Positions 1 to 64,000 of a DNA stretch of 64,000 nucleotides are shown in pieces. A program made the position numbers and the translations under genes. Positions within the stretch are counted from its first letter, which is position 1; every line of letters starts with the position of its first letter. The stretch comes from Roseobacter sp. HKCCD6576-2 (lineage in GTDB: Bacteria > Pseudomonadota > Alphaproteobacteria > Rhodobacterales > Rhodobacteraceae): contig NZ_WVNW01000004.1 of the NCBI RefSeq assembly GCF_013179285.1, positions 186,001-250,000 of the forward strand. Reading direction: 5' to 3'. The notes under the pieces are model-generated. The model searched no databases. It saw nothing but the letters and a program-made list of their open reading frames with translations, and was not told the origin of the DNA.

Positions 1-9
1 AGGCGTGAG

Positions 10-996
10 ATGAGACACACCATCATGGCAACGGCGTTTTCCCTGATCGCAGCATCGGCTGCGGCAGACACACCCGTTTTGTCGATTTATACCTATGACA
101 GCTTTGTTGCCGATTGGGGGCCTGGCCCGCAGATCGAGGCGGCCTTTGAAGAAACCTGCGAATGTGACCTACAGTTCACCGGCGCGGGTGATGGCGCGGC
201 GCTTTTGGCCCGCATCCGGCTTGAGGGTGCAAATTCCGATGCCGATATTGTTTTGGGCCTCGATACCAATCTGACCCATGCGGCGACCGAGACCGGCCTT
301 TTCGCGCCGCACGGTATCGCCGATCCCGCACTGACGTTGCCCATCGCCTGGGACGACGAGACGTTCCTGCCCTTCGATTGGGGCTATTTCGCTTTCGTCC
401 ACAACACCGACATGGCCGATGTCCCGACCAGCTTTGCCGCATTGGCGGAGAGCGACGCAAGAATCGTCATCCAAGACCCTCGATCCTCAACCCCGGGTCT
501 GGGCCTGCTGATGTGGGTCACCGCTGCCCACGGTGATGAGGCAGGTACGATCTGGGAAGGTTTGGCTGATAACATTGTCACCGTCACCCCCGGCTGGTCG
601 GCGGCCTATGACCTGTTCTTGGAAGGAGAGGCCGATATGGTCCTCTCTTATACCACCTCGCCCGCCTATCACCTTATCGCGGAGGAAGACCCAAGTAAGG
701 CTGCCGCCGCGTTCGATGAAGGGCATTACATGCAGATCGAAGTGGCTGGCATGCTCGCCAATAGTGATCAGCCCGAGTTGGCACGGCAATTCCTGGCCTT
801 TATGCTCACTGAAGAATTCCAAAATGTCATCCCCACCACCAATTGGATGTATCCTGCGGCACTCGCACCCGAGGCCTTGCCCGATGGGTTCGACACTTTG
901 ATCAGACCCAACCAGGCCCTGCTTCTGGCCCCAGAAGAGGCCGCCGCCCTCCGCGCATCGGCCCTGGACATATGGCTGAACGCGCTCAGCCAGTAA
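10..996 (+). CDS. thiB: Thiamine ABC transporter, periplasmic binding protein
   Basis: A 328-aa periplasmic protein that captures thiamine (or its phosphates) and hands it to ThiP. Residues 1-19 form a Sec signal peptide with an Ala-rich cleavage region ending ASAAA/D. The mature protein begins with the LSIYTYDSF block typical of ThiB/TbpA, and length and layout match the family. It is the first gene of thiBPQ; thiP starts inside its 3' end. I use the ATG at base 10; an ATG at base 25 would still leave a signal peptide. The leader, where a TPP riboswitch is usual, lies outside the window, so regulation cannot be judged. Confidence 0.9.
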   Translation: MRHTIMATAFSLIAASAAADTPVLSIYTYDSFVADWGPGPQIEAAFEETCECDLQFTGAGDGAALLARIRLEGANSDADIVLGLDTNLTHAATETGLFAPHGIADPALTLPIAWDDETFLPFDWGYFAFVHNTDMADVPTSFAALAESDARIVIQDPRSSTPGLGLLMWVTAAHGDEAGTIWEGLADNIVTVTPGWSAAYDLFLEGEADMVLSYTTSPAYHLIAEEDPSKAAAAFDEGHYMQIEVAGMLANSDQPELARQFLAFMLTEEFQNVIPTTNWMYPAALAPEALPDGFDTLIRPNQALLLAPEEAAALRASALDIWLNALSQ

Positions 997-2534
997 CTGG
1001 CCTGCAAAGCCTAGGGGCCGGGATCGCCACATTGGTGGCCCTGGCCCTTTTGGCGCCACTTGTCGCCGTCGCGCTGCGGGCAGAGGCCGCCTCGGCCCTT
1101 AACAGTTCCGATTGGGCCGCGATCCGCTTCACAATCCTGCAAGCGCTTCTCTCAGCGGTCCTCAGCGTCGCGCTCGCGATCCCCGTGGCCCGCGCCCTCG
1201 CGCGCCGCCGCTTCCTGGGCCGCCGCGTCTTGATCACGCTCATGGGTGCGCCATTTCTCCTCCCGGTGATTGTCGCGGTGTTCGGCCTGCTCGCAGTCTT
1301 TGGCCGAAACGGCTGGATCAGCCAAGCGCTTGGCGCCTTCGGCCTGCCACCTCTGGAAATCTACGGCCTCCACGGTGTGGTTCTGGCCCATGTCTTCTTC
1401 AACTTGCCCCTGGCAACACGGCTGTTCCTACAAGGCTGGCAAGCCATCCCGTCGGAACGGGTCCGCTTGGCGGCGTCGCTCGGCTTCACACCGCGCGATA
1501 TCTGGCGCCATTTCGAGATGCCGATGTTGCGCGCCACCGCCCCGGGGGCCTTTCTGGTGATCTTCCTGATCTGCACCACCAGTTTCGCGGTGGCGCTCAC
1601 CCTTGGCGGTGGTCCGCGTGCCACGACGGTGGAGCTCGCGATCTACCAAGCCTTTCGCTTCGACTTTGATCTCAGTCGCGCCGCGATGCTCGGAGCCGTC
1701 CAGGTCCTGATCTGCGCCAGCGCAGCCATCCTGGCCTTCCGCTTCGCCGTGCCCCGTGTTTTGGGCAGTGGGCTTGATCGACCCGCGATGCAGTGGGAGG
1801 CCTTTGCCGAACGCGCCAGGGTCACTGATGCCGCCTTTCTGACCATCGCCGCTTTGTTCTTGATCCTGCCGATGGCCGCGCTTGTGGCCAAAGGTTTGCC
1901 GGCGATTTGGTCCCTGCCACCATCCGTCTGGCAAGCCGCGCTTCGCTCAATCCTGCTGGCCGTTAGCTCGGCCATGCTGGCTTTGCTCGTGGCTCTGCCG
2001 ATGGCGGCTGTGATGGCCCGCAGACACCAAACTGGGCTTGAGTTGGTCGGCACGCTTAGCATCGCCATTTCACCACTTGTGCTCGGCACGGGTCTGTTCC
2101 TGATCTTGCAACCCATTGCGAACCCGGTCGCTCTGGCGCTGCCTGTCACGGGGTTGGTCAACGCCCTGATGAGCCTGCCGTTCCTCCTCCGCGCGCTGAC
2201 TCCGGCTTTCGCAGAGGCAGAAGCCACGCAAGGGCGACTCGCGGACGCTCTAGGCCTGCAAGGGATGCACCGGCTTCGGCATGCGATTCTGCCCCGCCTC
2301 CGCGCGCCCCTTGGGTTTGGCGCGGGCTTGGCCGCTGCGCTTTCGATGGGCGATCTGGGTGTCATCGCCCTCTTTTCCTCTCCCGCGCAGGGCACCTTGC
2401 CGCTGGAGATGTATCGCCTGATGGGCTCGTACCGCACCGATGATGCCCAAGGCGCGGCTCTTCTGTTGCTGTTTCTGAGCCTCGGGCTGTTCTGGATCTG
2501 TGATCGTGGAGGCCGTCGCCGTGTTGGAGCTTAA
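972..2534 (+). CDS. thiP: Thiamine ABC transporter, fused permease
   Basis: A 520-aa inner-membrane permease with two tandem permease halves, each with several hydrophobic segments and an EAA-type loop for contact with the ATPase. The first half is residues about 1-270 and the second about 280-520. The duplicated architecture and length match ThiP. I choose the ATG at 972, which overlaps the thiB stop by 25 nt and begins with a short cytoplasmic stretch before the first membrane span. An upstream extension into thiB is possible but would not fit a membrane protein N-terminus. It ends inside the start region of thiQ, so the three genes are translationally coupled. Confidence 0.9.
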   Translation: MAERAQPVTGLQSLGAGIATLVALALLAPLVAVALRAEAASALNSSDWAAIRFTILQALLSAVLSVALAIPVARALARRRFLGRRVLITLMGAPFLLPVIVAVFGLLAVFGRNGWISQALGAFGLPPLEIYGLHGVVLAHVFFNLPLATRLFLQGWQAIPSERVRLAASLGFTPRDIWRHFEMPMLRATAPGAFLVIFLICTTSFAVALTLGGGPRATTVELAIYQAFRFDFDLSRAAMLGAVQVLICASAAILAFRFAVPRVLGSGLDRPAMQWEAFAERARVTDAAFLTIAALFLILPMAALVAKGLPAIWSLPPSVWQAALRSILLAVSSAMLALLVALPMAAVMARRHQTGLELVGTLSIAISPLVLGTGLFLILQPIANPVALALPVTGLVNALMSLPFLLRALTPAFAEAEATQGRLADALGLQGMHRLRHAILPRLRAPLGFGAGLAAALSMGDLGVIALFSSPAQGTLPLEMYRLMGSYRTDDAQGAALLLLFLSLGLFWICDRGGRRRVGA

Positions 2535-3210
2535 ATATCTCACCGTTCAGGCGGGTGACTTCACCCTTTCCGCCGATCTCACCCTTGCTGCCGGGCAGCG
2601 GCTCGCGGTCATCGGCGCATCCGGTGGCGGGAAATCGACCCTTTTGAACGTCATCGCCGGGTTTTTTCTGCCCGATAGCGGCCAAGTCATCATCGACGGG
2701 GTGGATCGCAGCCGGGCCAGGGTCGCAGAGCGCCCGCTCAGCATCCTCTTCCAAGACGGCAATTTGTTCCCGCATCTGAGCGTTTTTGACAACGTGGCTT
2801 TGGGGGTCCGGAGCAATCTGCGGCTGACGGACGCCGAGCACGCGCGTGTGGAGAAGAGCCTTATTCAGACAGGGATGGGCGGCATGGGTGCCCGGATGCC
2901 TGCCTCCCTCTCTGGTGGGCAGCAATCGCGCGTGGCGCTTGCGCGGATGCTGGTGCGCGATACGCCTCTCGCGCTGATGGATGAGCCGTTTTCAGCCCTC
3001 GACCCTGGGCTGCGGCGTGAGATGCTGGATCTGGTGACGCAGCTTTGCGACGAGTCGGGCCTGACCCTCGTTTTGGTCACCCATGACCTACGCGAGGCCG
3101 CGGCCCTCTGCACCGACTTGTGTCTCTTGGAAGATGGCCGGATTACAACTCAGGGCCCGATCAAGACACTGCTCACTGATCCGCCAGCCACCCTGACACC
3201 CTGGCTCTAA
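2521..3210 (+). CDS. thiQ: Thiamine ABC transporter, ATP-binding subunit
   Basis: A 229-aa ABC ATPase that powers thiamine import. Walker A is GASGGGKST (residues 32-40), the signature is LSGGQQSRVALAR, Walker B is LALMDEPFSAL, and an H-loop VTHD follows. I choose the GTG at 2521 because GGAGG lies 8 nt upstream; a GTG at 2500 would add seven residues. The 3' end of thiP overlaps by 14 nt. A strong hairpin follows the stop codon, closing the operon. Confidence 0.88.
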   Translation: MLELKYLTVQAGDFTLSADLTLAAGQRLAVIGASGGGKSTLLNVIAGFFLPDSGQVIIDGVDRSRARVAERPLSILFQDGNLFPHLSVFDNVALGVRSNLRLTDAEHARVEKSLIQTGMGGMGARMPASLSGGQQSRVALARMLVRDTPLALMDEPFSALDPGLRREMLDLVTQLCDESGLTLVLVTHDLREAAALCTDLCLLEDGRITTQGPIKTLLTDPPATLTPWL

Positions 3211-3213
3211 CGA

Positions 3214-3239
3214 AAAACGCGCCCCGGAGGGCGCGTTTT
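3214..3239. terminator. Bidirectional rho-independent terminator (thiQ / petC)
   Basis: An 11-bp GC-rich stem (AAAACGCGCCC pairing with GGGCGCGTTTT) closes a CGGA loop. Four T residues end the right arm and four A residues begin the left arm, so it reads as a terminator on both strands. It sits 3 nt after thiQ and 22 nt after the petC stop, exactly between convergent operons. Confidence 0.9.
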
Positions 3240-3261
3240 CCAGATTGATTTCGGTGATGCG

Positions 3262-4065
3262 TTATTCCGCAGGCGTCCCAGATTTGGCGCGTGCCTTGAC
3301 CGGCGCCCAGATACGCTTGTTGGTCAGGTACAACAGCACTGTCAGGAAGCTGAGAATAATGATCGCGGTGAAGCCCATATTCTTGCGCGCCATCATCTGC
3401 GGTTCGGCGGTCCACATCAGGAAGGCGGCGACATCCAGAGCCATCTGCTCTTCGGTCGCAACGGTGCCATCGTTATACTCAACAGCCCCTTCCCAGAGCG
3501 GCGGCGCCATCGAGATCAAGCCGCCAGAGAATGTCTCGTTTTCGTAGAAAATCGTCCCGGCCTGCTCAACCTCTTCACCGGTGTAATAGAGCAGGAGCGA
3601 CGTGATGTATTCCGCACCACCGATCCCCCGGAAGAGCTGGTTCAAGCCCAACCCATAGGGCCCATGGAACCCGGCGCGAGCTTTGGCCATCAGGCTCAAA
3701 TCAGGTGCCGTGTCCAGGTTCGAGCCCGGGAAATTGTCGTTCGGTGTGGCCGCGCGCCAATCATCCAAATCGGGGTCGAACACCTCGAAGAATTCGGCAT
3801 AGGCCCGCACTTGGTCCTCAGGCATGCCAAGGCCGTTTTCATCCGACAGGGTGCGGATCGGCACATATTGCAGCCCGTGGCAGGCGGCGCAGACCTCGGT
3901 ATAGACCTGCAGCCCGCGTTGCAGCTGGTTCTGGTCATAGGTTCCGAACGGCCCCTCGAAAGAGAAGCTGTAATCGGTCACATGACCGTCTCCGCCGGCC
4001 GCCATCGCCCCTCCAGTCGAAAGGGCCAGCGCGGTCAGGGTGCTTAGAGCAAGGTTCCTGAACAT
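3262..4065 (-). CDS. petC: Cytochrome c1 of the bc1 complex
   Basis: A 267-aa membrane-anchored c-type cytochrome that passes electrons from the Rieske protein to cytochrome c in complex III. It has an N-terminal signal peptide (residues 1-22), a haem attachment motif CAACH (C59, C62, H63) and a single C-terminal anchor helix near residues 232-252 followed by a basic tail. It is the third gene of petABC, 18 nt after petB. An AAAGGA-type ribosome site precedes the ATG at 4065. Sizes and order match the fbc/pet operon of Rhodobacterales. Confidence 0.95.
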
Positions 4066-4083
4066 GTCAGTATTGTCCTTTCT

Positions 4084-5436
4084 TCACTCAGCCGGGTTCG
4101 AAACAGGAGCGGACGCGCCGCCTTTGCCTGCCTCGGGGCCGTAATGGGCGTTGAAGTCGTCTTCGATGGTCTCGGGCTGAGGCAGCGGTTTCTCGATCAC
4201 GCCGAGGATTGGCAAGACGACCAAGAAATACGCGAACCAGACAGCAGAGCCGATCAGCGCGATATAGGGGTAGATCCCTTCCGCCGGTCGCGCGCCCACC
4301 CACATCAACACGAAGAAGTTGACGATGAAGACCCAGAACCACCATTTGAACATGGGCCGGTAGCGACCCGAGCGGACCGAAGAGGTGTCCAGCCACGGCA
4401 CCAGGGCCATGACCAGGATCGCACCAAACATCGCCAAGACGCCGAAGAACTTCGCGTCGATGATGCCGCCGGTGATCCAGCTTGTCGCAATCACGACCCA
4501 AACCTCACCATCGAAGGCGCGCAGGATCGCGTAGAACGGCAAGAAGTACCATTCGGGCACGATATGCGCCGGCGTGGCCAGCGGGTTGGCCTCGATATAG
4601 TTATCGGGGTGGCCTAGATAGTTCGGCATAAAGCCCACAACCGCGAAGAACGCGACCAGGATCGCCGCCAGGGCGAAGAGGTCCTTCATCACGAAATAGG
4701 GCCAGAAGGGCAGCGTATCCGCATCCGCCTCTTTCCGCGAGGTCCGACGTACTTCAACACCGGTCGGGTTGTTGTTGCCCGTGGTATGGAACGCCCAGAC
4801 ATGCACGATCACCAGACCCAAGATCACGAAGGGCAGCAGATAGTGCAGCGACAGGAAGCGGTTCAGCGTGGCGTTGTCGACCGATGGCCCGCCAAGCAGC
4901 CATGTCTGGATCGCATCGCCCACGAAGGGGATCGCGCCGAAGAGGCCGGTGATCACGGTCGCACCCCAGAAGGACATCTGACCCCAAGGCAGAACGTAAC
5001 CCATGAACGCGGTGCCCATCATCATCAGATAGATCAGCATGCCGACGATCCAGGTGATCTCACGCGGGGCCTTGTACGACCCGTAGTAGAGACCCCGGAA
5101 AATGTGCAGATAAACCGCGATGAAGAACAGCGATGCGCCGTTTTGGTGGATATAGCGCAGTGCCCATCCGCCGTTCACGTTGCGCATGATGTGCTCGACC
5201 GAGGCAAAGGCCAGGTCCACATGCGGTGTGTAATGCATCACCAGGATTATGCCGGTGATGATCTGCATCACCAAGCAGAACACCAGAACGATGCCCCAAA
5301 TCCACATCCAATTGAGGTTCTTGGGGGTCGGGATCATCAATGTGTCATACATCAACGAGACAATCGGCAGCCGCTTATGCAGCCACTTTTCGCCGTTCGA
5401 TTTCGGTTCGTAATGGTCGTGGGGAATTCCAGACAT
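4084..5436 (-). CDS. petB: Cytochrome b of the bc1 complex
   Basis: A 450-aa polytopic membrane protein that carries haems bL and bH and both quinone sites of complex III. It is the single-chain (unsplit) bacterial/mitochondrial form with about eight transmembrane helices. [10 protein letters not shown] block marks the Qo site, and the paired His residues of the haem ligands lie in helices B and D ([26 protein letters not shown]). It lies 14 nt after petA. The long N- and C-terminal extensions are usual in alphaproteobacteria. Confidence 0.96.
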
Positions 5437-5450
5437 GCGCGCGTTCCTCC

Positions 5451-6032
5451 TTAACCCAATAGGATTGTGGTTTCGTCCACGAAGGACGCGGTGGGGACCG
5501 GAAGGTTCTCCGGCGCGGGTCCACGACGAATGCGGCCCGAGGTATCATAGTGAGAGCCGTGGCAGGGGCAGAACCACCCGCCGAAATCGCCAGCGCCATC
5601 ACCAAGCGGAACGCAGCCCAGATGGGTGCAAACGCCCCACATCACCAGCCACTCGCCCGTGTTCTCGCCGTCGCCGAAGGGCGCCAGGGCCCGGTTCTCA
5701 TCGGCGGCGTCCAACTCTTCGGCGGAGTTCGCGTTCCGCGCGATGGGGTCCATCAGGTCGGAAATCTCGACCGCACGAGCCTCGTCGATCTCTTCTTGGC
5801 TCCGGTGGCGCACGAAAATCGGCTTACCCAGGAACAAAACCGTCAGCTGCGAGCCGACCGGCAAATCGCCGACATCCACGCGAAGTGTCGATGCGGCTTG
5901 CACATCGGCTGACGGGTTCATCTGGTTGATCAGTGGCCAAACAGCGGCACCAACCGTGACAGCACCCATACCCCCTGTTGCGTAGTACAGAAAGTCGCGG
6001 CGCGAGCTGGGATGATCTTCTGCGTGTGACAC
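5451..6032 (-). CDS. petA: Rieske iron-sulfur protein of the bc1 complex
   Basis: A 193-aa 2Fe-2S subunit of complex III. A twin-arginine segment SRRDFLYYA (residues 10-18) and the following membrane anchor show Tat export. Cluster ligands lie in CTHLGC (C135, H137) and CPCHGSHYD (C155, H158), with C140 and C157 forming the usual disulfide. I choose the GTG at 6032: AGGGAGA lies about 8 nt upstream and the resulting start matches other Rhodobacterales Rieske proteins. An ATG at 6053 would add seven residues. It is the first gene of petABC; no gene lies between it and matB (6033-6236). Confidence 0.93.
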
Positions 6033-6236
6033 CGAGCACGTCTCCCTCATCATTGGTTCAGGATCTCTGAACCGTAAAATCCCTCAAGGCCGCGGAATCC
6101 CCCCGCAGCCGATCTCGGGCGTGTTTATGAAATGGAAGGGTAGGCGTCCAGTGGACAATCGCCCGCAGTCAGGCCGAAGTGTCGCAGGGAAAACTGCGCG
6201 ATTTCCCGCGAAATACGATCCGAAAGGGGGAATGTG

Positions 6237-7754
6237 ATGGCGAATTGTCTTGTTGATGCGCTCTTGGCCGGCGCCGAAACCGCGCCCAAGACACCGTTTG
6301 CGACGGCGGCGGATGGCACGGTCTATGACCGCGCAGCGCTTGCGCTTGGGGCGCGAAAAATGGCGACCGCCTTGATTGATCAAGGCATTCTGCCCGGGGA
6401 TCGGGTCGCTGTTCAAGTTGGCAAAAGCCTTGCTTCGCTTGAGCTTTATCTTGGCACGGTCATGGCGGGTGGCGTCTTTCTACCGCTCAACACGGCCTAT
6501 ACCGCGGCCGAGGTCTCCTATTTTCTTGGCAATGCCACGCCCCGCGTATTCGTCTGCGACCCGGCGGAGCAGGCAGGTCTGATCTCCGTCGCTGAAGCCG
6601 CTGGCACCCAGACCGTTCTCACCCTTGATGGTAAGGGCGAGGGCACACTGGCCGACGCGCAGTCACGGGCAATCCCCTTAGAGCAGTCCATTCCACGCCG
6701 TCCCGACGATCTAGCCGCGATTCTGTACACCTCGGGCACCACGGGCCGTTCCAAAGGCGCGATGCTCAGCCATCACGCGCTTCTGTCGAACAGCCAGACC
6801 CTGACAGATCTCTGGCGCTTTACCGAGGCGGATGTGCTGATCCACGCGCTGCCGATCTATCACACTCATGGGCTTTTCGTGGCGACCAATGTCGCGCTGC
6901 TCTCCGGTGCATCGCTGGTCTTTCTGCCCGGATTCGATGCGGATGCGATCTTGGAGGCCATGCCGCAGGCGACCGCGATGATGGGCGTGCCGACATTCTA
7001 CACGCGCCTCCTCGCTGATCCGCGCCTGACACCTGACCGGACGGCCAATATGCGCCTGTTCATCTCCGGATCCGCGCCGCTTTTGGCAGAAACCCATCGC
7101 GACTGGGAAGCGCGCACCGGTCACCGCATCCTCGAACGCTATGGGATGACGGAGACCAATATGAACACCTCCAACCCTTATGAGGGGGAGCGGCGCCCGG
7201 GAACCGTGGGTTTTCCGCTGCCAGATGTGACGTTGCGGATTATGGGTGAGGATGGGGTTGAGGTTGCGCCGGGCGAGATCGGTGTGATCGAGGTGCGTGG
7301 CCCCAATGTCTTCTCGGGCTATTGGCAGATGCCGGAAAAAACCGCCGAAGAGCTGCGCCCCGATGGGTGGTTCATTACAGGCGATCTTGGGCGGGTCGAT
7401 GCCGACGGGTATGTCACCATTGTCGGGCGCGCCAAGGATTTGATCATCTCAGGCGGCTTCAACGTCTATCCGAAAGAGGTCGAGAGCTTGATTGACGATC
7501 TTCCCGGTGTGTTGGAAAGCGCGGTGATCGGTGTGCCGCATCCGGATTTTGGCGAGGCTGTCATCGCCCTTGTCGTGCCGGACGGCTCAGGGGCCGTATC
7601 GAGAGACAGCATCCTAGCAGGCATTGCCGATCAACTGGCGAAGTTCAAACGGCCCAAAGAGGTACTTTTCCTCGACGCTTTGCCGCGCAACACGATGGGC
7701 AAGGTACAAAAGGCCGCGCTTCGCGCCGACCATAGTGATCTACTCAAAGACTAA
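6237..7754 (+). CDS. matB: Malonyl-CoA synthetase (acyl-CoA ligase family)
   Basis: A 505-aa adenylating ligase that activates malonate (or a methyl-branched analogue) to the CoA thioester with ATP. The P-loop is TSGTTGRSKG (residues 165-174). The block ERYGMTETNMNTSNPYEG with a following RRPGTVGFPLP is characteristic of MatB rather than of fatty-acid or acetate ligases. The C-terminal part has TGDLG and the hinge GRAKDLIISGGFNVYP, with a catalytic Lys in NTMGKVQK. I choose the ATG at 6237 (a GTG at 6234 is also possible) with AAAGGGGG upstream. No malonate transporter or decarboxylase gene is nearby. It converges on, and overlaps by 4 nt, the GNAT gene. Confidence 0.85.
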   Translation: MANCLVDALLAGAETAPKTPFATAADGTVYDRAALALGARKMATALIDQGILPGDRVAVQVGKSLASLELYLGTVMAGGVFLPLNTAYTAAEVSYFLGNATPRVFVCDPAEQAGLISVAEAAGTQTVLTLDGKGEGTLADAQSRAIPLEQSIPRRPDDLAAILYTSGTTGRSKGAMLSHHALLSNSQTLTDLWRFTEADVLIHALPIYHTHGLFVATNVALLSGASLVFLPGFDADAILEAMPQATAMMGVPTFYTRLLADPRLTPDRTANMRLFISGSAPLLAETHRDWEARTGHRILERYGMTETNMNTSNPYEGERRPGTVGFPLPDVTLRIMGEDGVEVAPGEIGVIEVRGPNVFSGYWQMPEKTAEELRPDGWFITGDLGRVDADGYVTIVGRAKDLIISGGFNVYPKEVESLIDDLPGVLESAVIGVPHPDFGEAVIALVVPDGSGAVSRDSILAGIADQLAKFKRPKEVLFLDALPRNTMGKVQKAALRADHSDLLKD

Positions 7755-8176
7755 AGCGGGCGTGTCATATAGCGGTGCATGATCCCCGCATCCTCGAACT
7801 CCGGCCCTTCGGCGGCGAAGCCGAGACGCTCATAAAACGGAATCGCATAGGTCTGCCCGTCTAACGCGGCGGTTTTGAACCCCTCCGCTGTCAGGTCCTC
7901 CAGTACCGCTTGCATCAGTTGCATGCCCAGACCCGTCCCGCGATGCGACGAGAGCACCGCCACGCGCTGTATCTTCGCCACGCCATCGGCCAGCGGCAAG
8001 ACCCGCGCGGTTCCCGCCGGGCCGGCCTCATCTTCGGCCAGGAAATGCAGGCATTGGTCGTCCAGGCCGTCCCATTCCTCGGCCGCAGTCACGCCCTGCT
8101 CTCCCATGAACACGGTCTGGCGCACCAAATGGCACCCGACCATCCCATCGGCATCCGCGACCCGGAAGATTCTCAT
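7751..8176 (-). CDS. GNAT-family N-acetyltransferase
   Basis: A 141-aa acetyl-CoA-dependent acetyltransferase. The beta4-alpha3 core IQRVAVLSSHRGTGLGMQLM carries the R/QxxGxG/A acetyl-CoA loop, and the C-terminal FYERLGF motif is typical of the fold. The layout resembles the ElaA/PhnO-like group; the substrate is unknown. I choose the ATG at 8176, which overlaps the stop of the upstream GST gene as ATGA; a start at 8233 would overlap it by 60 nt. It is the last gene of a three-gene unit (8778, 8173, 7751). Confidence 0.8.
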   Translation of the reverse strand: MRIFRVADADGMVGCHLVRQTVFMGEQGVTAAEEWDGLDDQCLHFLAEDEAGPAGTARVLPLADGVAKIQRVAVLSSHRGTGLGMQLMQAVLEDLTAEGFKTAALDGQTYAIPFYERLGFAAEGPEFEDAGIMHRYMTRPL

Positions 8177-8781
8177 GCCGCGGGCGGCATCGTCGACTGC
8201 ATCGAGGGGCGTTTTGAGATTTTGCCACACCACGCCGCAAGGCTATCCCGCCCGGCGCGCCAATCCTTGTCGCCATGGCGGAAATCGAGATAGCTGAGCG
8301 CGCATCCAACCGCGAGCTGTCCCATATTAAGCGGCCCGTGGAGATGGCTCATCCAACGGCTCTCCAAGGCGTCCAATGCCCCATTAACCTTGCCCCATTG
8401 CGCGTCGAGCCAGGGCTCGTACCAGAATTCTTCGGGCCGCACGCGCTTCTCATAGACCATGAGCACGGCTGCCTCCATGATCCCATCCGCCGTTGCCTCC
8501 AGCGTCAGCACATCCCAAAGCCGCTCTTCTGGGTAGAGGCCAGCTTGCGCCCGATGATCCAGAAACCGGGTGATGACTCGGCTGTCATAAAGCGCAGGGC
8601 CACCATCGCGCAGAAGCGCCGGGATCTTGCCAAGCGGATTGGCCGCCGCGGCTTCGGGCGCGGTGTTCACCGGCGTGGTGCTCACATCGATGATCTCCAC
8701 ATCATCCTGACCGGTCTCGGCCAAAACCACACGGCATTTCCGCACGAAAGGAGAGGGCGGCGAACCCACAAGCTGCATCAT
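8173..8781 (-). CDS. Glutathione S-transferase family protein
   Basis: A 202-aa protein with a thioredoxin-like N-terminal half (LVGSPPSPFVRKCRVVLAETG, cis-Pro region NPLGKIPALL, then DSRVITRFLD for glutathione contact) and an alpha-helical C-terminal half. The first-helix residues are Ser/Pro-rich (SPPSPFVRK) and lack the CPxC pair, so a Ser- or Cys-type GST activity is expected; the substrate is unknown. The start ATG at 8781 overlaps the upstream stop as ATGA and the end overlaps the GNAT start the same way, so the unit is translationally coupled. Confidence 0.82.
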   Translation of the reverse strand: MMQLVGSPPSPFVRKCRVVLAETGQDDVEIIDVSTTPVNTAPEAAAANPLGKIPALLRDGGPALYDSRVITRFLDHRAQAGLYPEERLWDVLTLEATADGIMEAAVLMVYEKRVRPEEFWYEPWLDAQWGKVNGALDALESRWMSHLHGPLNMGQLAVGCALSYLDFRHGDKDWRAGRDSLAAWCGKISKRPSMQSTMPPAA

Positions 8782-9059
8782 TTCAAACGTCTCACTTTGA
8801 TCCGGGCGAAGCCCGTTGCATCGATTTCTACCCCCGGCCCACGCCGACCAATCCGGTAGACGCGCCGCCAACGGGCACTCGCGTTCATCTGTTCGGGGTC
8901 GCGCCGGAGGGTCAAGCCCTCTGGTGTCTCATCCATCGCATCTTCCACCCGTTGGTCGCGGCGTCCGGGCAATGCATAACGAGTTGCGGTATAGACCAAA
9001 AGCGCCACCGCGCCATATCGAAGCGCTATCCCGGCAACCGGGGCAAGTTGGATCGGCAT
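8778..9059 (-). CDS. Small predicted membrane protein, function unknown
   Basis: A 93-aa protein with one hydrophobic segment near residues 5-25 (LAPVAGIALRYGAVALLVYT) followed by a charged, Arg-rich cytoplasmic tail that includes DETPEGLTLRRDPEQ. I do not recognise a named family. The ATG at 9059 has GGGAGGA five bases upstream, which favours it over an ATG at 9104. It is the first gene of a coupled unit with a GST and a GNAT gene, suggesting a shared but unknown role. Confidence 0.6.
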   Translation of the reverse strand: MPIQLAPVAGIALRYGAVALLVYTATRYALPGRRDQRVEDAMDETPEGLTLRRDPEQMNASARWRRVYRIGRRGPGVEIDATGFARIKVRRLK

Positions 9060-9113
9060 CGCGTCCTCCCACGCTGATCTGCTCTTAGAGATAGGAAGCT
9101 GCATCCGGCCTGT

Positions 9114-9740
9114 CTATTCCGGGTCGCTGATTGCCAGCATCAGGGCGGATAACAGTGTGGTCTCCTGACCGATGGGCGACATATTCATATGTGACGCCGC
9201 TGCTTCGCGCATCTCGCCGGTTTTGTTCTGGTTCAGCTTCCAGGTCCCAGTGATCTCGGCGACCTCAAAGCGAAATGGCAAGATCATCCGCATAATCCGG
9301 TCAAGGGCATCGGTGGGCATCTTCTCCGCCGTCCAGGGCAGTTTCGGCGCAAGTCGCGTCTCGAAACTCTCTGAAAGCCGGTCCAAATGGGCCCTCAGCG
9401 TTTCTGGCGGCGCGGGGCAAATCTGTCCTCGCAGATGCACCGCCACATAGTTCCAGGTCGGTACCTGCGCCGGATCGCCATACCAATCGGGGGATACATA
9501 ACCATCGGGGCCCGTCACAGCGATCACCGCCGGGGTCGACGCGGTCACCGCGCGGGCAATCGGGTTCGACCGGACCAGATGCAACTCCGCTTGCGTGCCC
9601 ACCGCATCGATCACGAACGGCACATGCGAAATCAGCGGCGCGGGGTCGGCATTGATCGACAACACGCCGAAGCCGCGCTCGCGGGCAAAGGCCAAATTGC
9701 GGTCTCGGGGTTCGCCGCGAAAAGCTGGATTTGGATGCAT
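9114..9740 (-). CDS. paiB: PaiB-like FMN-binding protein
   Basis: A 208-aa protein of the PaiB / FMN-binding split-barrel family, annotated in other bacteria as a negative transcriptional regulator. It opens with MHPNPAF and has the family blocks NLAFARERGFGVLSI and SHVPFVIDAVG, plus WNYVAVHLRG in the middle. Family members bind FMN as dimers; whether this one regulates genes or is an enzyme cannot be told from sequence. It stands between a small membrane protein and a second GST, both on the same strand, with 54 and 67 nt gaps. Confidence 0.8.
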   Translation of the reverse strand: MHPNPAFRGEPRDRNLAFARERGFGVLSINADPAPLISHVPFVIDAVGTQAELHLVRSNPIARAVTASTPAVIAVTGPDGYVSPDWYGDPAQVPTWNYVAVHLRGQICPAPPETLRAHLDRLSESFETRLAPKLPWTAEKMPTDALDRIMRMILPFRFEVAEITGTWKLNQNKTGEMREAAASHMNMSPIGQETTLLSALMLAISDPE

Positions 9741-9807
9741 CTGGCTGGTCTCCGGTTAGCGTCCTGTGACCATGCCCATCGGCATAGGATTGACAAGAGA
9801 TACGACT

Positions 9808-10440
9808 CTAAGGAAACCGTGTCTCCGCATCGCCAGGAGCCCATGGCGGGTATTTTGTCATCACGGCGGCCAGTCGATCAGAGACCAGGAACCGATCCAA
9901 CCAACCGACAACGCTTTCCCCCGCTTCCGCGTCGAACCGCGCCTTATCGATCATCGCAAATTGCCGGACGAAGGGCAGGATTGCGAAATCCGCCAGTTTT
10001 GGCGCGGCCCCAAACAGCCAATCTCGCCCGGCGATCTGCGCATCCAGCTTAGCAATGAAGGTCATTGCCCTGGCGCGCTCCACCTCGGCATCCAATTCCG
10101 GGTGCCGGCTGGCGTATTTCGTGTGATCAAGCGCAGCTTTGAACGGTCCATCCGCCTCGGCAATCAGCCCTTCGCCCATATTAACCATGTCCAGAAGCCC
10201 CTCAGGATCATTCTGGCCGAGCGCCCATCGCATCACATCATAGCTTTCGTCGATGCTCTCGCCCCCAACCGTTGCCAAACACGGCACGGTGGCCGAAGGC
10301 GATACGGCAAGAAACGCCTCCGGCTTATCCCGCAGCAGAATCTCGCGCAGCGTCACCTCGACCCCGGCGCTCGCAATCGCCAGGCGGGCGCGGATCGCAT
10401 AAGGGCAGCGGCGGAAGGAATAGAGGATCGCGCGGGTCAT
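9808..10440 (-). CDS. Glutathione S-transferase family protein
   Basis: A 210-aa protein with an N-terminal thioredoxin-like domain carrying CPYAIRARLAI (Cys about residue 12), a SPSATVPCL cis-Pro loop, and ESYDVMRWAL for glutathione binding; the rest is the helical GST C-domain. The CPYA active-site motif is like that of glutaredoxin-2-type and omega-class enzymes, which reduce mixed disulfides or dehydroascorbate. It precedes mtaB with a 4-nt gap in the direction dapF-mtaB-gst, so it may be the third gene of that operon. Confidence 0.82.
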   Translation of the reverse strand: MTRAILYSFRRCPYAIRARLAIASAGVEVTLREILLRDKPEAFLAVSPSATVPCLATVGGESIDESYDVMRWALGQNDPEGLLDMVNMGEGLIAEADGPFKAALDHTKYASRHPELDAEVERARAMTFIAKLDAQIAGRDWLFGAAPKLADFAILPFVRQFAMIDKARFDAEAGESVVGWLDRFLVSDRLAAVMTKYPPWAPGDAETRFP

Positions 10441-10444
10441 GCGC

Positions 10445-11707
10445 CTAAGCCGTCAACTGCGTGCCCGCCACGCCGGTGATCTCAGCGGTCACGATCTGGC
10501 TCTCGGGCTGATTGCTGGCAAACCCCACCTCGGTGAATTGCGCCGTGCGACCCATGCGGGGCGATTCCATCAAAATCTGATGGGTCTTGCCGATCTGCGC
10601 CTGCAAATGCGCTTGAACTTGCACCTGACCCAGAGCACGCAGTTTGGCGGCACGCTCCTTGATCGCGGCGCCATGAACCTGCGGCATCCGCGCGGCAGGC
10701 GTGCCCTGGCGCGGGGAGTAGGGGAAGACGTGCAGCCATGTCAGATCGCACTCCTCGACCAGGCGCAGCGAGTTTTCAAAATGCGCCTCGGTCTCGGTCG
10801 GGAACCCGGCGATGATATCCGCGCCATAAGTCATATCCGGCCGGAGCCGCCGTGCCTCTTCGCAGAACGCTATGGCATCATCGCGCAGATGACGGCGCTT
10901 CATCCGCTTCAGGATCAGGTTATCGCCATGCTGCAGGCTCAGATGCAGATGCGGCATCAGACGTGGCTCGGTTGCGATCGCCAGCATCAGGTTCTCATCC
11001 ACCTCGATAGAATCGATTGACGAAATCCGCAGGCGCGGCAAATCCGGCACGAGTTTCAAGATTCGCATCACCAGATCGCCCAGCTTCGGCTCGGACGGCA
11101 GATCGGCACCCCAAGAGGTCAAATCGACCCCTGTCAGCACGACCTCATTATAGCCGCGATCCACCAGGCGTTTGATCTGATCAACCACCACACCGGCGGG
11201 GACGGAGCGCGAGTTGCCCCGACCATAGGGAATGATGCAGAAGGTGCAGCGGTGGTCGCAACCGTTTTGCACTTGCACATAAGCGCGGCTCCGCGTGCCG
11301 AAGCCATCGATCAGATGACCGGCCGTTTCGGTGACGGACATGATGTCATCAACCTGCACCTTCTCGGTCGCGCCAATGAAGTTCGCGCCGGCCAGATTGC
11401 GCCAGGTCTCCGGCTGCATCTTCTCGGCATTGCCGATGACCCGATCGACCTCACCCATCTGGGCAAAGGTCTCGGGCTCGGTCTGCGCCGCGCAGCCGGT
11501 CACGACCAACGTCGCGTCCGGGTTCTCACGGCGGAGCTTGCGAATTTCTTGCCGCGCCTTCCGCACGGCCTCGGCGGTCACGGCGCAGGTGTTGACGACC
11601 ACCGTGTCGCCCAGCCCTGCACTGGCCGAGAGCTCTTTCATTGCTTCGGTTTCATAGGCGTTCAGCCGACAACCGAGCGTATGGAAAACGGGTACGCGGC
11701 GGTCCAT
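10445..11707 (-). CDS. mtaB: tRNA t6A37 methylthiotransferase MtaB
   Basis: A 420-aa radical-SAM enzyme that turns t6A37 into ms2t6A37 in ANN-decoding tRNAs. The N-terminal UPF0004 domain holds three cluster Cys (in TLGCRLN, NTCAV and TGCAAQ), the radical-SAM core has CDHRCTFC, and a TRAM-like domain ends the protein. The opening TLGCRLNAYETE is MtaB-type rather than MiaB or RimO. The ATG at 11707 overlaps the dapF stop (TAATG); an extension to 11797 would run into dapF. The tRNA-Lys(UUU) gene, a known MtaB substrate in Bacillus subtilis, lies 0.9 kb away. Confidence 0.9.
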   Translation of the reverse strand: MDRRVPVFHTLGCRLNAYETEAMKELSASAGLGDTVVVNTCAVTAEAVRKARQEIRKLRRENPDATLVVTGCAAQTEPETFAQMGEVDRVIGNAEKMQPETWRNLAGANFIGATEKVQVDDIMSVTETAGHLIDGFGTRSRAYVQVQNGCDHRCTFCIIPYGRGNSRSVPAGVVVDQIKRLVDRGYNEVVLTGVDLTSWGADLPSEPKLGDLVMRILKLVPDLPRLRISSIDSIEVDENLMLAIATEPRLMPHLHLSLQHGDNLILKRMKRRHLRDDAIAFCEEARRLRPDMTYGADIIAGFPTETEAHFENSLRLVEECDLTWLHVFPYSPRQGTPAARMPQVHGAAIKERAAKLRALGQVQVQAHLQAQIGKTHQILMESPRMGRTAQFTEVGFASNQPESQIVTAEITGVAGTQLTA

Positions 11708-12546
11708 TAGGTGAGGTTCCTTAAGAAAGTATCGGTCAGAACGCCCGAGAACACATGCGCGCTCGGCCCGGTCATCCTGACCCCATCCTCGCGCCACTCG
11801 ACCTCAATCTCGCCGCCATCCAGCGTCAACCGCACCTTGCGCCCGGTCAATCCCCGCCGCGCGGCGGCCACAGCCACAGCGCAGGACGACGAGCCCGATG
11901 CCAGCGTGATGCCCGTGCCCCGCTCCCAAACCCGCATCCGCAGATGGTCCGGCCCAATCACGTGGCAGAACTGGACATTGGTCCGTTCGGGGAACAACGG
12001 GTGATGCTCCGTCTCCGCTCCGCGGACTGCCAAATCCACTGCCTCAGCGTCGTCGACAAAAAACGTGCAATGTGGGTTGCCCATGCCTGTGGCGACAGGA
12101 TCGCCGTCGATCGGCAGATGATCCGTTTCCATCGCCTCGGCCAGAGGTATGTCGGGCCAATCCATCTGCGGCTGGCCCATATTCACTGATGTCAGCCCGG
12201 CGCCCATATCGCGGGCCTCCAGGAGGCCGCGCTCTGTCTTCAGTGTCATCTCGGTTTTGCCGGAAACATCCATTTCATAGCGCGCGATACAGCGGGTGGC
12301 ATTACCGCAAGCCGCAGACGGGGAGCCATCTGCGTTGAAAAACCTCAACGCCAGATCGGCCTCGTCATCGGGCGAGATGACGGCCAGTTGATCAAACCCA
12401 ACCCCGCGATGCCGATCCGCCAGCGCACGCGCCAAAGGCGCAGTGATCTCCGCCACGGCCACCCGCGCGTCGATCACCACGAAATCATTGCCGAGCCCAT
12501 GCATTTTCATGAAGGGCAGGCCGGAAGGGGCAGCCGTGTCAGACAT
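11707..12546 (-). CDS. dapF: Diaminopimelate epimerase, one catalytic Cys replaced
   Basis: A 279-aa enzyme interconverting LL- and meso-diaminopimelate for lysine and peptidoglycan synthesis. The opening [14 protein letters not shown] and the internal GNPHCTFFV are DapF signatures. The first catalytic Cys is present in AACGNATRC (C80). The second motif, usually ACGxxACA, reads ASGSSSCA here, so the position of the second catalytic Cys is Ser217; C222 four residues on is kept. I choose the ATG at 12546; ATG 12576 would add ten residues. It starts the dapF-mtaB(-gst) unit and is divergent from tRNA-Lys. Confidence 0.86.
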
Positions 12547-12605
12547 GGGACGGGCATATAGCGCCTCATTGACCACAATGAAATCCCCACGGGTCCGATT
12601 TCCGC

Positions 12606-12632
12606 TTGACGCCTCCGGCAGGCATTTATACT
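12606..12632 (+). promoter_or_regulatory. Predicted sigma-70 promoter of tRNA-Lys
   Basis: A TTGACG hexamer (12606-12611) and a TATACT hexamer (12627-12632) are separated by 15 bp and precede the mature tRNA by 15 bp, placing the likely start near 12639. The spacer is shorter than the usual 16-18 bp, but both hexamers are close to consensus. Confidence 0.6.
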
Positions 12633-12647
12633 GAGACGTCCTCGAGT

Positions 12648-12723
12648 GGGCCCTTAGCTCAGTTGGTAGAGCAACTGACTTTTAATCAGTGGGTCGCAGG
12701 TTCGAATCCTGCAGGGCTCACCA
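12648..12723 (+). tRNA. tRNA-Lys (anticodon UUU)
   Basis: A complete 76-nt cloverleaf. The acceptor GGGCCCT pairs with AGGGCTC (one G-U), the D-arm is GCTC/GAGC, the anticodon stem ACTGA/TCAGT carries loop CTTTTAA with anticodon TTT at 12681-12683 and A37 after it. The T-arm is GCAGG TTCGAAT CCTGC, and the discriminator A is followed by an encoded CCA. The A37 is a site for t6A and ms2t6A; mtaB and tsaE are both in this window. It is divergent from dapF. Confidence 0.97.
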
Positions 12724-13430
12724 CTTCAGCCGATTTGTGACGACAATTGACCATTCGGGTCATGTTTTCGGTCATTCGCGCGATGCATGAAATAGGGATG
12801 TTGTCTGGCACCGGGATCAAAGCTCTCTCTAAGGTATGGCCTTTGATGAGGGGCACTGCTGCCTAAGCTCATTGCTCAGAGGCAGGGCAGCGCTTCACGA
12901 AATCTACCGCCCAGGCGATCGGGTCGGCGACATTCCTTTTTGATTGGCTGTCGCTGCCTGGGGCTAAGGTCTTCGGCTGCGTGGGCCTGTTTCTGATCTC
13001 GCTTCGATGCCGTCACTATGTGAACTCCGCCTATCTGAAGCGGTTGGCTCAACCAGGTCGCGCAGTCGACCTTTAGAACGGAGTCGGACCTGGCGATGGG
13101 GTCGAGGTCATCTTTCGTCCCCGGCGGCGTCTAATGCGGTTGCTGCTTGGGCGAATTATAGCGGTGCGAATGCTGGCGCGATATAGGTGGTAATCGGAAC
13201 GGTCATGATCTCATCCGCCATCACCATGGTTTTGATTTAGACATACGAGGCTCTGCGCGGCCCGAGCAGCGCGCCGCCGGCACGCACTGGCTCCGCGGCA
13301 GGGCTGAGGTGCTGAATATGGGTGCTCCTGCTGAACCGTTTCGACGCATTTTTCGCCTGGCTCAAAGTGATCCGGGTGGTCTTCGTTGAAACGCATGGCG
13401 GCGCGTTTGGTCGCTGGTTTGAGACGCGCT
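12724..13430. other. Gene-free region downstream of tRNA-Lys
   Basis: About 700 bp with no recognisable gene, the longest such gap in a densely packed window. Reading frames here are short or have unusual composition. A minus-strand frame reaching in from 13561 to 13211 only overlaps the dehydrogenase end and resembles no family I know. I do not see a repeat of the tRNA 3' end that would mark an integration site, nor inverted repeats of an insertion sequence. It may be a decayed insertion or a regulatory spacer. Confidence 0.5.
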
Positions 13431-14558
13431 TCAAATCGCCGCATCGTTGACCATGCTGTCCGCCAGTTGATCTGGCCGCAACGAGGTCGCGCCAATTTGC
13501 GCAAGGGTGATGCTCGTCTCATCACAAAGAACCTCCCATAGCCGGTGCAGCCCCTCTTCACCGCCGGCTGCGATGGCGAATTGAAGGACGCGCCCGAGAA
13601 AGGTGAACATCGCGCCGCTGGCGTAGGCTTTCACCACATCTTCCCCGGATCGCAGGCCCGTGTCGAAGAACAGCGGCATCTCTTTGCCAACGGCGGACCT
13701 GATCTCGGAGAGAACATCGATCGGCGCAGGTGCACTTTCAAGCTGCCGGGCCCCATGGCTTGAGACCTGTATGGCATCGACGCCCGCTTGCTGCAGAAGG
13801 ACTGCGTCTTCGGTATCCAACACGCCTTTCACGACCAGACGGCCCGGCCACATGTCGCGCAGTTTTGCCAACGCGCCCCAATCCGCCCGCGCGCGGCTGG
13901 CGGTTCGGTCGAAGGCGTAGCCAGGCATCTGGAAATTAGCCATCTCTGGCCGCCCTTTGACCAGCGTCGACAGCGACCATCGCGGGTGTAAAGCGAAATC
14001 GATGAACTGTTTCGGACCGATCCGGAACGGCATAGTGAACCCGTGCTGCAACTCGCGCGGACGGCGACCGACTTCGGGGACGTCTACCGTTAGGATGATC
14101 GTTTCATAACCAGCGGCCTTAGCCCGCTCGACGAGTTTGAATGTGCCCGTCCCGTCGCCCGTGAAATAAAGCTGGAACCACGCGTTGCCCTCGGCCGCCT
14201 CGATCAGCGGCTCCATCGCGGTTGACGCAACCGTGGACACTCCAAGTGGAACCTTCTCACGGGCGGCCAGACGGGCCAGCATGAGATCCGCACCTGGCCC
14301 GGACAGATCGCATAGTCCCATCGGGCTGATTCCAAACGGGGCATTGGTCTTTTTACCGAAAACCGAGACCGAGATATCCCGCGCGCTGACATCCCGCAGA
14401 ATCCGAGGCCGAAGGGTCAGCGCGTCAAAAGCGGCCCGGTTGCGCGCGGCTCCGGTCTCCCGACCAGCCGCGCCATCAATGTAATCGAACACCATCCAAG
14501 GCAGACGCCGCCGCGCAAGACGGCGTGCGTCTTCACTAGAGTGAATGCTCGGTGGCAT
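13431..14558 (-). CDS. FMN-dependent 2-hydroxyacid dehydrogenase, proposed sulfolactate dehydrogenase
   Basis: A 375-aa TIM-barrel flavoprotein of the L-lactate dehydrogenase / glycolate oxidase family. The catalytic base motif is SSHGARQLE (H268, R271), an FMN-binding VVKG follows LVVKGVLDTEDA (K244), and the phosphate-binding end has DTGLRSGEDVVKA and LGRVLQFA. It lacks a signal peptide or haem domain, so electrons probably go to quinone or another carrier. It is the last gene of the sulfonate operon, 1 nt after comE. Between HpsN (makes sulfolactate) and ComDE (use sulfopyruvate) the missing step is 2-hydroxyacid oxidation, so I infer sulfolactate as substrate (role of SlcD). Plain L-lactate is the alternative. 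The start could also be ATG 14576. Confidence 0.78.
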   Translation of the reverse strand: MPPSIHSSEDARRLARRRLPWMVFDYIDGAAGRETGAARNRAAFDALTLRPRILRDVSARDISVSVFGKKTNAPFGISPMGLCDLSGPGADLMLARLAAREKVPLGVSTVASTAMEPLIEAAEGNAWFQLYFTGDGTGTFKLVERAKAAGYETIILTVDVPEVGRRPRELQHGFTMPFRIGPKQFIDFALHPRWSLSTLVKGRPEMANFQMPGYAFDRTASRARADWGALAKLRDMWPGRLVVKGVLDTEDAVLLQQAGVDAIQVSSHGARQLESAPAPIDVLSEIRSAVGKEMPLFFDTGLRSGEDVVKAYASGAMFTFLGRVLQFAIAAGGEEGLHRLWEVLCDETSITLAQIGATSLRPDQLADSMVNDAAI

Positions 14559-14559
14559 T

Positions 14560-15114
14560 CTAGCTCGCGACAGCATTCATGAAGCGGTCGCGGATGACGA
14601 CGGGGTCCATCGTGATCACCGGCATCTTGGCGTTGCCGCTGTCACATTTGACCACGATGATATGCATCTCTCCGCTCTCAAGGGCTTTTTGCAGTACCGC
14701 GCCGGTGTCTTTGTCCTGGCACTCGATCACATTCTCACAACCGCAGGCCTCCGCCACTTTGCTGAGCGAGGTTTTCTTGCCCGTGTAGGTCGGCTGATCG
14801 CCAGTCGAGCCATAGGAGCCGTTGTCGATGATCATCAGGATGAAATTGTCGGCCACATTGTTCGCGATGGTCGGCAAGGTGCCCATATTCGTCAGGATCG
14901 AGCCGTCGCCATCGATCACGATGACCGGCTTGGGCTGCGCCAGGGCCAGGCCAAGCCCAATCGAAGACGCAAGCCCCATCGTTCCCAGCATGTAGAAATT
15001 CGTCGGTTGGTCATCGATAGCGTGCAGTTCTTGCGACGGGATGCCGATGTTACAGACGACAAGCTGGTCACGCAGGATCGGGGCGATCTCTCGCAGGATT
15101 TCGGAGCGGATCAT
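14560..15114 (-). CDS. comE: Sulfopyruvate decarboxylase, beta subunit
   Basis: A 184-aa thiamine-diphosphate subunit that, with ComD, decarboxylates 3-sulfopyruvate to sulfoacetaldehyde. The cofactor motif is GDG (69-71) followed by N98 in IIDNGSYGSTG, the expected spacing for ThDP/Mg binding. The N-terminus IRSEILREIAPILRDQLVVCNIG is typical of ComE. The ATG at 15114 overlaps the comD stop (ATGA), so the two subunits are translationally coupled. Phosphonopyruvate decarboxylase is a related alternative, but the split two-gene form and the HpsN context favour sulfopyruvate. Confidence 0.88.
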   Translation of the reverse strand: MIRSEILREIAPILRDQLVVCNIGIPSQELHAIDDQPTNFYMLGTMGLASSIGLGLALAQPKPVIVIDGDGSILTNMGTLPTIANNVADNFILMIIDNGSYGSTGDQPTYTGKKTSLSKVAEACGCENVIECQDKDTGAVLQKALESGEMHIIVVKCDSGNAKMPVITMDPVVIRDRFMNAVAS

Positions 15115-15617
15115 TGGTCGCCATAGCCTCCCCAGAAAGACGCATCCGTCAGGATCGCCACAGGTTTGTTGCACATGAAGGTGTATTTCAGAATCGTGTC
15201 GAGCTCGTCAGCATCGCTTTCCGTGTGGAAATGATAGGTCGGGATATGCAGTTGGTTCAGCAGTGCCTTCGTATGCACGGCCATTTCCACCTGACATGCC
15301 ACCGGTTCGCGCAATTCGCCGCGATAGCTGATCAGCATCGGCAAGGGCATCCGGTAGTATTGGGTCAGCGTCACAAGCGTGTTGATCGTCACACCAATGG
15401 CAGTGTTCTGCATGATGATGGCGGGGCGCTTGCCACCCATATAGGCCCCGGCGCAGAGACCCATGCCCTCATCCTCTTTGTTGGACGGGATGTGGTAAAT
15501 CTCGGGCCGGGTGTCGACCTCATCAATCACACCGGCCAGTTGTTTGCAGGGCACGGTTGTGATGAAGGACACGTCATTGGCGACGAAATCATCAACAATC
15601 TTCTTTGAGATACTCAC
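15111..15617 (-). CDS. comD: Sulfopyruvate decarboxylase, alpha subunit
   Basis: A 168-aa subunit carrying the pyrimidine-binding half of the ThDP enzyme. The glutamate that activates the cofactor is in SNKEDEGMGLCAGAYMGG, and QNTAIGVTINTLVTL follows, as in ComD. I choose the GTG at 15617 with AGGAG 11 nt upstream; a TTG at 15644 would add nine residues. A 14-bp perfect palindrome lies just upstream. It is separated from the usp gene by 72 nt, the largest gap in this part of the operon, so an internal promoter or control site is possible. Confidence 0.87.
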   Translation of the reverse strand: MSISKKIVDDFVANDVSFITTVPCKQLAGVIDEVDTRPEIYHIPSNKEDEGMGLCAGAYMGGKRPAIIMQNTAIGVTINTLVTLTQYYRMPLPMLISYRGELREPVACQVEMAVHTKALLNQLHIPTYHFHTESDADELDTILKYTFMCNKPVAILTDASFWGGYGDQ

Positions 15618-15639
15618 GGGCTGAAGGGCTCCTGTATTT

Positions 15640-15653
15640 GGCAACCGGTTGCC
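15640..15653. promoter_or_regulatory. Perfect palindrome upstream of comD, possible operator
   Basis: GGCAACCGGTTGCC is a perfect 14-bp inverted repeat with a central CG, the layout of LacI-family operators. It is 22 bp before the chosen comD start, in the 72-nt usp-comD gap. Next to it the half-site GCAACCGG occurs once more. It differs from the paired sites near the LacI gene (22551-22587), so it may bind a different regulator. Confidence 0.4.
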
Positions 15654-15689
15654 GGTTGCGGATGATGGTATGTTACGTTTCCGGCGGGG

Positions 15690-16103
15690 CTATTCGGCGT
15701 CGCGCAGGACATGCACCGCACATGGGGCGTGACGGACAACCCGCGCAGCGGTCGAGCCGAGCAGATAGTCGATTAGACCAGGTTTGTGAGACCCCATCAC
15801 AATGCAATCGGCCCCTTGAGCCGTCGCGTAATCGATGATGGTGCGGCCGCTATGCCCCTTCTCGACGACGGGTGTCACATTCGCTTGCCCGGCAACCCGC
15901 TCGCTCAGCTTCGCTTTGGTGGCAGCAAAGGCTTGGCGCACAACCTCTTCGTCCAGATAGGCGCTGACCGAGCCTTGCGGGGCTTCGTAGACATGGAGCG
16001 CGGTGATTTTGCCGTTCTCATTCAAGAGCTTGTTCGCCAGGGCCAGGGCGGTTTTGCCAAACCCGTGGTCGAGCGCCATCGGAACGATGATATGGTCATA
16101 CAT
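15690..16103 (-). CDS. Universal stress protein (UspA family)
   Basis: A 137-aa cytoplasmic alpha/beta protein of the nucleotide-binding Usp fold. The ATP-binding signature is near the C-terminus: GSHKPGLIDYLLGSTAARVV, matching G-x2-G-x9-G-S/T. I choose the ATG at 16103 with GGAAGGA upstream; a start at 16136 would overlap the Zn-dehydrogenase gene. Usp genes are often found in TRAP transporter operons (TeaD of the ectoine TRAP system binds ATP and modulates uptake), so a role in tuning DHPS uptake is an inference. Confidence 0.85.
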   Translation of the reverse strand: MYDHIIVPMALDHGFGKTALALANKLLNENGKITALHVYEAPQGSVSAYLDEEVVRQAFAATKAKLSERVAGQANVTPVVEKGHSGRTIIDYATAQGADCIVMGSHKPGLIDYLLGSTAARVVRHAPCAVHVLRDAE

Positions 16104-16132
16104 GGCGGGGTCCTTCCAAGGAATATGCGTCT

Positions 16133-17122
16133 TCACGCATGAGGGTTCAGAACAATCTTCGGCGCGGCGGAGCGCCCGGCGCGTATATCAGCGAAGGCCG
16201 ATGCGCCATCAGCCAGCGGCCGGGCCTCGGTCCAGTGCAGCGACCCTAGGCGTCCGTCGAAGATGGCCGCCGCCGTCTTGCGGAAATCCTGCGCCGTGTA
16301 GGTATAGGTGCCGAAAAAGGTGATCTCTTGCAACGTCATGCGACGAATATCGAGGCCGCCTGTCGCCTCACCGAGGCCAATATGGGCGATCACGCCGCCG
16401 GGCCGGGCATGGGCCGAAGCGGTCGCCCGGGTGGCGGCATACCCTACCCCATCGACAACAAGATCGAACTGGGCGCCGCTGGACAGCTTATCGGGTGCCA
16501 AGGCCGTTTGGTTCCCGAGGCCGGTCAGGACCTCGCGCCGCGCCTCATTCGGCTCCAAAATCGTCACTTCTGGCACGCCTTGCGCCGTCAGAGACAGGGC
16601 CGCGCCCAATCCGATCGCGCCGCCACCAATCACCAGCGCGGTCTCTGCCACGCCCGCCAACGCATGTTTCGCGAGCCGCACCGCGTGCCAGCCACAGGCA
16701 ATGGGTTCGGCAAGCGCGGCCATATCGAGCGTCACATGGTCGGGCACAGTCACCAGATTCTCATCACGCATGGCGACATATTGCGCAAAAGCGCCTTCCC
16801 GGGGCGGCATCGAGATGATCGAGCGCGCGGCGCAGAGATTATCATGACCGCTGGTGCAGGCCGCGCAAGTGCCGCAGGTTACGAGAGGGTTCAACGTCAC
16901 CCGTTCGCCATCTCGCGCCCCGCCGACCACAATGCCCGCAGCCTCATGGCCTAAGATAAGCGGCGCGGGGCGGCGCTCGTCATGGCCCAAGAAGGCATGC
17001 ATGTCGGAGCCGCAGATCCCGACCGATAGGATCTTGATCAGCTGTTCGCCCTGCCCCGCCACCGCGTCTGGCACATCGCGAAACGCAAGCGTCTCGGGGC
17101 CGTCATAGACCAGCGCTTTCAT
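16133..17122 (-). CDS. hpsP: Zinc-dependent alcohol dehydrogenase, HpsP-like
   Basis: A 329-aa medium-chain dehydrogenase. Catalytic zinc ligands are C37 (GICGSD) and H59-E60 (GHE); the structural zinc has four Cys (C83, C86, C89, C97). The NAD(P) fold has a GGGAIGLGA turn near residue 167. In the DHPS pathway, two dehydrogenases (HpsO and HpsP) interconvert the enantiomers by oxidising C2 and re-reducing it; this gene and the next are of the expected two classes, an ADH and an SDR. Its start overlaps the SDR stop (ATGA). Assignment to HpsP rests on context. Confidence 0.78.
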   Translation of the reverse strand: MKALVYDGPETLAFRDVPDAVAGQGEQLIKILSVGICGSDMHAFLGHDERRPAPLILGHEAAGIVVGGARDGERVTLNPLVTCGTCAACTSGHDNLCAARSIISMPPREGAFAQYVAMRDENLVTVPDHVTLDMAALAEPIACGWHAVRLAKHALAGVAETALVIGGGAIGLGAALSLTAQGVPEVTILEPNEARREVLTGLGNQTALAPDKLSSGAQFDLVVDGVGYAATRATASAHARPGGVIAHIGLGEATGGLDIRRMTLQEITFFGTYTYTAQDFRKTAAAIFDGRLGSLHWTEARPLADGASAFADIRAGRSAAPKIVLNPHA

Positions 17123-17880
17123 TTTGCGGTGTACCCTCCGTCAACCATCAGAACATGACCCGTCACATAGGCCGATGCCTCCGAGCAGAGGAACAGGAGC
17201 GGTCCGTCGATATCCTCAAGCGTGCCATTGCGCCCGATACAGGTTTGCGCCGCATTGCGCGCCGCGCGCTCCTCATCGACGAAGACTGGTCCGGTCAGTT
17301 CCGTCGGAAAAAAGCCCGGCCCGATGGCGTTTGCGTTGATCCCATTGCCCGACCAGGCCTCGGCCATGGCCCGGGTCAATTGACCGATCCCGGCTTTCGA
17401 CGTGCCATAGGCAATGCCGCCCGGGAAAGCGCGCGTGGTTTGTAGCGAGGCGAAATTGACAATTCTGCCCCACCCTTTGGCCTTCATCGCGGGCACAAGC
17501 GCTTGGGTCAGGAAGAAGGGGGCGGCAAGGTTAAGCGCCATGGTGACATCCCACCCCTCTGGCGACACATCATCCGCCGGTTCGCGTGTGTTGATGCCTG
17601 CGGCATGGACCACGATATCGGGGGCGCCAAACGGCTCAGCAACCTGTTGCGCAATCTGTGAGAGGCTGTCCCTCTGGGATAGATCTGCCGCCACGACGGC
17701 CGCATTGGCGCCGGTTTCCTCGGCCAAGGCACGCAAGGCGTCCGCGCGCCGCGCGACACCAACCACGCGCGCCCCTGCAGCGGCCAGGGCCATCGCGGAG
17801 CGACGTCCGAGGCCAGAGCTGGCCCCGGTGACACAGGCCACCCGGCCTGCCAGATCAAACATGCCGCGTGGGTCAGCCAT
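17119..17880 (-). CDS. hpsO: Short-chain dehydrogenase, HpsO-like
   Basis: A 253-aa classical SDR. Residues 18-25 hold the NAD(P) motif TGASSGLG; catalytic residues are N117, S145, Y158 and K162 (YGTSK); the C-terminal VMVDGGY-type end is usual. I choose the ATG at 17880, which overlaps the hpsN stop by 8 nt and avoids reading deep into hpsN. In the DHPS pathway an SDR and a zinc dehydrogenase oxidise and reduce C2 to interconvert the DHPS enantiomers; position between hpsN and the zinc enzyme supports that role. Gluconate or ribitol dehydrogenase is an alternative by family alone. Confidence 0.78.
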   Translation of the reverse strand: MADPRGMFDLAGRVACVTGASSGLGRRSAMALAAAGARVVGVARRADALRALAEETGANAAVVAADLSQRDSLSQIAQQVAEPFGAPDIVVHAAGINTREPADDVSPEGWDVTMALNLAAPFFLTQALVPAMKAKGWGRIVNFASLQTTRAFPGGIAYGTSKAGIGQLTRAMAEAWSGNGINANAIGPGFFPTELTGPVFVDEERAARNAAQTCIGRNGTLEDIDGPLLFLCSEASAYVTGHVLMVDGGYTAK

Positions 17881-19180
17881 CGGCAGTGAGATCAAACTGC
17901 TCGTCCGGGAAGTACTTGGCCAGGCGCGCGTCGGCGGCCCGTGCATGGCCTTCCATCCCCTCCAAACGCGAGATGCGCGCCGTCGCCTCAGCCACGTCTT
18001 TGGCGCCTTCACGAGTCGCCTGCTGCCAGGTGACGATCTTCATATATTTATGGACCGATAGGCCGCCGGTATAAGACGCCGCCCCCGATGTGGGCAGCAC
18101 ATGGTTCGTGCCGCTGGCCTTATCGCCATAGGCCACGGTTGTTTCCTCGCCCAAAAACAGCGAGCCATAGCAGCTCAGCCGGTTCTTCCACCACTCCAGA
18201 TCTTCCGCCTGCACGGTCAGATGTTCGGGTGCGTATGCGTCGGAACAGGCGGCCATATCTTCGCGATCGGCGCAGAGGATCACCTCGGCATAATCGCGCC
18301 AAGCAGCAGTCGCGTTTTCGCGGTTCACCTCAGGCAGATCGTCGATCAGAGCCGGAATCCGGGCCATCACGTCTTCGGCCAAGGCCCGGTCATCGGTCAC
18401 CAGCCACACCGGCGAGTTATAGCCATGCTCGGCCTGGCTCACCAAATCGGTGGCCACGATATGCGGATCGGCCGTACGATCAGCGAGGATTAGGCTATCG
18501 GTCGGTCCGGCGATCATGTCGATGCCGACGCGCCCAAAGAGAATGCGCTTGGCCTCGGCCACGAACTGGTTGCCAGGGCCCACGAGGATGTTGGCTTCTG
18601 GCAATCCGAACAGCCCGTAGGTCATCGCCGCGACGCCTTGAACGCCGCCCAAGGCCATGATCGTGTCTGCGCCACAGATATGGGCGGCATAGACGATGGC
18701 CGGGGCCACGCCGACGCCCGGACGCGGTGGAGATGTCGCCATGATGTGCTTACACCCGGCAACCTTCGCGGTCGTCACTGTCATGATCGCGCTCGCGATA
18801 TGGCTGTAGCGCCCACCGGGCACGTAACAGCCCGCCGCATTCACCGGGATCGCCTTCTGCCCTGCGATCAGGCCTGGCACCACCTCCAACTCCAAATCAC
18901 TAACCGTCGCCTTTTGCGCCTCCGCAAAGCGGCGCACATTGTCATGAGCGAACTGGATATCGGCCTTGAGCTTATCGGGGACCAACGCGCTGGCGGCCTC
19001 AATCTCCGCCGGTGTCAGGATGATATTGCCGTCATATTTGTCGAACTTCGCCGCATACTCGCGCGCCTTCTCATCTCCGCCGGCTTCGATATCGGCAAGG
19101 ATGTCACGCACCGTTGCATGCACATCCGAGGCATCCGATTTCGAGGTGAGTGGCGCTTTCTTGAGGTACTCTCGTGTCAT
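17873..19180 (-). CDS. hpsN: Sulfopropanediol 3-dehydrogenase HpsN
   Basis: A 435-aa member of the histidinol dehydrogenase superfamily that oxidises (R)-DHPS to (R)-sulfolactate in two NAD-dependent steps. Zinc-ligand positions of the family are kept: Q249 and H252 (SQAEH), D353 (GDKASGTNH) and H412 (EGHARAAD). The base pair E319-H320 is in YAPEHL. It is not in a his operon but follows a TRAP transporter and precedes SDR, Zn-ADH and sulfopyruvate decarboxylase, which is the hps context. It lies 12 nt after dctM. A generic TRAP-linked HisD-like dehydrogenase is the fallback call. Confidence 0.85.
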   Translation of the reverse strand: MTREYLKKAPLTSKSDASDVHATVRDILADIEAGGDEKAREYAAKFDKYDGNIILTPAEIEAASALVPDKLKADIQFAHDNVRRFAEAQKATVSDLELEVVPGLIAGQKAIPVNAAGCYVPGGRYSHIASAIMTVTTAKVAGCKHIMATSPPRPGVGVAPAIVYAAHICGADTIMALGGVQGVAAMTYGLFGLPEANILVGPGNQFVAEAKRILFGRVGIDMIAGPTDSLILADRTADPHIVATDLVSQAEHGYNSPVWLVTDDRALAEDVMARIPALIDDLPEVNRENATAAWRDYAEVILCADREDMAACSDAYAPEHLTVQAEDLEWWKNRLSCYGSLFLGEETTVAYGDKASGTNHVLPTSGAASYTGGLSVHKYMKIVTWQQATREGAKDVAEATARISRLEGMEGHARAADARLAKYFPDEQFDLTADG

Positions 19181-19192
19181 CTTTAGGCGGTC

Positions 19193-20524
19193 CTATCGGT
19201 AGATCTCTGGAAGGAGGGAGGTGGAGATGGCTGGGATATAAGCGATCATCAGTGTCACGATCAGCATGAAGAAGACGAACGGAACAGCCCGCGCCGCGAT
19301 TTTGAGGATGGATTCGCCGGTTATCCCGGACACAACGAAGAGGTTCAGCCCAAGCGGCGGTGTGATGAAGCCCACCCCAAGCGCCGTGATCATCATCACG
19401 CAGAACTGGATTTCGTTCATGCCGATGTTCTGAGCCAGCGGGAACAAGATCGGCGCGAGGATCACGATATTGGGTGTGGTTTCCATCACGCAGCCTGCGG
19501 CGATCAAGATCAAGATCATCATCAGGATCAGGACCCTCGGATCTTCGCTCACCGATGTGGCCGCCGCGACGAAGCCTTGCGGCACGCCCAAGATCGCCAG
19601 CGCCTGGGCCAGCGGCAGGGAAAACGCGATGATCGGCAGGATCACCCCATTCACCTTGGCCGAGCTAACCAGCATCGCGGGGAAATCCGAGAGCTTCAGT
19701 GTGCCGATGATGAAGCCGATGATGATGGTGACAACAACGGCGACCGCCCCCGCCTCGGTCGGCGTCAAACGGCCAGAGAAGATGCCGTAAAAGATGATGC
19801 CGGGTACAAGAAACGCGTACCAGCCGGAGCGGATCGTCTTCCACAGGTTCGCACCCCATTCGCCGACGGTCATCAGCCCGCCACCTTCATAAGCGTGGCG
19901 GCGATTAACGATCGTGTTGGTGATCAAGATCGCGACAAGCACCAGAAGGCCGGGAATGACGGCGGCCAGGAACAGGATCGAGACATTCACACCCAGAACC
20001 AGGCCGATGATGATATAGGCGATCGAGGGCGGGATCAGGATGCCGGTACAGGCCCCCGCCGCGACCAGGGCGCAGGCATAGGGGCGCGGATAGCCACTTT
20101 CGACCAGCCGGTCGATGGTCATCCGGCCAACGGCGGCCGCCCCCGCCGCATCGGAGCCCGAGATCGCGGCGAACATGCCGCAGACCAGCACCGTGGCCGA
20201 GCCAAAGCCGCCTTTGGCCCAACAGGTGATCGCTTCGGCCACGTCGAGGAATTTCTTGCTGAGACCGGTTCGAACCAGCACGTCGCCGGTCAAGATGAAC
20301 AAGGGCACGGCGGTCAGGGCGAAGTGGTCAATGCCGTGAAACAGGCTCTCGCCCACAAGCGAAAGAGGCAAGGCGCCCGACAGCATCAGCATCAAGATCG
20401 CGGCTGAACCGATGGCGGCCCAGACCGGCACCGCAAGTGCCACGAGGATTACGAACGCGATGATCGGAATGTAGAAATCCCACCCAAGCACGACTGTCTG
20501 GTTCTGGAGTTGTTGCCAAAGCAT
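19193..20524 (-). CDS. hpsM: TRAP transporter large permease (DctM type)
   Basis: A 443-aa membrane protein with about a dozen transmembrane helices, the sodium-coupled translocation unit of a TRAP transporter. Family blocks include GDAAG-type SGSDAAGAAAVG, GILIPPSIAYIIIG and GFITPPLGLNLFVV. It follows the small permease gene by 12 nt and precedes hpsN by 12 nt, so it is expressed with the catabolic enzymes. Substrate (DHPS) is inferred from the operon. The symbols hpsK/L/M for the three TRAP genes follow usage in other DHPS clusters and the exact letter is uncertain. Confidence 0.85.
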   Translation of the reverse strand: MLWQQLQNQTVVLGWDFYIPIIAFVILVALAVPVWAAIGSAAILMLMLSGALPLSLVGESLFHGIDHFALTAVPLFILTGDVLVRTGLSKKFLDVAEAITCWAKGGFGSATVLVCGMFAAISGSDAAGAAAVGRMTIDRLVESGYPRPYACALVAAGACTGILIPPSIAYIIIGLVLGVNVSILFLAAVIPGLLVLVAILITNTIVNRRHAYEGGGLMTVGEWGANLWKTIRSGWYAFLVPGIIFYGIFSGRLTPTEAGAVAVVVTIIIGFIIGTLKLSDFPAMLVSSAKVNGVILPIIAFSLPLAQALAILGVPQGFVAAATSVSEDPRVLILMMILILIAAGCVMETTPNIVILAPILFPLAQNIGMNEIQFCVMMITALGVGFITPPLGLNLFVVSGITGESILKIAARAVPFVFFMLIVTLMIAYIPAISTSLLPEIYR

Positions 20525-20536
20525 GATCTGGCCCCC

Positions 20537-21052
20537 TCAGTCGAAGAGCTTGTCGCCTTCGTAAACGGGGCGCCCGTTACGAAGGTCGGAAACATCACGA
20601 AGGAAGGACTGGATCAGCCGGAACAGAACCAGGGCGAAGCCAAACGGGACGGCAAACAGGAAAAACACCTGGCTGATCCGCAACCCATGCGTGACCGAAC
20701 CGAAGGTCCAGGAGACATGGACCGCCTCCCAAGACCAATAGAGCGCGATGATCGCGACTACGAACATCACGATATCGCCAAAGATATAGAGCAGCGCTTT
20801 GGGGGTCTGCGGGACGTAATTCATGATCACGTCGATCCGGATATGGCCCCGCTCTTTCACTGCCGAGGCGGCCCCGATCCAGGCGAGATAGATGAAGGAA
20901 TAGCGGACGATCTCTTCGCCCCAGATCGAGGAATAGGAAAACACCTCGCGCCGGACGACTTCGATGAACATCGTTCCGACCAACATCACATAGAACACAA
21001 GCAGCAACCAACGCTCCGCGTTCCGATCCAGGTTTTGGTAGAATTTCGACAT
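20537..21052 (-). CDS. hpsL: TRAP transporter small permease (DctQ type)
   Basis: A 171-aa four-helix membrane protein that partners the large permease. Helices lie near residues 15-35, 45-65, 90-110 and 125-150; the second contains WGEEIVRYSFIYLAWIG, a conserved DctQ region. I choose the ATG at 21052, preceded by GGGAGGG. A 105-nt gap with a GC-rich hairpin separates it from the binding-protein gene, while the large permease follows closely. Confidence 0.82.
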   Translation of the reverse strand: MSKFYQNLDRNAERWLLLVFYVMLVGTMFIEVVRREVFSYSSIWGEEIVRYSFIYLAWIGAASAVKERGHIRIDVIMNYVPQTPKALLYIFGDIVMFVVAIIALYWSWEAVHVSWTFGSVTHGLRISQVFFLFAVPFGFALVLFRLIQSFLRDVSDLRNGRPVYEGDKLFD

Positions 21053-21120
21053 GATATCCCTCCCCACGGGTGCCCGGCGATGTCACTGGGGTTGCACGCT
21101 GTCCGCATGGCTGGCGGTGT

Positions 21121-21146
21121 CCGGCGCCGCCAAAAGACAGCGCCGG
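21121..21146 (-). promoter_or_regulatory. Intergenic hairpin between TRAP binding protein and permease genes
   Basis: A 7-bp inverted repeat (CCGGCGC / GCGCCGG, 12-nt loop) lies between the dctP-type stop and the dctQ-type start. No T-run follows on the minus strand, so it looks like a transcript-stabilising or partial-termination element rather than a full terminator. Such hairpins often raise binding-protein expression above permease expression. Confidence 0.4.
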
Positions 21147-21157
21147 TGTGAGTACGC

Positions 21158-22303
21158 TTAGGCGTCGTGGACGTAGTAGCGACCCATCGTGCCAGCGGCT
21201 TCTTCAAGACGCGCGAAGGTGTCCATGGATCCCGCAAGATCGGTCTTGAACTCATCCCAATCGCTGAGTTGATAGCCACCAGCAGCCTGCCACTCCGCAA
21301 GTTGATCATCGCTGAGCGAATGGAACTCGACCCCGTTCGCGGTCAGTTCAGACATCGCATAGCCACGCGCGGCGGGCACTTTGGCCAGGTTCTGCGCCTG
21401 GGTGATCTCGCCTGCGAACTCAATGCCTTCCTGCACGTCCATCGGCAGCGAATTGAACCACTCCAGATTGACCGAATAGACCTGACTGTCCGGCACGGCC
21501 TGGGTGAAGGTCACATGGCTAAGGATTTCGCCGAAGCCAAAGACATGCAGCGCGCCGACCGAGGGGTCGAGCGCGTCGGCCACGCCCTGCCGGATCGCCG
21601 AGGGCGTCTCGCCCCAGGCCACTGGCGTCGGGTTGGCTCCAACCATGCGGTAATACTGCTGCAACATCGCCGAGCCCGGCACGCGGAACTTCACACCCGA
21701 CATGTCAGCAGGCGTGATGATCGCATTGCCGCCCTGGCGCACGGCCACAACCCGCGGGTCGATCACGATATAGAACAGCGCTTTAAAGCCGGAGTCGGCA
21801 ATCCGCGGGTCGACCTCCTGCTTCCAGGCTTCCGACGAGGTCAGATTGGTGAAACGCTGATTGGAGCCGCAGAAATAGGGCAGATTGATCAGATCGACAA
21901 CCGACGCAAAGGGCGCGAAGTTCGACAACGAGTGCTGCGCGCACTGGATTGTGCCCGACTGCACCGCTTGCGCCAATGCACCGCCCGCGCCAAGCTGACC
22001 GCCCGGGGCCAGACGCACATAGACCTTGCCGTTGGTCATGTTCTGAATGTTCTCTTTCAAATCCAGCTGCATGATCGGATAGCTGCGCGAGGCGCCAAGA
22101 ACATAGGCCGTCGCCAGCGTCATGATGTGATCTGCGGCGGCTTCGCGCGCGTTTTCTTCCTGCTGCGTTTGGGCGGCCGCTTCGCTTGACCACAACGTCC
22201 CGGCGGCCCCCGCAACCATGGCGGCGGTAAAGCTGCCGCTTCCCGCGAGCTTAAGGAAGTTTCGGCGCTCTGCCGACTTCAACTCCTGAGTATCATTATC
22301 CAA
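21158..22303 (-). CDS. hpsK: TRAP transporter substrate-binding protein (DctP type)
   Basis: A 381-aa periplasmic binding protein. The N-terminus carries a twin-arginine signal ERRNFLKLAG (residues 12-21) and a hydrophobic core ending SEAAAQ, so export is likely folded via Tat. The mature part has the DctP fold with a VKFRVPGSAM segment and an invariant-type Arg in that region that binds the acid group of the ligand, plus AWGETPSAIRQGVADA. It is the first transport gene after the small membrane protein. DHPS as ligand is inferred from the operon. Confidence 0.85.
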   Translation of the reverse strand: MDNDTQELKSAERRNFLKLAGSGSFTAAMVAGAAGTLWSSEAAAQTQQEENAREAAADHIMTLATAYVLGASRSYPIMQLDLKENIQNMTNGKVYVRLAPGGQLGAGGALAQAVQSGTIQCAQHSLSNFAPFASVVDLINLPYFCGSNQRFTNLTSSEAWKQEVDPRIADSGFKALFYIVIDPRVVAVRQGGNAIITPADMSGVKFRVPGSAMLQQYYRMVGANPTPVAWGETPSAIRQGVADALDPSVGALHVFGFGEILSHVTFTQAVPDSQVYSVNLEWFNSLPMDVQEGIEFAGEITQAQNLAKVPAARGYAMSELTANGVEFHSLSDDQLAEWQAAGGYQLSDWDEFKTDLAGSMDTFARLEEAAGTMGRYYVHDA

Positions 22304-22335
22304 TGTTGTGTCCTCCCTGGACGTTGTGGTGCCGC

Positions 22336-22509
22336 CTATTTCTTTGCGTCGGCTTCTTTTTTCAGAATCGCGATGACGAAGAGAATTGAGGCAGACAACA
22401 GCAGAAGCATCTCGCCTACATCGCCTAGAAACGCGCTGTTGGACGTCGCACCCAATGCAACGTTCAGAACGAAAACAGCGAGCAAAATCACCGATCCAAT
22501 GAGTGCCAT
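22336..22509 (-). CDS. Small two-helix membrane protein heading the sulfonate operon
   Basis: A 57-aa hydrophobic protein with two predicted membrane helices (about residues 2-18 and 31-49) and a short charged tail ending KKEADAKK. I do not recognise a family. The ATG at 22509 has GGGAGGGG about 10 nt upstream; a longer version to 22578 would read through both operator-like repeats and is unlikely. It lies 32 nt before the TRAP binding-protein gene and is the first gene after the LacI-site promoter region, so it is probably co-transcribed with the transporter. Confidence 0.6.
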   Translation of the reverse strand: MALIGSVILLAVFVLNVALGATSNSAFLGDVGEMLLLLSASILFVIAILKKEADAKK

Positions 22510-22550
22510 CGTTCGTCTGCCCCTCCCGACATACGATTCCAATGTGATGA

Positions 22551-22587
22551 TGTAAGCCTTTACATGCATCAAATGCAAGCCTTTACA
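22551..22587. promoter_or_regulatory. Two tandem LacI-type operator candidates
   Basis: TGTAAGCCTTTACA (22551-22564) and TGCAAGCCTTTACA (22574-22587) differ by one base and are 23 bp apart start to start, about two helical turns. Each has TGTAA/TTACA-like arms, the form of LacI-family operators. They lie in the divergent gap between the small membrane protein and the LacI-family gene, so they are good candidates for control of both the sulfonate operon and the regulator. Confidence 0.65.
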
Positions 22588-22666
22588 TTCGATGGTTCAA
22601 GCAACGATGATAGGCGCGGGATTTTTTTTCGTGTAGTCGAGGAGCCACGAACACACCGGAAGACAG

Positions 22667-23701
22667 ATGAAAGACAGCCGACCATCGCCAACCCTTCACG
22701 ATGTCGCCAAACAGTCGGGATTTTCGACAGCGACCGTTTCGCGCTGCCTGAATTTTCCCAAGCAGGTGTCGGAAAAAACGCGCGAAAAAGTCATGGCGGC
22801 AATCGAGGAGCTTGGCTACACGCCCAATTTCGGGGCGCGCGCCATGGCCTCACAGCGGACCAACACGATTGGCGCGATTATCCCGACGATGGAGAACGCG
22901 ATCTTTGCGCGCGGCATTCAGGCCTTCCAGGAGGAGCTTGACGCCCATGGCTATACTCTCTTGGTGGCAAGTTCTTCCTACAGGCCCGATCTAGAGGAAC
23001 AGCAGATCAGATCTTTGGTGGCACGGGGGGCCGACGCCCTACTGCTGATCGGGCATGAGCGGGACCCGGCTGTCTATAAGCTGTTGGAGGCCCAGAACAT
23101 TCCAGCGCTCGTCACTTGGGCGTTCGACCGCACTCAATCGCGCCCGTCAATCGGCTTTGACAACCGATTGGCCATGCGAGAGATGGCCCGGGAGGTCTTG
23201 CGGCTCGGCCATAGGAGACTGGCGTTGATTTCCGCCGATGTCAGTTCAAATGACCGGGCCGCAGCGCGGTTGGAGGGCATCTGCGAAGCACTCCGCGAGG
23301 CCGGTTTGAATGAGAGCGATCTCGCCGTGATCGAAACGCAATATGGCATTGAAACCGGTGCCATCGCCTTTGAAACGCTGATGAGGGCACCGGCCCAACC
23401 GACTGTGGTGTTTTGCGGCAACGATGTTTTGGCCGTGGGCGCGCTTGGCCAGGCACGCGAAATGGGGTTTGACGTGCCGGGCGACGTTTCGATTGTCGGC
23501 TTCGATGACATTGAACTGGCGCAGGTCGCTTATCCGAAGCTGACGACTGTTCATGTCCCGCATCGCGAAATGGGTCGGCACGCAGCGCGGGCACTGATTG
23601 ATGCGGTACAGACTGGACGGCAAATCGAATCGCGCGAGCTGAATGTGGAGTTGCGCTTGCGTGACTCTTTGGGGCCGGTGCCAAAGACCAGCGACAATTG
23701 A
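22667..23701 (+). CDS. LacI-family transcriptional regulator of the sulfonate operon
   Basis: A 344-aa regulator. The N-terminal HTH is residues about 9-30 (LHDVAKQSGFSTATVSRCLN) followed by the hinge helix region; residues about 65-335 form the periplasmic-binding-like ligand domain with the SIVGFDDIELAQ block. It is divergent from the operon across a 157-bp gap with two operator-like repeats. By analogy with the family it should repress until an inducer binds; the inducer is probably DHPS or a pathway intermediate (inference). It ends 257 bp before the kinase gene. Confidence 0.88.
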   Translation: MKDSRPSPTLHDVAKQSGFSTATVSRCLNFPKQVSEKTREKVMAAIEELGYTPNFGARAMASQRTNTIGAIIPTMENAIFARGIQAFQEELDAHGYTLLVASSSYRPDLEEQQIRSLVARGADALLLIGHERDPAVYKLLEAQNIPALVTWAFDRTQSRPSIGFDNRLAMREMAREVLRLGHRRLALISADVSSNDRAAARLEGICEALREAGLNESDLAVIETQYGIETGAIAFETLMRAPAQPTVVFCGNDVLAVGALGQAREMGFDVPGDVSIVGFDDIELAQVAYPKLTTVHVPHREMGRHAARALIDAVQTGRQIESRELNVELRLRDSLGPVPKTSDN

Positions 23702-23958
23702 GCAACTCGCGCGGCAGGAACTGGTCGAGCGCTTCAACCATCATCACATAAGGGCGAAGATGGCCTAGATGGTTTGGCGCGCCGCTTCAGTGCAGTCGCC
23801 AGTTCGACGCCGTATTATGCCACCGATGGGCATCTGGCTGACAGCCACGATCCGTGTTGTTATCGAGACGTCGGGCCGGACTGACAGTGACGTCATTCAA
23901 CAGCTTAACGTAATGTGTTCGGCCCCAAAGGCAAAACACAAAGCCGGAGGAGACTTAG

Positions 23959-24879
23959 GTGCCTGTAGACATTCTTGCGCTCGGCGAACCCCTTGCCGAA
24001 TTTGTTGCGCAACCCTCCGACGAAGATGCGTCACCGCTTTACCGGCAGGGGTTTGGGGGTGACACATCGAATGCGCTCGTCGCCGCTGCGCGCCAAGGCG
24101 CGTCTGTCGGGTATTTGAGTGCGGTCGGCGATGATCCGTTTGGCCGGGGCCTGCGCAAGCTATGGGCGGATGAAGGGATTGATGACCGCCATGTAATCAC
24201 CCGGCCAGACGCGCCAACGGGTGTCTACTTCGTGCGGCCACACGCCTCCGGGCGGGAGTTTTGGTACGCCCGCCGCGGGTCAGCCGCGAGCCTTTATGGA
24301 CCTGATGATCTTCCCGAAGCTGCGATAGCCGAGGCGAAGATCTTACATGTCACCGCGCTGAGCCAGGCGATCAGCCCGAGCATGCGCGCCGCCGTAACCC
24401 GCGCTGCCGAGATTGCCCGCGCACATGACACGCTTGTTTCTTATGACACAAACCTTCGATTGAACCTCTGGTCTCTCGATGACGCCCGCGCGGCAATCGA
24501 CGCCTTCTTGCCGCTTGCCGATATTGTCATGCCCAGCGATGACGAAGCCGAGCTTTTGACGGGGCTGCAAGATCCGGAGGCATTAATCGCGTATTTCCAG
24601 GCGCAGGGGGCAAAGATCGTCCTCCTGAAACGCGGCGCCTCTGGTGCGATCTTGGAGGAAGGTGGCGGCCCTATCTGCATCGCGCCCGGCTCCTCGTCAC
24701 CGGTCGATTCTACGGGGGCGGGTGACAGTTTTGCGGGCGCGTTCCTCGCCTATTTCCTCGAAACCGGCAGCGCGGAAGTAGCCGCCCGGCGCGCCGCACT
24801 CGTGGCGGCCCAAACAGTGAGCGGATATGGCGCGATATCCCCGATACCTCGGAGAGACGAGCTTATCGATTTGTTATGA
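23959..24879 (+). CDS. kdgK: PfkB-family sugar kinase, 2-keto-3-deoxygluconate kinase-like
   Basis: A 306-aa ribokinase-fold kinase. It has the N-terminal sugar-binding FGGDTSNALVAAARQG, the internal YDTNLRLNLWS block typical of 2-keto-3-deoxygluconate kinases, and the catalytic GAGDSF (D256). The GTG start at 23959 has GGAGGAGA upstream. It is not clearly part of the sulfonate operon: it is on the opposite strand, 257 bp after the LacI-family gene, and could be co-transcribed with it. Substrate by family is 2-keto-3-deoxygluconate; a related ketose or sulfonated sugar cannot be excluded. Confidence 0.78.
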   Translation: MPVDILALGEPLAEFVAQPSDEDASPLYRQGFGGDTSNALVAAARQGASVGYLSAVGDDPFGRGLRKLWADEGIDDRHVITRPDAPTGVYFVRPHASGREFWYARRGSAASLYGPDDLPEAAIAEAKILHVTALSQAISPSMRAAVTRAAEIARAHDTLVSYDTNLRLNLWSLDDARAAIDAFLPLADIVMPSDDEAELLTGLQDPEALIAYFQAQGAKIVLLKRGASGAILEEGGGPICIAPGSSSPVDSTGAGDSFAGAFLAYFLETGSAEVAARRAALVAAQTVSGYGAISPIPRRDELIDLL

Positions 24880-24900
24880 AACAGGCACTGCCTGGACCTG

Positions 24901-24930
24901 AAAAACGCTCCGGCAAGCCGCCGGTGCTTT
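24901..24930 (-). terminator. Terminator between convergent kdgK and msrA
   Basis: GCTCCGGC (24907-24914) pairs with GCCGGTGC (24920-24927) with one mismatch and a 5-nt loop. Five A residues precede it on the plus strand, giving a five-T run after the hairpin on the minus strand; on the plus strand only three T follow. It best serves the msrA side. Confidence 0.6.
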
Positions 24931-25055
24931 GAGCGATGCACCGATGTCAAATGCGTTTCACCAAAGGATGTGCCGCATCCCTCCTGATCGTCTTGCTCAA
25001 CAAGGAATAGCCAGCAAGGCCGTCATAATGAGAAGGAGAAGCATCGAAAGACTGA

Positions 25056-25547
25056 TCACGATTGTTCTTTCATCGCCGCCGCCATCACGCGACGGAGCTT
25101 GGCAAGCTTTGGGTCGATATAGGTCTGGCAGAATGGGCGCGTCGGATCGCGTTGGTAATAATTGTGGAACCGCGTGTCGGATTCTTTGAAGTCGCGATGG
25201 GGCAGCACACGGGTGACAAATGCCGCGCCTGTGCCTGCGGCGAGGCGCGCCAAGATCGCTTCGGCCTGCGCCGACTGATCTGGGTCGAATGTGTAGATCG
25301 CGCTGCGGTATTTTCCCCGCATTTTGTGATCGGCCTCACTGGCATGGGTGATCAAATGAGCCGATATCAGCGTCTCAAGAGAAAGAGCAGCGGTGTCAAA
25401 CGTGACGATAACGGCTTCGGAAAACCCGTCATCCGGTGCCAGTGACGCAATGAACCCCTGCCGAACATCCGCGACACCGCGCAGAGCTTGAAACACCGCT
25501 TCGGTACACCAGTGACAGCCGCCGCCAAAGCCGATCCGGGCATTCAT
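25056..25547 (-). CDS. msrA: Peptide methionine-(S)-sulfoxide reductase
   Basis: A 163-aa repair enzyme reducing methionine-S-sulfoxide with thioredoxin. The catalytic Cys11 is in GGGCHWCTEAVF; the family usually has GCFWC, so the Phe is His here. YRSAIY and the conserved HNYYQRDP segment (residues about 130-140) follow. I choose the ATG at 25547; an extension to 25694 has no similarity to the family. It is convergent with kdgK. Confidence 0.88.
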   Translation of the reverse strand: MNARIGFGGGCHWCTEAVFQALRGVADVRQGFIASLAPDDGFSEAVIVTFDTAALSLETLISAHLITHASEADHKMRGKYRSAIYTFDPDQSAQAEAILARLAAGTGAAFVTRVLPHRDFKESDTRFHNYYQRDPTRPFCQTYIDPKLAKLRRVMAAAMKEQS

Positions 25548-25857
25548 TTCGCCCTGCCTGAGAGCGGTGGCTTTGATCCGAACCGCAGCGCACCCTCTGC
25601 CGAAGCAAGGACGTTGAATTCCGTTGTAGACCCATCCATCTGCCGCATTCATGACCCTCCCATCACTGTATGGGGCAGATGGGCAGCCGCGCAAACCAAT
25701 GCGATGGGTTAGGCAATCAGAGCCACATCACTCTCTCGCGATCACGGGCGGGTTGACCCTCGGACGAAACCACATCAGGGTCGGCATTCTGCGACAGAGC
25801 CGCCACACCGCACGGCCAACGCAGACAGATAGCTCAACAAGCAAGACTGATAGCGAG
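25548..25857. other. Divergent promoter region, no gene seen
   Basis: About 310 bp between the divergent msrA and the N-formylglutamate amidohydrolase-like gene. Open stretches continue upstream from both genes but carry no family similarity I recognise. I see no tRNA, no strong terminator and no clear operator; it probably holds both promoters. Confidence 0.45.
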
Positions 25858-26595
25858 ATGACCGCGCCATTTCACATCGAGGGGGAGGCCCGACCAGGCC
25901 GGTGGGTGATCACCTGCGATCATGCGTCAAATCGCATTCCACCCGAGGTGAATGGGGGCGATTTGGGGCTGCCAGAAGCGGATATGAACCGCCATATCGC
26001 CTATGATGTTGGGGCGCTTGGGGTGGCGCGGGTCTTGGCGGAGGCCTTGGACGCACCGATGATCGCGTCGGATTTTTCGCGCCTTGTGATCGACCCGAAC
26101 CGGGGCGAGGATGATCCCACGCTCTTGATGAAAATCTATGACGGCACAATCATCCCGGCCAATCGCCACGCCGATACGGCTGAGGTCGAACGTCGGCTAA
26201 ACCGCCTCCACCGGCCTTATCACACCGCACTCGACCGGCTTATCCAAGCCCGCCCGGACCCGGTCGTCTTGGCGGTGCACTCCTTCACCAAACAATTTGT
26301 CGGTCGCCCGCCGCGCCCCTGGCACGTGGGCGTGCTTTATGCGGGTGACACGCGCTTGGCGTTACCTTTGGTGGCACGGTTGAACGCCGAGCCAGACCTC
26401 TGCGTCGGCGATAATGAACCTTATTCCGGGCATTTGCCGGGCGACAGCATGGATCGCCATGGCGTGGGCCCGCACCGGCCGCATGTGTTGATCGAAGTGC
26501 GCAACGACCTGATTGAAACAGAGGTCGATCAAGCAGCTTGGGGCCGTCGCCTGGCCCCGCTTCTTGACGCCGCACTGCGCATTGCACAGGTATGA
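25858..26595 (+). CDS. N-formylglutamate amidohydrolase-like protein
   Basis: A 245-aa predicted zinc amidohydrolase of the HutG/DUF N-formylglutamate family. The N-terminal ITCDHASNRIP and DVGALGVAR blocks, a middle AVHSFTKQF, and the C-terminal PHVLIEVRNDLI segment are shared by the family, whose catalytic zinc is bound by Glu/His residues in these blocks. No hut genes are near, so the substrate may differ from N-formylglutamate. The ATG at 25858 starts at the family-typical position. Its stop overlaps a possible ATG of the next gene, whose better start is 17 nt on. Confidence 0.78.
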   Translation: MTAPFHIEGEARPGRWVITCDHASNRIPPEVNGGDLGLPEADMNRHIAYDVGALGVARVLAEALDAPMIASDFSRLVIDPNRGEDDPTLLMKIYDGTIIPANRHADTAEVERRLNRLHRPYHTALDRLIQARPDPVVLAVHSFTKQFVGRPPRPWHVGVLYAGDTRLALPLVARLNAEPDLCVGDNEPYSGHLPGDSMDRHGVGPHRPHVLIEVRNDLIETEVDQAAWGRRLAPLLDAALRIAQV

Positions 26596-26612
26596 GATCA
26601 AATGGAGGATGC

Positions 26613-26912
26613 ATGATGGATGACCAAACCCGGATCGAATTAGAGGCCGCCACCTTCCGCCGCCTTCTGCAACATCTCGATGAACGCAAGGATGTGCAGA
26701 ATATCGACCTGATGAACCTCTCAGGCTTCTGCCGAAATTGTTTGAGCCGCTGGTATGGCGAAGCCGCCGCCGAAAAGGGTCTTGAGATCGACAAAGAGGC
26801 CGCGCGCGAAGTGGTCTATGGCATGCCTTATGCCGAGTGGAAGGCGGCCTATCAAACCGACGCCACGCCAGAGCAGAAAGAGGCTTTTGCCAAGTCGCAT
26901 CCCGACCATTAA
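26613..26912 (+). CDS. DUF1244 family protein, function unknown
   Basis: A 99-aa predominantly helical protein of the DUF1244 family found in alpha- and gammaproteobacteria. The conserved core is MNLSGFCRNCLSRWYGEAA with a paired-Cys FCRNC motif, followed by VVYGMPYAEWKAAYQT. The ATG at 26613 has GGAGG five bases upstream, better than the ATG at 26592. It probably shares a transcript with the amidohydrolase gene. No function is established. Confidence 0.85.
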   Translation: MMDDQTRIELEAATFRRLLQHLDERKDVQNIDLMNLSGFCRNCLSRWYGEAAAEKGLEIDKEAAREVVYGMPYAEWKAAYQTDATPEQKEAFAKSHPDH

Positions 26913-26917
26913 CGCCA

Positions 26918-27688
26918 TCAGGCGGCAACAGCCTCGGCGCGCAGAAAGGCCGGTTTCTCCGGTGTGCTAAGATCGGCCGCATAGCGATAGCCACCGAGGC
27001 TGAAATCGCTCAGATGATTGGGCGTGGTGAGCCGGTTTTCGATGATGAACCGCGCCATCGCGCCCCGCGCCTTTTTCGCAAAGAAACTGACGATTTTCGG
27101 GCCACCAGGGCGATCTTCAAGGAAGTTTGGCGTGATCACGGGCAGTTTCAGCGCTTTCGGGTCCACGGCAGAAAAATACTCGACCGAGGCGCAGTTGATC
27201 AGCGTGTCCGCACCCAACATCTCCGCTTCGTCGTTTAAAGCCTGCGCCAAACGATCCCCCCAATAGGCATAAAGCGACGGCCCTTTTTCGGTCTTCAACC
27301 GGCTACCCATCTCCAAACGATAGGCCTGGATCGCATCCAGCGGGCGAAGCAAGCCATAAAGACCCGAAAGAATGCGCAGCCGATCTTGCGCGAAACGCAA
27401 ATCTTCCGCATCCAGGCTCCCCGCCTCAAGCCCGGCATAGGTATCACCCGCGAAAGCGAGTGCCGCAGGACGCGTGTCGTCTTTCTCCTCAGCGAAACGT
27501 TGAAACCGCTCATGGTTCAGCCTGCCCAGATCTTCGGAAATCGCCATGAGCTTGCGCAGGTCCGGCACGCTCAACTCGCGCGCCACGCTTGCCAAATGAT
27601 CGGCATCGGATTGGAACACCGGTGTCGTCACCTCGACATCGCGCGCATTCCAATCCAGGCGTTTGGCGGGAGAAATCACAGTGAGCAT
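26918..27688 (-). CDS. yaaA: Peroxide stress protein YaaA (UPF0246)
   Basis: A 256-aa cytoplasmic protein of the YaaA family, which in Escherichia coli limits free iron and oxidative DNA damage. It begins with the family block MLTVISPAKRLDW, has LMAISEDLGRLNHERF and, in the second half, NCASVEYFSAVDPK and a C-terminal ARGAMARFIIENRL. Length matches the family. It is convergent with the DUF1244 gene with a 5-nt gap and stands alone on its strand. Confidence 0.88.
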   Translation of the reverse strand: MLTVISPAKRLDWNARDVEVTTPVFQSDADHLASVARELSVPDLRKLMAISEDLGRLNHERFQRFAEEKDDTRPAALAFAGDTYAGLEAGSLDAEDLRFAQDRLRILSGLYGLLRPLDAIQAYRLEMGSRLKTEKGPSLYAYWGDRLAQALNDEAEMLGADTLINCASVEYFSAVDPKALKLPVITPNFLEDRPGGPKIVSFFAKKARGAMARFIIENRLTTPNHLSDFSLGGYRYAADLSTPEKPAFLRAEAVAA

Positions 27689-27732
27689 AAGCGTGTCCTA
27701 TTTATCAGAGCCATGGTGAAATCTAGGGGGAG

Positions 27733-27887
27733 ATGTGTCAAAGTCACCCAAGTTTTGTCTACCGCGAGGGCGTCATGGTGACCGACTATTCTCCTTGGTT
27801 CCTTGAGCCAAGTTTCGTTCTCTATTTGGCGATTGATCAACCTCTTCTGGGCACGGTCTTCTTCGCCAGTGCCTTCGTTCTGGGCGT

Positions 27888-27891
<4 letters not shown>
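27733..27891 (+). CDS. Possible small membrane protein
   Basis: A 52-codon open frame, or 38 codons from the ATG at 27775, ending inside the recQ stop region. The C-terminal half is hydrophobic (SFVLYLAI, then TVFFASAFVLGV) and could span the membrane once or twice. GGGGGAG precedes the first ATG but is very close to it. There is no family match I recognise; it may be chance. Confidence 0.25.
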
Positions 27892-29930
<2,039 letters not shown>

Positions 29931-30128
29931 GGCAGTGCTGGGGCCTGTTAGGTTATGTGAAACGCTCGATTTTTTCAGACTGTCCCATATTGCGTTGGGG
30001 TTCACAAGGCGCGGGTGCGACCATTCGCTCTTGCGAATGAGTTGCAATATCATTGATAGAGCTTACCTATCTCGAGCCGCTGTGAAAGCAATCGGCGCGT
30101 CAGGACTCTATCAAAAGGAGGGCGCGAC

Positions 30129-31181
30129 ATGTCGTTCGTTAAGTCCCTAGCACTTGCCGCCACCACCCTTACCGCAGCCTCAGCGCTGTCAGCCCAAGAG
30201 GTAACCCTCAGGTTTCAGCATTTCGTCTCGCCGCTCTCGGCCAATCCCGTCGGGTTTATGCAGCCTTGGGCTGAAGCGATTGAGGAACAATCCGAGGGCC
30301 GCATCCAGGTCGAGCTTTACCCGTTTATGCAGCTCGGTGGCTCGGCGCAGAGCCAATATGACCTGATCCGCGACGGCGCAATCGACGGCGGGTGGGTGAT
30401 CCCGGGCTATCAACCTGGGCGTTTCCCCGAAGCCGAAGCGTTGGAACTGCCCTTCATGACGCCAAAAAACGCCGAGGCGGCGAGCCGTGCGGCCTGGCAT
30501 TTCACGCAAGAGCATCTGATGGATGACTTTGCCGATGTGCATGTGATCGCCGCCCATATGCACGGGCCCGGCATCGTGCATCTGAGCGGGGATGCGATTG
30601 ACGAAGTTGACGACTTCAATGGCATCTCGCTGCGCGGCCCCTCACGTCCCGCAACGCTTCTCTTGGAACAGCTTGGCGCGACGCCTGTCGGTATGCCTGT
30701 GCCCGCTTTCCCCGAAGCGCTGTCACGCGGCGTGGTTGATGGCGGCGTGATCACCTGGGAGATGGCCCCCTCCCTCCGGCTCGACGAGTTGACCAGCAGC
30801 CATACCGATGTCGCCGGTGACCGCTCGATGTATAACCTCTATTTCATCTGGGCGATGAACCGGGAAGTCTATGAGGGGCTGCCAGACGATCTGCGCGCGG
30901 TGATCGACGCCAATTCCGGACTGATGGCGTCGGCTTGGGCAGGTCGTGCGCATGACGAAGGTGATCTGCGCGGACGCGACGCGATGGCGGCGGCAGGCAA
31001 CGAGATCGCCGAGATGTCGGAAGACGTGACCGCACAGATCAGTGCTTTGGGTGAGACCGTCACAGCCGCCTGGATCGAAGAGGCCGATGGGAAAGGCCTC
31101 GATGGAGCCGCCTTGGTCGCTGATGTCCGGCGGCTGATGGAGGCCGAAATGGACAGCGGATCAACCGGGCTTAGCCAATAG
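30129..31181 (+). CDS. Orphan TRAP substrate-binding protein
   Basis: A 350-aa periplasmic protein of the DctP/TRAP family. It has a signal peptide (residues 1-22, cleaved after ALSAQ-type end) and the family blocks LRFQHFVSPLSANP, GGWVIPGYQPGRFP and GISLRGPSRPATLLLEQLG with the ligand-binding Arg. Two TRAP membrane subunits would normally be adjacent, but none is here; it may serve a transporter elsewhere or a different role. The ATG at 30129 has AAAGGAGG upstream. Its last 11 nt overlap the convergent rsmD gene. Confidence 0.8.
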   Translation: MSFVKSLALAATTLTAASALSAQEVTLRFQHFVSPLSANPVGFMQPWAEAIEEQSEGRIQVELYPFMQLGGSAQSQYDLIRDGAIDGGWVIPGYQPGRFPEAEALELPFMTPKNAEAASRAAWHFTQEHLMDDFADVHVIAAHMHGPGIVHLSGDAIDEVDDFNGISLRGPSRPATLLLEQLGATPVGMPVPAFPEALSRGVVDGGVITWEMAPSLRLDELTSSHTDVAGDRSMYNLYFIWAMNREVYEGLPDDLRAVIDANSGLMASAWAGRAHDEGDLRGRDAMAAAGNEIAEMSEDVTAQISALGETVTAAWIEEADGKGLDGAALVADVRRLMEAEMDSGSTGLSQ

Positions 31182-31734
31182 CCCGTGCCAAAGTGATCAG
31201 CGTATCGCCGTAGCGCCGCTGATCAAGCAAGTCACACCCTTCCGGCAGAACCGGGGGGGTGTTTTCTTCCCAGATGATCAGCGCGTCCGGTGCCAACCAA
31301 CCGCCGCTTTGCGCAGAGGCCAGCGCCTTCTCGCCCAGGCCCTTTCCATAGGGCGGGTCGAGAAAGACCAAATCGAAAGGCTTGCCCTGCGCCTCCCCAA
31401 GCCGGGTGGCATCGCGGCGAAACACCTTTGTCACGCCCTGGGCCGCGCAGAGCCCGATATTTTCTCGGAGCAACGCCCGCGCTTTCGTGCCGTCATCGAC
31501 GAATGTCACATGCGAGGCTCCGCGCGACAATGCCTCTAACCCTAAGGCTCCCGTACCTGCGAACAGGTCCAAAACCCGCGCATCTGTGATCGGGTCACCA
31601 TAGCCGCCATTCAGCAGCAAGTTGAACAGGCTCTCCCGCACCCGGTCCGAGGTCGGCCTGAGATGCGCGCCTGCATCCCCTTTGCCAACCGAGGCCAGCC
31701 GTTTCCCGCGATGCGCCCCCGCGATGATCCTCAT
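31171..31734 (-). CDS. rsmD: 16S rRNA (guanine966-N2)-methyltransferase
   Basis: A 187-aa SAM-dependent methyltransferase that modifies G966 of 16S rRNA during 30S assembly. It starts with MRIIAGAHRGKRL, then RPTSDRVRESLFNLL, the SAM loop DLFAGTGALGLEA and the catalytic motif FLDPPYGKGL (the N/DPPY motif of N2-guanine enzymes). Its start overlaps the ferredoxin reductase stop by 4 nt (ATGA). Confidence 0.93.
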   Translation of the reverse strand: MRIIAGAHRGKRLASVGKGDAGAHLRPTSDRVRESLFNLLLNGGYGDPITDARVLDLFAGTGALGLEALSRGASHVTFVDDGTKARALLRENIGLCAAQGVTKVFRRDATRLGEAQGKPFDLVFLDPPYGKGLGEKALASAQSGGWLAPDALIIWEENTPPVLPEGCDLLDQRRYGDTLITLARAIG

Positions 31735-32936
31735 GCGCGGAGCAGGGTTTTCAGATCGGTCTCGGTATCCGCGATCACGTCCGCCGCTGGCGATTTTCCC
31801 GCCTCCAGCAAACGCTTACCAACCATGTAGGCGCGGGGGTCATTCATCGCGTCCACGGCGAGCAATCTCTCACCCGCGTAATACCAATGCGACACCGAGG
31901 GCGCTGCGCCCCGCACAACAACCCGATCATAGCCGGTGTTCAGCCCTGCGATTTGCAGCTTCACGTCATACTGATCTGACCAGAACCAGGGATGCGGATC
32001 ATACGCCTCCCCCGCGCCCATCATGTTGCGCGCCACGAGTTCCGCCTGATCAATCGCGTTCTGGACACTTTCGAGGCGGATGCGATTGCCCCGAAATGGG
32101 AACGAGGCGCAATCGCCTGCAGACCAAATGGACGGGTCCGAGGTCTGACCCAGAGCATCCACTTTGATCCCGTTGTCGATCTCCAACCCTGCCGCTTCGG
32201 CCAGGCTGGTCGCCGGGCTGATCCCGATCCCGACGATGACCATGTCGAAGGGCAACTCTGCGCCATCGGAGAGAGCGGCACCGGTGACATGGCTCTCGCC
32301 AGTCAGCCGCGCCAACCCGATACCCTCGCGAATATCGACGCCACGGCTCCGGTGCAGATCCCCGAAATACGCCGACGTCTCCGGGCAGGCGACCCGCTGC
32401 AAAATCCGGTCCGCCATCTCGATCAGCGTGACCTGCATGCCCCGTTTTGCGCAAACCGCCGCTGCCTCAAGCCCGATATAGCCGCCGCCGACGATCAGCA
32501 CCCGCCGGCCCTCCAAAGCCTCGGGCGCCATCGCATCGACATCGGCCAGCGTGCGCACCACATGAACACCCCTGAGCTCGCCGCCAATCGACCCCGGCAG
32601 CCGCCGTGGCACCGACCCGGTCGTCAGCGCGAGTTGATCGTATTTGCTCTGATGCCCGCCCGCGATCACAACCTTATCGGCCCGGTCAATCGCGTTCACC
32701 GTTTCGTCGAGATGCAGATCAATCCCGTTCTCGGCATAGTAGCTCTCAGGCCTGAGATAGAGCCGTTCGAGCGCCATCTCTCCCATCAGATACGCCTTGG
32801 AGAGCGGCGGGCGTTGATAGGGCGGCACATGCTCCTCACCAATAAGCGTAATCTGCCCGCCAAACCCTTCGCTCCGCAGCTTCGCCGCCAAGGCGGCGCC
32901 GGCCTGCCCGGCCCCGACAACGACGATATGCGACAT
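31731..32936 (-). CDS. FAD-dependent ferredoxin reductase (rhodocoxin reductase type)
   Basis: A 401-aa flavoprotein that moves electrons from NAD(P)H to a ferredoxin. The FAD-binding GAGQAGAALA (residues 8-17) begins the protein, GGGYIGLEAAA is the NAD-binding site (about residue 150), and SAGDCAS holds the second FAD contact near residue 270. It belongs to the group that feeds cytochrome P450 or Rieske dioxygenases. No P450, dioxygenase or ferredoxin gene is in this window, so its partner is unknown. Confidence 0.87.
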   Translation of the reverse strand: MSHIVVVGAGQAGAALAAKLRSEGFGGQITLIGEEHVPPYQRPPLSKAYLMGEMALERLYLRPESYYAENGIDLHLDETVNAIDRADKVVIAGGHQSKYDQLALTTGSVPRRLPGSIGGELRGVHVVRTLADVDAMAPEALEGRRVLIVGGGYIGLEAAAVCAKRGMQVTLIEMADRILQRVACPETSAYFGDLHRSRGVDIREGIGLARLTGESHVTGAALSDGAELPFDMVIVGIGISPATSLAEAAGLEIDNGIKVDALGQTSDPSIWSAGDCASFPFRGNRIRLESVQNAIDQAELVARNMMGAGEAYDPHPWFWSDQYDVKLQIAGLNTGYDRVVVRGAAPSVSHWYYAGERLLAVDAMNDPRAYMVGKRLLEAGKSPAADVIADTETDLKTLLRA

Positions 32937-33023
32937 GCCCGTTTCCCCGTTTTACATCTGGCACAAAACCTGCCGCACCCTATATGCGGGGGAGCGAACA
33001 GTACAAGCGAGGGAGACCGCGAC

Positions 33024-33512
33024 ATGACAATTTCCGTTGGCGACAAACTACCAGAGGCAAACCTGCTTCGGATTGGGGAAAACGGGCCAGAGGCCGTGTC
33101 GCTCTCCGACAAGCTGGCCGGGCGCAAAGTGATCCTCTTTGGCCTTCCTGGTGCCTTCACCGGCACCTGCACCATGGCCCATGTGCCCAGCTTCATCCGC
33201 ACCAAAGATCAGTTCGACGCCAAAGGCGTCGAGGAGATCATCTGCGTGTCGGTCAATGATCCGTTTGTGATGGAAGCTTGGGGCGAAAGCACCGGTGCGA
33301 CCAGCGCGGGGCTCACCCTCCTAGGCGATTCCGCCAGCGAGTTGACCACTGCGATCGGCATGGATTTTGACGCGCCGCCCGTGGGCTTCAGCAAACGCTC
33401 GAAGCGCTATGCGATGTATGTCGAAGACGGTGTCGTCAAAGTGCTGCATGCCGAAGAAAACCCCGGCGTGTGCGAGGCATCCGGCGGCGAAGCCATGCTG
33501 GCTGAAATCTAA
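33024..33512 (+). CDS. Peroxiredoxin, Prx5 / hybrid type
   Basis: A 162-aa thiol peroxidase. The peroxidatic Cys is C49 in PGAFTGTCTMAH, and the region PVGFSKRSKRYAM and the C-terminal segment are of the atypical 2-Cys (PrxV) type used with glutaredoxin or thioredoxin. The ATG at 33024 has GAGGGAGA upstream. It is divergent from the ferredoxin reductase gene. Confidence 0.9.
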   Translation: MTISVGDKLPEANLLRIGENGPEAVSLSDKLAGRKVILFGLPGAFTGTCTMAHVPSFIRTKDQFDAKGVEEIICVSVNDPFVMEAWGESTGATSAGLTLLGDSASELTTAIGMDFDAPPVGFSKRSKRYAMYVEDGVVKVLHAEENPGVCEASGGEAMLAEI

Positions 33513-33552
33513 GACGATTTGGGGCGGGCAGCACCGGTGGTGTTGCACGTCC

Positions 33553-33573
33553 CGTTTTCCTTGAAGGAAAACG
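33553..33573. terminator. Hairpin between convergent peroxiredoxin and phhB genes
   Basis: CGTTTTCCTT and AAGGAAAACG form an inverted repeat around a single G, giving about 8 bp with a 5-nt loop. It lies 40 bp after the peroxiredoxin stop and 18 bp before the phhB stop. A T-rich stretch follows on the plus strand (TGTGTTTTCC). It is AT-rich, so termination is only likely. Confidence 0.45.
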
Positions 33574-33590
33574 TGTGTTTTCCGGCTCCG

Positions 33591-33893
33591 CTAGCCCGCC
33601 AACCGATCCATCTTCGTCGCCATGGCGATGTCCAGCGCGCTCAAGCCGCCCACATCATGGGTCCTCAGCGTCACGTCGACGGTTTTATAGACATTCGACC
33701 ATTCCGGATGATGGTTCATATGTTCCGCGATCATCGCCACGCGGGTCATCCAGCCAAACGCCTCGTTGAAATCGGCAAACTCGAAGCGTTTCGAAATCGC
33801 GTCCCGCCCCTCGACCATCTGCCAGCCATGGCCGGTCAACTCTGGCAAGGCGGTCTCACGCTGCTCCTGGCTCAACTTCTCCGGTTTGATCAT
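33591..33893 (-). CDS. phhB: Pterin-4a-carbinolamine dehydratase
   Basis: A 100-aa enzyme that recycles the pterin cofactor of aromatic amino acid hydroxylases. The active-site motif is [13 protein letters not shown] (three His), and [12 protein letters not shown] and [13 protein letters not shown] are family segments. No phenylalanine hydroxylase gene is adjacent, so the partner must be elsewhere. Start overlaps the upstream stop (ATGA). Confidence 0.92.
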
Positions 33894-35080
33894 TCCTGTT
33901 CCTCCACATGGGCCGTTTTGAATGGGCCATACGCCGTCAGCACCTCTATCTCTTCATCTACCGCCGCGCGTTCCGCGTCCAAATAGGCTTCGATCGCGCG
34001 CCTAAACCCCTCATCTGCGACCCAATGCAATGAATGAGTCGTCACCGGCATATAGCCCCGCGCGAGTTTATGTTGCCCTTGAGCACCGGCCTCGACCCGG
34101 CTCAACCCACGGGCAATCGCCGCCTCGATCGCCTGATAGTAGCACAGTTCAAAATGCAGGCAGGCATGGTGTTCGACACAGCCCCAATAGCGGCCATAGA
34201 GTACGTCCCGCCCGATGAAATTCAGCGCCCCGGCGACCGGCACACCGTCTCGCATCGCCAGGACCAACAACATATCATCGCGCAGTGTTTCTTGCGCGAT
34301 GTCGAAAAACGCCCGGCTCAGATAGGGTTGCCCCCATTTCCGGGCCCCGGTGTCCTGATAAAACTCCCAAAACGCATCCCAATGCTCCGGCTGAAGCTGA
34401 TCGCCGCTCAGCGAGACAATCTCGCCGCCAAATCCTTGTGCTGTCTCGCGCTCTTTGCGGATGTTTTTCCGCTTGCGGGAGCTGAGCCCGGCCAGGAACC
34501 CGTCAAAATCCGCATAGCCCGGATTGGTCCAATGGAATTGCTGGCTGACGCGATGCAAGAGCCCCATCTCTGCCCCGGCAGCGGCCTCTTCGTCGGTGCA
34601 GAAAGTGATGTGGACGGAACTCAACTGATTTTCTGCCGCGATTTGCACCGCCGCTTGCAGCAAGGCCGACCGTCCGATCCCCTCCCATCCCGGCTTGGTC
34701 AAAAACCGCCGCCCGGTCGCCGGCGTGAACGGCACCGCAAGCTGTAGCTTTGGGTAATACTGCCCGCCTGCCCGCTCATACGCATGGGCCCAATTGTGAT
34801 CGAAGATATACTCGCCCTGGCTATGCCCCTTGGCGTAGAGCGGCGCGACGGCGATCACCTCGTCACCGGCGCGGACAAGCAAATACCGCGGCTGCCAACC
34901 TGAGCCTGGCCCCACCGATCCACTCTCTTCCAAAGCGGAGAGAAACCGATAGGTCGTGAACGGGTCAAATGGCGCGCCGCCATCGGCGGCTTCCGGGCAA
35001 GCGCACGCATCCCACGCGCCGGGGTCGACCCCGCGCAGGCTGTCCAATGCGGTTACTTCGATTTGCACGTCATCGCGCAT
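33890..35080 (-). CDS. GNAT-family peptidogalycan-type protein (DUF482/COG3146)
   Basis: A 396-aa protein of the DUF482/COG3146 family (GNAT superfamily), a duplicated GNAT fold sometimes called peptidogalycan biosynthesis protein. Residues about 190-200 hold the basic stretch [13 protein letters not shown], and the second half has [11 protein letters not shown] and [13 protein letters not shown], which are family features. The role is unknown. It overlaps phhB by 4 nt and is 42 nt after the GDPD gene. Confidence 0.8.
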
Positions 35081-35122
35081 GAGGCCACCTTTGGGGATGC
35101 ACGCTCAACAAGTGGGGCCGGA

Positions 35123-35893
35123 TCACACCGCGTCAAGCGGCGGCAGATAGCCTTCGAATGTCACGTTGTCGGCAATCTTACGCGCTTGAGCCTCCGCCTC
35201 GGCGGAGCGGATCGTCCAACACAGAACCGGAACATCCCGTGCCTTTAGAGCCGCCACATGTGGGCTGTGCAGATCAGTTCGATCATGGCTGATGAACTGT
35301 GCACCGACTCGGTCGAAATCGCGAATCTCACGAAGATGCGTCGCGACTTCCGGCGGCATCCCCGGCCAATCCTCCGACCGATAGCCAGACGTGACCAGAC
35401 CGCGCGGCAGGTCCGGCGCAAGCTCGGCCACACGCGCAACCATATAAGGATTGAAGGACATCAAAGCCACCGGCCCGTCATATCCGGCAAGGGCCGAGAC
35501 GACCGCCCGTTCCAACGTGTCATCATCGGATGCTCCGACGCCGCCCGACTGGTCCTTGATCTCAACCAAAAGCGGCACGCGGCCTGCGACGATGCCCAAA
35601 ACTTCGGTGAGCGTCGGTGCGCCCGCATCGCTGCCAACCAAGCGGAGATCGGCCAACTCAGCTACCGTCCGGTCCCGAATTGGCCCTGTTGTTTCGGTAA
35701 GTCGATCTAGTGTCTCATCATGAAACACCATCGCCACGCCGTCGGCGGAGGGCTGGACATCAATCTCGATGCCATACCCCCGCGCGACCGCGCGGCGCAC
35801 GGCCTCGGCGCTGTTTTCCGGCACACCTTGGGCCGCATCATGCAGCGCCCGATGGGCCAGCGGCGGCCCAAGGAAGACAGCAGGCAGGCTCAT
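35123..35893 (-). CDS. ugpQ: Glycerophosphodiester phosphodiesterase
   Basis: A 256-aa TIM-barrel enzyme that hydrolyses glycerophosphodiesters to glycerol-3-phosphate and an alcohol. It has the HRALHDAAQGVPENS opening, a metal/catalytic YGIEIDVQPSADG block and FHDETLDRLT. No signal peptide is seen, so it acts in the cytoplasm. Start overlaps the ridA stop as ATGA. The symbol is a family-level choice. Confidence 0.88.
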   Translation of the reverse strand: MSLPAVFLGPPLAHRALHDAAQGVPENSAEAVRRAVARGYGIEIDVQPSADGVAMVFHDETLDRLTETTGPIRDRTVAELADLRLVGSDAGAPTLTEVLGIVAGRVPLLVEIKDQSGGVGASDDDTLERAVVSALAGYDGPVALMSFNPYMVARVAELAPDLPRGLVTSGYRSEDWPGMPPEVATHLREIRDFDRVGAQFISHDRTDLHSPHVAALKARDVPVLCWTIRSAEAEAQARKIADNVTFEGYLPPLDAV

Positions 35894-36357
35894 GGCTTGA
35901 TCTGAAAGATCCCTTCGATCTCCACCGCCACGCCAAGCGGCAAGGCGCCAGCGCTCACCGCCGAGCGGCTGTGCCGACCCGCATCACCGAGGGCTTCGAC
36001 GAGGAAATCAGAGGCACCGTTCACCACTTTTGGCTGCTCAGTGTAATCTGGGCCGGAATTGACGAAGCCGGTCAGTTTCACAACCCGCACCAAGCGCTCC
36101 AAATCTCCACCGCAGGCGGCTTTGGCCTGCGCCAAGAGGCTGATCGCACAGGTTTTCGCCGCTGCCGCGCCCTCTTCGGTGGTGAGGTCTACCCCAACTT
36201 TCCCAGTGATCAACCCATCTTCATTCATCGAAATCTGACCCGATACAAAGGCGAGATCACCGACGACCACAAACGGCACATAATTGGCCGCAGGTTCAGG
36301 GGCGTCGGGCAAGGTCACACCCAGTTCCGCCAGTTTTGCTTCGAACCCATTGCTCAT
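35890..36357 (-). CDS. RidA-family protein (YjgF/YER057c)
   Basis: A 155-aa protein of the RidA / imine deaminase superfamily, of the longer AtzB/YoaB-like type. Recognisable segments are FVSGQISMNEDG, AKTCAISLLAQAKAACGG and a C-terminal SRSAVSAGALPLGVAVEIEG; in true RidA the Arg in the middle of SRSAV-type region binds the substrate carboxylate. I choose the ATG at 36357, with AGGAGAGAG upstream. It heads the unit ridA-gdpD-GNAT-phhB. Confidence 0.87.
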   Translation of the reverse strand: MSNGFEAKLAELGVTLPDAPEPAANYVPFVVVGDLAFVSGQISMNEDGLITGKVGVDLTTEEGAAAAKTCAISLLAQAKAACGGDLERLVRVVKLTGFVNSGPDYTEQPKVVNGASDFLVEALGDAGRHSRSAVSAGALPLGVAVEIEGIFQIKP

Positions 36358-36425
36358 CGACTCTCTCCTGTAGGACATATTCGCGCGCACGCTACCGACC
36401 TGTGGAGGCAGTGGAAAGACCCCGA

Positions 36426-37733
36426 TCAGCTTTCGCGGAAGGCGCGGTTGAAATAGTCAGTCAATGGGCGCAACAAATAGGCGATCGGGGTGCGATCATC
36501 CGTGCGGATAAACGCCTCCACGGGCATGCCGGGCAAGAGCGTGACATCGCCGAGAAGCTCGATTTGACCGTCATCCAGCACAATCTGTGTCTCGTAGAAA
36601 CTCGCGCCTGTGGCTTCATCCACAAAGGCATCGGCCGAGACACGGGTGACCAACCCATAGAGATCTGGCGTGGTCTGCATATCGAAGGCCGGGAAGCGCA
36701 AGAGCACCTCTTGACCGACAAAGACTTGATCCACGTGGATTGCCTCAACCCGGGCAGAAATCACCAATGGACGGTCCTGAGGCACCAGAAACAGCACGGG
36801 GTCCGCGGGACGCACAACCGAGCGCGGTCCAAAGACCGTCATTCCGTAAACGATACCCGCCACCGGCGCGCGCAAATCCATCTGATCAAGCTGCCGGGCC
36901 AAGGCGCGGGCCCGTTCGGCAAGCTCTTCTTCTTGCACGCGCACCTCGCGCAACTCGGCAATCGCCTCTTCGCGGCGCTGTGTTTCCAACTGGAGAATCG
37001 ACAACTCGATCTCTGTGATACGCCCCTCCGCCTGAGCAGCGCTCGCATCGATCTCGCCGAGACTGCCGAGCAGATTGGCTTCCTCCCGCTGCAAAGTCAG
37101 CACGCGAGCGGCCTGTGCCAGCCCGCGCTCCAGAAGGTCTTGTTGCGCGATCAGTTCCTCGCCCACGAGGCCCTGCTGCCGCTCCAGTGCAGTTCGCTGC
37201 GCGATCATGCCGTCAATTTGGCTGGCGATCTGCTCTGTGCGGCGGGTCAATTGATCAATCTCGCGGTCCAGCGTATCGCGCCGTGCCGCGAAAAGGTTCA
37301 ACTGTCCGCTCAGAATATCGGCCAGTTCCGGATCGTTGAGGGCTGTCTGCTGCAGGTCGGTGCCGAACTGCAGCTCCGATAGGCCGTCCCGCTCCGCCTC
37401 AAGGCGGGCGCGGCGGGCCCGCACCTCGTTCAACTGACCACGCACCACCGCATAGCTCGACGCGATATCGGAGGCGTCGAGGCGTAGTAGGATCTCACCC
37501 TCTTCGACCTGTTGACCTTCATCAACCGCCAATTCAGCGACCACCCCGCCTTCGGGATGTTGAATGGCTTGGCGGTTCTGATCCACCTCAATCTGCCCTG
37601 ACGCGATGATCGCGCCAGCGATATTCGACGTCACCGCCCATGTGCCAAACCCGCCGACCAAGACCACAAGCGACAGAAGGCCCAAAATCATCGGGGCGCG
37701 AACGGACCAAGCGGGGTGCGACGTCTCTGCCAT
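36426..37733 (-). CDS. Type I secretion membrane fusion protein (HlyD family)
   Basis: A 435-aa periplasmic adaptor linking an ABC exporter to TolC. One N-terminal membrane helix (about residues 12-34) follows a short cytoplasmic end, then a biotinyl-lipoyl half (residues 45-85), a long coiled-coil hairpin (residues about 95-280, Ala/Glu/Arg/Leu-rich), and a beta-barrel end. The start overlaps the stop of the ABC gene by 1 nt, so the two form one operon. Family members (PrtE, AprE) export RTX proteins. Confidence 0.88.
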   Translation of the reverse strand: MAETSHPAWSVRAPMILGLLSLVVLVGGFGTWAVTSNIAGAIIASGQIEVDQNRQAIQHPEGGVVAELAVDEGQQVEEGEILLRLDASDIASSYAVVRGQLNEVRARRARLEAERDGLSELQFGTDLQQTALNDPELADILSGQLNLFAARRDTLDREIDQLTRRTEQIASQIDGMIAQRTALERQQGLVGEELIAQQDLLERGLAQAARVLTLQREEANLLGSLGEIDASAAQAEGRITEIELSILQLETQRREEAIAELREVRVQEEELAERARALARQLDQMDLRAPVAGIVYGMTVFGPRSVVRPADPVLFLVPQDRPLVISARVEAIHVDQVFVGQEVLLRFPAFDMQTTPDLYGLVTRVSADAFVDEATGASFYETQIVLDDGQIELLGDVTLLPGMPVEAFIRTDDRTPIAYLLRPLTDYFNRAFRES

Positions 37734-39469
37734 CAGCTCACTCCTCCGGCGGTGCCGCCCGCAGCGATTTGTGCGTGGTTCTGCACCGTTTTCTTCAACA
37801 CCTCATCTCGCGGCCCGAAGGCCTTCGGCATCCCGCCATCCAACACCAACAACATGTCGCATTCGCGGATCGCCGCCGGGCGATGCGCCATGATCAAAAC
37901 CGACCGACCATCGGATTTCATCTCGCGAATGGCTTGGTTCAACGCTTCACTCCCGTCGTTGTCGAGATTTGAGTTCGGCTCGTCCAAAACGAGGAGCACC
38001 GGGTCACCATGAAGCGCCCGCGCAAGTCCAATCCGCTGAATCTGTCCACCGGAGAGACGTGAGCCGACCGCTGTCACCTGGGTGTCATAGCCTTTGGGCT
38101 GATTCAAAATGAGGTCATGCGCTGCCGCTTTCCGTGCGGCGGCCACAACAGCGTCAGGATCAGGGTTCGCCGACAGCCGCGCAATGTTTTCGGCAATCGT
38201 TCCGTCGAAGAGCGTCACCGTTTGGGGCAGATACCCGACCAAGGAGCCAAGAACATCCGGATCATATTGGTCCAACGTGGCACCATCGAGGCGGATTTGC
38301 CCTGCCGCCGGGCTCCAGACCCCGGTTAGCGCCTTGGCCAAGGTCGATTTTCCGGCGCCCGATTGGCCGATGACACCGACCGCTTGGCCTGGCTCGACCC
38401 GGAAACTCACCATCCGGAGTGTTGCTTGGCTCTCCCCCGGTGGCACAACCGCCAACTGATGCACATCGAGCCGCGCCTCTGGCCGCGGCAGCGGCAAACG
38501 CTGCGGTTCGGGTGGTGTGTCAGCCAACAGCGTGCGCAGATTGGCCCAGCCTTCCCGGGCGCGCTGGATCATGGCCCATTGGCCGATGGCCAATTCGATT
38601 GGTGCGAGGGCCCGGCCAAGCAGGATCGATCCCGCGATCATCGCGCCCGCAGTCAACTCGGCCTGCAACACCAGATACGCCCCCAAGCCCAACATCGCGG
38701 ATTGCAGGAACAGCCGCAGCGTCTTGGTCAGCGTTGTGAACCCGCCAACCCGATCACTCGACCGGATCGACTCACCAAGCGCGGTCTCCCGCTGCCCCCG
38801 CCACCGGCGGAACGCGGCACCTTGCATCCCCAAACTGCGGATCAGTTCCGCCTCGGACTGTAATTGACCAGCCATCCGGTCGGCACGCATCGTCGCTTGC
38901 CCAGATGCTTTGAGCGGCGCGCGCGTTGTCGCTTGGTTGATCAAGGTGATCACAATCAAGAGCGCGCCGCCCGCCAGCGCGAGCCAACCAAGCCATGGAT
39001 GGAAAATGAAGATCGCAGCCAGGAAGATCGGCGTCCAAGGGATATCGAAGATCGCCAAAAACGCGGGCGTCGAGAGCAGGCGTTGCACCGCCTCTAGATC
39101 TTGCAACCCGGTTTGCGGCCCGCCCTCGCGGCGCGCACGGGTCAAAGCCGCGCCAAACACTCGGGAGTCGAGACCATCCTGCAGCCGGGCACCAACCCGC
39201 GCCGCGACCCGACCGCGCACGTAATCCAACACGCCCATCATCACGAACAGAAAAGTCACCAGAAGCGACAAGGCGAGCAATGTCTCTTCCGATCGGCTCC
39301 CAAGCACGCGATCATAGACCTGAAGCATGTAAAGCGGCCCGGTCAGCATCAACAGGTTGGTGAACATGCTGAACAAGAGAATCGACCACAACAGACCGGA
39401 ATTGGCCCGCCGCTGTTGCGCCAGTTCATCTATGTCAGTTTGCCCGGGCAAGGATTTCGCGGCAGCCAT
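37733..39469 (-). CDS. Type I secretion ABC transporter (permease-ATPase fusion)
   Basis: A 578-aa exporter with a six-helix membrane half (residues about 20-310) and a C-terminal ATPase. Walker A is GQSGAGKST, the signature is LSGGQIQRIGLAR, and the Walker B region is VLLVLDEPNSNLD. It has no N-terminal C39 peptidase, so the substrate should carry a C-terminal secretion signal, as in PrtD-type systems. No RTX protein or TolC gene lies in this window. Confidence 0.9.
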   Translation of the reverse strand: MAAAKSLPGQTDIDELAQQRRANSGLLWSILLFSMFTNLLMLTGPLYMLQVYDRVLGSRSEETLLALSLLVTFLFVMMGVLDYVRGRVAARVGARLQDGLDSRVFGAALTRARREGGPQTGLQDLEAVQRLLSTPAFLAIFDIPWTPIFLAAIFIFHPWLGWLALAGGALLIVITLINQATTRAPLKASGQATMRADRMAGQLQSEAELIRSLGMQGAAFRRWRGQRETALGESIRSSDRVGGFTTLTKTLRLFLQSAMLGLGAYLVLQAELTAGAMIAGSILLGRALAPIELAIGQWAMIQRAREGWANLRTLLADTPPEPQRLPLPRPEARLDVHQLAVVPPGESQATLRMVSFRVEPGQAVGVIGQSGAGKSTLAKALTGVWSPAAGQIRLDGATLDQYDPDVLGSLVGYLPQTVTLFDGTIAENIARLSANPDPDAVVAAARKAAAHDLILNQPKGYDTQVTAVGSRLSGGQIQRIGLARALHGDPVLLVLDEPNSNLDNDGSEALNQAIREMKSDGRSVLIMAHRPAAIRECDMLLVLDGGMPKAFGPRDEVLKKTVQNHAQIAAGGTAGGVS

Positions 39470-39642
39470 ATAATACTCCGATTACGTGTCGCTTCGTCGC
39501 TCTTCGCAGTCCATAGACTTGACTCTATGGTCACGCACATCCTCTAAAACGCTCAATATCGCCGATCGCAGGATCAAAACCTTTTTCAAACCCTACCGGC
39601 ACGAGATCGTGTTGGGTACATGAAACCTATATAGGTCGTCAA

Positions 39643-40419
39643 TTGCCGCTCTTTTCCGAACTGCGCGCCCCTGTCTGGCCCGCCCTCCTTCTTCTTGCAA
39701 CCCTGTCGGCCTGTGGCCCCGCTACCTTGCCGTCAGGCGCCACGATTGATGATCCGTATGAGGCACAAAACCGCGCGGTGCACGAGTTTAACCGCGATGT
39801 CGACCGGGCTCTGGTCCGGCCAGCCGCTTCATCGCTCGGCACAGCAGTCCCAGACCCGGTTTTGGTCGGGATCGGACGGATGTCCTCGAATCTGAGTCAC
39901 CCCAGTTATGTGGTGAACGATGTTTTGCAGCTTCGCCTCGCTGACGCGATCCACAACACCTCGCGCTTTGTGATCAATTCAACGATCGGCATTTTGGGGA
40001 TTTTCGACCCCGCCAGCGCCATGGGCCTCGACGAGCGCGAGACCGATTTCGGCGAAACACTCCATGTTTGGGGCGTACCGGAAGGCTCTTATGTCGAGTT
40101 ACCCATCTTTGGACCGTCGACCTCGCGCGACACGGTCGGTCGGGTGGTCGATATTGCCCTCAACCCGCTCAGAGGGTTGGAGCCTGACGCGGCCAATACG
40201 GTGCGTGGCATCAACGTGACGTCACGCTTTGGTGACCGGCATCGCTTTGGCGGAACCATTGATAGCATCCTATATGAAAGCGAAGACAGCTATGCCCAGG
40301 CCCGGCTGCTCTATTTGCAGAACCGGCGATTTGAGCTGAGAGGCGATGCCGAGCCGGAGTATTTCGACCCTTACGAGGACCCTTATGACGATCTCTTTTT
40401 CGAACCAAACGGCCAATAA
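39643..40419 (+). CDS. mlaA: MlaA/VacJ lipoprotein
   Basis: A 258-aa outer-membrane lipoprotein of the retrograde phospholipid transport system. The lipobox is LSAC (about residue 24), and family blocks DPYEAQNRAVHEFN and SRFVINSTIGILGIFDPA are clear. I use a TTG start at 39643, with AGGTC about 6 nt upstream; no in-frame ATG fits. The acidic C-terminal tail is proline/aspartate-rich. mlaC follows by 7 nt; the permease-ATPase genes mlaFED are not here. Confidence 0.88.
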   Translation: MPLFSELRAPVWPALLLLATLSACGPATLPSGATIDDPYEAQNRAVHEFNRDVDRALVRPAASSLGTAVPDPVLVGIGRMSSNLSHPSYVVNDVLQLRLADAIHNTSRFVINSTIGILGIFDPASAMGLDERETDFGETLHVWGVPEGSYVELPIFGPSTSRDTVGRVVDIALNPLRGLEPDAANTVRGINVTSRFGDRHRFGGTIDSILYESEDSYAQARLLYLQNRRFELRGDAEPEYFDPYEDPYDDLFFEPNGQ

Positions 40420-40426
40420 CGCGGGC

Positions 40427-41029
40427 ATGAAGATGAGTCGGCGCCAATTTGGTGTCGCCGGTTTCAGCGCCGGATTGGCCGCTATCACCGCGCCGCATAT
40501 GGCACTCGCACTCAATACGGTGGAGGCGCGCGCGCTTGTCGACCGTCTCGTCGCCGAGATATTCCAGGTGATCAATTCCGGCCAGTCTGAAGCTGCCATG
40601 CTCCGCGAGTTTGAGCGGATTCTGGCCCGGTATGCCGATGTGCCGATCATCGCTCAGTCGGTCTTGGGGCCGCCCGCTCGAAGCGCATCACGGGCCCAGA
40701 TGCGGGCCTTCACCGAAGCCTTCCAAGGATATATCGCGCGCAAATATGGCCGCCGCTTTCGTGAGTTCATCGGCGGGCAAGTTGTGGTGACCGATGGCCG
40801 CCAGGTGAACCGTTATTTCGAGATCATCTCGACAGTACGACTCCGCAATGAAAGCCCGTTCGAGCTGCGCTGGCTGGTTTCGGACCGCTCGGGCCAGGAC
40901 CGGTTCTTCAACCTGATCATCGAGGGCGTGAACTTGATGACCACAGAACGTGCCGAGGTTGGCGGCATGCTCGACCGGCGCGGCGGCGATCTGGATGCGC
41001 TCATCGCCCATCTGCGCACCGTCGGCTAA
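40427..41029 (+). CDS. mlaC: MlaC-type phospholipid-binding protein
   Basis: A 200-aa periplasmic shuttle that carries phospholipid between MlaA and the inner-membrane Mla complex. The N-terminus MKMSRRQFGVAGFSAG carries a twin-arginine-like SRRQF motif and signal, the body matches the MlaC/Ttg2D fold with RAQMRAFTEAFQGYIARKYG. The ATG at 40427 lies 7 nt after mlaA; an in-frame ATG at 40385 would overlap mlaA. Confidence 0.85.
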   Translation: MKMSRRQFGVAGFSAGLAAITAPHMALALNTVEARALVDRLVAEIFQVINSGQSEAAMLREFERILARYADVPIIAQSVLGPPARSASRAQMRAFTEAFQGYIARKYGRRFREFIGGQVVVTDGRQVNRYFEIISTVRLRNESPFELRWLVSDRSGQDRFFNLIIEGVNLMTTERAEVGGMLDRRGGDLDALIAHLRTVG

Positions 41030-41052
41030 AGACCAGGGTTCATGGGGCAGGC

Positions 41053-43251
41053 CTAGTTGTTCTGCCCCAAGATCCCGCCCAGGACCTCCATCAAAATCTG
41101 CTCGGCCAAATCCGGCTGACGGCCTTGCGTACGAGGCGCTTGCTGTTGCGCCTGCGGCTGTGGCGCGGGGCGGGCTTCGGCCACCGGGTCGATCATGGGC
41201 AAGGGGCGCGGTGGAATATCGGTGTGGATGCGCTCCATCGTCTGCCGCCAAAGCTCAGCCGGCAAGCCGCCGCCAGTCACACCGGATAGCGGCGTGTTGT
41301 CATCATACCCCATCCAGACACCGGCCACATAATCGGCGGTAAAACCGATAAACCACGCATCTCGGGCCGAATTGGTCGTGCCGGTTTTTCCCGCCACGGG
41401 CCGACCAGGCAGTTGCGCCCGCTGCCCCGTACCGCTGGCCACAGCCTGCGCCATCATATAGGTGAGCTGCCGCGCGGCCCCTTCCGAGATCACCCGCTCC
41501 TGAATACCGCCCTCTTGTCCAATGAGCGGCGTGTCGTCGCCAAGGAACCTGAGTTCGGTCAGCCCATAGGGCGCCACGGCGGACCCGCCGTTCAAAATCC
41601 CGGCATAGGCTCCGGTCATTTCGATCAGGCTGGCCTCCGACGCGCCCAAAGCAATGGCTGGGCCAAGCGCCAGATCGCTCTCAATGCCGAACCCCTCGGC
41701 AACGGCAACCGTTGCCTCACGCCCGACAGTCTCAGACAAACGCACCGCCGCCGTGTTCAACGAGGCGCGCAATGCGTCGGTCAAGGTCACCTCACCATAA
41801 AACTCACGGGAGTAGTTTTCCGGGCTCCAAGGGCCCGATCCGGGCACGTCAATCGTCAACGGTCCGTCATAAATCAGATCATCAAACCGCCAGCCCAGAT
41901 CCAGCGCCGCCGCATAGACAAACGGTTTGAACGAACTGCCGGTCTGCCGCATCGCTTGCACCGCGCGGTTGAACTGTCCGGCAACCTGGGTTTCGCGGCC
42001 ACCAACCATGGCACGTACCGCGCCATCGGCCGACATCACCACAATCGCGGCCTGCGCGGTGGAGCCCTCTCGCACCTGGTTTTCGAAGACGTCGACCAGT
42101 GCCGCCTCCGCGGCATCTTGCATTGCCGGATCGAAGGTGGTGCGGATGATCACATCTTCGGTTGTGTCATTGGTCAGGAAGCCCGGCCCGGCCCCCATGA
42201 TCCAATCGGCGAAGAACCCGCCGGTTTCCTGCCGCGCCGCAGCTGATAGTGTGGCCGGGTTGGCGCGCGCCTGATCCGCCTCGGCAGAGGTCAGATATCC
42301 CTGCTCTTCCATCAGGTTCATGACCAGATTGGCCCGGCGCTGCGCCCGCTCCAGATTGCGGGTCGGCGCATAATAGGACGGCGCCACCAGCAGCCCGGCC
42401 AGCATCGCGGCTTCCTGCGGTGCCAGATCAGCGCTGGAATGACCGAAATAGCGCTGTGATGCCGCTTCGAAGCCCCGCGCACCGGCGCCCAGATAGGCCC
42501 GGTTGAAATAGATCGCCAGGATTTCATCCTTGGTGTAGCGGAACTCCATCGCCAGCGCGAAGGGCACTTCAGTGATCTTGCGCCAGAGTGTCGTGCGGCG
42601 ACAGTCGGTCTCGTACTCCGCCTCACTCTCCCATTCCGACGGGTCATAGGCCACGCCGAGACACATGAGCTTGGCCACCTGTTGCGTGATCGTCGATCCG
42701 CCATGGCCTTCAAGCGGCCCGCGACCCTCGCGCATATTGATCCGAATGGCGCTCGCGATGCCACGTGGGCTGACGCCCAAATGGCGATAGAAACGCCGGT
42801 CTTCGGTGGCGACCACGGCATTGGTCAGATGCGGGCTCACTGTATCGGGGTCGATCATCCCGCCAAATTGCTCACCGCGCCAGGCAAAGACATTGCCGTC
42901 GCGATCCAGCATCGTCACCGAGCCCCGCGCGCGGGCATCGACCACCTCACCCACATCGGGCAGAAGTGTATAATAGTAGGCCGACGCGCCCAGAATGATC
43001 AGGGCGACCACAGCAGTAACACGCCAAACAATGCCGAAGATCAGGCGCAACACAAACCGGAACAGCGCCCCGAACCAACCCAAAATCCCGGGCCTGCGGG
43101 CGCGCGACCGTGTCTGGCGGCGGGCATTGCGTTTGGGTTTCGCCGATGATTGCGTTCTTGTGCGTTTGGTTGTGCTCTGTGTCCGGCGGTCTGCCACAAG
43201 CCCACGTTGGCTTTTGCGGGGCGGACGACCTCCACTTCCTGATCGGCTCAT
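41053..43251 (-). CDS. Class A penicillin-binding protein (transglycosylase/transpeptidase)
   Basis: A 732-aa bifunctional peptidoglycan synthase. A basic cytoplasmic N-terminus is followed by a membrane helix (about residues 76-94). The glycosyltransferase domain has the catalytic Glu in ATEDRRFYRH (E150) and GGSTITQQVAKL; the transpeptidase has SFKP (in TGSSFKPFV), SLN and KTGTTN motifs. An insertion (residues about 196-222, with two Cys) interrupts the usual spacing after QQVAKLM. The C-terminus is Pro/Gln-rich. I choose the ATG at 43251 with AGGAAC upstream. It is divergent from glnK. Confidence 0.9.
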   Translation of the reverse strand: MSRSGSGGRPPRKSQRGLVADRRTQSTTKRTRTQSSAKPKRNARRQTRSRARRPGILGWFGALFRFVLRLIFGIVWRVTAVVALIILGASAYYYTLLPDVGEVVDARARGSVTMLDRDGNVFAWRGEQFGGMIDPDTVSPHLTNAVVATEDRRFYRHLGVSPRGIASAIRINMREGRGPLEGHGGSTITQQVAKLMCLGVAYDPSEWESEAEYETDCRRTTLWRKITEVPFALAMEFRYTKDEILAIYFNRAYLGAGARGFEAASQRYFGHSSADLAPQEAAMLAGLLVAPSYYAPTRNLERAQRRANLVMNLMEEQGYLTSAEADQARANPATLSAAARQETGGFFADWIMGAGPGFLTNDTTEDVIIRTTFDPAMQDAAEAALVDVFENQVREGSTAQAAIVVMSADGAVRAMVGGRETQVAGQFNRAVQAMRQTGSSFKPFVYAAALDLGWRFDDLIYDGPLTIDVPGSGPWSPENYSREFYGEVTLTDALRASLNTAAVRLSETVGREATVAVAEGFGIESDLALGPAIALGASEASLIEMTGAYAGILNGGSAVAPYGLTELRFLGDDTPLIGQEGGIQERVISEGAARQLTYMMAQAVASGTGQRAQLPGRPVAGKTGTTNSARDAWFIGFTADYVAGVWMGYDDNTPLSGVTGGGLPAELWRQTMERIHTDIPPRPLPMIDPVAEARPAPQPQAQQQAPRTQGRQPDLAEQILMEVLGGILGQNN

Positions 43252-43473
43252 GATGTTCCTGCCTTCTTTTGCGCCAAGATACGCAATAACGACTCGTTTG
43301 TGGAGGGCACATCCTCGCTTTTCTTCCCCGCATATGCTGCACTGCCGCATCCAGCTTCCGCACAAAAAATAGGCACATGCCAGAAATCGCGCCGAAAATT
43401 TCGGTATACAACCTGAAGTTGTGAAAACCCCTTACCGTGCCGTTGCCCTAAAGCCCGCCCCGGCCTGTCTTAA

Positions 43474-43495
43474 CCCCCGTGAGTTCCTCTGGGGG
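43474..43495 (+). promoter_or_regulatory. Leader hairpin upstream of glnK
   Basis: CCCCC (43474-43478) pairs with GGGGG (43491-43495), with an inner GAG/CTC pair around a TTC loop and one wobble, in the leader 28 nt before the glnK GTG. No T-run follows, so it is not a terminator. A regulatory or mRNA-stability role is possible; I do not recognise an established element. Confidence 0.3.
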
Positions 43496-43522
43496 ACAGA
43501 CAACAACCGGAAGGGTATCAAC

Positions 43523-43861
43523 GTGAAACTCATCATCGCAGCAATCAAGCCGTTCAAGCTGGAGGAGGTCCGCGAAGCCCTGACCGCCATCGGTGTGCGC
43601 GGCATGATGGTGACCGAGATTAAGGGCTTCGGCTCGCAATCCGGCCACACAGAGATCTATCGCGGCGCCGAATATGCCGTGAATTTCGTGCCGAAAGTGA
43701 AGCTGGAAATCGTCGTCGCGGCCTCAATGGCCGATCAGGTGGTCGAAACCATCCAGACCACCGCCAAAACCGACAAGATCGGCGACGGCAAAATCTTCGT
43801 CCTCGACGTGAACTCCGCCGTGCGCGTGCGGACCGGCGAGACCAATGACGACGCGCTTTGA
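43523..43861 (+). CDS. glnK: Nitrogen regulatory protein P-II (GlnK)
   Basis: A 112-aa P-II signal protein that binds ATP, ADP and 2-oxoglutarate and controls AmtB. The T-loop holds the uridylylation Tyr in GHTEIYRGAEY, and the C-loop region is GDGKIFVLDVNSAVRVRTGE. The GTG start at 43523 has AAGGG upstream and gives a family-length protein; longer in-frame versions have no similarity. amtB follows by 34 nt, the normal glnK-amtB order. Confidence 0.93.
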   Translation: MKLIIAAIKPFKLEEVREALTAIGVRGMMVTEIKGFGSQSGHTEIYRGAEYAVNFVPKVKLEIVVAASMADQVVETIQTTAKTDKIGDGKIFVLDVNSAVRVRTGETNDDAL

Positions 43862-43895
43862 CGCGCGGCCCTTTCGACAAAAGGACATGACACTC

Positions 43896-45233
43896 ATGAA
43901 AACCAAGTATCTTTTCCCACTGGCCGCCGTGGCAACCGCCGCCGCGCTGCCGTCGGTGGGCCTGGCGCAAGAGGCCGGCGTAGAAGCCGCGGCCCACACG
44001 TCTTACATTCTGACCACGCTGCTGTTTTTGGTCGGGGGCTTCCTCGTCTTCTGGATGGCCGCGGGCTTTGCGATGCTCGAGGCCGGTTTGGTGCGCTCAA
44101 AGAACGTCACCATGCAGTTGACCAAGAACATCTCCCTCTTTTCCATCGCGGCGATCATGTATTGGCTCGTCGGTTTCGGCATCATGTATCCCGCCGATTG
44201 GGTGATCGAAGGCTGGCTCGGCCCGTTCTTCGCGATCACTTCGCTCGAACCCGTGGGCGTTGCCCCGGCGGATACCTCGCTTGACTATGCCTCGGTTGGC
44301 TCGGACTTCTTCTTCCAGTTGATGTTCTGCGCCACCACGGCCTCGATCGTCTCGGGCACGCTGGCTGAGCGCATCAAGCTCTGGCCCTTCCTGATCTTCG
44401 TGGTTGTGCTGACCGGCTTCATCTACCCGATCGAAGCCTCCTGGCAGTGGGGCGGCGGCTGGTTGGCCGAAGCGGGCTTCTCCGATTTCGCTGGCTCGAC
44501 GCTGGTGCATGCCGCAGGCGGCGCTGCGGCTTTGGCCGGGGCCATCGTGCTGGGACCACGGATCGGCAAGTATGGCAAGGACGGAAAAGTGAATCCGATG
44601 CCGGGCTCCAACCTGGCGCTCGCGACGCTTGGTACCTTCATCCTGTGGCTGGGTTGGTTCGGCTTCAATGGCGGCTCGCAACTGGCCATGGGCACCGTGG
44701 GCGATGTAGCCGATGTGTCTCGGATCTTCGCCAACACCAATATGGCAGCTGCTGCCGGTGCCGTCGCGGCTCTGATCCTGACCCAGCTCATCTATGGCAA
44801 AGCCGACCTGACGATGGTCTTGAACGGCGCGCTGGCCGGTCTGGTGTCGATCACTGCCGAGCCGCTGGCCCCGTCGCTCTTCCTCTCGCTGATCATTGGG
44901 GCGATCGGCGGTCTGATCGTGGTCTTCACTGTCCCGCTGCTCGATAAGATCAAAATCGATGACGTGGTCGGTGCCATCCCGGTGCACTTCTTCGCCGGCA
45001 TCTGGGGCACGCTCGCCGTGGTCCTAACCGGCGGCTACCATGGGGAGGCGACCCTTGGCGCACAGATCATGGGGATCGTGGCGATCATCGCCTTCGTCTT
45101 CATCACCTCGTTCATTGTCTTCTATGCACTGAAGGCGACAATTGGCCTGCGCCCAAGCGAGGAAGACGAGATCAACGGCCTGGACGTCTCCGAGCTTGGC
45201 ATGGAAGCCTACCCGGATTTCGTCAACACGTGA
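43896..45233 (+). CDS. amtB: Ammonium transporter AmtB
   Basis: A 445-aa ammonium channel with an N-terminal signal peptide (cleaved near GLAQ/EAG) and eleven transmembrane helices. The twin-His pore is represented by LVHAAGGAA and IPVHFFAGIWG. I choose the ATG at 43896 with AAAGGA about ten bases upstream; an ATG at 43887 is closer to that site. A strong terminator follows. P-II binding closes the channel under nitrogen sufficiency. Confidence 0.94.
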   Translation: MKTKYLFPLAAVATAAALPSVGLAQEAGVEAAAHTSYILTTLLFLVGGFLVFWMAAGFAMLEAGLVRSKNVTMQLTKNISLFSIAAIMYWLVGFGIMYPADWVIEGWLGPFFAITSLEPVGVAPADTSLDYASVGSDFFFQLMFCATTASIVSGTLAERIKLWPFLIFVVVLTGFIYPIEASWQWGGGWLAEAGFSDFAGSTLVHAAGGAAALAGAIVLGPRIGKYGKDGKVNPMPGSNLALATLGTFILWLGWFGFNGGSQLAMGTVGDVADVSRIFANTNMAAAAGAVAALILTQLIYGKADLTMVLNGALAGLVSITAEPLAPSLFLSLIIGAIGGLIVVFTVPLLDKIKIDDVVGAIPVHFFAGIWGTLAVVLTGGYHGEATLGAQIMGIVAIIAFVFITSFIVFYALKATIGLRPSEEDEINGLDVSELGMEAYPDFVNT

Positions 45234-45256
45234 TCTCGCCGGATAACGCAAAGAGG

Positions 45257-45280
45257 AGGGCGCCTTTGGGCGCCCTTTTT
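45257..45280 (+). terminator. Rho-independent terminator of glnK-amtB
   Basis: AGGGCGCC (45257-45264) pairs with GGCGCCCT (45269-45276) across a TTTG loop, followed by four more T. It lies 24 nt after the amtB stop on the plus strand. Confidence 0.88.
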
Positions 45281-45387
45281 CTTCGCAACAGGCATTGGTA
45301 CATTCTATCGCTGCACCGGCACAGACCCATTTGAAGGTCGCATCAACGGGCCCATATCTCGTTCAGGTCCCAAATCGGAGGCATCAC

Positions 45388-45534
45388 ATGTCAAATACGC
45401 CGAAGCCCGACCCGAAACCTGACCAAACATGGCAAGCCTGGTTGACGACCGAAATCACCACCAGCCTGCCGCGTTGGGCGTATCTTGCGGCTATTGGGGG
45501 CGCTATTGTTCTCTTGCTCATCGCGCTCGACTAA
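45388..45534 (+). CDS. Small single-pass membrane protein
   Basis: A 48-aa protein with a Pro/Lys/Asp-rich N-terminus (SNTPKPDPKPDQTWQ) and one C-terminal membrane helix (residues about 29-46, WAYLAAIGGAIVLLLIAL). GGAGG lies 5 nt before the ATG at 45388. The next gene starts 1 nt after its stop. No family recognised; the AmtB terminator separates it from glnK-amtB. Confidence 0.6.
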   Translation: MSNTPKPDPKPDQTWQAWLTTEITTSLPRWAYLAAIGGAIVLLLIALD

Positions 45535-45535
45535 A

Positions 45536-45910
45536 ATGCTATATGGAGTGCGACGTCTGATTGTTGTCGCGGCAGTCGTCACCCTATTTGCGGCAGCGCC
45601 ATTCGCCACGGGCCAATCCGCCAGAGCCGATTCTGTGACGGCTATGGTCGATCCCATCGCAAACCTCGCACCTGGGCAAGCAGTTACGCTGCTCGGCACG
45701 GTCGACCGGATCACAGATGACGATGAGTTCTTGCTGCGGGACGCGACTGGCGCGGTGCCAGTCTATGTTGGGCCAAACCCCATCCCAGCCGCCGTGGGCG
45801 ACAGAGTCACCGTGATCGGCGTGGTGGATGACGACGGGCCGATCGAGATCTATGCCACAACGATTGTCTTAGCCGATGGCACTGAGGTCGCGCTTTCAAA
45901 CCGCTACTGA
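45536..45910 (+). CDS. Secreted OB-fold-like protein (BOF-type)
   Basis: A 124-aa protein with a signal peptide (residues 1-30, ending ATGQSARAD) and a compact beta-rich domain, ADSVTAMV to the end, that resembles the bacterial OB-fold (YgiW/DUF5666-like) proteins; GTVDRITDDDEFLLRDATG and VGDRVTVIGVV are the shared pattern. The ligand is unknown. It starts 1 nt after the small membrane protein stop, so the two are probably co-expressed. It converges on trxA. Confidence 0.65.
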   Translation: MLYGVRRLIVVAAVVTLFAAAPFATGQSARADSVTAMVDPIANLAPGQAVTLLGTVDRITDDDEFLLRDATGAVPVYVGPNPIPAAVGDRVTVIGVVDDDGPIEIYATTIVLADGTEVALSNRY

Positions 45911-45926
45911 CCGGCTGAAAACGAAA

Positions 45927-45946
45927 GGGGCGCATAGTTGCGCCCC
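45927..45946 (-). terminator. Terminator for trxA
   Basis: GGGGCGCA (45927-45934) pairs with TGCGCCCC (45939-45946) across a TAGT loop. On the minus strand the hairpin is followed by TTTCGTTTT; on the plus strand no T-run follows, so it best serves the minus-strand trxA transcript. Confidence 0.75.
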
Positions 45947-45980
45947 AGACACCCATATCGAAATAGGATCGCAGCCTGTC

Positions 45981-46301
45981 TCAGATCGACTCTTCAATCC
46001 ATTTCTGAAGCGCCGCTTTCGGAGCCGCGCCGACTTTGTTCGACACAACTTCACCGTCTTTGAACATGAACAGCGCCGGAATGCCGCGCACACCCAACTC
46101 CATCGGCGAGCTGGGATTTTGATCCACATTCACCTTCACGATCTTGACCCTGCCACCGTAGTCGACGGAAAGCTCCTCCAGAGCCGGGCCAATCTGTTTG
46201 CAAGGGCCGCACCATTCGGCCCAGAAATCCACCACAACGGGGATCGGAGATTGCCGAACTTCGGCGTCAAACGTGTCATCGGTGACGGGAACGGTGCTCA
46301 T
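45981..46301 (-). CDS. trxA: Thioredoxin
   Basis: A 106-aa disulfide reductase with the WCGPC motif (C31, C34) in [16 protein letters not shown] and the cis-Pro loop [13 protein letters not shown]. Length and order match TrxA; it follows addA in the common Rhodobacterales order addB-addA-trxA. Confidence 0.95.
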
Positions 46302-46369
46302 AGGTCGCTCTCCTCAAAGGCGCGGAAATTGTGCTTGGACGCTGAAGGTATGGACGCGTCCGCCTGAGG

Positions 46370-49300
46370 TCAAGCAGTGGCCGCCCTTTGCAACGCTGCC
46401 ATGACAGAAGCGTGAGGCAAAGGCATCAAGGTCGCTGTCCGGGTCCACAAAATCGCCGTCTCGATTCTGCGGGCCGGGTACAAGAGCGCCAACATCTCGG
46501 CATAGGCCCCCATCTGGCGCAGCAATCCTTCCGGAACCTCATCTGCGCCGACTGGCACCGACGCATTGGATTTGAAATCGACCGCCAGCACCCGGTCGTC
46601 TGTGATGATCAGCCGGTCGATCACGCCGAGCACCTGCGCGGAGAGTGTCTCGCTCCAAGCCGTCAAAGGCACCTCCGCCAACGCCTCCGGCGCAAACACA
46701 TCCGACAAGCTCGGATCGGTCAGGACCCGCACCGCTTCCTCCAGCAATGCTGTCGCCTCGACCTCGGCGACTTCGTCCTCCAGCGCCAAAATCCCCGGTG
46801 CCGCGGCTATCCATCCCGGCTCCGGCACGCCTGGCAGGTGTTCCAGCAGCAGATGGATCAGCCGCCCTCGCCGCAGGGCGGCCTCTTCCTCAAGCCCACC
46901 TGCATCAGAGGCCAGCGCCTTCGCCCCGCCCAGATCAGATGGGCTGCGGGCGGGAACCATCCTTCCATCATCTACTGCGGGCATCAAAGCCCAAGCCGGT
47001 ACAGCTGGCACTTCGGCTTGAACCATCGGCGCGAACTCCCCCGGAGCCGACCAATCTCCGCTTTCCAATCGTAAACCCGTCTCACCAAACATCGCGCAGG
47101 GTTCAGCCCCCAATGCCTCAGCGCTTTCGCGAATCATCCCATACCAACTCTGGTCCGCATTCCGCCCCAAGGTGCCCGCTGCCGCAACGATCAACCAACT
47201 CTCCGCTCGGGTCATCGCCACATAAAGCAGCCGGTTCCGCTCCTCCGCCTCTGCTGCTGTGGCCGCCTCGAACGCAGGGCGTAGGAGCGTCGGCGCATCC
47301 GCTTTCGGCATCGGCCAGACCAATGGCCCGCCCGCGGGTTCCAGCAGGGTCACACCCCGGTTCCCGGCGCGGCGCTGCGCACAATCGGGCAAGATTACAA
47401 TCGGCGCTTCCAGCCCTTTCGCCCCATGGATTGACATCACCCGGATCTGATTGCCCGCACTTCCGGGATCGCGCTTGATGGTGACGTCATCGGCCTGCAA
47501 CCAGCCGACAAACCCGGTCAGACTCGGCACTTCCATCCGCTCATAGGCCAGCGCCTGACCCAACATCGCGTCGATGCCGTCCTCTGCCTCCTGCCCCAAG
47601 CGTGCCAAAAGCCTGCGCCGGGCGTCATGGCGGATCAGAACCCGTTCCAACAAATCGTAAGGGCGCAGAAAATCTGTGTGATCGCGGAGATCTTCCAGCA
47701 TAGCCACCGTTTCGGCGAACTCAGCGGCGCGGCTTTGCAAGGCCCGCCACAAAAACCCCTCCCGTCCATGGGCCAAGTCGAAAAGCTCCGCTTCCGACCA
47801 GCCCAAGATCGGCGATCGCAACACCGCCGCCAGCGACAGATCATCCTCCGGTGTCGCCAAAAATGCCATCAACGCCACGAGATCTTTGACGGCCAGCTCC
47901 GCCGCAACACGCATCCGGTCCGCCCCCGCGATCGGCAGGCCGGCCCCTTTGATCGCAGCGATCATCTCGTGAAACAGGTCCGAGCGCCGCTGCACCAGGA
48001 TCAGGATATCCCCCGCGCGCACTGCCCGACGCGTGGGCCGCCCTGCCTCCTCCACCTCGATAGTCACCTTGCCATCCAGCATCTCCTTGATCGCGGTGGC
48101 GACACGTCGAGCAAGCCGTACATGGTGATGGTCTTCTTCTAGAAGATCGACGGGGTTCTCCCAGTTCGATGGCTCAAGTTTTTCGGATTTCGGGATGTGC
48201 GGCCAGACATCCACCCGCCCAGGCAATGCCGATTTGAACGCCGTATGGGTGACATCCGGACCCACACCGGCCGCTCCCAACCCACCTGCCACATGATCGA
48301 CCAGAGCCAGGATCGGTTCCGCAGACCGGAAAGAATAGATCAACTCCCGCGATTGAAACGGCGCCTCAATCTGCGCCAATCTCTCGGCAAAATGATCGCG
48401 CATCCGATCAAATCCAGACGGGTCCGCCCCTTGGAACGAATAGATCGACTGCTTCTTGTCCCCGACCACAAAGATCGTCCGCGACGTTTCGGCCCGTGCA
48501 CCCTCGCCACTCGCGAACTCTTCGGCCAGTTTTGCGATGATCTGCCATTGCGCGGGCGCCGTATCCTGCGCCTCATCCACGAGGATATGGTCGATCCCAC
48601 CATCCAGGCGGAACAGAACCCATTGCGCCACACCCGGCGCCATCAAAAGCGACCGCGTATGCCGGATCAGATCATCGAAATCGAGCCAGCCCCGCGCCTG
48701 TTTCGCCGTGTCATAGGCGGGCAGAAACGCCGCCGCGAAGCGGTGCAGGGCGTCGGTCTTGCGCGCCGTTTGCAACGCCCGACGTAACGGTCGCGCCGCC
48801 TCGAGCCGCAACATGAACGCCTCCAGCGGCGCCAGATCCGCCCCCATCGCCGTGCGAATTGCGGCATTACCAAATGTGCCGATCTTGGCCGCATCCGGCG
48901 TCTTCGTGGTCGGTCCGCTCAGGAAGACCTCTTCAATCTGCGCCAAATCCTCCAACCCAGGAGACGCCCAGTTGAACCCAGACAAGATGCGGTGGCTCTT
49001 GCCCAAATTACGGCTCTCAGGGTCTAGGAGCGGTACGAGGCGGTCGCACAGGACTTGCTCGCCGCCGAGAAAGGCTTGGCTCAAAATATCCGCGTCACTC
49101 AGATCGGGATTGATCCCAAACCAATCGAAAATCGCCTCCCGCTCACGTTGCGGTTCCACCTCATCGCGATGAGCCAGAAGCGCGCGGACAAGCCCGGCCA
49201 TGTCATCGCCCGAGAGATACGCGGCGACTCCATCGATAGACGGAACGTCCTCCCCATCGGCCAACATATCAAGCACATCATTCGCCAAAAGAAGCTGCGC

Positions 49301-49753
49301 CCGCTCATCCATTTCCGTGAAGCCCGGCGAAACTCCTGCCTCCAACGGAAAGCGCCGCAGCACCCCGCCGCAGAACGAATGGATCGTCTGGATCTTCAGC
49401 CCACCAGGCGTCTCAATCGCACGCGCAAAAAGCGTCCGCGCGCGGGATAGAAGCTCGGGCGTAATCCGCTCGGCCTCCAAACCCAAGGTCGCAAGGGCGG
49501 TCGCCAACGCACCATCTGGTTTCATGGCCCACTCGCCCAATCGGCGGAACAGCCTGTTCTGCATCTCCGACGCGGCGGCTTTGGTATAGGTCAGGCAGAG
49601 GATCCGCTCCGGCGGCACTTCTTCTAAAAGAAGTCGCGCTACTCGGTCGGTCAGCACACGAGTCTTGCCACTGCCCGCATTGGCCGAGAGCCAAGTGGAT
49701 TGCCCCGGATCGGCGGCGATCACCTGCGCGCGCGAGGCGTCGTTGAGGGTCAT
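46370..49753 (-). CDS. addA: Double-strand break repair helicase-nuclease AddA
   Basis: A 1127-aa UvrD-type helicase and nuclease of RecBCD-like AddAB. Walker A is SANAGSGKT (K30), the helicase core continues with DEAQDT and the GAKGLEAP motif VI region, and the C-terminal nuclease has AVDFKSNA. Its start overlaps the addB stop (ATGA). It resects double-strand ends before RecA loading. Confidence 0.92.
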   Translation of the reverse strand: MTLNDASRAQVIAADPGQSTWLSANAGSGKTRVLTDRVARLLLEEVPPERILCLTYTKAAASEMQNRLFRRLGEWAMKPDGALATALATLGLEAERITPELLSRARTLFARAIETPGGLKIQTIHSFCGGVLRRFPLEAGVSPGFTEMDERAQLLLANDVLDMLADGEDVPSIDGVAAYLSGDDMAGLVRALLAHRDEVEPQREREAIFDWFGINPDLSDADILSQAFLGGEQVLCDRLVPLLDPESRNLGKSHRILSGFNWASPGLEDLAQIEEVFLSGPTTKTPDAAKIGTFGNAAIRTAMGADLAPLEAFMLRLEAARPLRRALQTARKTDALHRFAAAFLPAYDTAKQARGWLDFDDLIRHTRSLLMAPGVAQWVLFRLDGGIDHILVDEAQDTAPAQWQIIAKLAEEFASGEGARAETSRTIFVVGDKKQSIYSFQGADPSGFDRMRDHFAERLAQIEAPFQSRELIYSFRSAEPILALVDHVAGGLGAAGVGPDVTHTAFKSALPGRVDVWPHIPKSEKLEPSNWENPVDLLEEDHHHVRLARRVATAIKEMLDGKVTIEVEEAGRPTRRAVRAGDILILVQRRSDLFHEMIAAIKGAGLPIAGADRMRVAAELAVKDLVALMAFLATPEDDLSLAAVLRSPILGWSEAELFDLAHGREGFLWRALQSRAAEFAETVAMLEDLRDHTDFLRPYDLLERVLIRHDARRRLLARLGQEAEDGIDAMLGQALAYERMEVPSLTGFVGWLQADDVTIKRDPGSAGNQIRVMSIHGAKGLEAPIVILPDCAQRRAGNRGVTLLEPAGGPLVWPMPKADAPTLLRPAFEAATAAEAEERNRLLYVAMTRAESWLIVAAAGTLGRNADQSWYGMIRESAEALGAEPCAMFGETGLRLESGDWSAPGEFAPMVQAEVPAVPAWALMPAVDDGRMVPARSPSDLGGAKALASDAGGLEEEAALRRGRLIHLLLEHLPGVPEPGWIAAAPGILALEDEVAEVEATALLEEAVRVLTDPSLSDVFAPEALAEVPLTAWSETLSAQVLGVIDRLIITDDRVLAVDFKSNASVPVGADEVPEGLLRQMGAYAEMLALLYPARRIETAILWTRTATLMPLPHASVMAALQRAATA

Positions 49754-52701
49754 GCCCCCACCTCCTCTGCTGTTGGCGCGGTTGTCTCATCCCACTCCCC
49801 GTATCGGGCCAGATGATCGTAGTCGCCTGCATAGCGCAGTTCGGCCATCGCGCGGCGCGATGTGTAGCCATTCGCCGCGTCTGCATAATGTGCCAGAAGC
49901 GTCTCGAACTCCGCAGCGATCTGATCGATCTCGTCTGGCGTCGCATCATGGCTCAACACGGTTCCGCCGTTGCCAAGCCCAATATAGGCGATCCGGGCCA
50001 CATCCGTGACCTCTCCGAAGGCACCGCCGCGCGCCATCATCGCCTCAAGCCAAAGCTGTTTGTTGAAGAACCGTTCCTGATCGGCAGACGGAACAGCCCC
50101 GGTCTTATAGTCATAAATCGCGAGCGCGCCCTCGGGCGTCAGATCCAATCGGTCCGCTGTCCCGGTTAGCGTAAACGACTTATCTTTTATAAGAAGCTCT
50201 GCCGAGAACTCCAATCGATGCGGCGTTGCAAACGCACGCCGCGCCCGCTCACTCGCGACGAACCACGGTGCAGCCCGCGTCAGACGCGCTTGCCAAAGGC
50301 GTCGCGCCACGGGCCAGGGCACCTCTTGGCGAAGCGCCGCTTCGGCAAGCCGCGTGAAAAGCGCCTCCGCATCCGCTGGCAACCCATCGCGTGTGATCTC
50401 CACGAAACTGCGCAGCATCGCATGCAGCGCCGTACCGCGCAGCCGTGCGTCGGGCGCTTGCCTCAGTGGGTCCAGTGGCCTCAACCGCAGAACCTTCTGC
50501 GCGTAGATTGCATAAGGATCGCGCACCAGTTTCTCGATTTGGGTCACTGAGAGGCGGTTTGGCCTGGCCGTTACCGGCGGCCTCGGCGATGGCCGTGGCG
50601 CGGGCGGCACCGGCGTTTCGGGTGCGCCCAATGCCTCAGCCATGGCCAGCCAATCCTGGCCCCGCGCCCGCATTTCCGCCAGGGCCGCGCGCGCCTCGGG
50701 CCCGGTCCCCTCCATCAGGTTCACCAATCGGTTCACCCAACGCGATGGCACCGTTTCGGTTTCCGCATCTCGTTTCGCCCGGCTGAGCCAAACCTCGCGG
50801 GCTGCCACCGCTTGCTGAAAATCATGAGCCGAGAGGCCGATCTGCCGATCCGGCAGGCGCAGCCCGGCCTCGGCCCGCATCGCCCGGTTCAGCCATGGGT
50901 CGGCCCCGGGCGCGGCTGGCCAAACACCTTCGTTCAACCCCGCTAAAATCAACAGATCAGCGCCCTGAACCCGCGCCTCCAACGCCCCCCAAATCATGAT
51001 CCGCGCATGGGGGCGGACCGGGTTGCGCGCCTCTGCATCGTCCAGAACCGCGCCGATCAGATCGCGATACTCGGACGGGCTCAACATCCCCCCCGCATCC
51101 GCATCTGCCACCACAGCTTGCATCAGACGCTGAACCGCCTGCCCATCTTCCCGCGCCCAAAGGTTCCCCGCGCCATCCGCACCGGGCCCCGCAGCCAGGG
51201 CCTCAGCCAATGTCAGATGCCGCGCGACATGATCCGCGAGCGAAACCGACTCCGCCTCCCGCGAAGAGAGCAGGAGGTCGGAGACCCAACTGGCCCATGC
51301 GACCGCGCCGGAATCCGTTTCCCGTTTGGCCGCCCAATCCAGAAGATCGCCAGGTTCCGGATAGGGGCCACCGCCTCTTAAGATTTGCAATTCCAAATCC
51401 CGCGACCGCAGCAGATGCGCGCCGCGATCTTCGCGCGCCGAATGCGTCAGCGGATGTTTCAGCAGCACCAACAGCGCCTCTGCGGTCGGGCGCGCACTCA
51501 ACAGCTCTACGACATGGCGCAAGAGCCGTCCCGCCGCGGTCAAAGACAAAGGTTGCCCGGCACTGTCATCGGGCAGGATACCCCACCGATCCAGAGCCGC
51601 CGTCACCTGCCGGGTCAGCGTACGATCGGGGCTGATCAACGCCGCGCGCTGCCCTGTTTCCGCCGCCTTCCGCAACCGAAGCGCAATGGCGGCGGCTTCG
51701 GCTTGCGGCGTCGGCGCCTCGATCAAACTCATATCGGCGACAGCGGGGGACAGATTCCCCAGTTTCGGCCCCTCCTCACGCCATTGATCGGTGACAGGCG
51801 CTGGCCGCAACGCCAGAGAGATCAAGCGGTTCCGGCGCGGATGAGCGCGCGGGGTTCCACTCCATTCGGGGATCGCTTTGGGCGCCAATCCGAGGCGTTC
51901 GGCAAACTTCCCAAGCCGGAACTGCGGGTGATCTTCGCCCCCCAAGCCAACAGCACGACCATGTAGCAATCCGGCCCAAACCTCCTCCGGCATGTCACCG
52001 TCCAACCCTGGCAGCACCACTGCCCCTTGCGGAAGTGCGGCAACGGCCCGCATGAAGCGCGCAGTCGCCCCGCGCGACCCTGTAGAGCCTGCAACGATGA
52101 TCGGATGTGTCGGTGGTACGCTTTGCCACGCTTTTGCCAGCCGGTCGACCAGGGCGGAATGACGGGCTTCGACCGTCAGGCTGTCTTCGCCCGCGAAAAA
52201 CGGTGCCACGATTGACAAAAACGCCTGGCTGCGCTGCCAATGTTGCGCGTGCTCGGCCACGTCCAGGCGCTGCACGGCCTCGGGTGTCACCCGTTCCTCC
52301 TGCATCTCCCCCATCAAATCGGCGAGGCTATCCGCCAGTGGATAAAGCGCGGCACGGGGGGCCAGATCAGGGCGCTGGTCCAGCAATTTGGCGATCAGCT
52401 GGCTCAATTGCAGCCTCAGGCGCAGGGGGGACATCGCGGGCGGCAAACCGGCCATGTCGGGACGCGCGGCGAGATCGGTCACTGGGCGAATGCGTGGCAA
52501 AAAACTCGCCTGACGCTCAGCAAATTGGGCGGTCAGGCGACGCTGCATCCGGGCCGTGTTGACATAAATCTCAACCCGCGCGAGCGCCTCTGGTGGCTGC
52601 CTTTCGAGCCGGGCTTCCACCCCCTCGATCAAGGCCGATGTGAAATCGACTCCCAACGGGGTCGCAAAAACCCGCGGCCCCGCGCTCGGCTCAAACATCA
52701 T
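49750..52701 (-). CDS. addB: Double-strand break repair protein AddB
   Basis: A 983-aa partner of AddA. The C-terminal PD-(D/E)xK nuclease has LAIYDYKTG (catalytic D and K). The long middle shows the inactive helicase-like region of alphaproteobacterial AddB; no Walker A is seen. The start (ATG 52701, or ATG 52698) overlaps the murU 3' end by 11 nt. Confidence 0.9.
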   Translation of the reverse strand: MMFEPSAGPRVFATPLGVDFTSALIEGVEARLERQPPEALARVEIYVNTARMQRRLTAQFAERQASFLPRIRPVTDLAARPDMAGLPPAMSPLRLRLQLSQLIAKLLDQRPDLAPRAALYPLADSLADLMGEMQEERVTPEAVQRLDVAEHAQHWQRSQAFLSIVAPFFAGEDSLTVEARHSALVDRLAKAWQSVPPTHPIIVAGSTGSRGATARFMRAVAALPQGAVVLPGLDGDMPEEVWAGLLHGRAVGLGGEDHPQFRLGKFAERLGLAPKAIPEWSGTPRAHPRRNRLISLALRPAPVTDQWREEGPKLGNLSPAVADMSLIEAPTPQAEAAAIALRLRKAAETGQRAALISPDRTLTRQVTAALDRWGILPDDSAGQPLSLTAAGRLLRHVVELLSARPTAEALLVLLKHPLTHSAREDRGAHLLRSRDLELQILRGGGPYPEPGDLLDWAAKRETDSGAVAWASWVSDLLLSSREAESVSLADHVARHLTLAEALAAGPGADGAGNLWAREDGQAVQRLMQAVVADADAGGMLSPSEYRDLIGAVLDDAEARNPVRPHARIMIWGALEARVQGADLLILAGLNEGVWPAAPGADPWLNRAMRAEAGLRLPDRQIGLSAHDFQQAVAAREVWLSRAKRDAETETVPSRWVNRLVNLMEGTGPEARAALAEMRARGQDWLAMAEALGAPETPVPPAPRPSPRPPVTARPNRLSVTQIEKLVRDPYAIYAQKVLRLRPLDPLRQAPDARLRGTALHAMLRSFVEITRDGLPADAEALFTRLAEAALRQEVPWPVARRLWQARLTRAAPWFVASERARRAFATPHRLEFSAELLIKDKSFTLTGTADRLDLTPEGALAIYDYKTGAVPSADQERFFNKQLWLEAMMARGGAFGEVTDVARIAYIGLGNGGTVLSHDATPDEIDQIAAEFETLLAHYADAANGYTSRRAMAELRYAGDYDHLARYGEWDETTAPTAEEVGA

Positions 52702-53386
52702 CGGTTTGGCCTAACATTTCTTCAGCCAGCACGATTCCGGTCGGATGCCCAACATCGGCCCAAAACCCTGGATAGACTAGGCCGTAGAGCCGCCGGTCCG
52801 CCATCAGATTGCGCCAAATCACCCACATCGAGAACGGACCTTCAGGCGTATCTTGAAACACTGCCGGGTCGAGTATCTGCGCACCAGTCCAGACCTGGCC
52901 CGTCTTATCCGGTGTCAATTGGCCACTCTCCAGCAGACGAAAATCACCCCCACCTTGACGACCAACCGCTCGCTCAGGGGGGACCAGCAACATCAAACCG
53001 CCCATCTTGCGCGGTGTCCAAGCCTCCGCCAAGAGGCCAAGTGGGTTGCTCCCTCGCCAAACCGCGTCGGAATTCAGTGTCCAAAACGGGTTTTCTCCCA
53101 AAACCGGCAACGCGTTCCGAACACCGCCACCGGAGTCCAGAATATCCGGGGTCTCGTGAAGAAACTGAACATCTGGAAGATCCGCCAAATGCGCCGCGAT
53201 CTGTTCGGCCTGGTAATGCCCATTCACCACGATCGGCCCTGCGCCAGCCGAGCGGGCGAGATCCAACGCATGGTCGATCAAGCGGCGCCCGGCGACTTCG
53301 ATCAACGGCTTTGGCCGCTCCGCCGTCAGCGCACCCATCCGGGTGCCGAACCCGGCGGCCAGGATCATGCAAGCTTTCGGGGTCAT
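52691..53386 (-). CDS. murU: N-acetylmuramate-1-phosphate uridylyltransferase (MurU)
   Basis: A 231-aa nucleotidyltransferase. The nucleotide-binding LAAGFGTRMGALTAERPKPL (residues about 9-28) is the NDP-sugar pyrophosphorylase motif, and NSDAVWRG is the metal site. Together with AmgK it recycles cell-wall MurNAc to UDP-MurNAc. I choose the ATG at 53386, which overlaps the amgK stop (ATGA). Other NDP-sugar enzymes are possible, but the neighbour fits MurU. Confidence 0.88.
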   Translation of the reverse strand: MTPKACMILAAGFGTRMGALTAERPKPLIEVAGRRLIDHALDLARSAGAGPIVVNGHYQAEQIAAHLADLPDVQFLHETPDILDSGGGVRNALPVLGENPFWTLNSDAVWRGSNPLGLLAEAWTPRKMGGLMLLVPPERAVGRQGGGDFRLLESGQLTPDKTGQVWTGAQILDPAVFQDTPEGPFSMWVIWRNLMADRRLYGLVYPGFWADVGHPTGIVLAEEMLGQTDDV

Positions 53387-54351
53387 GCAGGCGCCGCCCA
53401 ATGGTCCAGAAGCTGAATAACCGGCGCGCGGAGATCCGCCAGCTCTGGATGATCGACGGCCCGCCGAATATGCCCTGCCACGCGCGGGATATGGCGCAGA
53501 TACATGGTCTTCCCCTCGGTTCTGGCCAGCCTGGAAAAGACGCCCAATATCCGCAAGTTCCGCTGTACCGAGAGGATGGCGCAGGTGAGCATGAACCGGT
53601 CTGGCTCAAGCTCCAAATCTGTCGCCTGCCTCTGGATCAACTGCCGCTTCAGCGCCTCTGGCACATCCCGGCGGGCATCATCCAAAAGCGAGATCAGATC
53701 ATAGCCCACAGGGCCGAAAACCGCGTCTTGGAAATCCAACAGCCCGACACGAGCCAATCCAGCGCGATCGGGCAGCCATATCAGGTTCTCCGCGTGATAA
53801 TCCCGCAAAATCAGTGTTTCGTAGCCGGTCAAATAGGCCCCGAAAGCAGACAAAAGTGCCGCCGCCAATCGGTCGCGCAAGGTTTCTGTATCATCAACGG
53901 GTTCCAGGCTCTCGAAGGTGATATCGATCATCTCCACCATGCGATGCGGCGTGAGCGTCACCAAAGCCGGGGGAGGTGTGAGCCCGGCCAAATGCGTCGT
54001 CAGATCACACGCCGCGGTATAAAGCGCGGTCGCTGTGCTCGGGTTTTCGGCCACTTTTCGGGCCATGAGGTCGTCGCCCAAATCTTCGATCAGCATCAGC
54101 CCGGACTCGGGATCTGCGGCCCAAATCTCTGGTGCGGAAAGGCCTTGATCGGTCAGATATCGCGCGATCGCCCCGAACGCCTCGAAGCTGGTGCGATCTT
54201 CTGGCGGGGCCAACATCACGACCGCGCGCCTGTCGCGCGCTCTATCGTGCAACCGGAGATATCGCCGGGCCGACGCATCACCTGCCAGAGGCGTCCGCGT
54301 CGCTTGGGCCCAACCCTCCCGTGCCAGAAACGCGTTCAGCGATGGAGTCAT
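53383..54351 (-). CDS. amgK: Anomeric MurNAc/GlcNAc kinase (AmgK)
   Basis: A 322-aa aminoglycoside-phosphotransferase-fold kinase that phosphorylates MurNAc at C1. It has the catalytic loop LILRDYHAENLIWLP, the DFQDAVFGPVGYDL metal segment and a Gly-rich GDASARRYLRL N-terminus. Start overlaps the tsaE stop (ATGA); murU follows by overlap. Position tsaE-amgK-murU is the common recycling order. Confidence 0.9.
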   Translation of the reverse strand: MTPSLNAFLAREGWAQATRTPLAGDASARRYLRLHDRARDRRAVVMLAPPEDRTSFEAFGAIARYLTDQGLSAPEIWAADPESGLMLIEDLGDDLMARKVAENPSTATALYTAACDLTTHLAGLTPPPALVTLTPHRMVEMIDITFESLEPVDDTETLRDRLAAALLSAFGAYLTGYETLILRDYHAENLIWLPDRAGLARVGLLDFQDAVFGPVGYDLISLLDDARRDVPEALKRQLIQRQATDLELEPDRFMLTCAILSVQRNLRILGVFSRLARTEGKTMYLRHIPRVAGHIRRAVDHPELADLRAPVIQLLDHWAAPA

Positions 54352-54872
54352 AGGGCCTCCAAATGGCACATCAGCTGCTCAGCCAACGGTGTCATTTCCG
54401 CTGCATGCAAGGTGATACGCCGAGCTTCAGCGGCATCCGGGTCCGCTGAGAAGGTCAACCACACTGCGTCTCGAGGCCGGAGGCCATTCAATCGCTCGGG
54501 CCATTCGATTAAGCACACCGCCTCGCTCAAAGCGTCATCTAAGCCCAGTTCAAGCACCTCGTCCGGCCCGCTGAGCCGATATAGATCGCAATGCCAGATC
54601 TCCAGATCGCCCGCATGATAGGTCTGAACCAGCGTGAAACTTGGGGATGGCACATCTTCGACGGCGTCGAATGCCGACAAACGTGCCTGAATAAGTGCGC
54701 GTGCAAAATGGGTCTTGCCGCTGCCCAGGTCACCGCTCAGGAGGACCGTGTCACCTGCCTCCAGTTCCGGCGCCATACGCGCCGCAAGCGCAGCGGTTGC
54801 AGCGGGGCTGGAACTGACCCGCTGTAGCAGCGCAGGCGGACAATCCATCGAACGGAGGGGAAGCTCGGACAT
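54348..54872 (-). CDS. tsaE: tRNA threonylcarbamoyladenosine biosynthesis ATPase TsaE
   Basis: A 174-aa ATPase needed for t6A37 formation. Walker A is GDLGSGKTHF (residues about 47-56), the strand DLEIWHCDLYRLSG and the acidic Walker B-like EAVCLIEWPE are family hallmarks. I choose the ATG at 54872; a start at 54911 is possible but longer than usual. t6A is the substrate of mtaB, also in this window. Confidence 0.92.
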   Translation of the reverse strand: MSELPLRSMDCPPALLQRVSSSPAATAALAARMAPELEAGDTVLLSGDLGSGKTHFARALIQARLSAFDAVEDVPSPSFTLVQTYHAGDLEIWHCDLYRLSGPDEVLELGLDDALSEAVCLIEWPERLNGLRPRDAVWLTFSADPDAAEARRITLHAAEMTPLAEQLMCHLEAL

Positions 54873-54937
54873 GACGACAGAGTTTAGCCATGGCCTCGCC
54901 GCCCGCAACACTTACCTCTGCTGAAAAAGCCTTTGGC

Positions 54938-56530
54938 CTAGTCGGCGACAGCCAAGGTCCGTTGTGTGACATCAACCAACTCCGTCGCCCTAGAGACCGG
55001 CTGAAAGGTCACAACCATCGAGCCACCTTTCAAGGGTGCAACGCGGCATTCGAGCATCCGCCCATCCGCCAATGTCACATCGTCAGACCAGGCGGCCCGT
55101 TCAGCCTCCTGTCCCGCGAAGGCACGTATGTCGCCCCAGACCGGCGACGGGTTTGCCAGCCTCTGCCAAGTCCGGGTTGCCTCGACCAAGCTCATAGTGC
55201 TGAGCATCTCGCGCGGATCTACGCCCCAAAGCTCGGCATAAGCAGCATTGCTGAGGATCAATCGACCGTCCTTGGAGAACACCGCAAGCGCGCCATCACT
55301 TTCGTCCAAGACCCATTGGTAGAGCTCCAGATCGGACCGAAACTGCCGCGTCAGAGATACTTCAGAACTGATATCTTCGAACATGAACGCAACCGCACCA
55401 TCGGGGTGCGGCTTGCCGATGACCCGATAGGTTTGCCCCGTCGGCAACGTCCATAACTCTTGATAGCTGCCGTCCTGCGCCGCCTGCTCCAGTTCCGACA
55501 AACTTGCCCGCCACGCTTTGTAGTCCTTGGGCTCGGGCATGCGTTGCCGTTCACGCAGTTGATCAAGGAACGAAAACAGGCTTGGCCGCGATGACAGCCA
55601 TTCTGGATCGAGGGTCGAAAGCGTCAAAAGCGCCGGGTTAAACAAGACCAACTCGCGCTTCTTATTGAAGATCGCCAGACCAATCGGCAGATGAGCAAAG
55701 GTTTTGGAAAGTGTCTGAACGAAGTTCCGCAGATTCGTCTCAGCCGCGACCAGCTGATCAATAGGCCGTGCGGCGAAGAGCGTGTTCTCGCCCTGATCTG
55801 TCATCGAGACGTCAAACCAACTTGGCTCCTCCTGGTCATGCATGATCAACTGACAACGGCGAAACGCGCCAGGGTCTGGCAAGGGGTCCAACTGCTCGGC
55901 AAACAACCTACGGATCGGCCACACCAGCGGGCCATCGATGTCATTGGCCCGCTCGAGCAGTCGATAATAGGCGCCATTGGCCCAGGTGATCTGCCCATCG
56001 CTGCGTTCGCGCCACATCGGCACTGGCAAAAAATCCACCGCCGCGCGCAAGCCCTGCATTTCGTCGTGGAACCCGTCTAGGCTGTCCTTGTGTATCGCAT
56101 GGCGAGCCCTGCTTTCTTCGACGCTGGATACCGTAACGGTCACAACTTCGCCCTGGGCTCGCCCGGAAACGGAAAGCGCATCACTGCCGACTTGAGCGAT
56201 CAGCAGGAACCCCTCCCGACGGTCCGCCAGCGCCCGCATCGAGGTCGCAATATCCGGGTTAAGCGGCTTCAGGCCCTCGACCAGACCCGCCCAGGCCCGC
56301 GCCCGGTCGGACGGATCGGCGATGAAGTATTCGTCCTCATCATGTTCTGACACCAGATAGCCATCGTGGAAAACGTAGCTTCGCGGCGTATCAAGTGCGC
56401 CCAAGACCATATGAGGACTACGCCGGGTGCGACCGCGAAACACCCACTGGTTGAGAATCAGCGCCAAAGACGCCGCCAAGATGCCAACACCGATCAGCAT
56501 CACAACCATATAGGGTTCGAAAAAATACAT
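54938..56530 (-). CDS. PAS-domain membrane protein without kinase domain
   Basis: A 530-aa protein with one N-terminal membrane helix (about residues 6-28), a short linker, and two or three PAS-like repeats (residues about 165-270, 280-390 and 395-515), each ending in a beta-rich PAS core (e.g. LPIGLAIFNKKRELVLFN, DGALAVFSKDGRLILSNAAY). No HisKA, HATPase, GGDEF or EAL domain follows. It lies 62 nt after regB on the same strand and precedes tsaE, and may sense a signal or act through protein contact; function unknown. Confidence 0.8.
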   Translation of the reverse strand: MYFFEPYMVVMLIGVGILAASLALILNQWVFRGRTRRSPHMVLGALDTPRSYVFHDGYLVSEHDEDEYFIADPSDRARAWAGLVEGLKPLNPDIATSMRALADRREGFLLIAQVGSDALSVSGRAQGEVVTVTVSSVEESRARHAIHKDSLDGFHDEMQGLRAAVDFLPVPMWRERSDGQITWANGAYYRLLERANDIDGPLVWPIRRLFAEQLDPLPDPGAFRRCQLIMHDQEEPSWFDVSMTDQGENTLFAARPIDQLVAAETNLRNFVQTLSKTFAHLPIGLAIFNKKRELVLFNPALLTLSTLDPEWLSSRPSLFSFLDQLRERQRMPEPKDYKAWRASLSELEQAAQDGSYQELWTLPTGQTYRVIGKPHPDGAVAFMFEDISSEVSLTRQFRSDLELYQWVLDESDGALAVFSKDGRLILSNAAYAELWGVDPREMLSTMSLVEATRTWQRLANPSPVWGDIRAFAGQEAERAAWSDDVTLADGRMLECRVAPLKGGSMVVTFQPVSRATELVDVTQRTLAVAD

Positions 56531-56592
56531 CTTTAACCTTTTGCGGAGAGCCGTGCCACGGACCACCAAACGGCAGAAGCCTTAATGATCCG

Positions 56593-57996
56593 TTAAACAG
56601 AAATTGGCTGGTTCTCGCCAAGCGGTGCGCTGGCTTCGTCCGCCAGCAGACCAATCGCCTCATGCGGCCAGGTCACGCGAACTATGGCGCCGCGCTTCTC
56701 GCCTTTGTCTTCAACCGACAAGAACGGATCGGAGGCATTTAGGAACTCGACAGTCGCGCCAGACCGCTCAAGCAGCGTCTTTGCGATAAACAAGCCAAGG
56801 CCCATACCTTCATATCCAGGTCGGGGATCGATTGCTGGCCGCGACCGGCGGCGCAAAAACGGATCCCCCAAGCGGCCCAAGAGATCGGAGGGAAATCCAT
56901 CGCCATCATCGGTCATCTTCAAACTGATGAGACCGTCACCCCACTGACCTTCGATCCAAACCTGACCATCCGCGAAATCAACCGCGTTTTGCACCAAGTT
57001 GCGCAGGCCATGAATAATCTCGGGCTTGCGTCGGATGATCGGCTGCCCGCTTGGCGCATCGGCCCCTGCCTCGAAGTCGTAGTGTATCGCAATGCCGCGA
57101 TCTTCGTGGGGTTCTGCCGCTTCGCGGACCACCGCCCCGAGGGGCGCACTGCGCATATGTAGATCGTCTTTCCCGACCTGGCCCATGGACCGCAGGATGT
57201 CGCGACACCGATCCGCCTGATCACGGATCAATATGGCATCCTCACGCAATTCCGGGCGATCCGACAGTTCTTCGGCCAATTCGGTCGAAACCAGTTTGAT
57301 CGTCGCCAAAGGTGTGCCCAACTCATGGGCTGCCGCCGCAACCACGCCGCCCAGATCGGTCAGTTTCTGTTCACGCGCCAACGCCATCTGTGTTGCCAAC
57401 AAAGCCTGGCTCATCGAGTGGGTCTCGCGCGTCACCCGGCGGGCATAGGCCGACAAAAAGATGATCCCGATCACGATCGCCAACCAGAACCCGAGCACAA
57501 ACAGGGCTGGTAGCTCTAATATGACTCCCTCAGCCGAGCGAAGCGGGATGTAAAAATAGGCCAAAAGCGAAATCATCACGATTGCGACCCCGCCCAGAAA
57601 CAGGGTTGAGCGCAGGGTCAGCGCCGTAGCCGAGATGGTCACCGGTGCCAAGATCAGCAGCGCGAACGGGTTGTGCAGCCCGCCCGTCAGGAACAACAGA
57701 AACGACAACTGCGTCAAATCGAAGAGCAGCGTCAGCATCGCGTCTCGGTCACTAAGCCTCTGATTCTCTGGGAAAATCGTCATTGCGATCAGGTTGGAGA
57801 TCACGCTCGCCCCAATCGCCAGGAAACACAGCCCCAACTCGACCCTGAGCCCGAGATAGAGGCTGACAATCACAACCGTCACGGTCTGCCCCAAAATCGC
57901 CAACCAGCGCAGGACCAAGAGCGTTCTTAGCCGCACCCAATCGCTCCGCGCATCGCGGGTCAGAAGATTTATGGACGGATCGGGGAGAGAGGCCAT
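56593..57996 (-). CDS. regB: Redox sensor histidine kinase RegB/PrrB
   Basis: A 467-aa membrane sensor kinase with six N-terminal helices. The quinone-sensing loop GGLHNPF (residues 105-111), the H-box AAAAHELGTPLATIKL with phospho-His H224, the redox Cys in ADRCRDILRSMG (C264) and the ATPase GMGLGLFIAK match RegB/PrrB/ActS. It controls photosynthesis, respiration, nitrogen and hydrogen genes in relatives. It is divergent from senC, its usual neighbour. Confidence 0.94.
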   Translation of the reverse strand: MASLPDPSINLLTRDARSDWVRLRTLLVLRWLAILGQTVTVVIVSLYLGLRVELGLCFLAIGASVISNLIAMTIFPENQRLSDRDAMLTLLFDLTQLSFLLFLTGGLHNPFALLILAPVTISATALTLRSTLFLGGVAIVMISLLAYFYIPLRSAEGVILELPALFVLGFWLAIVIGIIFLSAYARRVTRETHSMSQALLATQMALAREQKLTDLGGVVAAAAHELGTPLATIKLVSTELAEELSDRPELREDAILIRDQADRCRDILRSMGQVGKDDLHMRSAPLGAVVREAAEPHEDRGIAIHYDFEAGADAPSGQPIIRRKPEIIHGLRNLVQNAVDFADGQVWIEGQWGDGLISLKMTDDGDGFPSDLLGRLGDPFLRRRSRPAIDPRPGYEGMGLGLFIAKTLLERSGATVEFLNASDPFLSVEDKGEKRGAIVRVTWPHEAIGLLADEASAPLGENQPISV

Positions 57997-58092
57997 CGGC
58001 GGGAGGGGCTTTCTGTCACAGGTACAGGGTCGTGAATTGATAGTCGGTCGGAACTAAGTGATCAACGGGACGCGATTAACTGGGAGGTTAGA

Positions 58093-58731
58093 ATGACGCG
58101 AGTCTATGCGATAAGCGCTGTCGCGCTGATTGTTGCAATGCTGACCGCCATCGCGGTCACGATCTATATGGGTCAAGGGCGCCAAACCGCCGATGCCGAC
58201 CCGTTTGGTCAATGCCGTACCACACAGATTGCGGGCGGTGCGGGCTCGATCGGCGGGCCGTTCGAACTGGTCAATGCCGCTGGTGAAACCGTGACGGATA
58301 CGGACGTGATCACCGAACCGGCCTTGCTCTATTTTGGCTACACCTTCTGCCCCGATGTCTGCCCACTCGACACCGTGCGCAATGCCGAGGCCGTGGATAT
58401 CTTGGCCGAACGCGGCCAATCGGTGACGCCGGTCTTCATCTCCGTCGATCCGGGCCGAGACACGCCCGAGGTGGTCGAAGCCTTTGCCGCCAATATCCAC
58501 CCCGACATGGTGGGTCTAACCGGCAGCCCGGAGCAAACCCATGCCGCCAGCCAAGCTTATCGGACATACTACCGGATTCACGATACCGACGATGAATTCT
58601 ATTTGGTCGACCACTCCACCTTCACCTATCTGGTGTTCCCAGAACATGGGTTCGTGGAGTTCTTCCGCCGGGAACTGTCACCGGCGCAAATGGCGGATCA
58701 AGTCGCGTGTTTTGTCGAGGCGGCTTCATAG
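58093..58731 (+). CDS. senC: SCO1/SenC/PrrC family copper protein
   Basis: A 212-aa membrane-anchored thioredoxin-fold protein. One N-terminal helix is followed by the copper motif CPDVCP (C86, C90) and the distal His in VDHSTFTYLVFPE (H174). It serves cytochrome c oxidase copper assembly and RegB signalling in relatives. It is divergent from regB. Confidence 0.92.
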   Translation: MTRVYAISAVALIVAMLTAIAVTIYMGQGRQTADADPFGQCRTTQIAGGAGSIGGPFELVNAAGETVTDTDVITEPALLYFGYTFCPDVCPLDTVRNAEAVDILAERGQSVTPVFISVDPGRDTPEVVEAFAANIHPDMVGLTGSPEQTHAASQAYRTYYRIHDTDDEFYLVDHSTFTYLVFPEHGFVEFFRRELSPAQMADQVACFVEAAS

Positions 58732-58770
58732 AGCCGCTTCGGCGACCGATCATCAATGCCTGCAAGTGGT

Positions 58771-58798
58771 CTGACAGAGTCTACTCCTACTCTGTCAG
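58771..58798. terminator. Hairpin between convergent senC and GNAT genes
   Basis: CTGACAGAGT (58771-58780) pairs exactly with ACTCTGTCAG (58789-58798) with an 8-nt loop. It overlaps the GNAT stop codon and lies 40 bp after senC. No clear T-run follows on either strand, so termination is possible but not certain. Confidence 0.45.
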
Positions 58799-59283
58799 CC
58801 TTCTGAGGTGCCGCCTACTTTGCGTTTCAACGTCAGACCGCGTGCCGCAAAACCTTCATTTCCTATGAGCTGTCCCTCAACCCGCTTATCTACCGCGAAC
58901 CCCTCGGATTCATAGAGTTTGAGGGCGGGGGCATTGCCCTCTAAAAGATCGATTTGCATCTCGCCCGGCGCATTGGCCGCAGCATGCTGAACCAAGGCCC
59001 GCCCAAGACCGCGCCGATAAAATGACGGTTCAACATACAGCCAAGTCAGCTCATCTTCGCCAAACGCAACAAACCCTCGAACGACCCCCTCCATCTCGGC
59101 GACAGACAGCTTGTCATCAAACAACCCTTCATTCTCATAAGTGTCTTCCAAGCTTAGGAACGCGTCCTCACCGACGCTAAGCCGTAATTCGTCAAGCCGG
59201 GCGGCATCATGGATCTCGCAGAGCCTTGGCCAGTCGGCCTTTTCATAGGGCCGTATTCTGATTTCGCGCGACACGCCACTCAT
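58795..59283 (-). CDS. GNAT-family N-acetyltransferase
   Basis: A 162-aa acetyltransferase with the acetyl-CoA loop VEPSFYRRGLGRALV (residues about 83-97) and a C-terminal ALKLYESEGF motif. Substrate unknown. It is inserted on the opposite strand between senC and regA, which are usually neighbours, so its position is notable. Confidence 0.8.
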   Translation of the reverse strand: MSGVSREIRIRPYEKADWPRLCEIHDAARLDELRLSVGEDAFLSLEDTYENEGLFDDKLSVAEMEGVVRGFVAFGEDELTWLYVEPSFYRRGLGRALVQHAAANAPGEMQIDLLEGNAPALKLYESEGFAVDKRVEGQLIGNEGFAARGLTLKRKVGGTSEG

Positions 59284-59700
59284 CTTATCGGTCCCCTTTA
59301 ATCGCCATATCGGCCGTCGTTTGACATGTCAGGATTGGGTCGGTTTGTCCCATGGATTTGGCCGCCACAATAAGCGTTTCGAGATCGGATATGGGAGGGA
59401 AATCCAAGAATATGAACCTGCAAAACGATCGCCTCTTAGTGGCCGTGACACAACGACATCTGACACGCGTCCTTGACGAGAAAACCGGGATCGAGACCCT
59501 GTTCAGCGCGATGCTTCAGATCGCATAGGTGCGAGGGCGTACAGGCCATAAGTCGGTATCTCCCAGATTTGGTTGTTCCTGAACCATTACCTCGCTTGGA
59601 ACCGGGGAAACTCCACGGCCATATCGCAACGGTCAAAATTGACCTCTCCCTGTAACTAAGTCTAAGAAGGCTGAATTGTTGCAGAACCGGAGGATGGCGC
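59284..59700. other. Gap upstream of regA with one weak open frame
   Basis: About 417 bp between GNAT and regA. A plus-strand frame from the ATG at 59412, preceded by GGGAGGGA, or from the ATG at 59391, runs to the TAG at 59526-59528 and encodes 38-45 residues with no family similarity I recognise. Nothing else is seen beyond the likely regA promoter and a GGAGGA ribosome site before regA. Confidence 0.35.
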
Positions 59701-60258
59701 ATGTTCCAGGAACGGACGCTACGTGATATCGGGCCAGATAAATCCCTGCTTCTCGTGGATGACGACGAGCCGTTTCTGCGACGACTGCAGCGCGCCATGG
59801 AGAAACGTGGTTTCGAGGTGGAGGCCGCTGGCTCAGTTGCTGCAGGCACCGCAATTGCCACTGCCCGCCCGCCCGCCTATGCCGTAATCGATCTGCGCCT
59901 GGAAGATGGCAACGGCCTCGACGTGGTCGAGACCTTACGCGAAAAACGCCCCGATAGCCGGATTGTAGTCCTAACAGGCTATGGCGCGATTGCGACCGCC
60001 GTTGCCGCAGTTAAAATCGGGGCAACGGACTATCTCTCAAAACCCGCAGACGCCAATGACATCACCGCCGCGCTTCTGGCCGCCGAGGAAGAAATGCCGC
60101 CGCCGCCGGAAAACCCAATGTCGGCTGACAGGGTCCGGTGGGAGCATATCCAGCGGGTCTATGAACTCTGTGACCGCAACGTTTCCGAGACGGCGCGGCG
60201 ACTGAATATGCACCGGCGGACACTCCAACGTATCTTGGCGAAACGCTCCCCACGCTGA
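59701..60258 (+). CDS. regA: Redox response regulator RegA/PrrA
   Basis: A 185-aa two-domain response regulator. The receiver has the acidic pocket VDDDE, the phosphoacceptor D64 in AVIDLRLEDG, T/Lys VLTGY and LSKPAD; the C-terminal Fis-type HTH (NVSETARRLNMHRRTLQRIL) is of the RegA/PrrA type. It is the partner of regB. The stop overlaps the next ATG (TGATG). Confidence 0.95.
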   Translation: MFQERTLRDIGPDKSLLLVDDDEPFLRRLQRAMEKRGFEVEAAGSVAAGTAIATARPPAYAVIDLRLEDGNGLDVVETLREKRPDSRIVVLTGYGAIATAVAAVKIGATDYLSKPADANDITAALLAAEEEMPPPPENPMSADRVRWEHIQRVYELCDRNVSETARRLNMHRRTLQRILAKRSPR

Positions 60259-60767
60259 TGCGTCGCGCGCTTGTGGTTGCACTCCTTCTGACGGGTTGCG
60301 TATCGGCCGAACCACCGGTTGAGCCGACCTCACTCGCACCTATCCCCTTTACCTTGGACGCAGGCGGTATCCAGCCCGCGGGCACCGATCTGCGCATCGA
60401 TTTTGGTCGGGCGCAGGCGGGCGTGATTGAGACCGTCGACCGGTTACAGGGGGGCGCGTTGATAGAGGTCGCGACTCAAGGGAACTGCGGCGCTGGGCCG
60501 GTGACCGCCGCACAGTGGGCGGATGGGCTGGTGCTCAACTTCCAAGACGGTGATTTCCGGGGATGGGTCGCCACCGACGCCGGCGGACCCCTCGTTACAA
60601 ACACCGGTCTCGCTATCGGCACGCTTCGGTCAGATATCCCCGCCGCCGTCTTCACCGAAACATCGCTCGGTACCGAGTTTCAAACTGCCGGGGTTTTTGG
60701 CTTGCTGGATGACAGCGGGGATCAAGTCGCTTTTCTCTGGTCGGGCCTGACCTGCTTCTTCCGCTAG
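60258..60767 (+). CDS. Hypothetical lipoprotein following regA
   Basis: A 169-aa predicted lipoprotein: signal peptide with lipobox LLTGC (Cys about residue 14) and a mature part with no named domain that I recognise, rich in Gly/Asp/Thr and ending LTCFFR. It is coupled to regA by a 1-nt overlap, so it should share the regA message. It converges on lysR with a 4-nt overlap. Confidence 0.7.
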   Translation: MRRALVVALLLTGCVSAEPPVEPTSLAPIPFTLDAGGIQPAGTDLRIDFGRAQAGVIETVDRLQGGALIEVATQGNCGAGPVTAAQWADGLVLNFQDGDFRGWVATDAGGPLVTNTGLAIGTLRSDIPAAVFTETSLGTEFQTAGVFGLLDDSGDQVAFLWSGLTCFFR

Positions 60768-61663
60768 CACTCCGCCGCGCAGGTGATCAGCCAATCAGTG
60801 AACACCTTCACCCGTGCCGGGACCGGACCAGGCGAGCGAATAAGATAATAGCCGAGCTCGGCATCGCATTGCTCCAAAAGCAGCACCAACCGCCCCTCTT
60901 CCACGTCCCGCTCAATCACCGCATGGGGTTGCATGCTGACCCCTGCGCCCGCGCGACAGGCCGCCAGCACCAGGGTATTGCCCGCCAGCCGCGTGCCCGT
61001 CAGATCGTCTTGGTTCAATCCCTGCGCGGACAACCATGACGAGAACTCTCCATACCCCTCGTCGATCACCCAGGGCAGCGTGGTCAACATCTGCGCCGCG
61101 CCTGGCGCCGTCGCGGCATAATCTTCGGGCAATTGCGCGGCCAGGGCAGGATGCGCGACGACCGCCGTGTTCGCCGAGGTTAGAAATCGCGCCTCGACGC
61201 CCGGCCACACGCCACGCCCATAGCGGATGCTCAGATGATGCCCGGCCCGGCGCAGATCCTGCAGCCGATCGTCAGGATGGATCGTCAGTGGAATATCCGG
61301 GCAGCCTGACCAAAACCCCGATAGACGTGGCATGAGCCAGTTCTCAGCAAATGTCTGCGTCGTGGTCAGCGAAATCGGGCCATCACCCCGTGCTTCCGTC
61401 AGGGTCCTGACCCCTGCTGCAATCTCGGCAAAGCCATTCGCCAAGTCATTGGCCAAACGGCGACCGGCATGCGTCGGCACCATCCGGCGGCCTTCCCGGT
61501 CCATGAGCGACTGGTCGAAATGGGTCTCAAGCGCGCGCACATGCTGCGCGATCGCCGCATGGGTAACGTTCAGGCTCTGCGCCGCGGCTGAATAACTTTC
61601 CAACCGAGCTGCCGCCTCAAACGCGCGGAGCGCCGAGAGCGAAGGGATGTCGCGCCAATCCAA
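60764..61663 (-). CDS. LysR-family transcriptional regulator (GcvA-like)
   Basis: A 299-aa regulator with an N-terminal winged HTH (residues about 10-65, LRAFEAAARLESYSAAAQSL) and a C-terminal effector domain (LSIRYGRGVWPGVEA and the pattern of GcvA-type proteins). The effector is unknown. It is divergent from a small ORF at 61762, which may be its target; the 98-bp gap between them would hold the operator. Confidence 0.88.
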   Translation of the reverse strand: MDWRDIPSLSALRAFEAAARLESYSAAAQSLNVTHAAIAQHVRALETHFDQSLMDREGRRMVPTHAGRRLANDLANGFAEIAAGVRTLTEARGDGPISLTTTQTFAENWLMPRLSGFWSGCPDIPLTIHPDDRLQDLRRAGHHLSIRYGRGVWPGVEARFLTSANTAVVAHPALAAQLPEDYAATAPGAAQMLTTLPWVIDEGYGEFSSWLSAQGLNQDDLTGTRLAGNTLVLAACRAGAGVSMQPHAVIERDVEEGRLVLLLEQCDAELGYYLIRSPGPVPARVKVFTDWLITCAAEC

Positions 61664-61761
61664 ACTGTTACCTCAGCTTACACATTGTAGATATTGCTGA
61701 CTCGCGTGCCGGGGTCAAGAGCGACTAGGTTGAGAGCAGATCACAGAACAGGAGATATCCA

Positions 61762-61920
61762 ATGTTCCGCGCCCCCTCGAACCGAAGAAACGCCAATAAA
61801 ATTTGGGACGCTCCAAGTTATTGGTCTCGTATGGAAACCACGCCCGCGCCGCGGTTTCCGGTGAAGGGTCACAACCGGCGTCTCCTCCGGCGGTGGCTGC
61901 GAGATACAGGTATCCTGTAA
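61762..61920 (+). CDS. Small basic protein, divergent from lysR
   Basis: A 52-aa ORF ending at TAA 61918-61920, rich in Arg (13) and Trp (NKIWDAPSYWSR, LLRRWLRDTG). AGGAGATA lies 8 nt before the ATG at 61762, a strong ribosome site. No family recognised. It is divergent from the LysR gene. Codon and composition fit a real small protein, but there is no confirmation of expression. Confidence 0.5.
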   Translation: MFRAPSNRRNANKIWDAPSYWSRMETTPAPRFPVKGHNRRLLRRWLRDTGIL

Positions 61921-61948
61921 TCTTGCTTACACTTGGCAGCGTTGGGGA

Positions 61949-62446
61949 TCAGCGCAGATCATAGCGTTTTAGGCGCTTGTCCACCACGCTGCCATCTTTT
62001 AGCCGAATGCCAATGATCGTGTTGTAGTCTTCGAAGCCTCGGCTTTGATAATAGGTCAACCCACTCTCATTATCGGCCCGGATATTGGCATTGATCCAAC
62101 CATATCCCAGATCGCGCGCCGCGATCTCGGTCGCCTGAAACAGCCGCGATCCGATACCCAATCCATGGCTTTTCGGCGTTACAAATGTCGCGATTTCGGC
62201 GGCGTCTTGCGGCAGGTAATCAGCCGGCTCAATCCATTGAAACCCCAAGATGCGCCCGGTCTCTCCTTCGGCCACGTGCCACGCACTTTGGCTGGCGTCT
62301 CGCGCCATCCATTCCGCGAGGTCTTGGCTCATCACCGGCTCGGTATGGGCAGTTGTGCCGCCAATTGCGATGATCTGATTGAGCAAGTCCGCCATGCCCC
62401 GCGCATCAAGTGCATGTGCGGCACGAATGTGAATCTCCTGGGTCAT
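61949..62446 (-). CDS. GNAT-family N-acetyltransferase (phosphinothricin-type)
   Basis: A 165-aa acetyltransferase with the acetyl-CoA loop VTPKSHGLGIGSRLFQ and a C-terminal INANIRADNESGLTYYQSRGF, the layout of the phosphinothricin/PAT-like group. The substrate is unknown. Its start overlaps the stop of the HD gene (ATGA) and it is convergent with the small basic ORF. Confidence 0.85.
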   Translation of the reverse strand: MTQEIHIRAAHALDARGMADLLNQIIAIGGTTAHTEPVMSQDLAEWMARDASQSAWHVAEGETGRILGFQWIEPADYLPQDAAEIATFVTPKSHGLGIGSRLFQATEIAARDLGYGWINANIRADNESGLTYYQSRGFEDYNTIIGIRLKDGSVVDKRLKRYDLR

Positions 62447-63039
62447 AGCCCGGCCAAAAGCGCCGCATGGCGGGTGGTAAACTCCGCCCGTACTTCGGCA
62501 GGCGGGCGCAGGCGTAGTGTCAGCCCGTCGATCACATCTTGCTTCGGTCGGCCAAAGAACTTATCGGCCTCCGCCTCCGCAAAGCCAGCCAATTGCGTCG
62601 CCTCCAGCCAAGCCGAGATTCTGTCGGCCCGCTTGATTTTCGCCTTCACGGTTTTCGGTATTGCCGCCGGGAGGCCAAACCGCAAATGGATCGCCGCACT
62701 CAGACGTTCATCCAGCGCGCCATAGCCAGGCCCAACTGCCGCTTTCACGGGCGAGATCATGTCACCGATCACATATTCCGGGGCATCATGGAGCAGGGCC
62801 GCCAGACACCATTTCACCGGCGCATCAGACGCAATGCGACGAAAGATTTCTTCGACAAGAAGGGAGTGCTCTGCGACCGAATACGGATAGTCCCCTGCCG
62901 TTTGCCCGTTCCAGCGCGCGACAAACGCAAGGCCATGGGCGATGTCCTCAATCTCGATATCGACGGGTGTTGGGTCCAGCAGGTCTAACCTGCGACCCGA
63001 CAACATGCGCTGCCAGGCACGGGGAGGCTGTTTCGGCAT
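62443..63039 (-). CDS. HD-domain phosphohydrolase (YfbR-like)
   Basis: A 198-aa metal-dependent hydrolase. The HD-superfamily pattern is H58 in VAEHSLLV, H84-D85 in LLHDAPEYV and a later Asp in RADRIS (about residue 139). YfbR-type enzymes hydrolyse dNMPs. Its end overlaps the GNAT start. No signal peptide. Confidence 0.85.
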   Translation of the reverse strand: MPKQPPRAWQRMLSGRRLDLLDPTPVDIEIEDIAHGLAFVARWNGQTAGDYPYSVAEHSLLVEEIFRRIASDAPVKWCLAALLHDAPEYVIGDMISPVKAAVGPGYGALDERLSAAIHLRFGLPAAIPKTVKAKIKRADRISAWLEATQLAGFAEAEADKFFGRPKQDVIDGLTLRLRPPAEVRAEFTTRHAALLAGL

Positions 63040-63187
63040 TGTTTGGTCCGGCGGTTGCTGTTCCCGATAGGGATAGGCGGCAGAAGCGCAAAGAACAACG
63101 GGCGACTGAACGGAAGAATTTTCTAGGCATGTAACGGGTTTTGCGCTTACGCTTTTCCTTCAACGTGCAATTTTAGGGAGAATTTCA

Positions 63188-63277
63188 ATGTCCAAAGACG
63201 GCGGAAAAGACGGCAAAGGCCCCGGCACCACCCCGGGTGGTGGCAAAGGGGACGAAAAGGGCGGCAAAGGTAAGTAA
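63188..63277 (+). CDS. 29-aa Gly/Lys-rich microprotein
   Basis: A short ORF from ATG 63188 to TAA 63277 encoding 29 residues, almost only Gly, Lys, Asp, Pro and Thr. GGGAGAA lies 6 nt before the ATG and a strong terminator (63305-63336) follows the stop, so it has the structure of a complete small gene. No family recognised. The composition suggests an unstructured, cationic product. Confidence 0.6.
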   Translation: MSKDGGKDGKGPGTTPGGGKGDEKGGKGK

Positions 63278-63304
63278 GCCGATTTGTTAGGTTCTTATGT
63301 TCAG

Positions 63305-63336
63305 AAAGGGCCGCGTTCCGTGACGCGGCCCTTTTT
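63305..63336 (+). terminator. Terminator after the microprotein
   Basis: A 12-bp stem AAAGGGCCGCGT / ACGCGGCCCTTT with a 6-nt loop (TCCGTG), followed by two more T (total of five Ts from the stem end). It lies 28 nt after the 29-aa ORF on the plus strand and close to the end of the convergent DUF417 gene. Confidence 0.85.
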
Positions 63337-63356
63337 GTATGCGGCAGTCTGTACGA

Positions 63357-63842
63357 TCAGTCAGCCGAGGCACTCAGGGCATTGCCTAGGGCAAAGACCG
63401 ACGCCGCCAGCAATACAACATCTTTGAGCAGGAACTGCCCCGGCACGACCGAGATCGCCAAGCGGCCATGCTCTGGCAGAAACACGCCGGGCGTCGAGAC
63501 GAAGAAGCTGAGCGTCAGCACGAATGTGGCGATCGCCCCGAGTGCCCCGATCACGGCCAGTTTCGGCGCGAAGAACCGTGCGGCAAGCAACGCGGCGATG
63601 ATCAGTTCCACAGTGCCGATCAGACCTGAGACAGCAGTTTCTGACCAGGCGGCATAGGTCCAGCCCAGAAACGGCGAGTTTTCGGCCAGTCCGCGGATGG
63701 CGGCGGCCTCATATGCGGTGAATTTCATACCCCCGAACCAGAGAAAGACGAGGATCAGCCCCGCAAAAATCGCTTTGCCGGCGAGGTCGGTGATCTGTGC
63801 GCCCAAATCGGCCCGGGCGCCTGTTGCGATGAGTGTGGTCAT
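63357..63842 (-). CDS. DUF417/YkgB-type membrane protein
   Basis: A 161-aa membrane protein with about four helices, of the DUF417 (YkgB, DoxX-like) family. Segments FAGLILVFLWFGGMKFTAYEA, TVELIIAALLAARFF and the conserved FFVSTPGVFLPEHGRL and GQFLLKDVVLLAAS are family features. I choose the ATG at 63842 with AGGAACC 8 nt upstream. Reported relatives are induced by reactive-chlorine or reactive-electrophile stress. It is divergent from a gene that begins at the window end. Confidence 0.85.
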   Translation of the reverse strand: MTTLIATGARADLGAQITDLAGKAIFAGLILVFLWFGGMKFTAYEAAAIRGLAENSPFLGWTYAAWSETAVSGLIGTVELIIAALLAARFFAPKLAVIGALGAIATFVLTLSFFVSTPGVFLPEHGRLAISVVPGQFLLKDVVLLAASVFALGNALSASAD

Positions 63843-63927
63843 GGTGTGGTTCCTTTTGACATATTTCGTTGGTGTTCTGGGTGGCTGCCTCGGCGGAGTT
63901 GCCAACCGCTGCGGCCTGGGATAAAAG

Positions 63928-63970
63928 TTACGGACCGTTCGGTTAACAATAATTACGGACCAATCGGTAA
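63928..63970. promoter_or_regulatory. Two TetR-type operator candidates
   Basis: TTACGGACCGTTCGGTTAA (63928-63946) and TTACGGACCAATCGGTAA (63953-63970) share the core TTACGGACC-NN-TCGGT, 25 bp apart start to start. The second reads as an imperfect inverted repeat (TTACsGA...TCGGTAA). They lie between divergent promoters of the DUF417 gene and the gene starting at 63998, the usual site for a TetR-family operator. Confidence 0.6.
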
Positions 63971-63997
63971 CATACCTGTGACCGTGAGGAGACCGCA

Positions 63998-64000
63998 ATG
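63998..64000 (+). CDS. Start codon of a divergent gene, cut by the window end
   Basis: The window ends on ATG (63998-64000) preceded by GTGAGGAGACCGCA, a good ribosome site. By its place next to TetR-like operators, the gene is probably the regulator of the DUF417 gene, but nothing of the protein is visible. Confidence 0.5.

Follow-up and report, generated by a model that had tools for sequence, protein, structure and literature searches.

Which substrate is served by a run of closely spaced genes in the genome of Roseobacter sp. HKCCD6576-2, and how far do these genes carry it? The algal sulfonate 2,3-dihydroxypropane-1-sulfonate (DHPS) is abundant, and the bacteria listed as its chief consumers include roseobacters (PMC11131964). 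An earlier note on the 64,000-nucleotide stretch analyzed here (the window) proposed that these genes form a single operon for DHPS use by the sulfopyruvate route. All eleven genes that it named were found on one strand, and we could confirm their coordinates and order across the span 13431-22509: a small membrane gene, followed by ten tight genes, hpsKLM, hpsN, hpsO, hpsP, hpsQ (Usp), comD, comE, and an FMN 2-hydroxyacid dehydrogenase gene (Table 1). Neighbors are spaced from a 17-nt overlap between the ComE and FMN genes to a 105-nt gap, and neither xsc nor suyAB lies within the span, as had been claimed. Could such an arrangement be fortuitous? The identical 12-gene order (LacI-small-KLM-N-O-P-Usp-comD-comE-FMN) is present in 32 of 80 fetched HpsN loci, with several of the other 48 cut by contig ends; thus, the layout is not due to chance. 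The divergent LacI gene, located just outside the span, was missing from the earlier list.

Table 1. Positions in the window of the genes and operator-like elements discussed in the text
Feature	Coordinates	Strand	Basis or remark
FMN-dependent L-2-hydroxyacid dehydrogenase, probable SlcD	13431..14576	-	PF01070, 392.7 bits
ComE, sulfopyruvate decarboxylase beta subunit	14560..15114	-	TIGR03846
ComD, sulfopyruvate decarboxylase alpha subunit	15111..15644	-	TIGR03845; start uncertain
Universal stress protein, hpsQ position	15690..16103	-	PF00582
HpsP, zinc DHPS dehydrogenase	16133..17122	-	Zn-ADH; best PDB match 8wwd
HpsO, SDR DHPS dehydrogenase	17119..17880	-	Start 17880 or 17862; best PDB match 8wwf
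HpsN, R-DHPS 3-dehydrogenase	17873..19180	-	HisD family; best PDB match 8wwe
TRAP large permease (DctM)	19193..20524	-	PF06808, TIGR00786
TRAP small permease (DctQ)	20537..21052	-	PF04290
TRAP solute-binding protein, hpsK-type	21158..22303	-	DctP; TTG start; best PDB match 24gc
Small hydrophobic (probably membrane) protein, 57 aa	22336..22509	-	Uncharacterised
Operator-like palindrome TGTAAAGGCTTACA, operon-proximal	22551..22564	.	
Operator-like imperfect palindrome TGTAAAGGCTTGCA, distal	22574..22587	.	
LacI-family regulator, probable HpsR	22667..23701	+	Pfam LacI + Peripla_BP_3

Do the dehydrogenases and the transporter point to DHPS? Among solved structures, HpsN is closest to the (R)-DHPS dehydrogenase 8wwe (781 bits, versus 533 bits for 8v35 and at most 252 bits for histidinol dehydrogenases), and it keeps the eight active-site and sulfonate residues of CpHpsN (H126, Q248, H251, E318, H319, D352, K353, and H411); in a gap-free alignment, its residue numbering is that of CpHpsN plus one, and the equivalent of His126 sits in the motif GRYSH. 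HpsP matches 8wwd at 482 bits, with the next structure at 100 bits, and retains H59, E60, and E139. HpsO scores 409 bits against the HpsO structure 8wwf and 401 bits against 6le3, deposited as gluconate 5-dehydrogenase; its catalytic residues S145, Q147, Y158, and K162 are kept, and the HpsO start in relatives, as placed by a rough ORF caller, is the site given here. The reference catalytic residues are those published for HpsN (PMC11382572) and for HpsO and HpsP (PMC11131964). The earlier note would have given up its reading had the dehydrogenases been closer to another pathway, yet DHPS proteins are the best solved matches for all three. The TRAP solute-binding protein, which we take to carry a probable Tat signal, matches 24gc, a “DHPS TRAP transporter,” at 646 bits (next PDB match, 71.6 bits), suggesting that it is specific for DHPS. 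The margin over the next PDB match is large for three of these four proteins (HpsN, HpsP, and the binding protein), but for HpsO it is small.

The second half of the operon argues for sulfopyruvate as an intermediate. ComD and ComE are encoded by adjacent genes, and each scores above its curated equivalog cutoff: ComE at 244.4 bits versus 221.5, and ComD just over, at 149.2 bits versus 147.95, a margin of 1.25 bits. A simple regular expression for the ThDP motif had no match in ComE, and the family score was used instead. The FMN enzyme shares 68.5% identity over 356 aa with the product of the gene that comes immediately after Usp in R. pomeroyi strain SZCCDBG043 (locus L033), and R. pomeroyi slcD (SPO0598) directly follows hpsQ (SPO0597, UspA; PMC4334477). 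Based on this homology and position, we assign the enzyme as probable SlcD; the related PDB entries are enzymes for lactate, mandelate, and glycolate. The FMN gene is missing from 12 of 63 comDE loci, and no substitute sulfolactate dehydrogenase was recognized among eight downstream ORFs scanned, one per locus, in L015, L016, and L044 (three of the 12 loci without it) and in L024, L033, L058, L071, and L092.

What happens to sulfoacetaldehyde? The genome search for xsc, pta, and suyAB that the earlier note proposed turned up two xsc genes (920.6 and 914.4 bits versus a cutoff of 676.4), one of them followed by pta, and because both xsc and pta are present in the genome, the route to acetyl phosphate and sulfite can close. 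The only PF04295 gene (SuyB family) in the genome, on contig C9, was rejected as SuyB and looks unrelated: its setting is a sugar-acid TRAP cluster, next to genes for an enolase-type sugar-acid dehydratase, an SDR, a didehydro-deoxy-rhamnonate-type hydrolase, and a TRAP binding protein, and it shares 31.5% identity over 406 aa with a gene of hps locus L058 that we call SuyB-like by family and position. Separately, a PF04295-family gene is found in locus L016, approximately 6.9 kb from hpsN on the upstream side; it shares 29.8% identity with the L058 gene and 36.7% with the C9 gene.

Solved-structure matches, active-site residues, the ComDE equivalogs, the FMN enzyme at the slcD position, and the presence of xsc and pta all support DHPS use by the sulfopyruvate route, and we hold it very probable that this is a DHPS utilization operon of the Ruegeria ANG-S4/Jannaschia type. 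Our best reading is that, in this roseobacter relative, the operon covers the steps from DHPS uptake to sulfoacetaldehyde, with further breakdown by enzymes encoded elsewhere in the genome. In this model, DHPS would enter via the TRAP transporter, and HpsN would oxidize R-DHPS to R- (= L-) sulfolactate with NAD, while HpsO and HpsP would allow the other enantiomer, along with intermediates, to join the route. SlcD would then convert L-sulfolactate to sulfopyruvate, with electrons probably passing to the respiratory chain, and ComDE would decarboxylate sulfopyruvate to sulfoacetaldehyde. Xsc (yielding acetyl phosphate and sulfite) and then Pta would complete the conversion to acetyl-CoA and sulfite. 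Counting against this reading are the ComD score barely above its cutoff, the HpsO scores of 401 versus 409 bits, the unlinked xsc, and a SlcD assigned by position and homology.

Could the operon serve DHPS while most of the sulfopyruvate takes another path? Sulfopyruvate might mainly be transaminated to cysteate and then cleaved by CuyA, with ComDE as a side branch. The genome does hold one gene of the CuyA/D-cysteine desulfhydrase family (TIGR01275, 309.5 bits versus a cutoff of 289.4), which lies beside an Asp/Glu racemase-family gene and genes for an OpuAC-type ABC transporter, and 29 organisms have been listed that combine the Xsc and CuyA routes (PMC11382572). However, comDE sit within the operon as overlapping genes, whereas the TIGR01275 locus comes with separate transporter and LysR regulator genes, and the best solved relative of its enzyme, a candidate CuyA, is a D-cysteine desulfhydrase. 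A CuyA branch may exist, but we consider it improbable that most of the sulfopyruvate passes through it. Might a different hydroxysulfonate (sulfolactate, for example) instead be the main substrate and DHPS a secondary one? SlcD and ComDE would process sulfolactate whatever its source (PMC11382572), but the high-scoring sequence match of the binding protein to the solved DHPS TRAP protein, together with three DHPS dehydrogenases that keep the published residues, makes this highly improbable. That a non-sulfonate pathway of the histidinol, gluconate, or mandelate type has been misread as DHPS catabolism is scarcely credible, for although generic profile scans return HisD, gluconate dehydrogenase, and L-lactate dehydrogenase, and HpsO is nearly as close to the deposited gluconate 5-dehydrogenase, HpsN, HpsP, and the binding protein favor DHPS proteins by hundreds of bits and the same operon contains the comDE equivalogs.

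If the operon serves DHPS, how is it switched, and what does its first gene do? A match to the LacI-family regulator at 50% identity or more is found in 73 of the 80 hps loci, and R. pomeroyi hpsR (SPO0590) belongs to the same family (PMC4334477). Of 74 intergenic regions, that of the window among them, 63 contain two operator matches with at most one mismatch each (shuffled sequences, mean of 0.02 of 74); elsewhere in the host's own genome, the pattern has no occurrence, and xsc, which is unlinked to the hps operon, does not carry it. We posit that HpsR acts as a local repressor of the operon via this tandem operator and that DHPS or a product would be the inducer. The small gene had no match in a Pfam scan; all 57 loci that encode the DHPS TRAP binding protein have it, whereas none of the 23 lacking that protein does (one of the 23 being cut off upstream), and its median pN/pS is 0.335.

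We speculate further, and only tentatively, since it is rather unlikely that all three parts hold together, that the approximately 57-aa protein, whose gene separates hpsR from the TRAP genes, serves the DHPS TRAP transporter as a fourth, unrecognized functional component, that HpsR alone switches the whole operon via the tandem 14-bp operator, and that HpsO and HpsP are mainly an epimerizing pair feeding HpsN. The last part is suggested because no gene for a sulfolactaldehyde dehydrogenase or D-2-hydroxyacid dehydrogenase was found in these hps operons with the queries used. On whether HpsO and HpsP yield a 2-keto or an aldehyde product, PMC11131964 disagrees with PMC11382572 and the earlier work it cites. 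Across the 80 loci, no 2-hydroxyacid dehydrogenase (SlcC-like) gene lies within 8 kb of hpsN (own-genome queries L107, L108, L109, and L110), and an aldehyde dehydrogenase match does so only in L070, approximately 7.2 kb upstream and, for two queries, on the other strand; both searches are sensitive only to relatives of the own-genome queries. The many L109_1 matches in the former search are those of an SDR to HpsO. The divergent regulator with its conserved tandem operator and the uncharacterised membrane protein are what this analysis adds to the known pathway, and they offer starting points for predictions of DHPS induction and for tests of whether a TRAP transporter may have an accessory part.

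How does the operon compare with known systems? The earlier note held the comDE form to be less common than the SuyAB form. This stands in a broad survey of 272 HpsN (suyB with 93, comDE plus xsc with 37; PMC11382572) but not among close relatives, in which 50 of the 63 nearest HpsN loci whose downstream sequence is complete carry comDE and a SuyB-like gene lies just downstream in 2 of 80 (L058 and L089, which share 91% identity). With comDE in 36 of the 92 HpsN-bearing family genomes counted, this form is common in the family, not rare. Cupriavidus pinatubonensis hpsRNOUP-suyAB shares the HpsN, HpsO, and HpsP core but differs in its MFS uptake, its direct cleavage of sulfolactate by SuyAB, and a cluster described without comDE (PMC11382572). 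R. pomeroyi DSS-3 hpsRKLMNOPQ-slcD is collinear for LacI, TRAP, hpsN, hpsO, hpsP, Usp, and slcD (PMC4334477); unlike the window, the locus of strain SZCCDBG043 has no comDE match within approximately 10 kb on each side of hpsN. The hpsNOP-slcD-comDE combination has already been published as an Xsc-type route, for which Ruegeria sp. ANG-S4 serves as one example, and the clusters of ANG-S4, Jannaschia sp. CCS1, and Granulosicoccus antarcticus have the same pathway genes as the window (PMC11382572), with no difference in kind found. The ANG-S4 locus has the identical 12-gene order. In the window organism, xsc is unlinked to the operon. The operon therefore represents a known, already described pathway, which it leaves unchanged, in a further organism with a complete sulfopyruvate route.

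The single operon that the earlier note had placed here was borne out by the ORF list and a codon check, and its end points proved exact: 11 minus-strand genes run from 22509 to 13431, and neighbors overlap by up to 17 nt (ComE/FMN) or stand up to 105 nt apart. Beyond its 3' end lie a tRNA-Lys and genes that we take, by translation, to be dapF-like and mtaB-like; the ~700 nt between tRNA-Lys and the operon end (12725-13430) hold no convincing gene.

Features of the DHPS locus (window coordinates)
Feature	Position	Strand	Remarks
tRNA-Lys	12648-12723		beyond operon 3' end
Operon	22509-13431	-	5' to 3': small hydrophobic protein, DctP, DctQ, DctM, HisD-family, SDR, zinc ADH, Usp, ComD, ComE, FMN hydroxyacid dehydrogenase
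Uncharacterized hydrophobic protein, 57 aa	22336-22509	-	relatives accompany DHPS TRAP transporter genes
Tandem 14-bp palindromes, 23 bp apart	22551-22587		between hpsR and operon; conserved in relatives, unique in genome
LacI-family gene (probable hpsR)	22667-23701	+	divergent from operon

Generic profiles yield broad family names only; a search of solved structures (PDB) resolves function. HpsN matched 8wwe, an (R)-DHPS dehydrogenase that we infer from part of PMC11131964 to be the R. pomeroyi enzyme, at 781 bits and 8v35, a sulfopropanediol 3-dehydrogenase, at 533 bits, against 252 bits for the top histidinol dehydrogenase. HpsP matched 8wwd at 482 bits (runner-up, 100), and the TRAP binding protein matched 24gc, deposited as a DHPS TRAP transporter, at 646 bits (runner-up, 71.6). 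The SDR, HpsO, is the least exclusive match, since 6le3, deposited as a gluconate 5-dehydrogenase, scored 401 bits against 409 for 8wwf. Based on residue lists in the portions consulted of PMC11382572 and PMC11131964, all eight published catalytic or substrate-binding residues are present in HpsN (each one position higher than in CpHpsN numbering), as are four in HpsO and three in HpsP. ComE clears the TIGR03846 cut-off comfortably and ComD clears that of TIGR03845 by a narrow margin. R-sulfolactate is the L form by CIP rules and the family of the FMN enzyme, a probable SlcD, acts on L-2-hydroxy acids, so the HpsN product suits the next enzyme.

Can the organism complete the route? Its genome (4.41 Mb, 64 contigs, listed as 100% complete) holds two xsc genes (920.6 and 914.4 bits; TIGR03457 cut-off, 676.4), with products 76.3% identical over 591 aa, and one precedes a phosphate acetyltransferase gene (pta). 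The other (locus L012, 2914-10907, contig C62) adjoins TRAP genes and genes for a GMC oxidoreductase and a PF03601 membrane protein, and so resembles a locus for isethionate use. The sole CuyA/D-cysteine desulfhydrase family gene lies beside an Asp/Glu racemase-family gene; that locus (L102, 2879-10499; contig C12, ~51.9-59.5 kb), which also has a LysR regulator and an OpuAC-type ABC transporter, may, by its gene content, serve the use of cysteate or another amino-sulfonate. In total, the top structural matches to DHPS proteins, the retained residues, the ComDE scores and the presence of xsc and pta support the earlier note's interpretation, DHPS use by the sulfopyruvate route; the observation of the operon is confirmed, and it is ordinary in kind.

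How common is the comDE layout? We took the best 80 of at least 584 confirmed HpsN loci from titled genome records, a sample that leans to close relatives. The identical 12-gene order, from the LacI gene to the FMN gene, occurs in 32 of these 80. Among the 63 whose sequence continues for 9.9 kb or more downstream from hpsN, 50 carry comD and comE (38 with the FMN gene), six lack comE yet carry the FMN gene, and seven have neither. In the 12 comDE loci lacking the FMN gene downstream (L015, L016, L022, L035, L044, L047, L048, L061, L066, L085, L086 and L093), sulfolactate oxidation may thus be encoded elsewhere or by other means. A SuyB-like gene directly follows the hps genes in two of the 80 (L058 and L089; 91% identity to each other). 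A check for suyAB in the genome under study found a sole PF04295 gene, and its setting in a sugar-acid cluster and 31.5% identity to the L058 gene speak against SuyB.

Of 248 genomes drawn evenly from the family, this one included, 133 had an HpsN match (E <= 1e-120) and 61 a ComE match (E <= 1e-50). Linkage was counted for the 98 best-scoring listed HpsN matches (at least 67% identity, 92 genomes), leaving out weaker matches, unlisted ones and short fragments: comE lay within 8 kb of hpsN on the same strand for 38 of the 98, or 36 of the 92 genomes (this one included), and 28 of 66 ComE matches were unpaired. One left-out fragment (genome G056), with ComE on the same contig and strand, would add a genome. 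The FMN gene was also found on 13 plasmid records, 10 of them Leisingera; in the one examined the operon is complete, its annotation naming comD and comE and listing the small gene as hypothetical, so the hps-comDE gene set occurs on plasmids too.

What reaction do HpsO and HpsP catalyze? Two 2024 papers, as far as the sections consulted go, disagree: they are 2-dehydrogenases interconverting enantiomers (PMC11382572), or they oxidize C3 to sulfolactaldehyde, which then passes to GabD-2 (PMC11131964). By the queries used, no 2-hydroxyacid dehydrogenase gene lies within 8 kb of hpsN in the best 80 of 584 loci, and an aldehyde dehydrogenase gene does so only in L070, ~7.2 kb upstream and outside the operon; the GabD-like genes of the genome under study are unlinked and marginally below the TIGR01780 cut-off. 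Because of these absences and the unlinked GabD-like genes, an epimerizing pair would fit slightly better.

Such interest as the locus has lies in its predicted operator and its small gene, and is modest for each. Among the best 80 of 584 loci, the small gene accompanies the gene for the DHPS TRAP binding protein in all 57 that have the latter, and occurs in none of the other 23 (one cut off upstream). Its product, probably a membrane protein, has no Pfam match, is 57-63 aa long in 50 of 58 sequences (script-chosen starts), and contains in its core stretches like N-x-x-L-G and F-L-x-D-V-x-E-M-L; pN/pS relative to the window sequence is low, at a median of 0.335 (0.25-0.47; n = 57, uncorrected, median pS 0.76). 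We also compared 74 LacI-operon intergenic regions, from 73 of the best 80 of 584 loci plus the window. TGTAA-N4-TTACA with at most two mismatches occurs at least once in all 74 (shuffles, 6.1/74), and two matches with at most one mismatch each occur in 63, versus 0.02/74 in mononucleotide shuffles, the pair being 21-23 bp apart in 62 of the 63. The pair accompanies loci with TRAP genes (49/57) and without (13/16), with comE (46/52) and without (16/21). Across the whole genome, TGTAARSSYTTRCA (one palindromic site scored on both strands) finds these two sites only, and the control pattern none. We infer from these patterns a local HpsR switch acting through the predicted operator, with xsc outside its reach. 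One literature search on hpsR with DHPS and LacI turned up just the annotation paper (PMC4334477), and operators may be described in other papers.

Neither the pathway nor the gene combination is new, given published clusters. The parts consulted of PMC11382572 report hpsNOP, slcD, comDE and xsc in Jannaschia sp. CCS1, Ruegeria sp. ANG-S4 and Granulosicoccus antarcticus and, among 272 HpsN, find suyB alongside 93, cuyA alongside 51, and both comDE and xsc alongside 37; those of PMC10675870 credit many species of the RCA cluster with hpsN, comDE and soeABC. The PDB relatives of the FMN enzyme (lactate oxidase; mandelate, glycolate and lactate dehydrogenases or oxidases) tell little, and gene position tells more. 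The 2014 R. pomeroyi annotation, as excerpted from PMC4334477, runs hpsR (LacI), hpsK, L, M, N, O, P, hpsQ (UspA) and slcD, a membrane-bound sulfolactate dehydrogenase gene, and over 356 aa the window enzyme shares 68.5% identity with the product of the gene directly 3' of Usp in R. pomeroyi (locus L033, strain SZCCDBG043, not DSS-3). By this position and identity, the window operon resembles that of R. pomeroyi, except that comDE lie between hpsQ and slcD.
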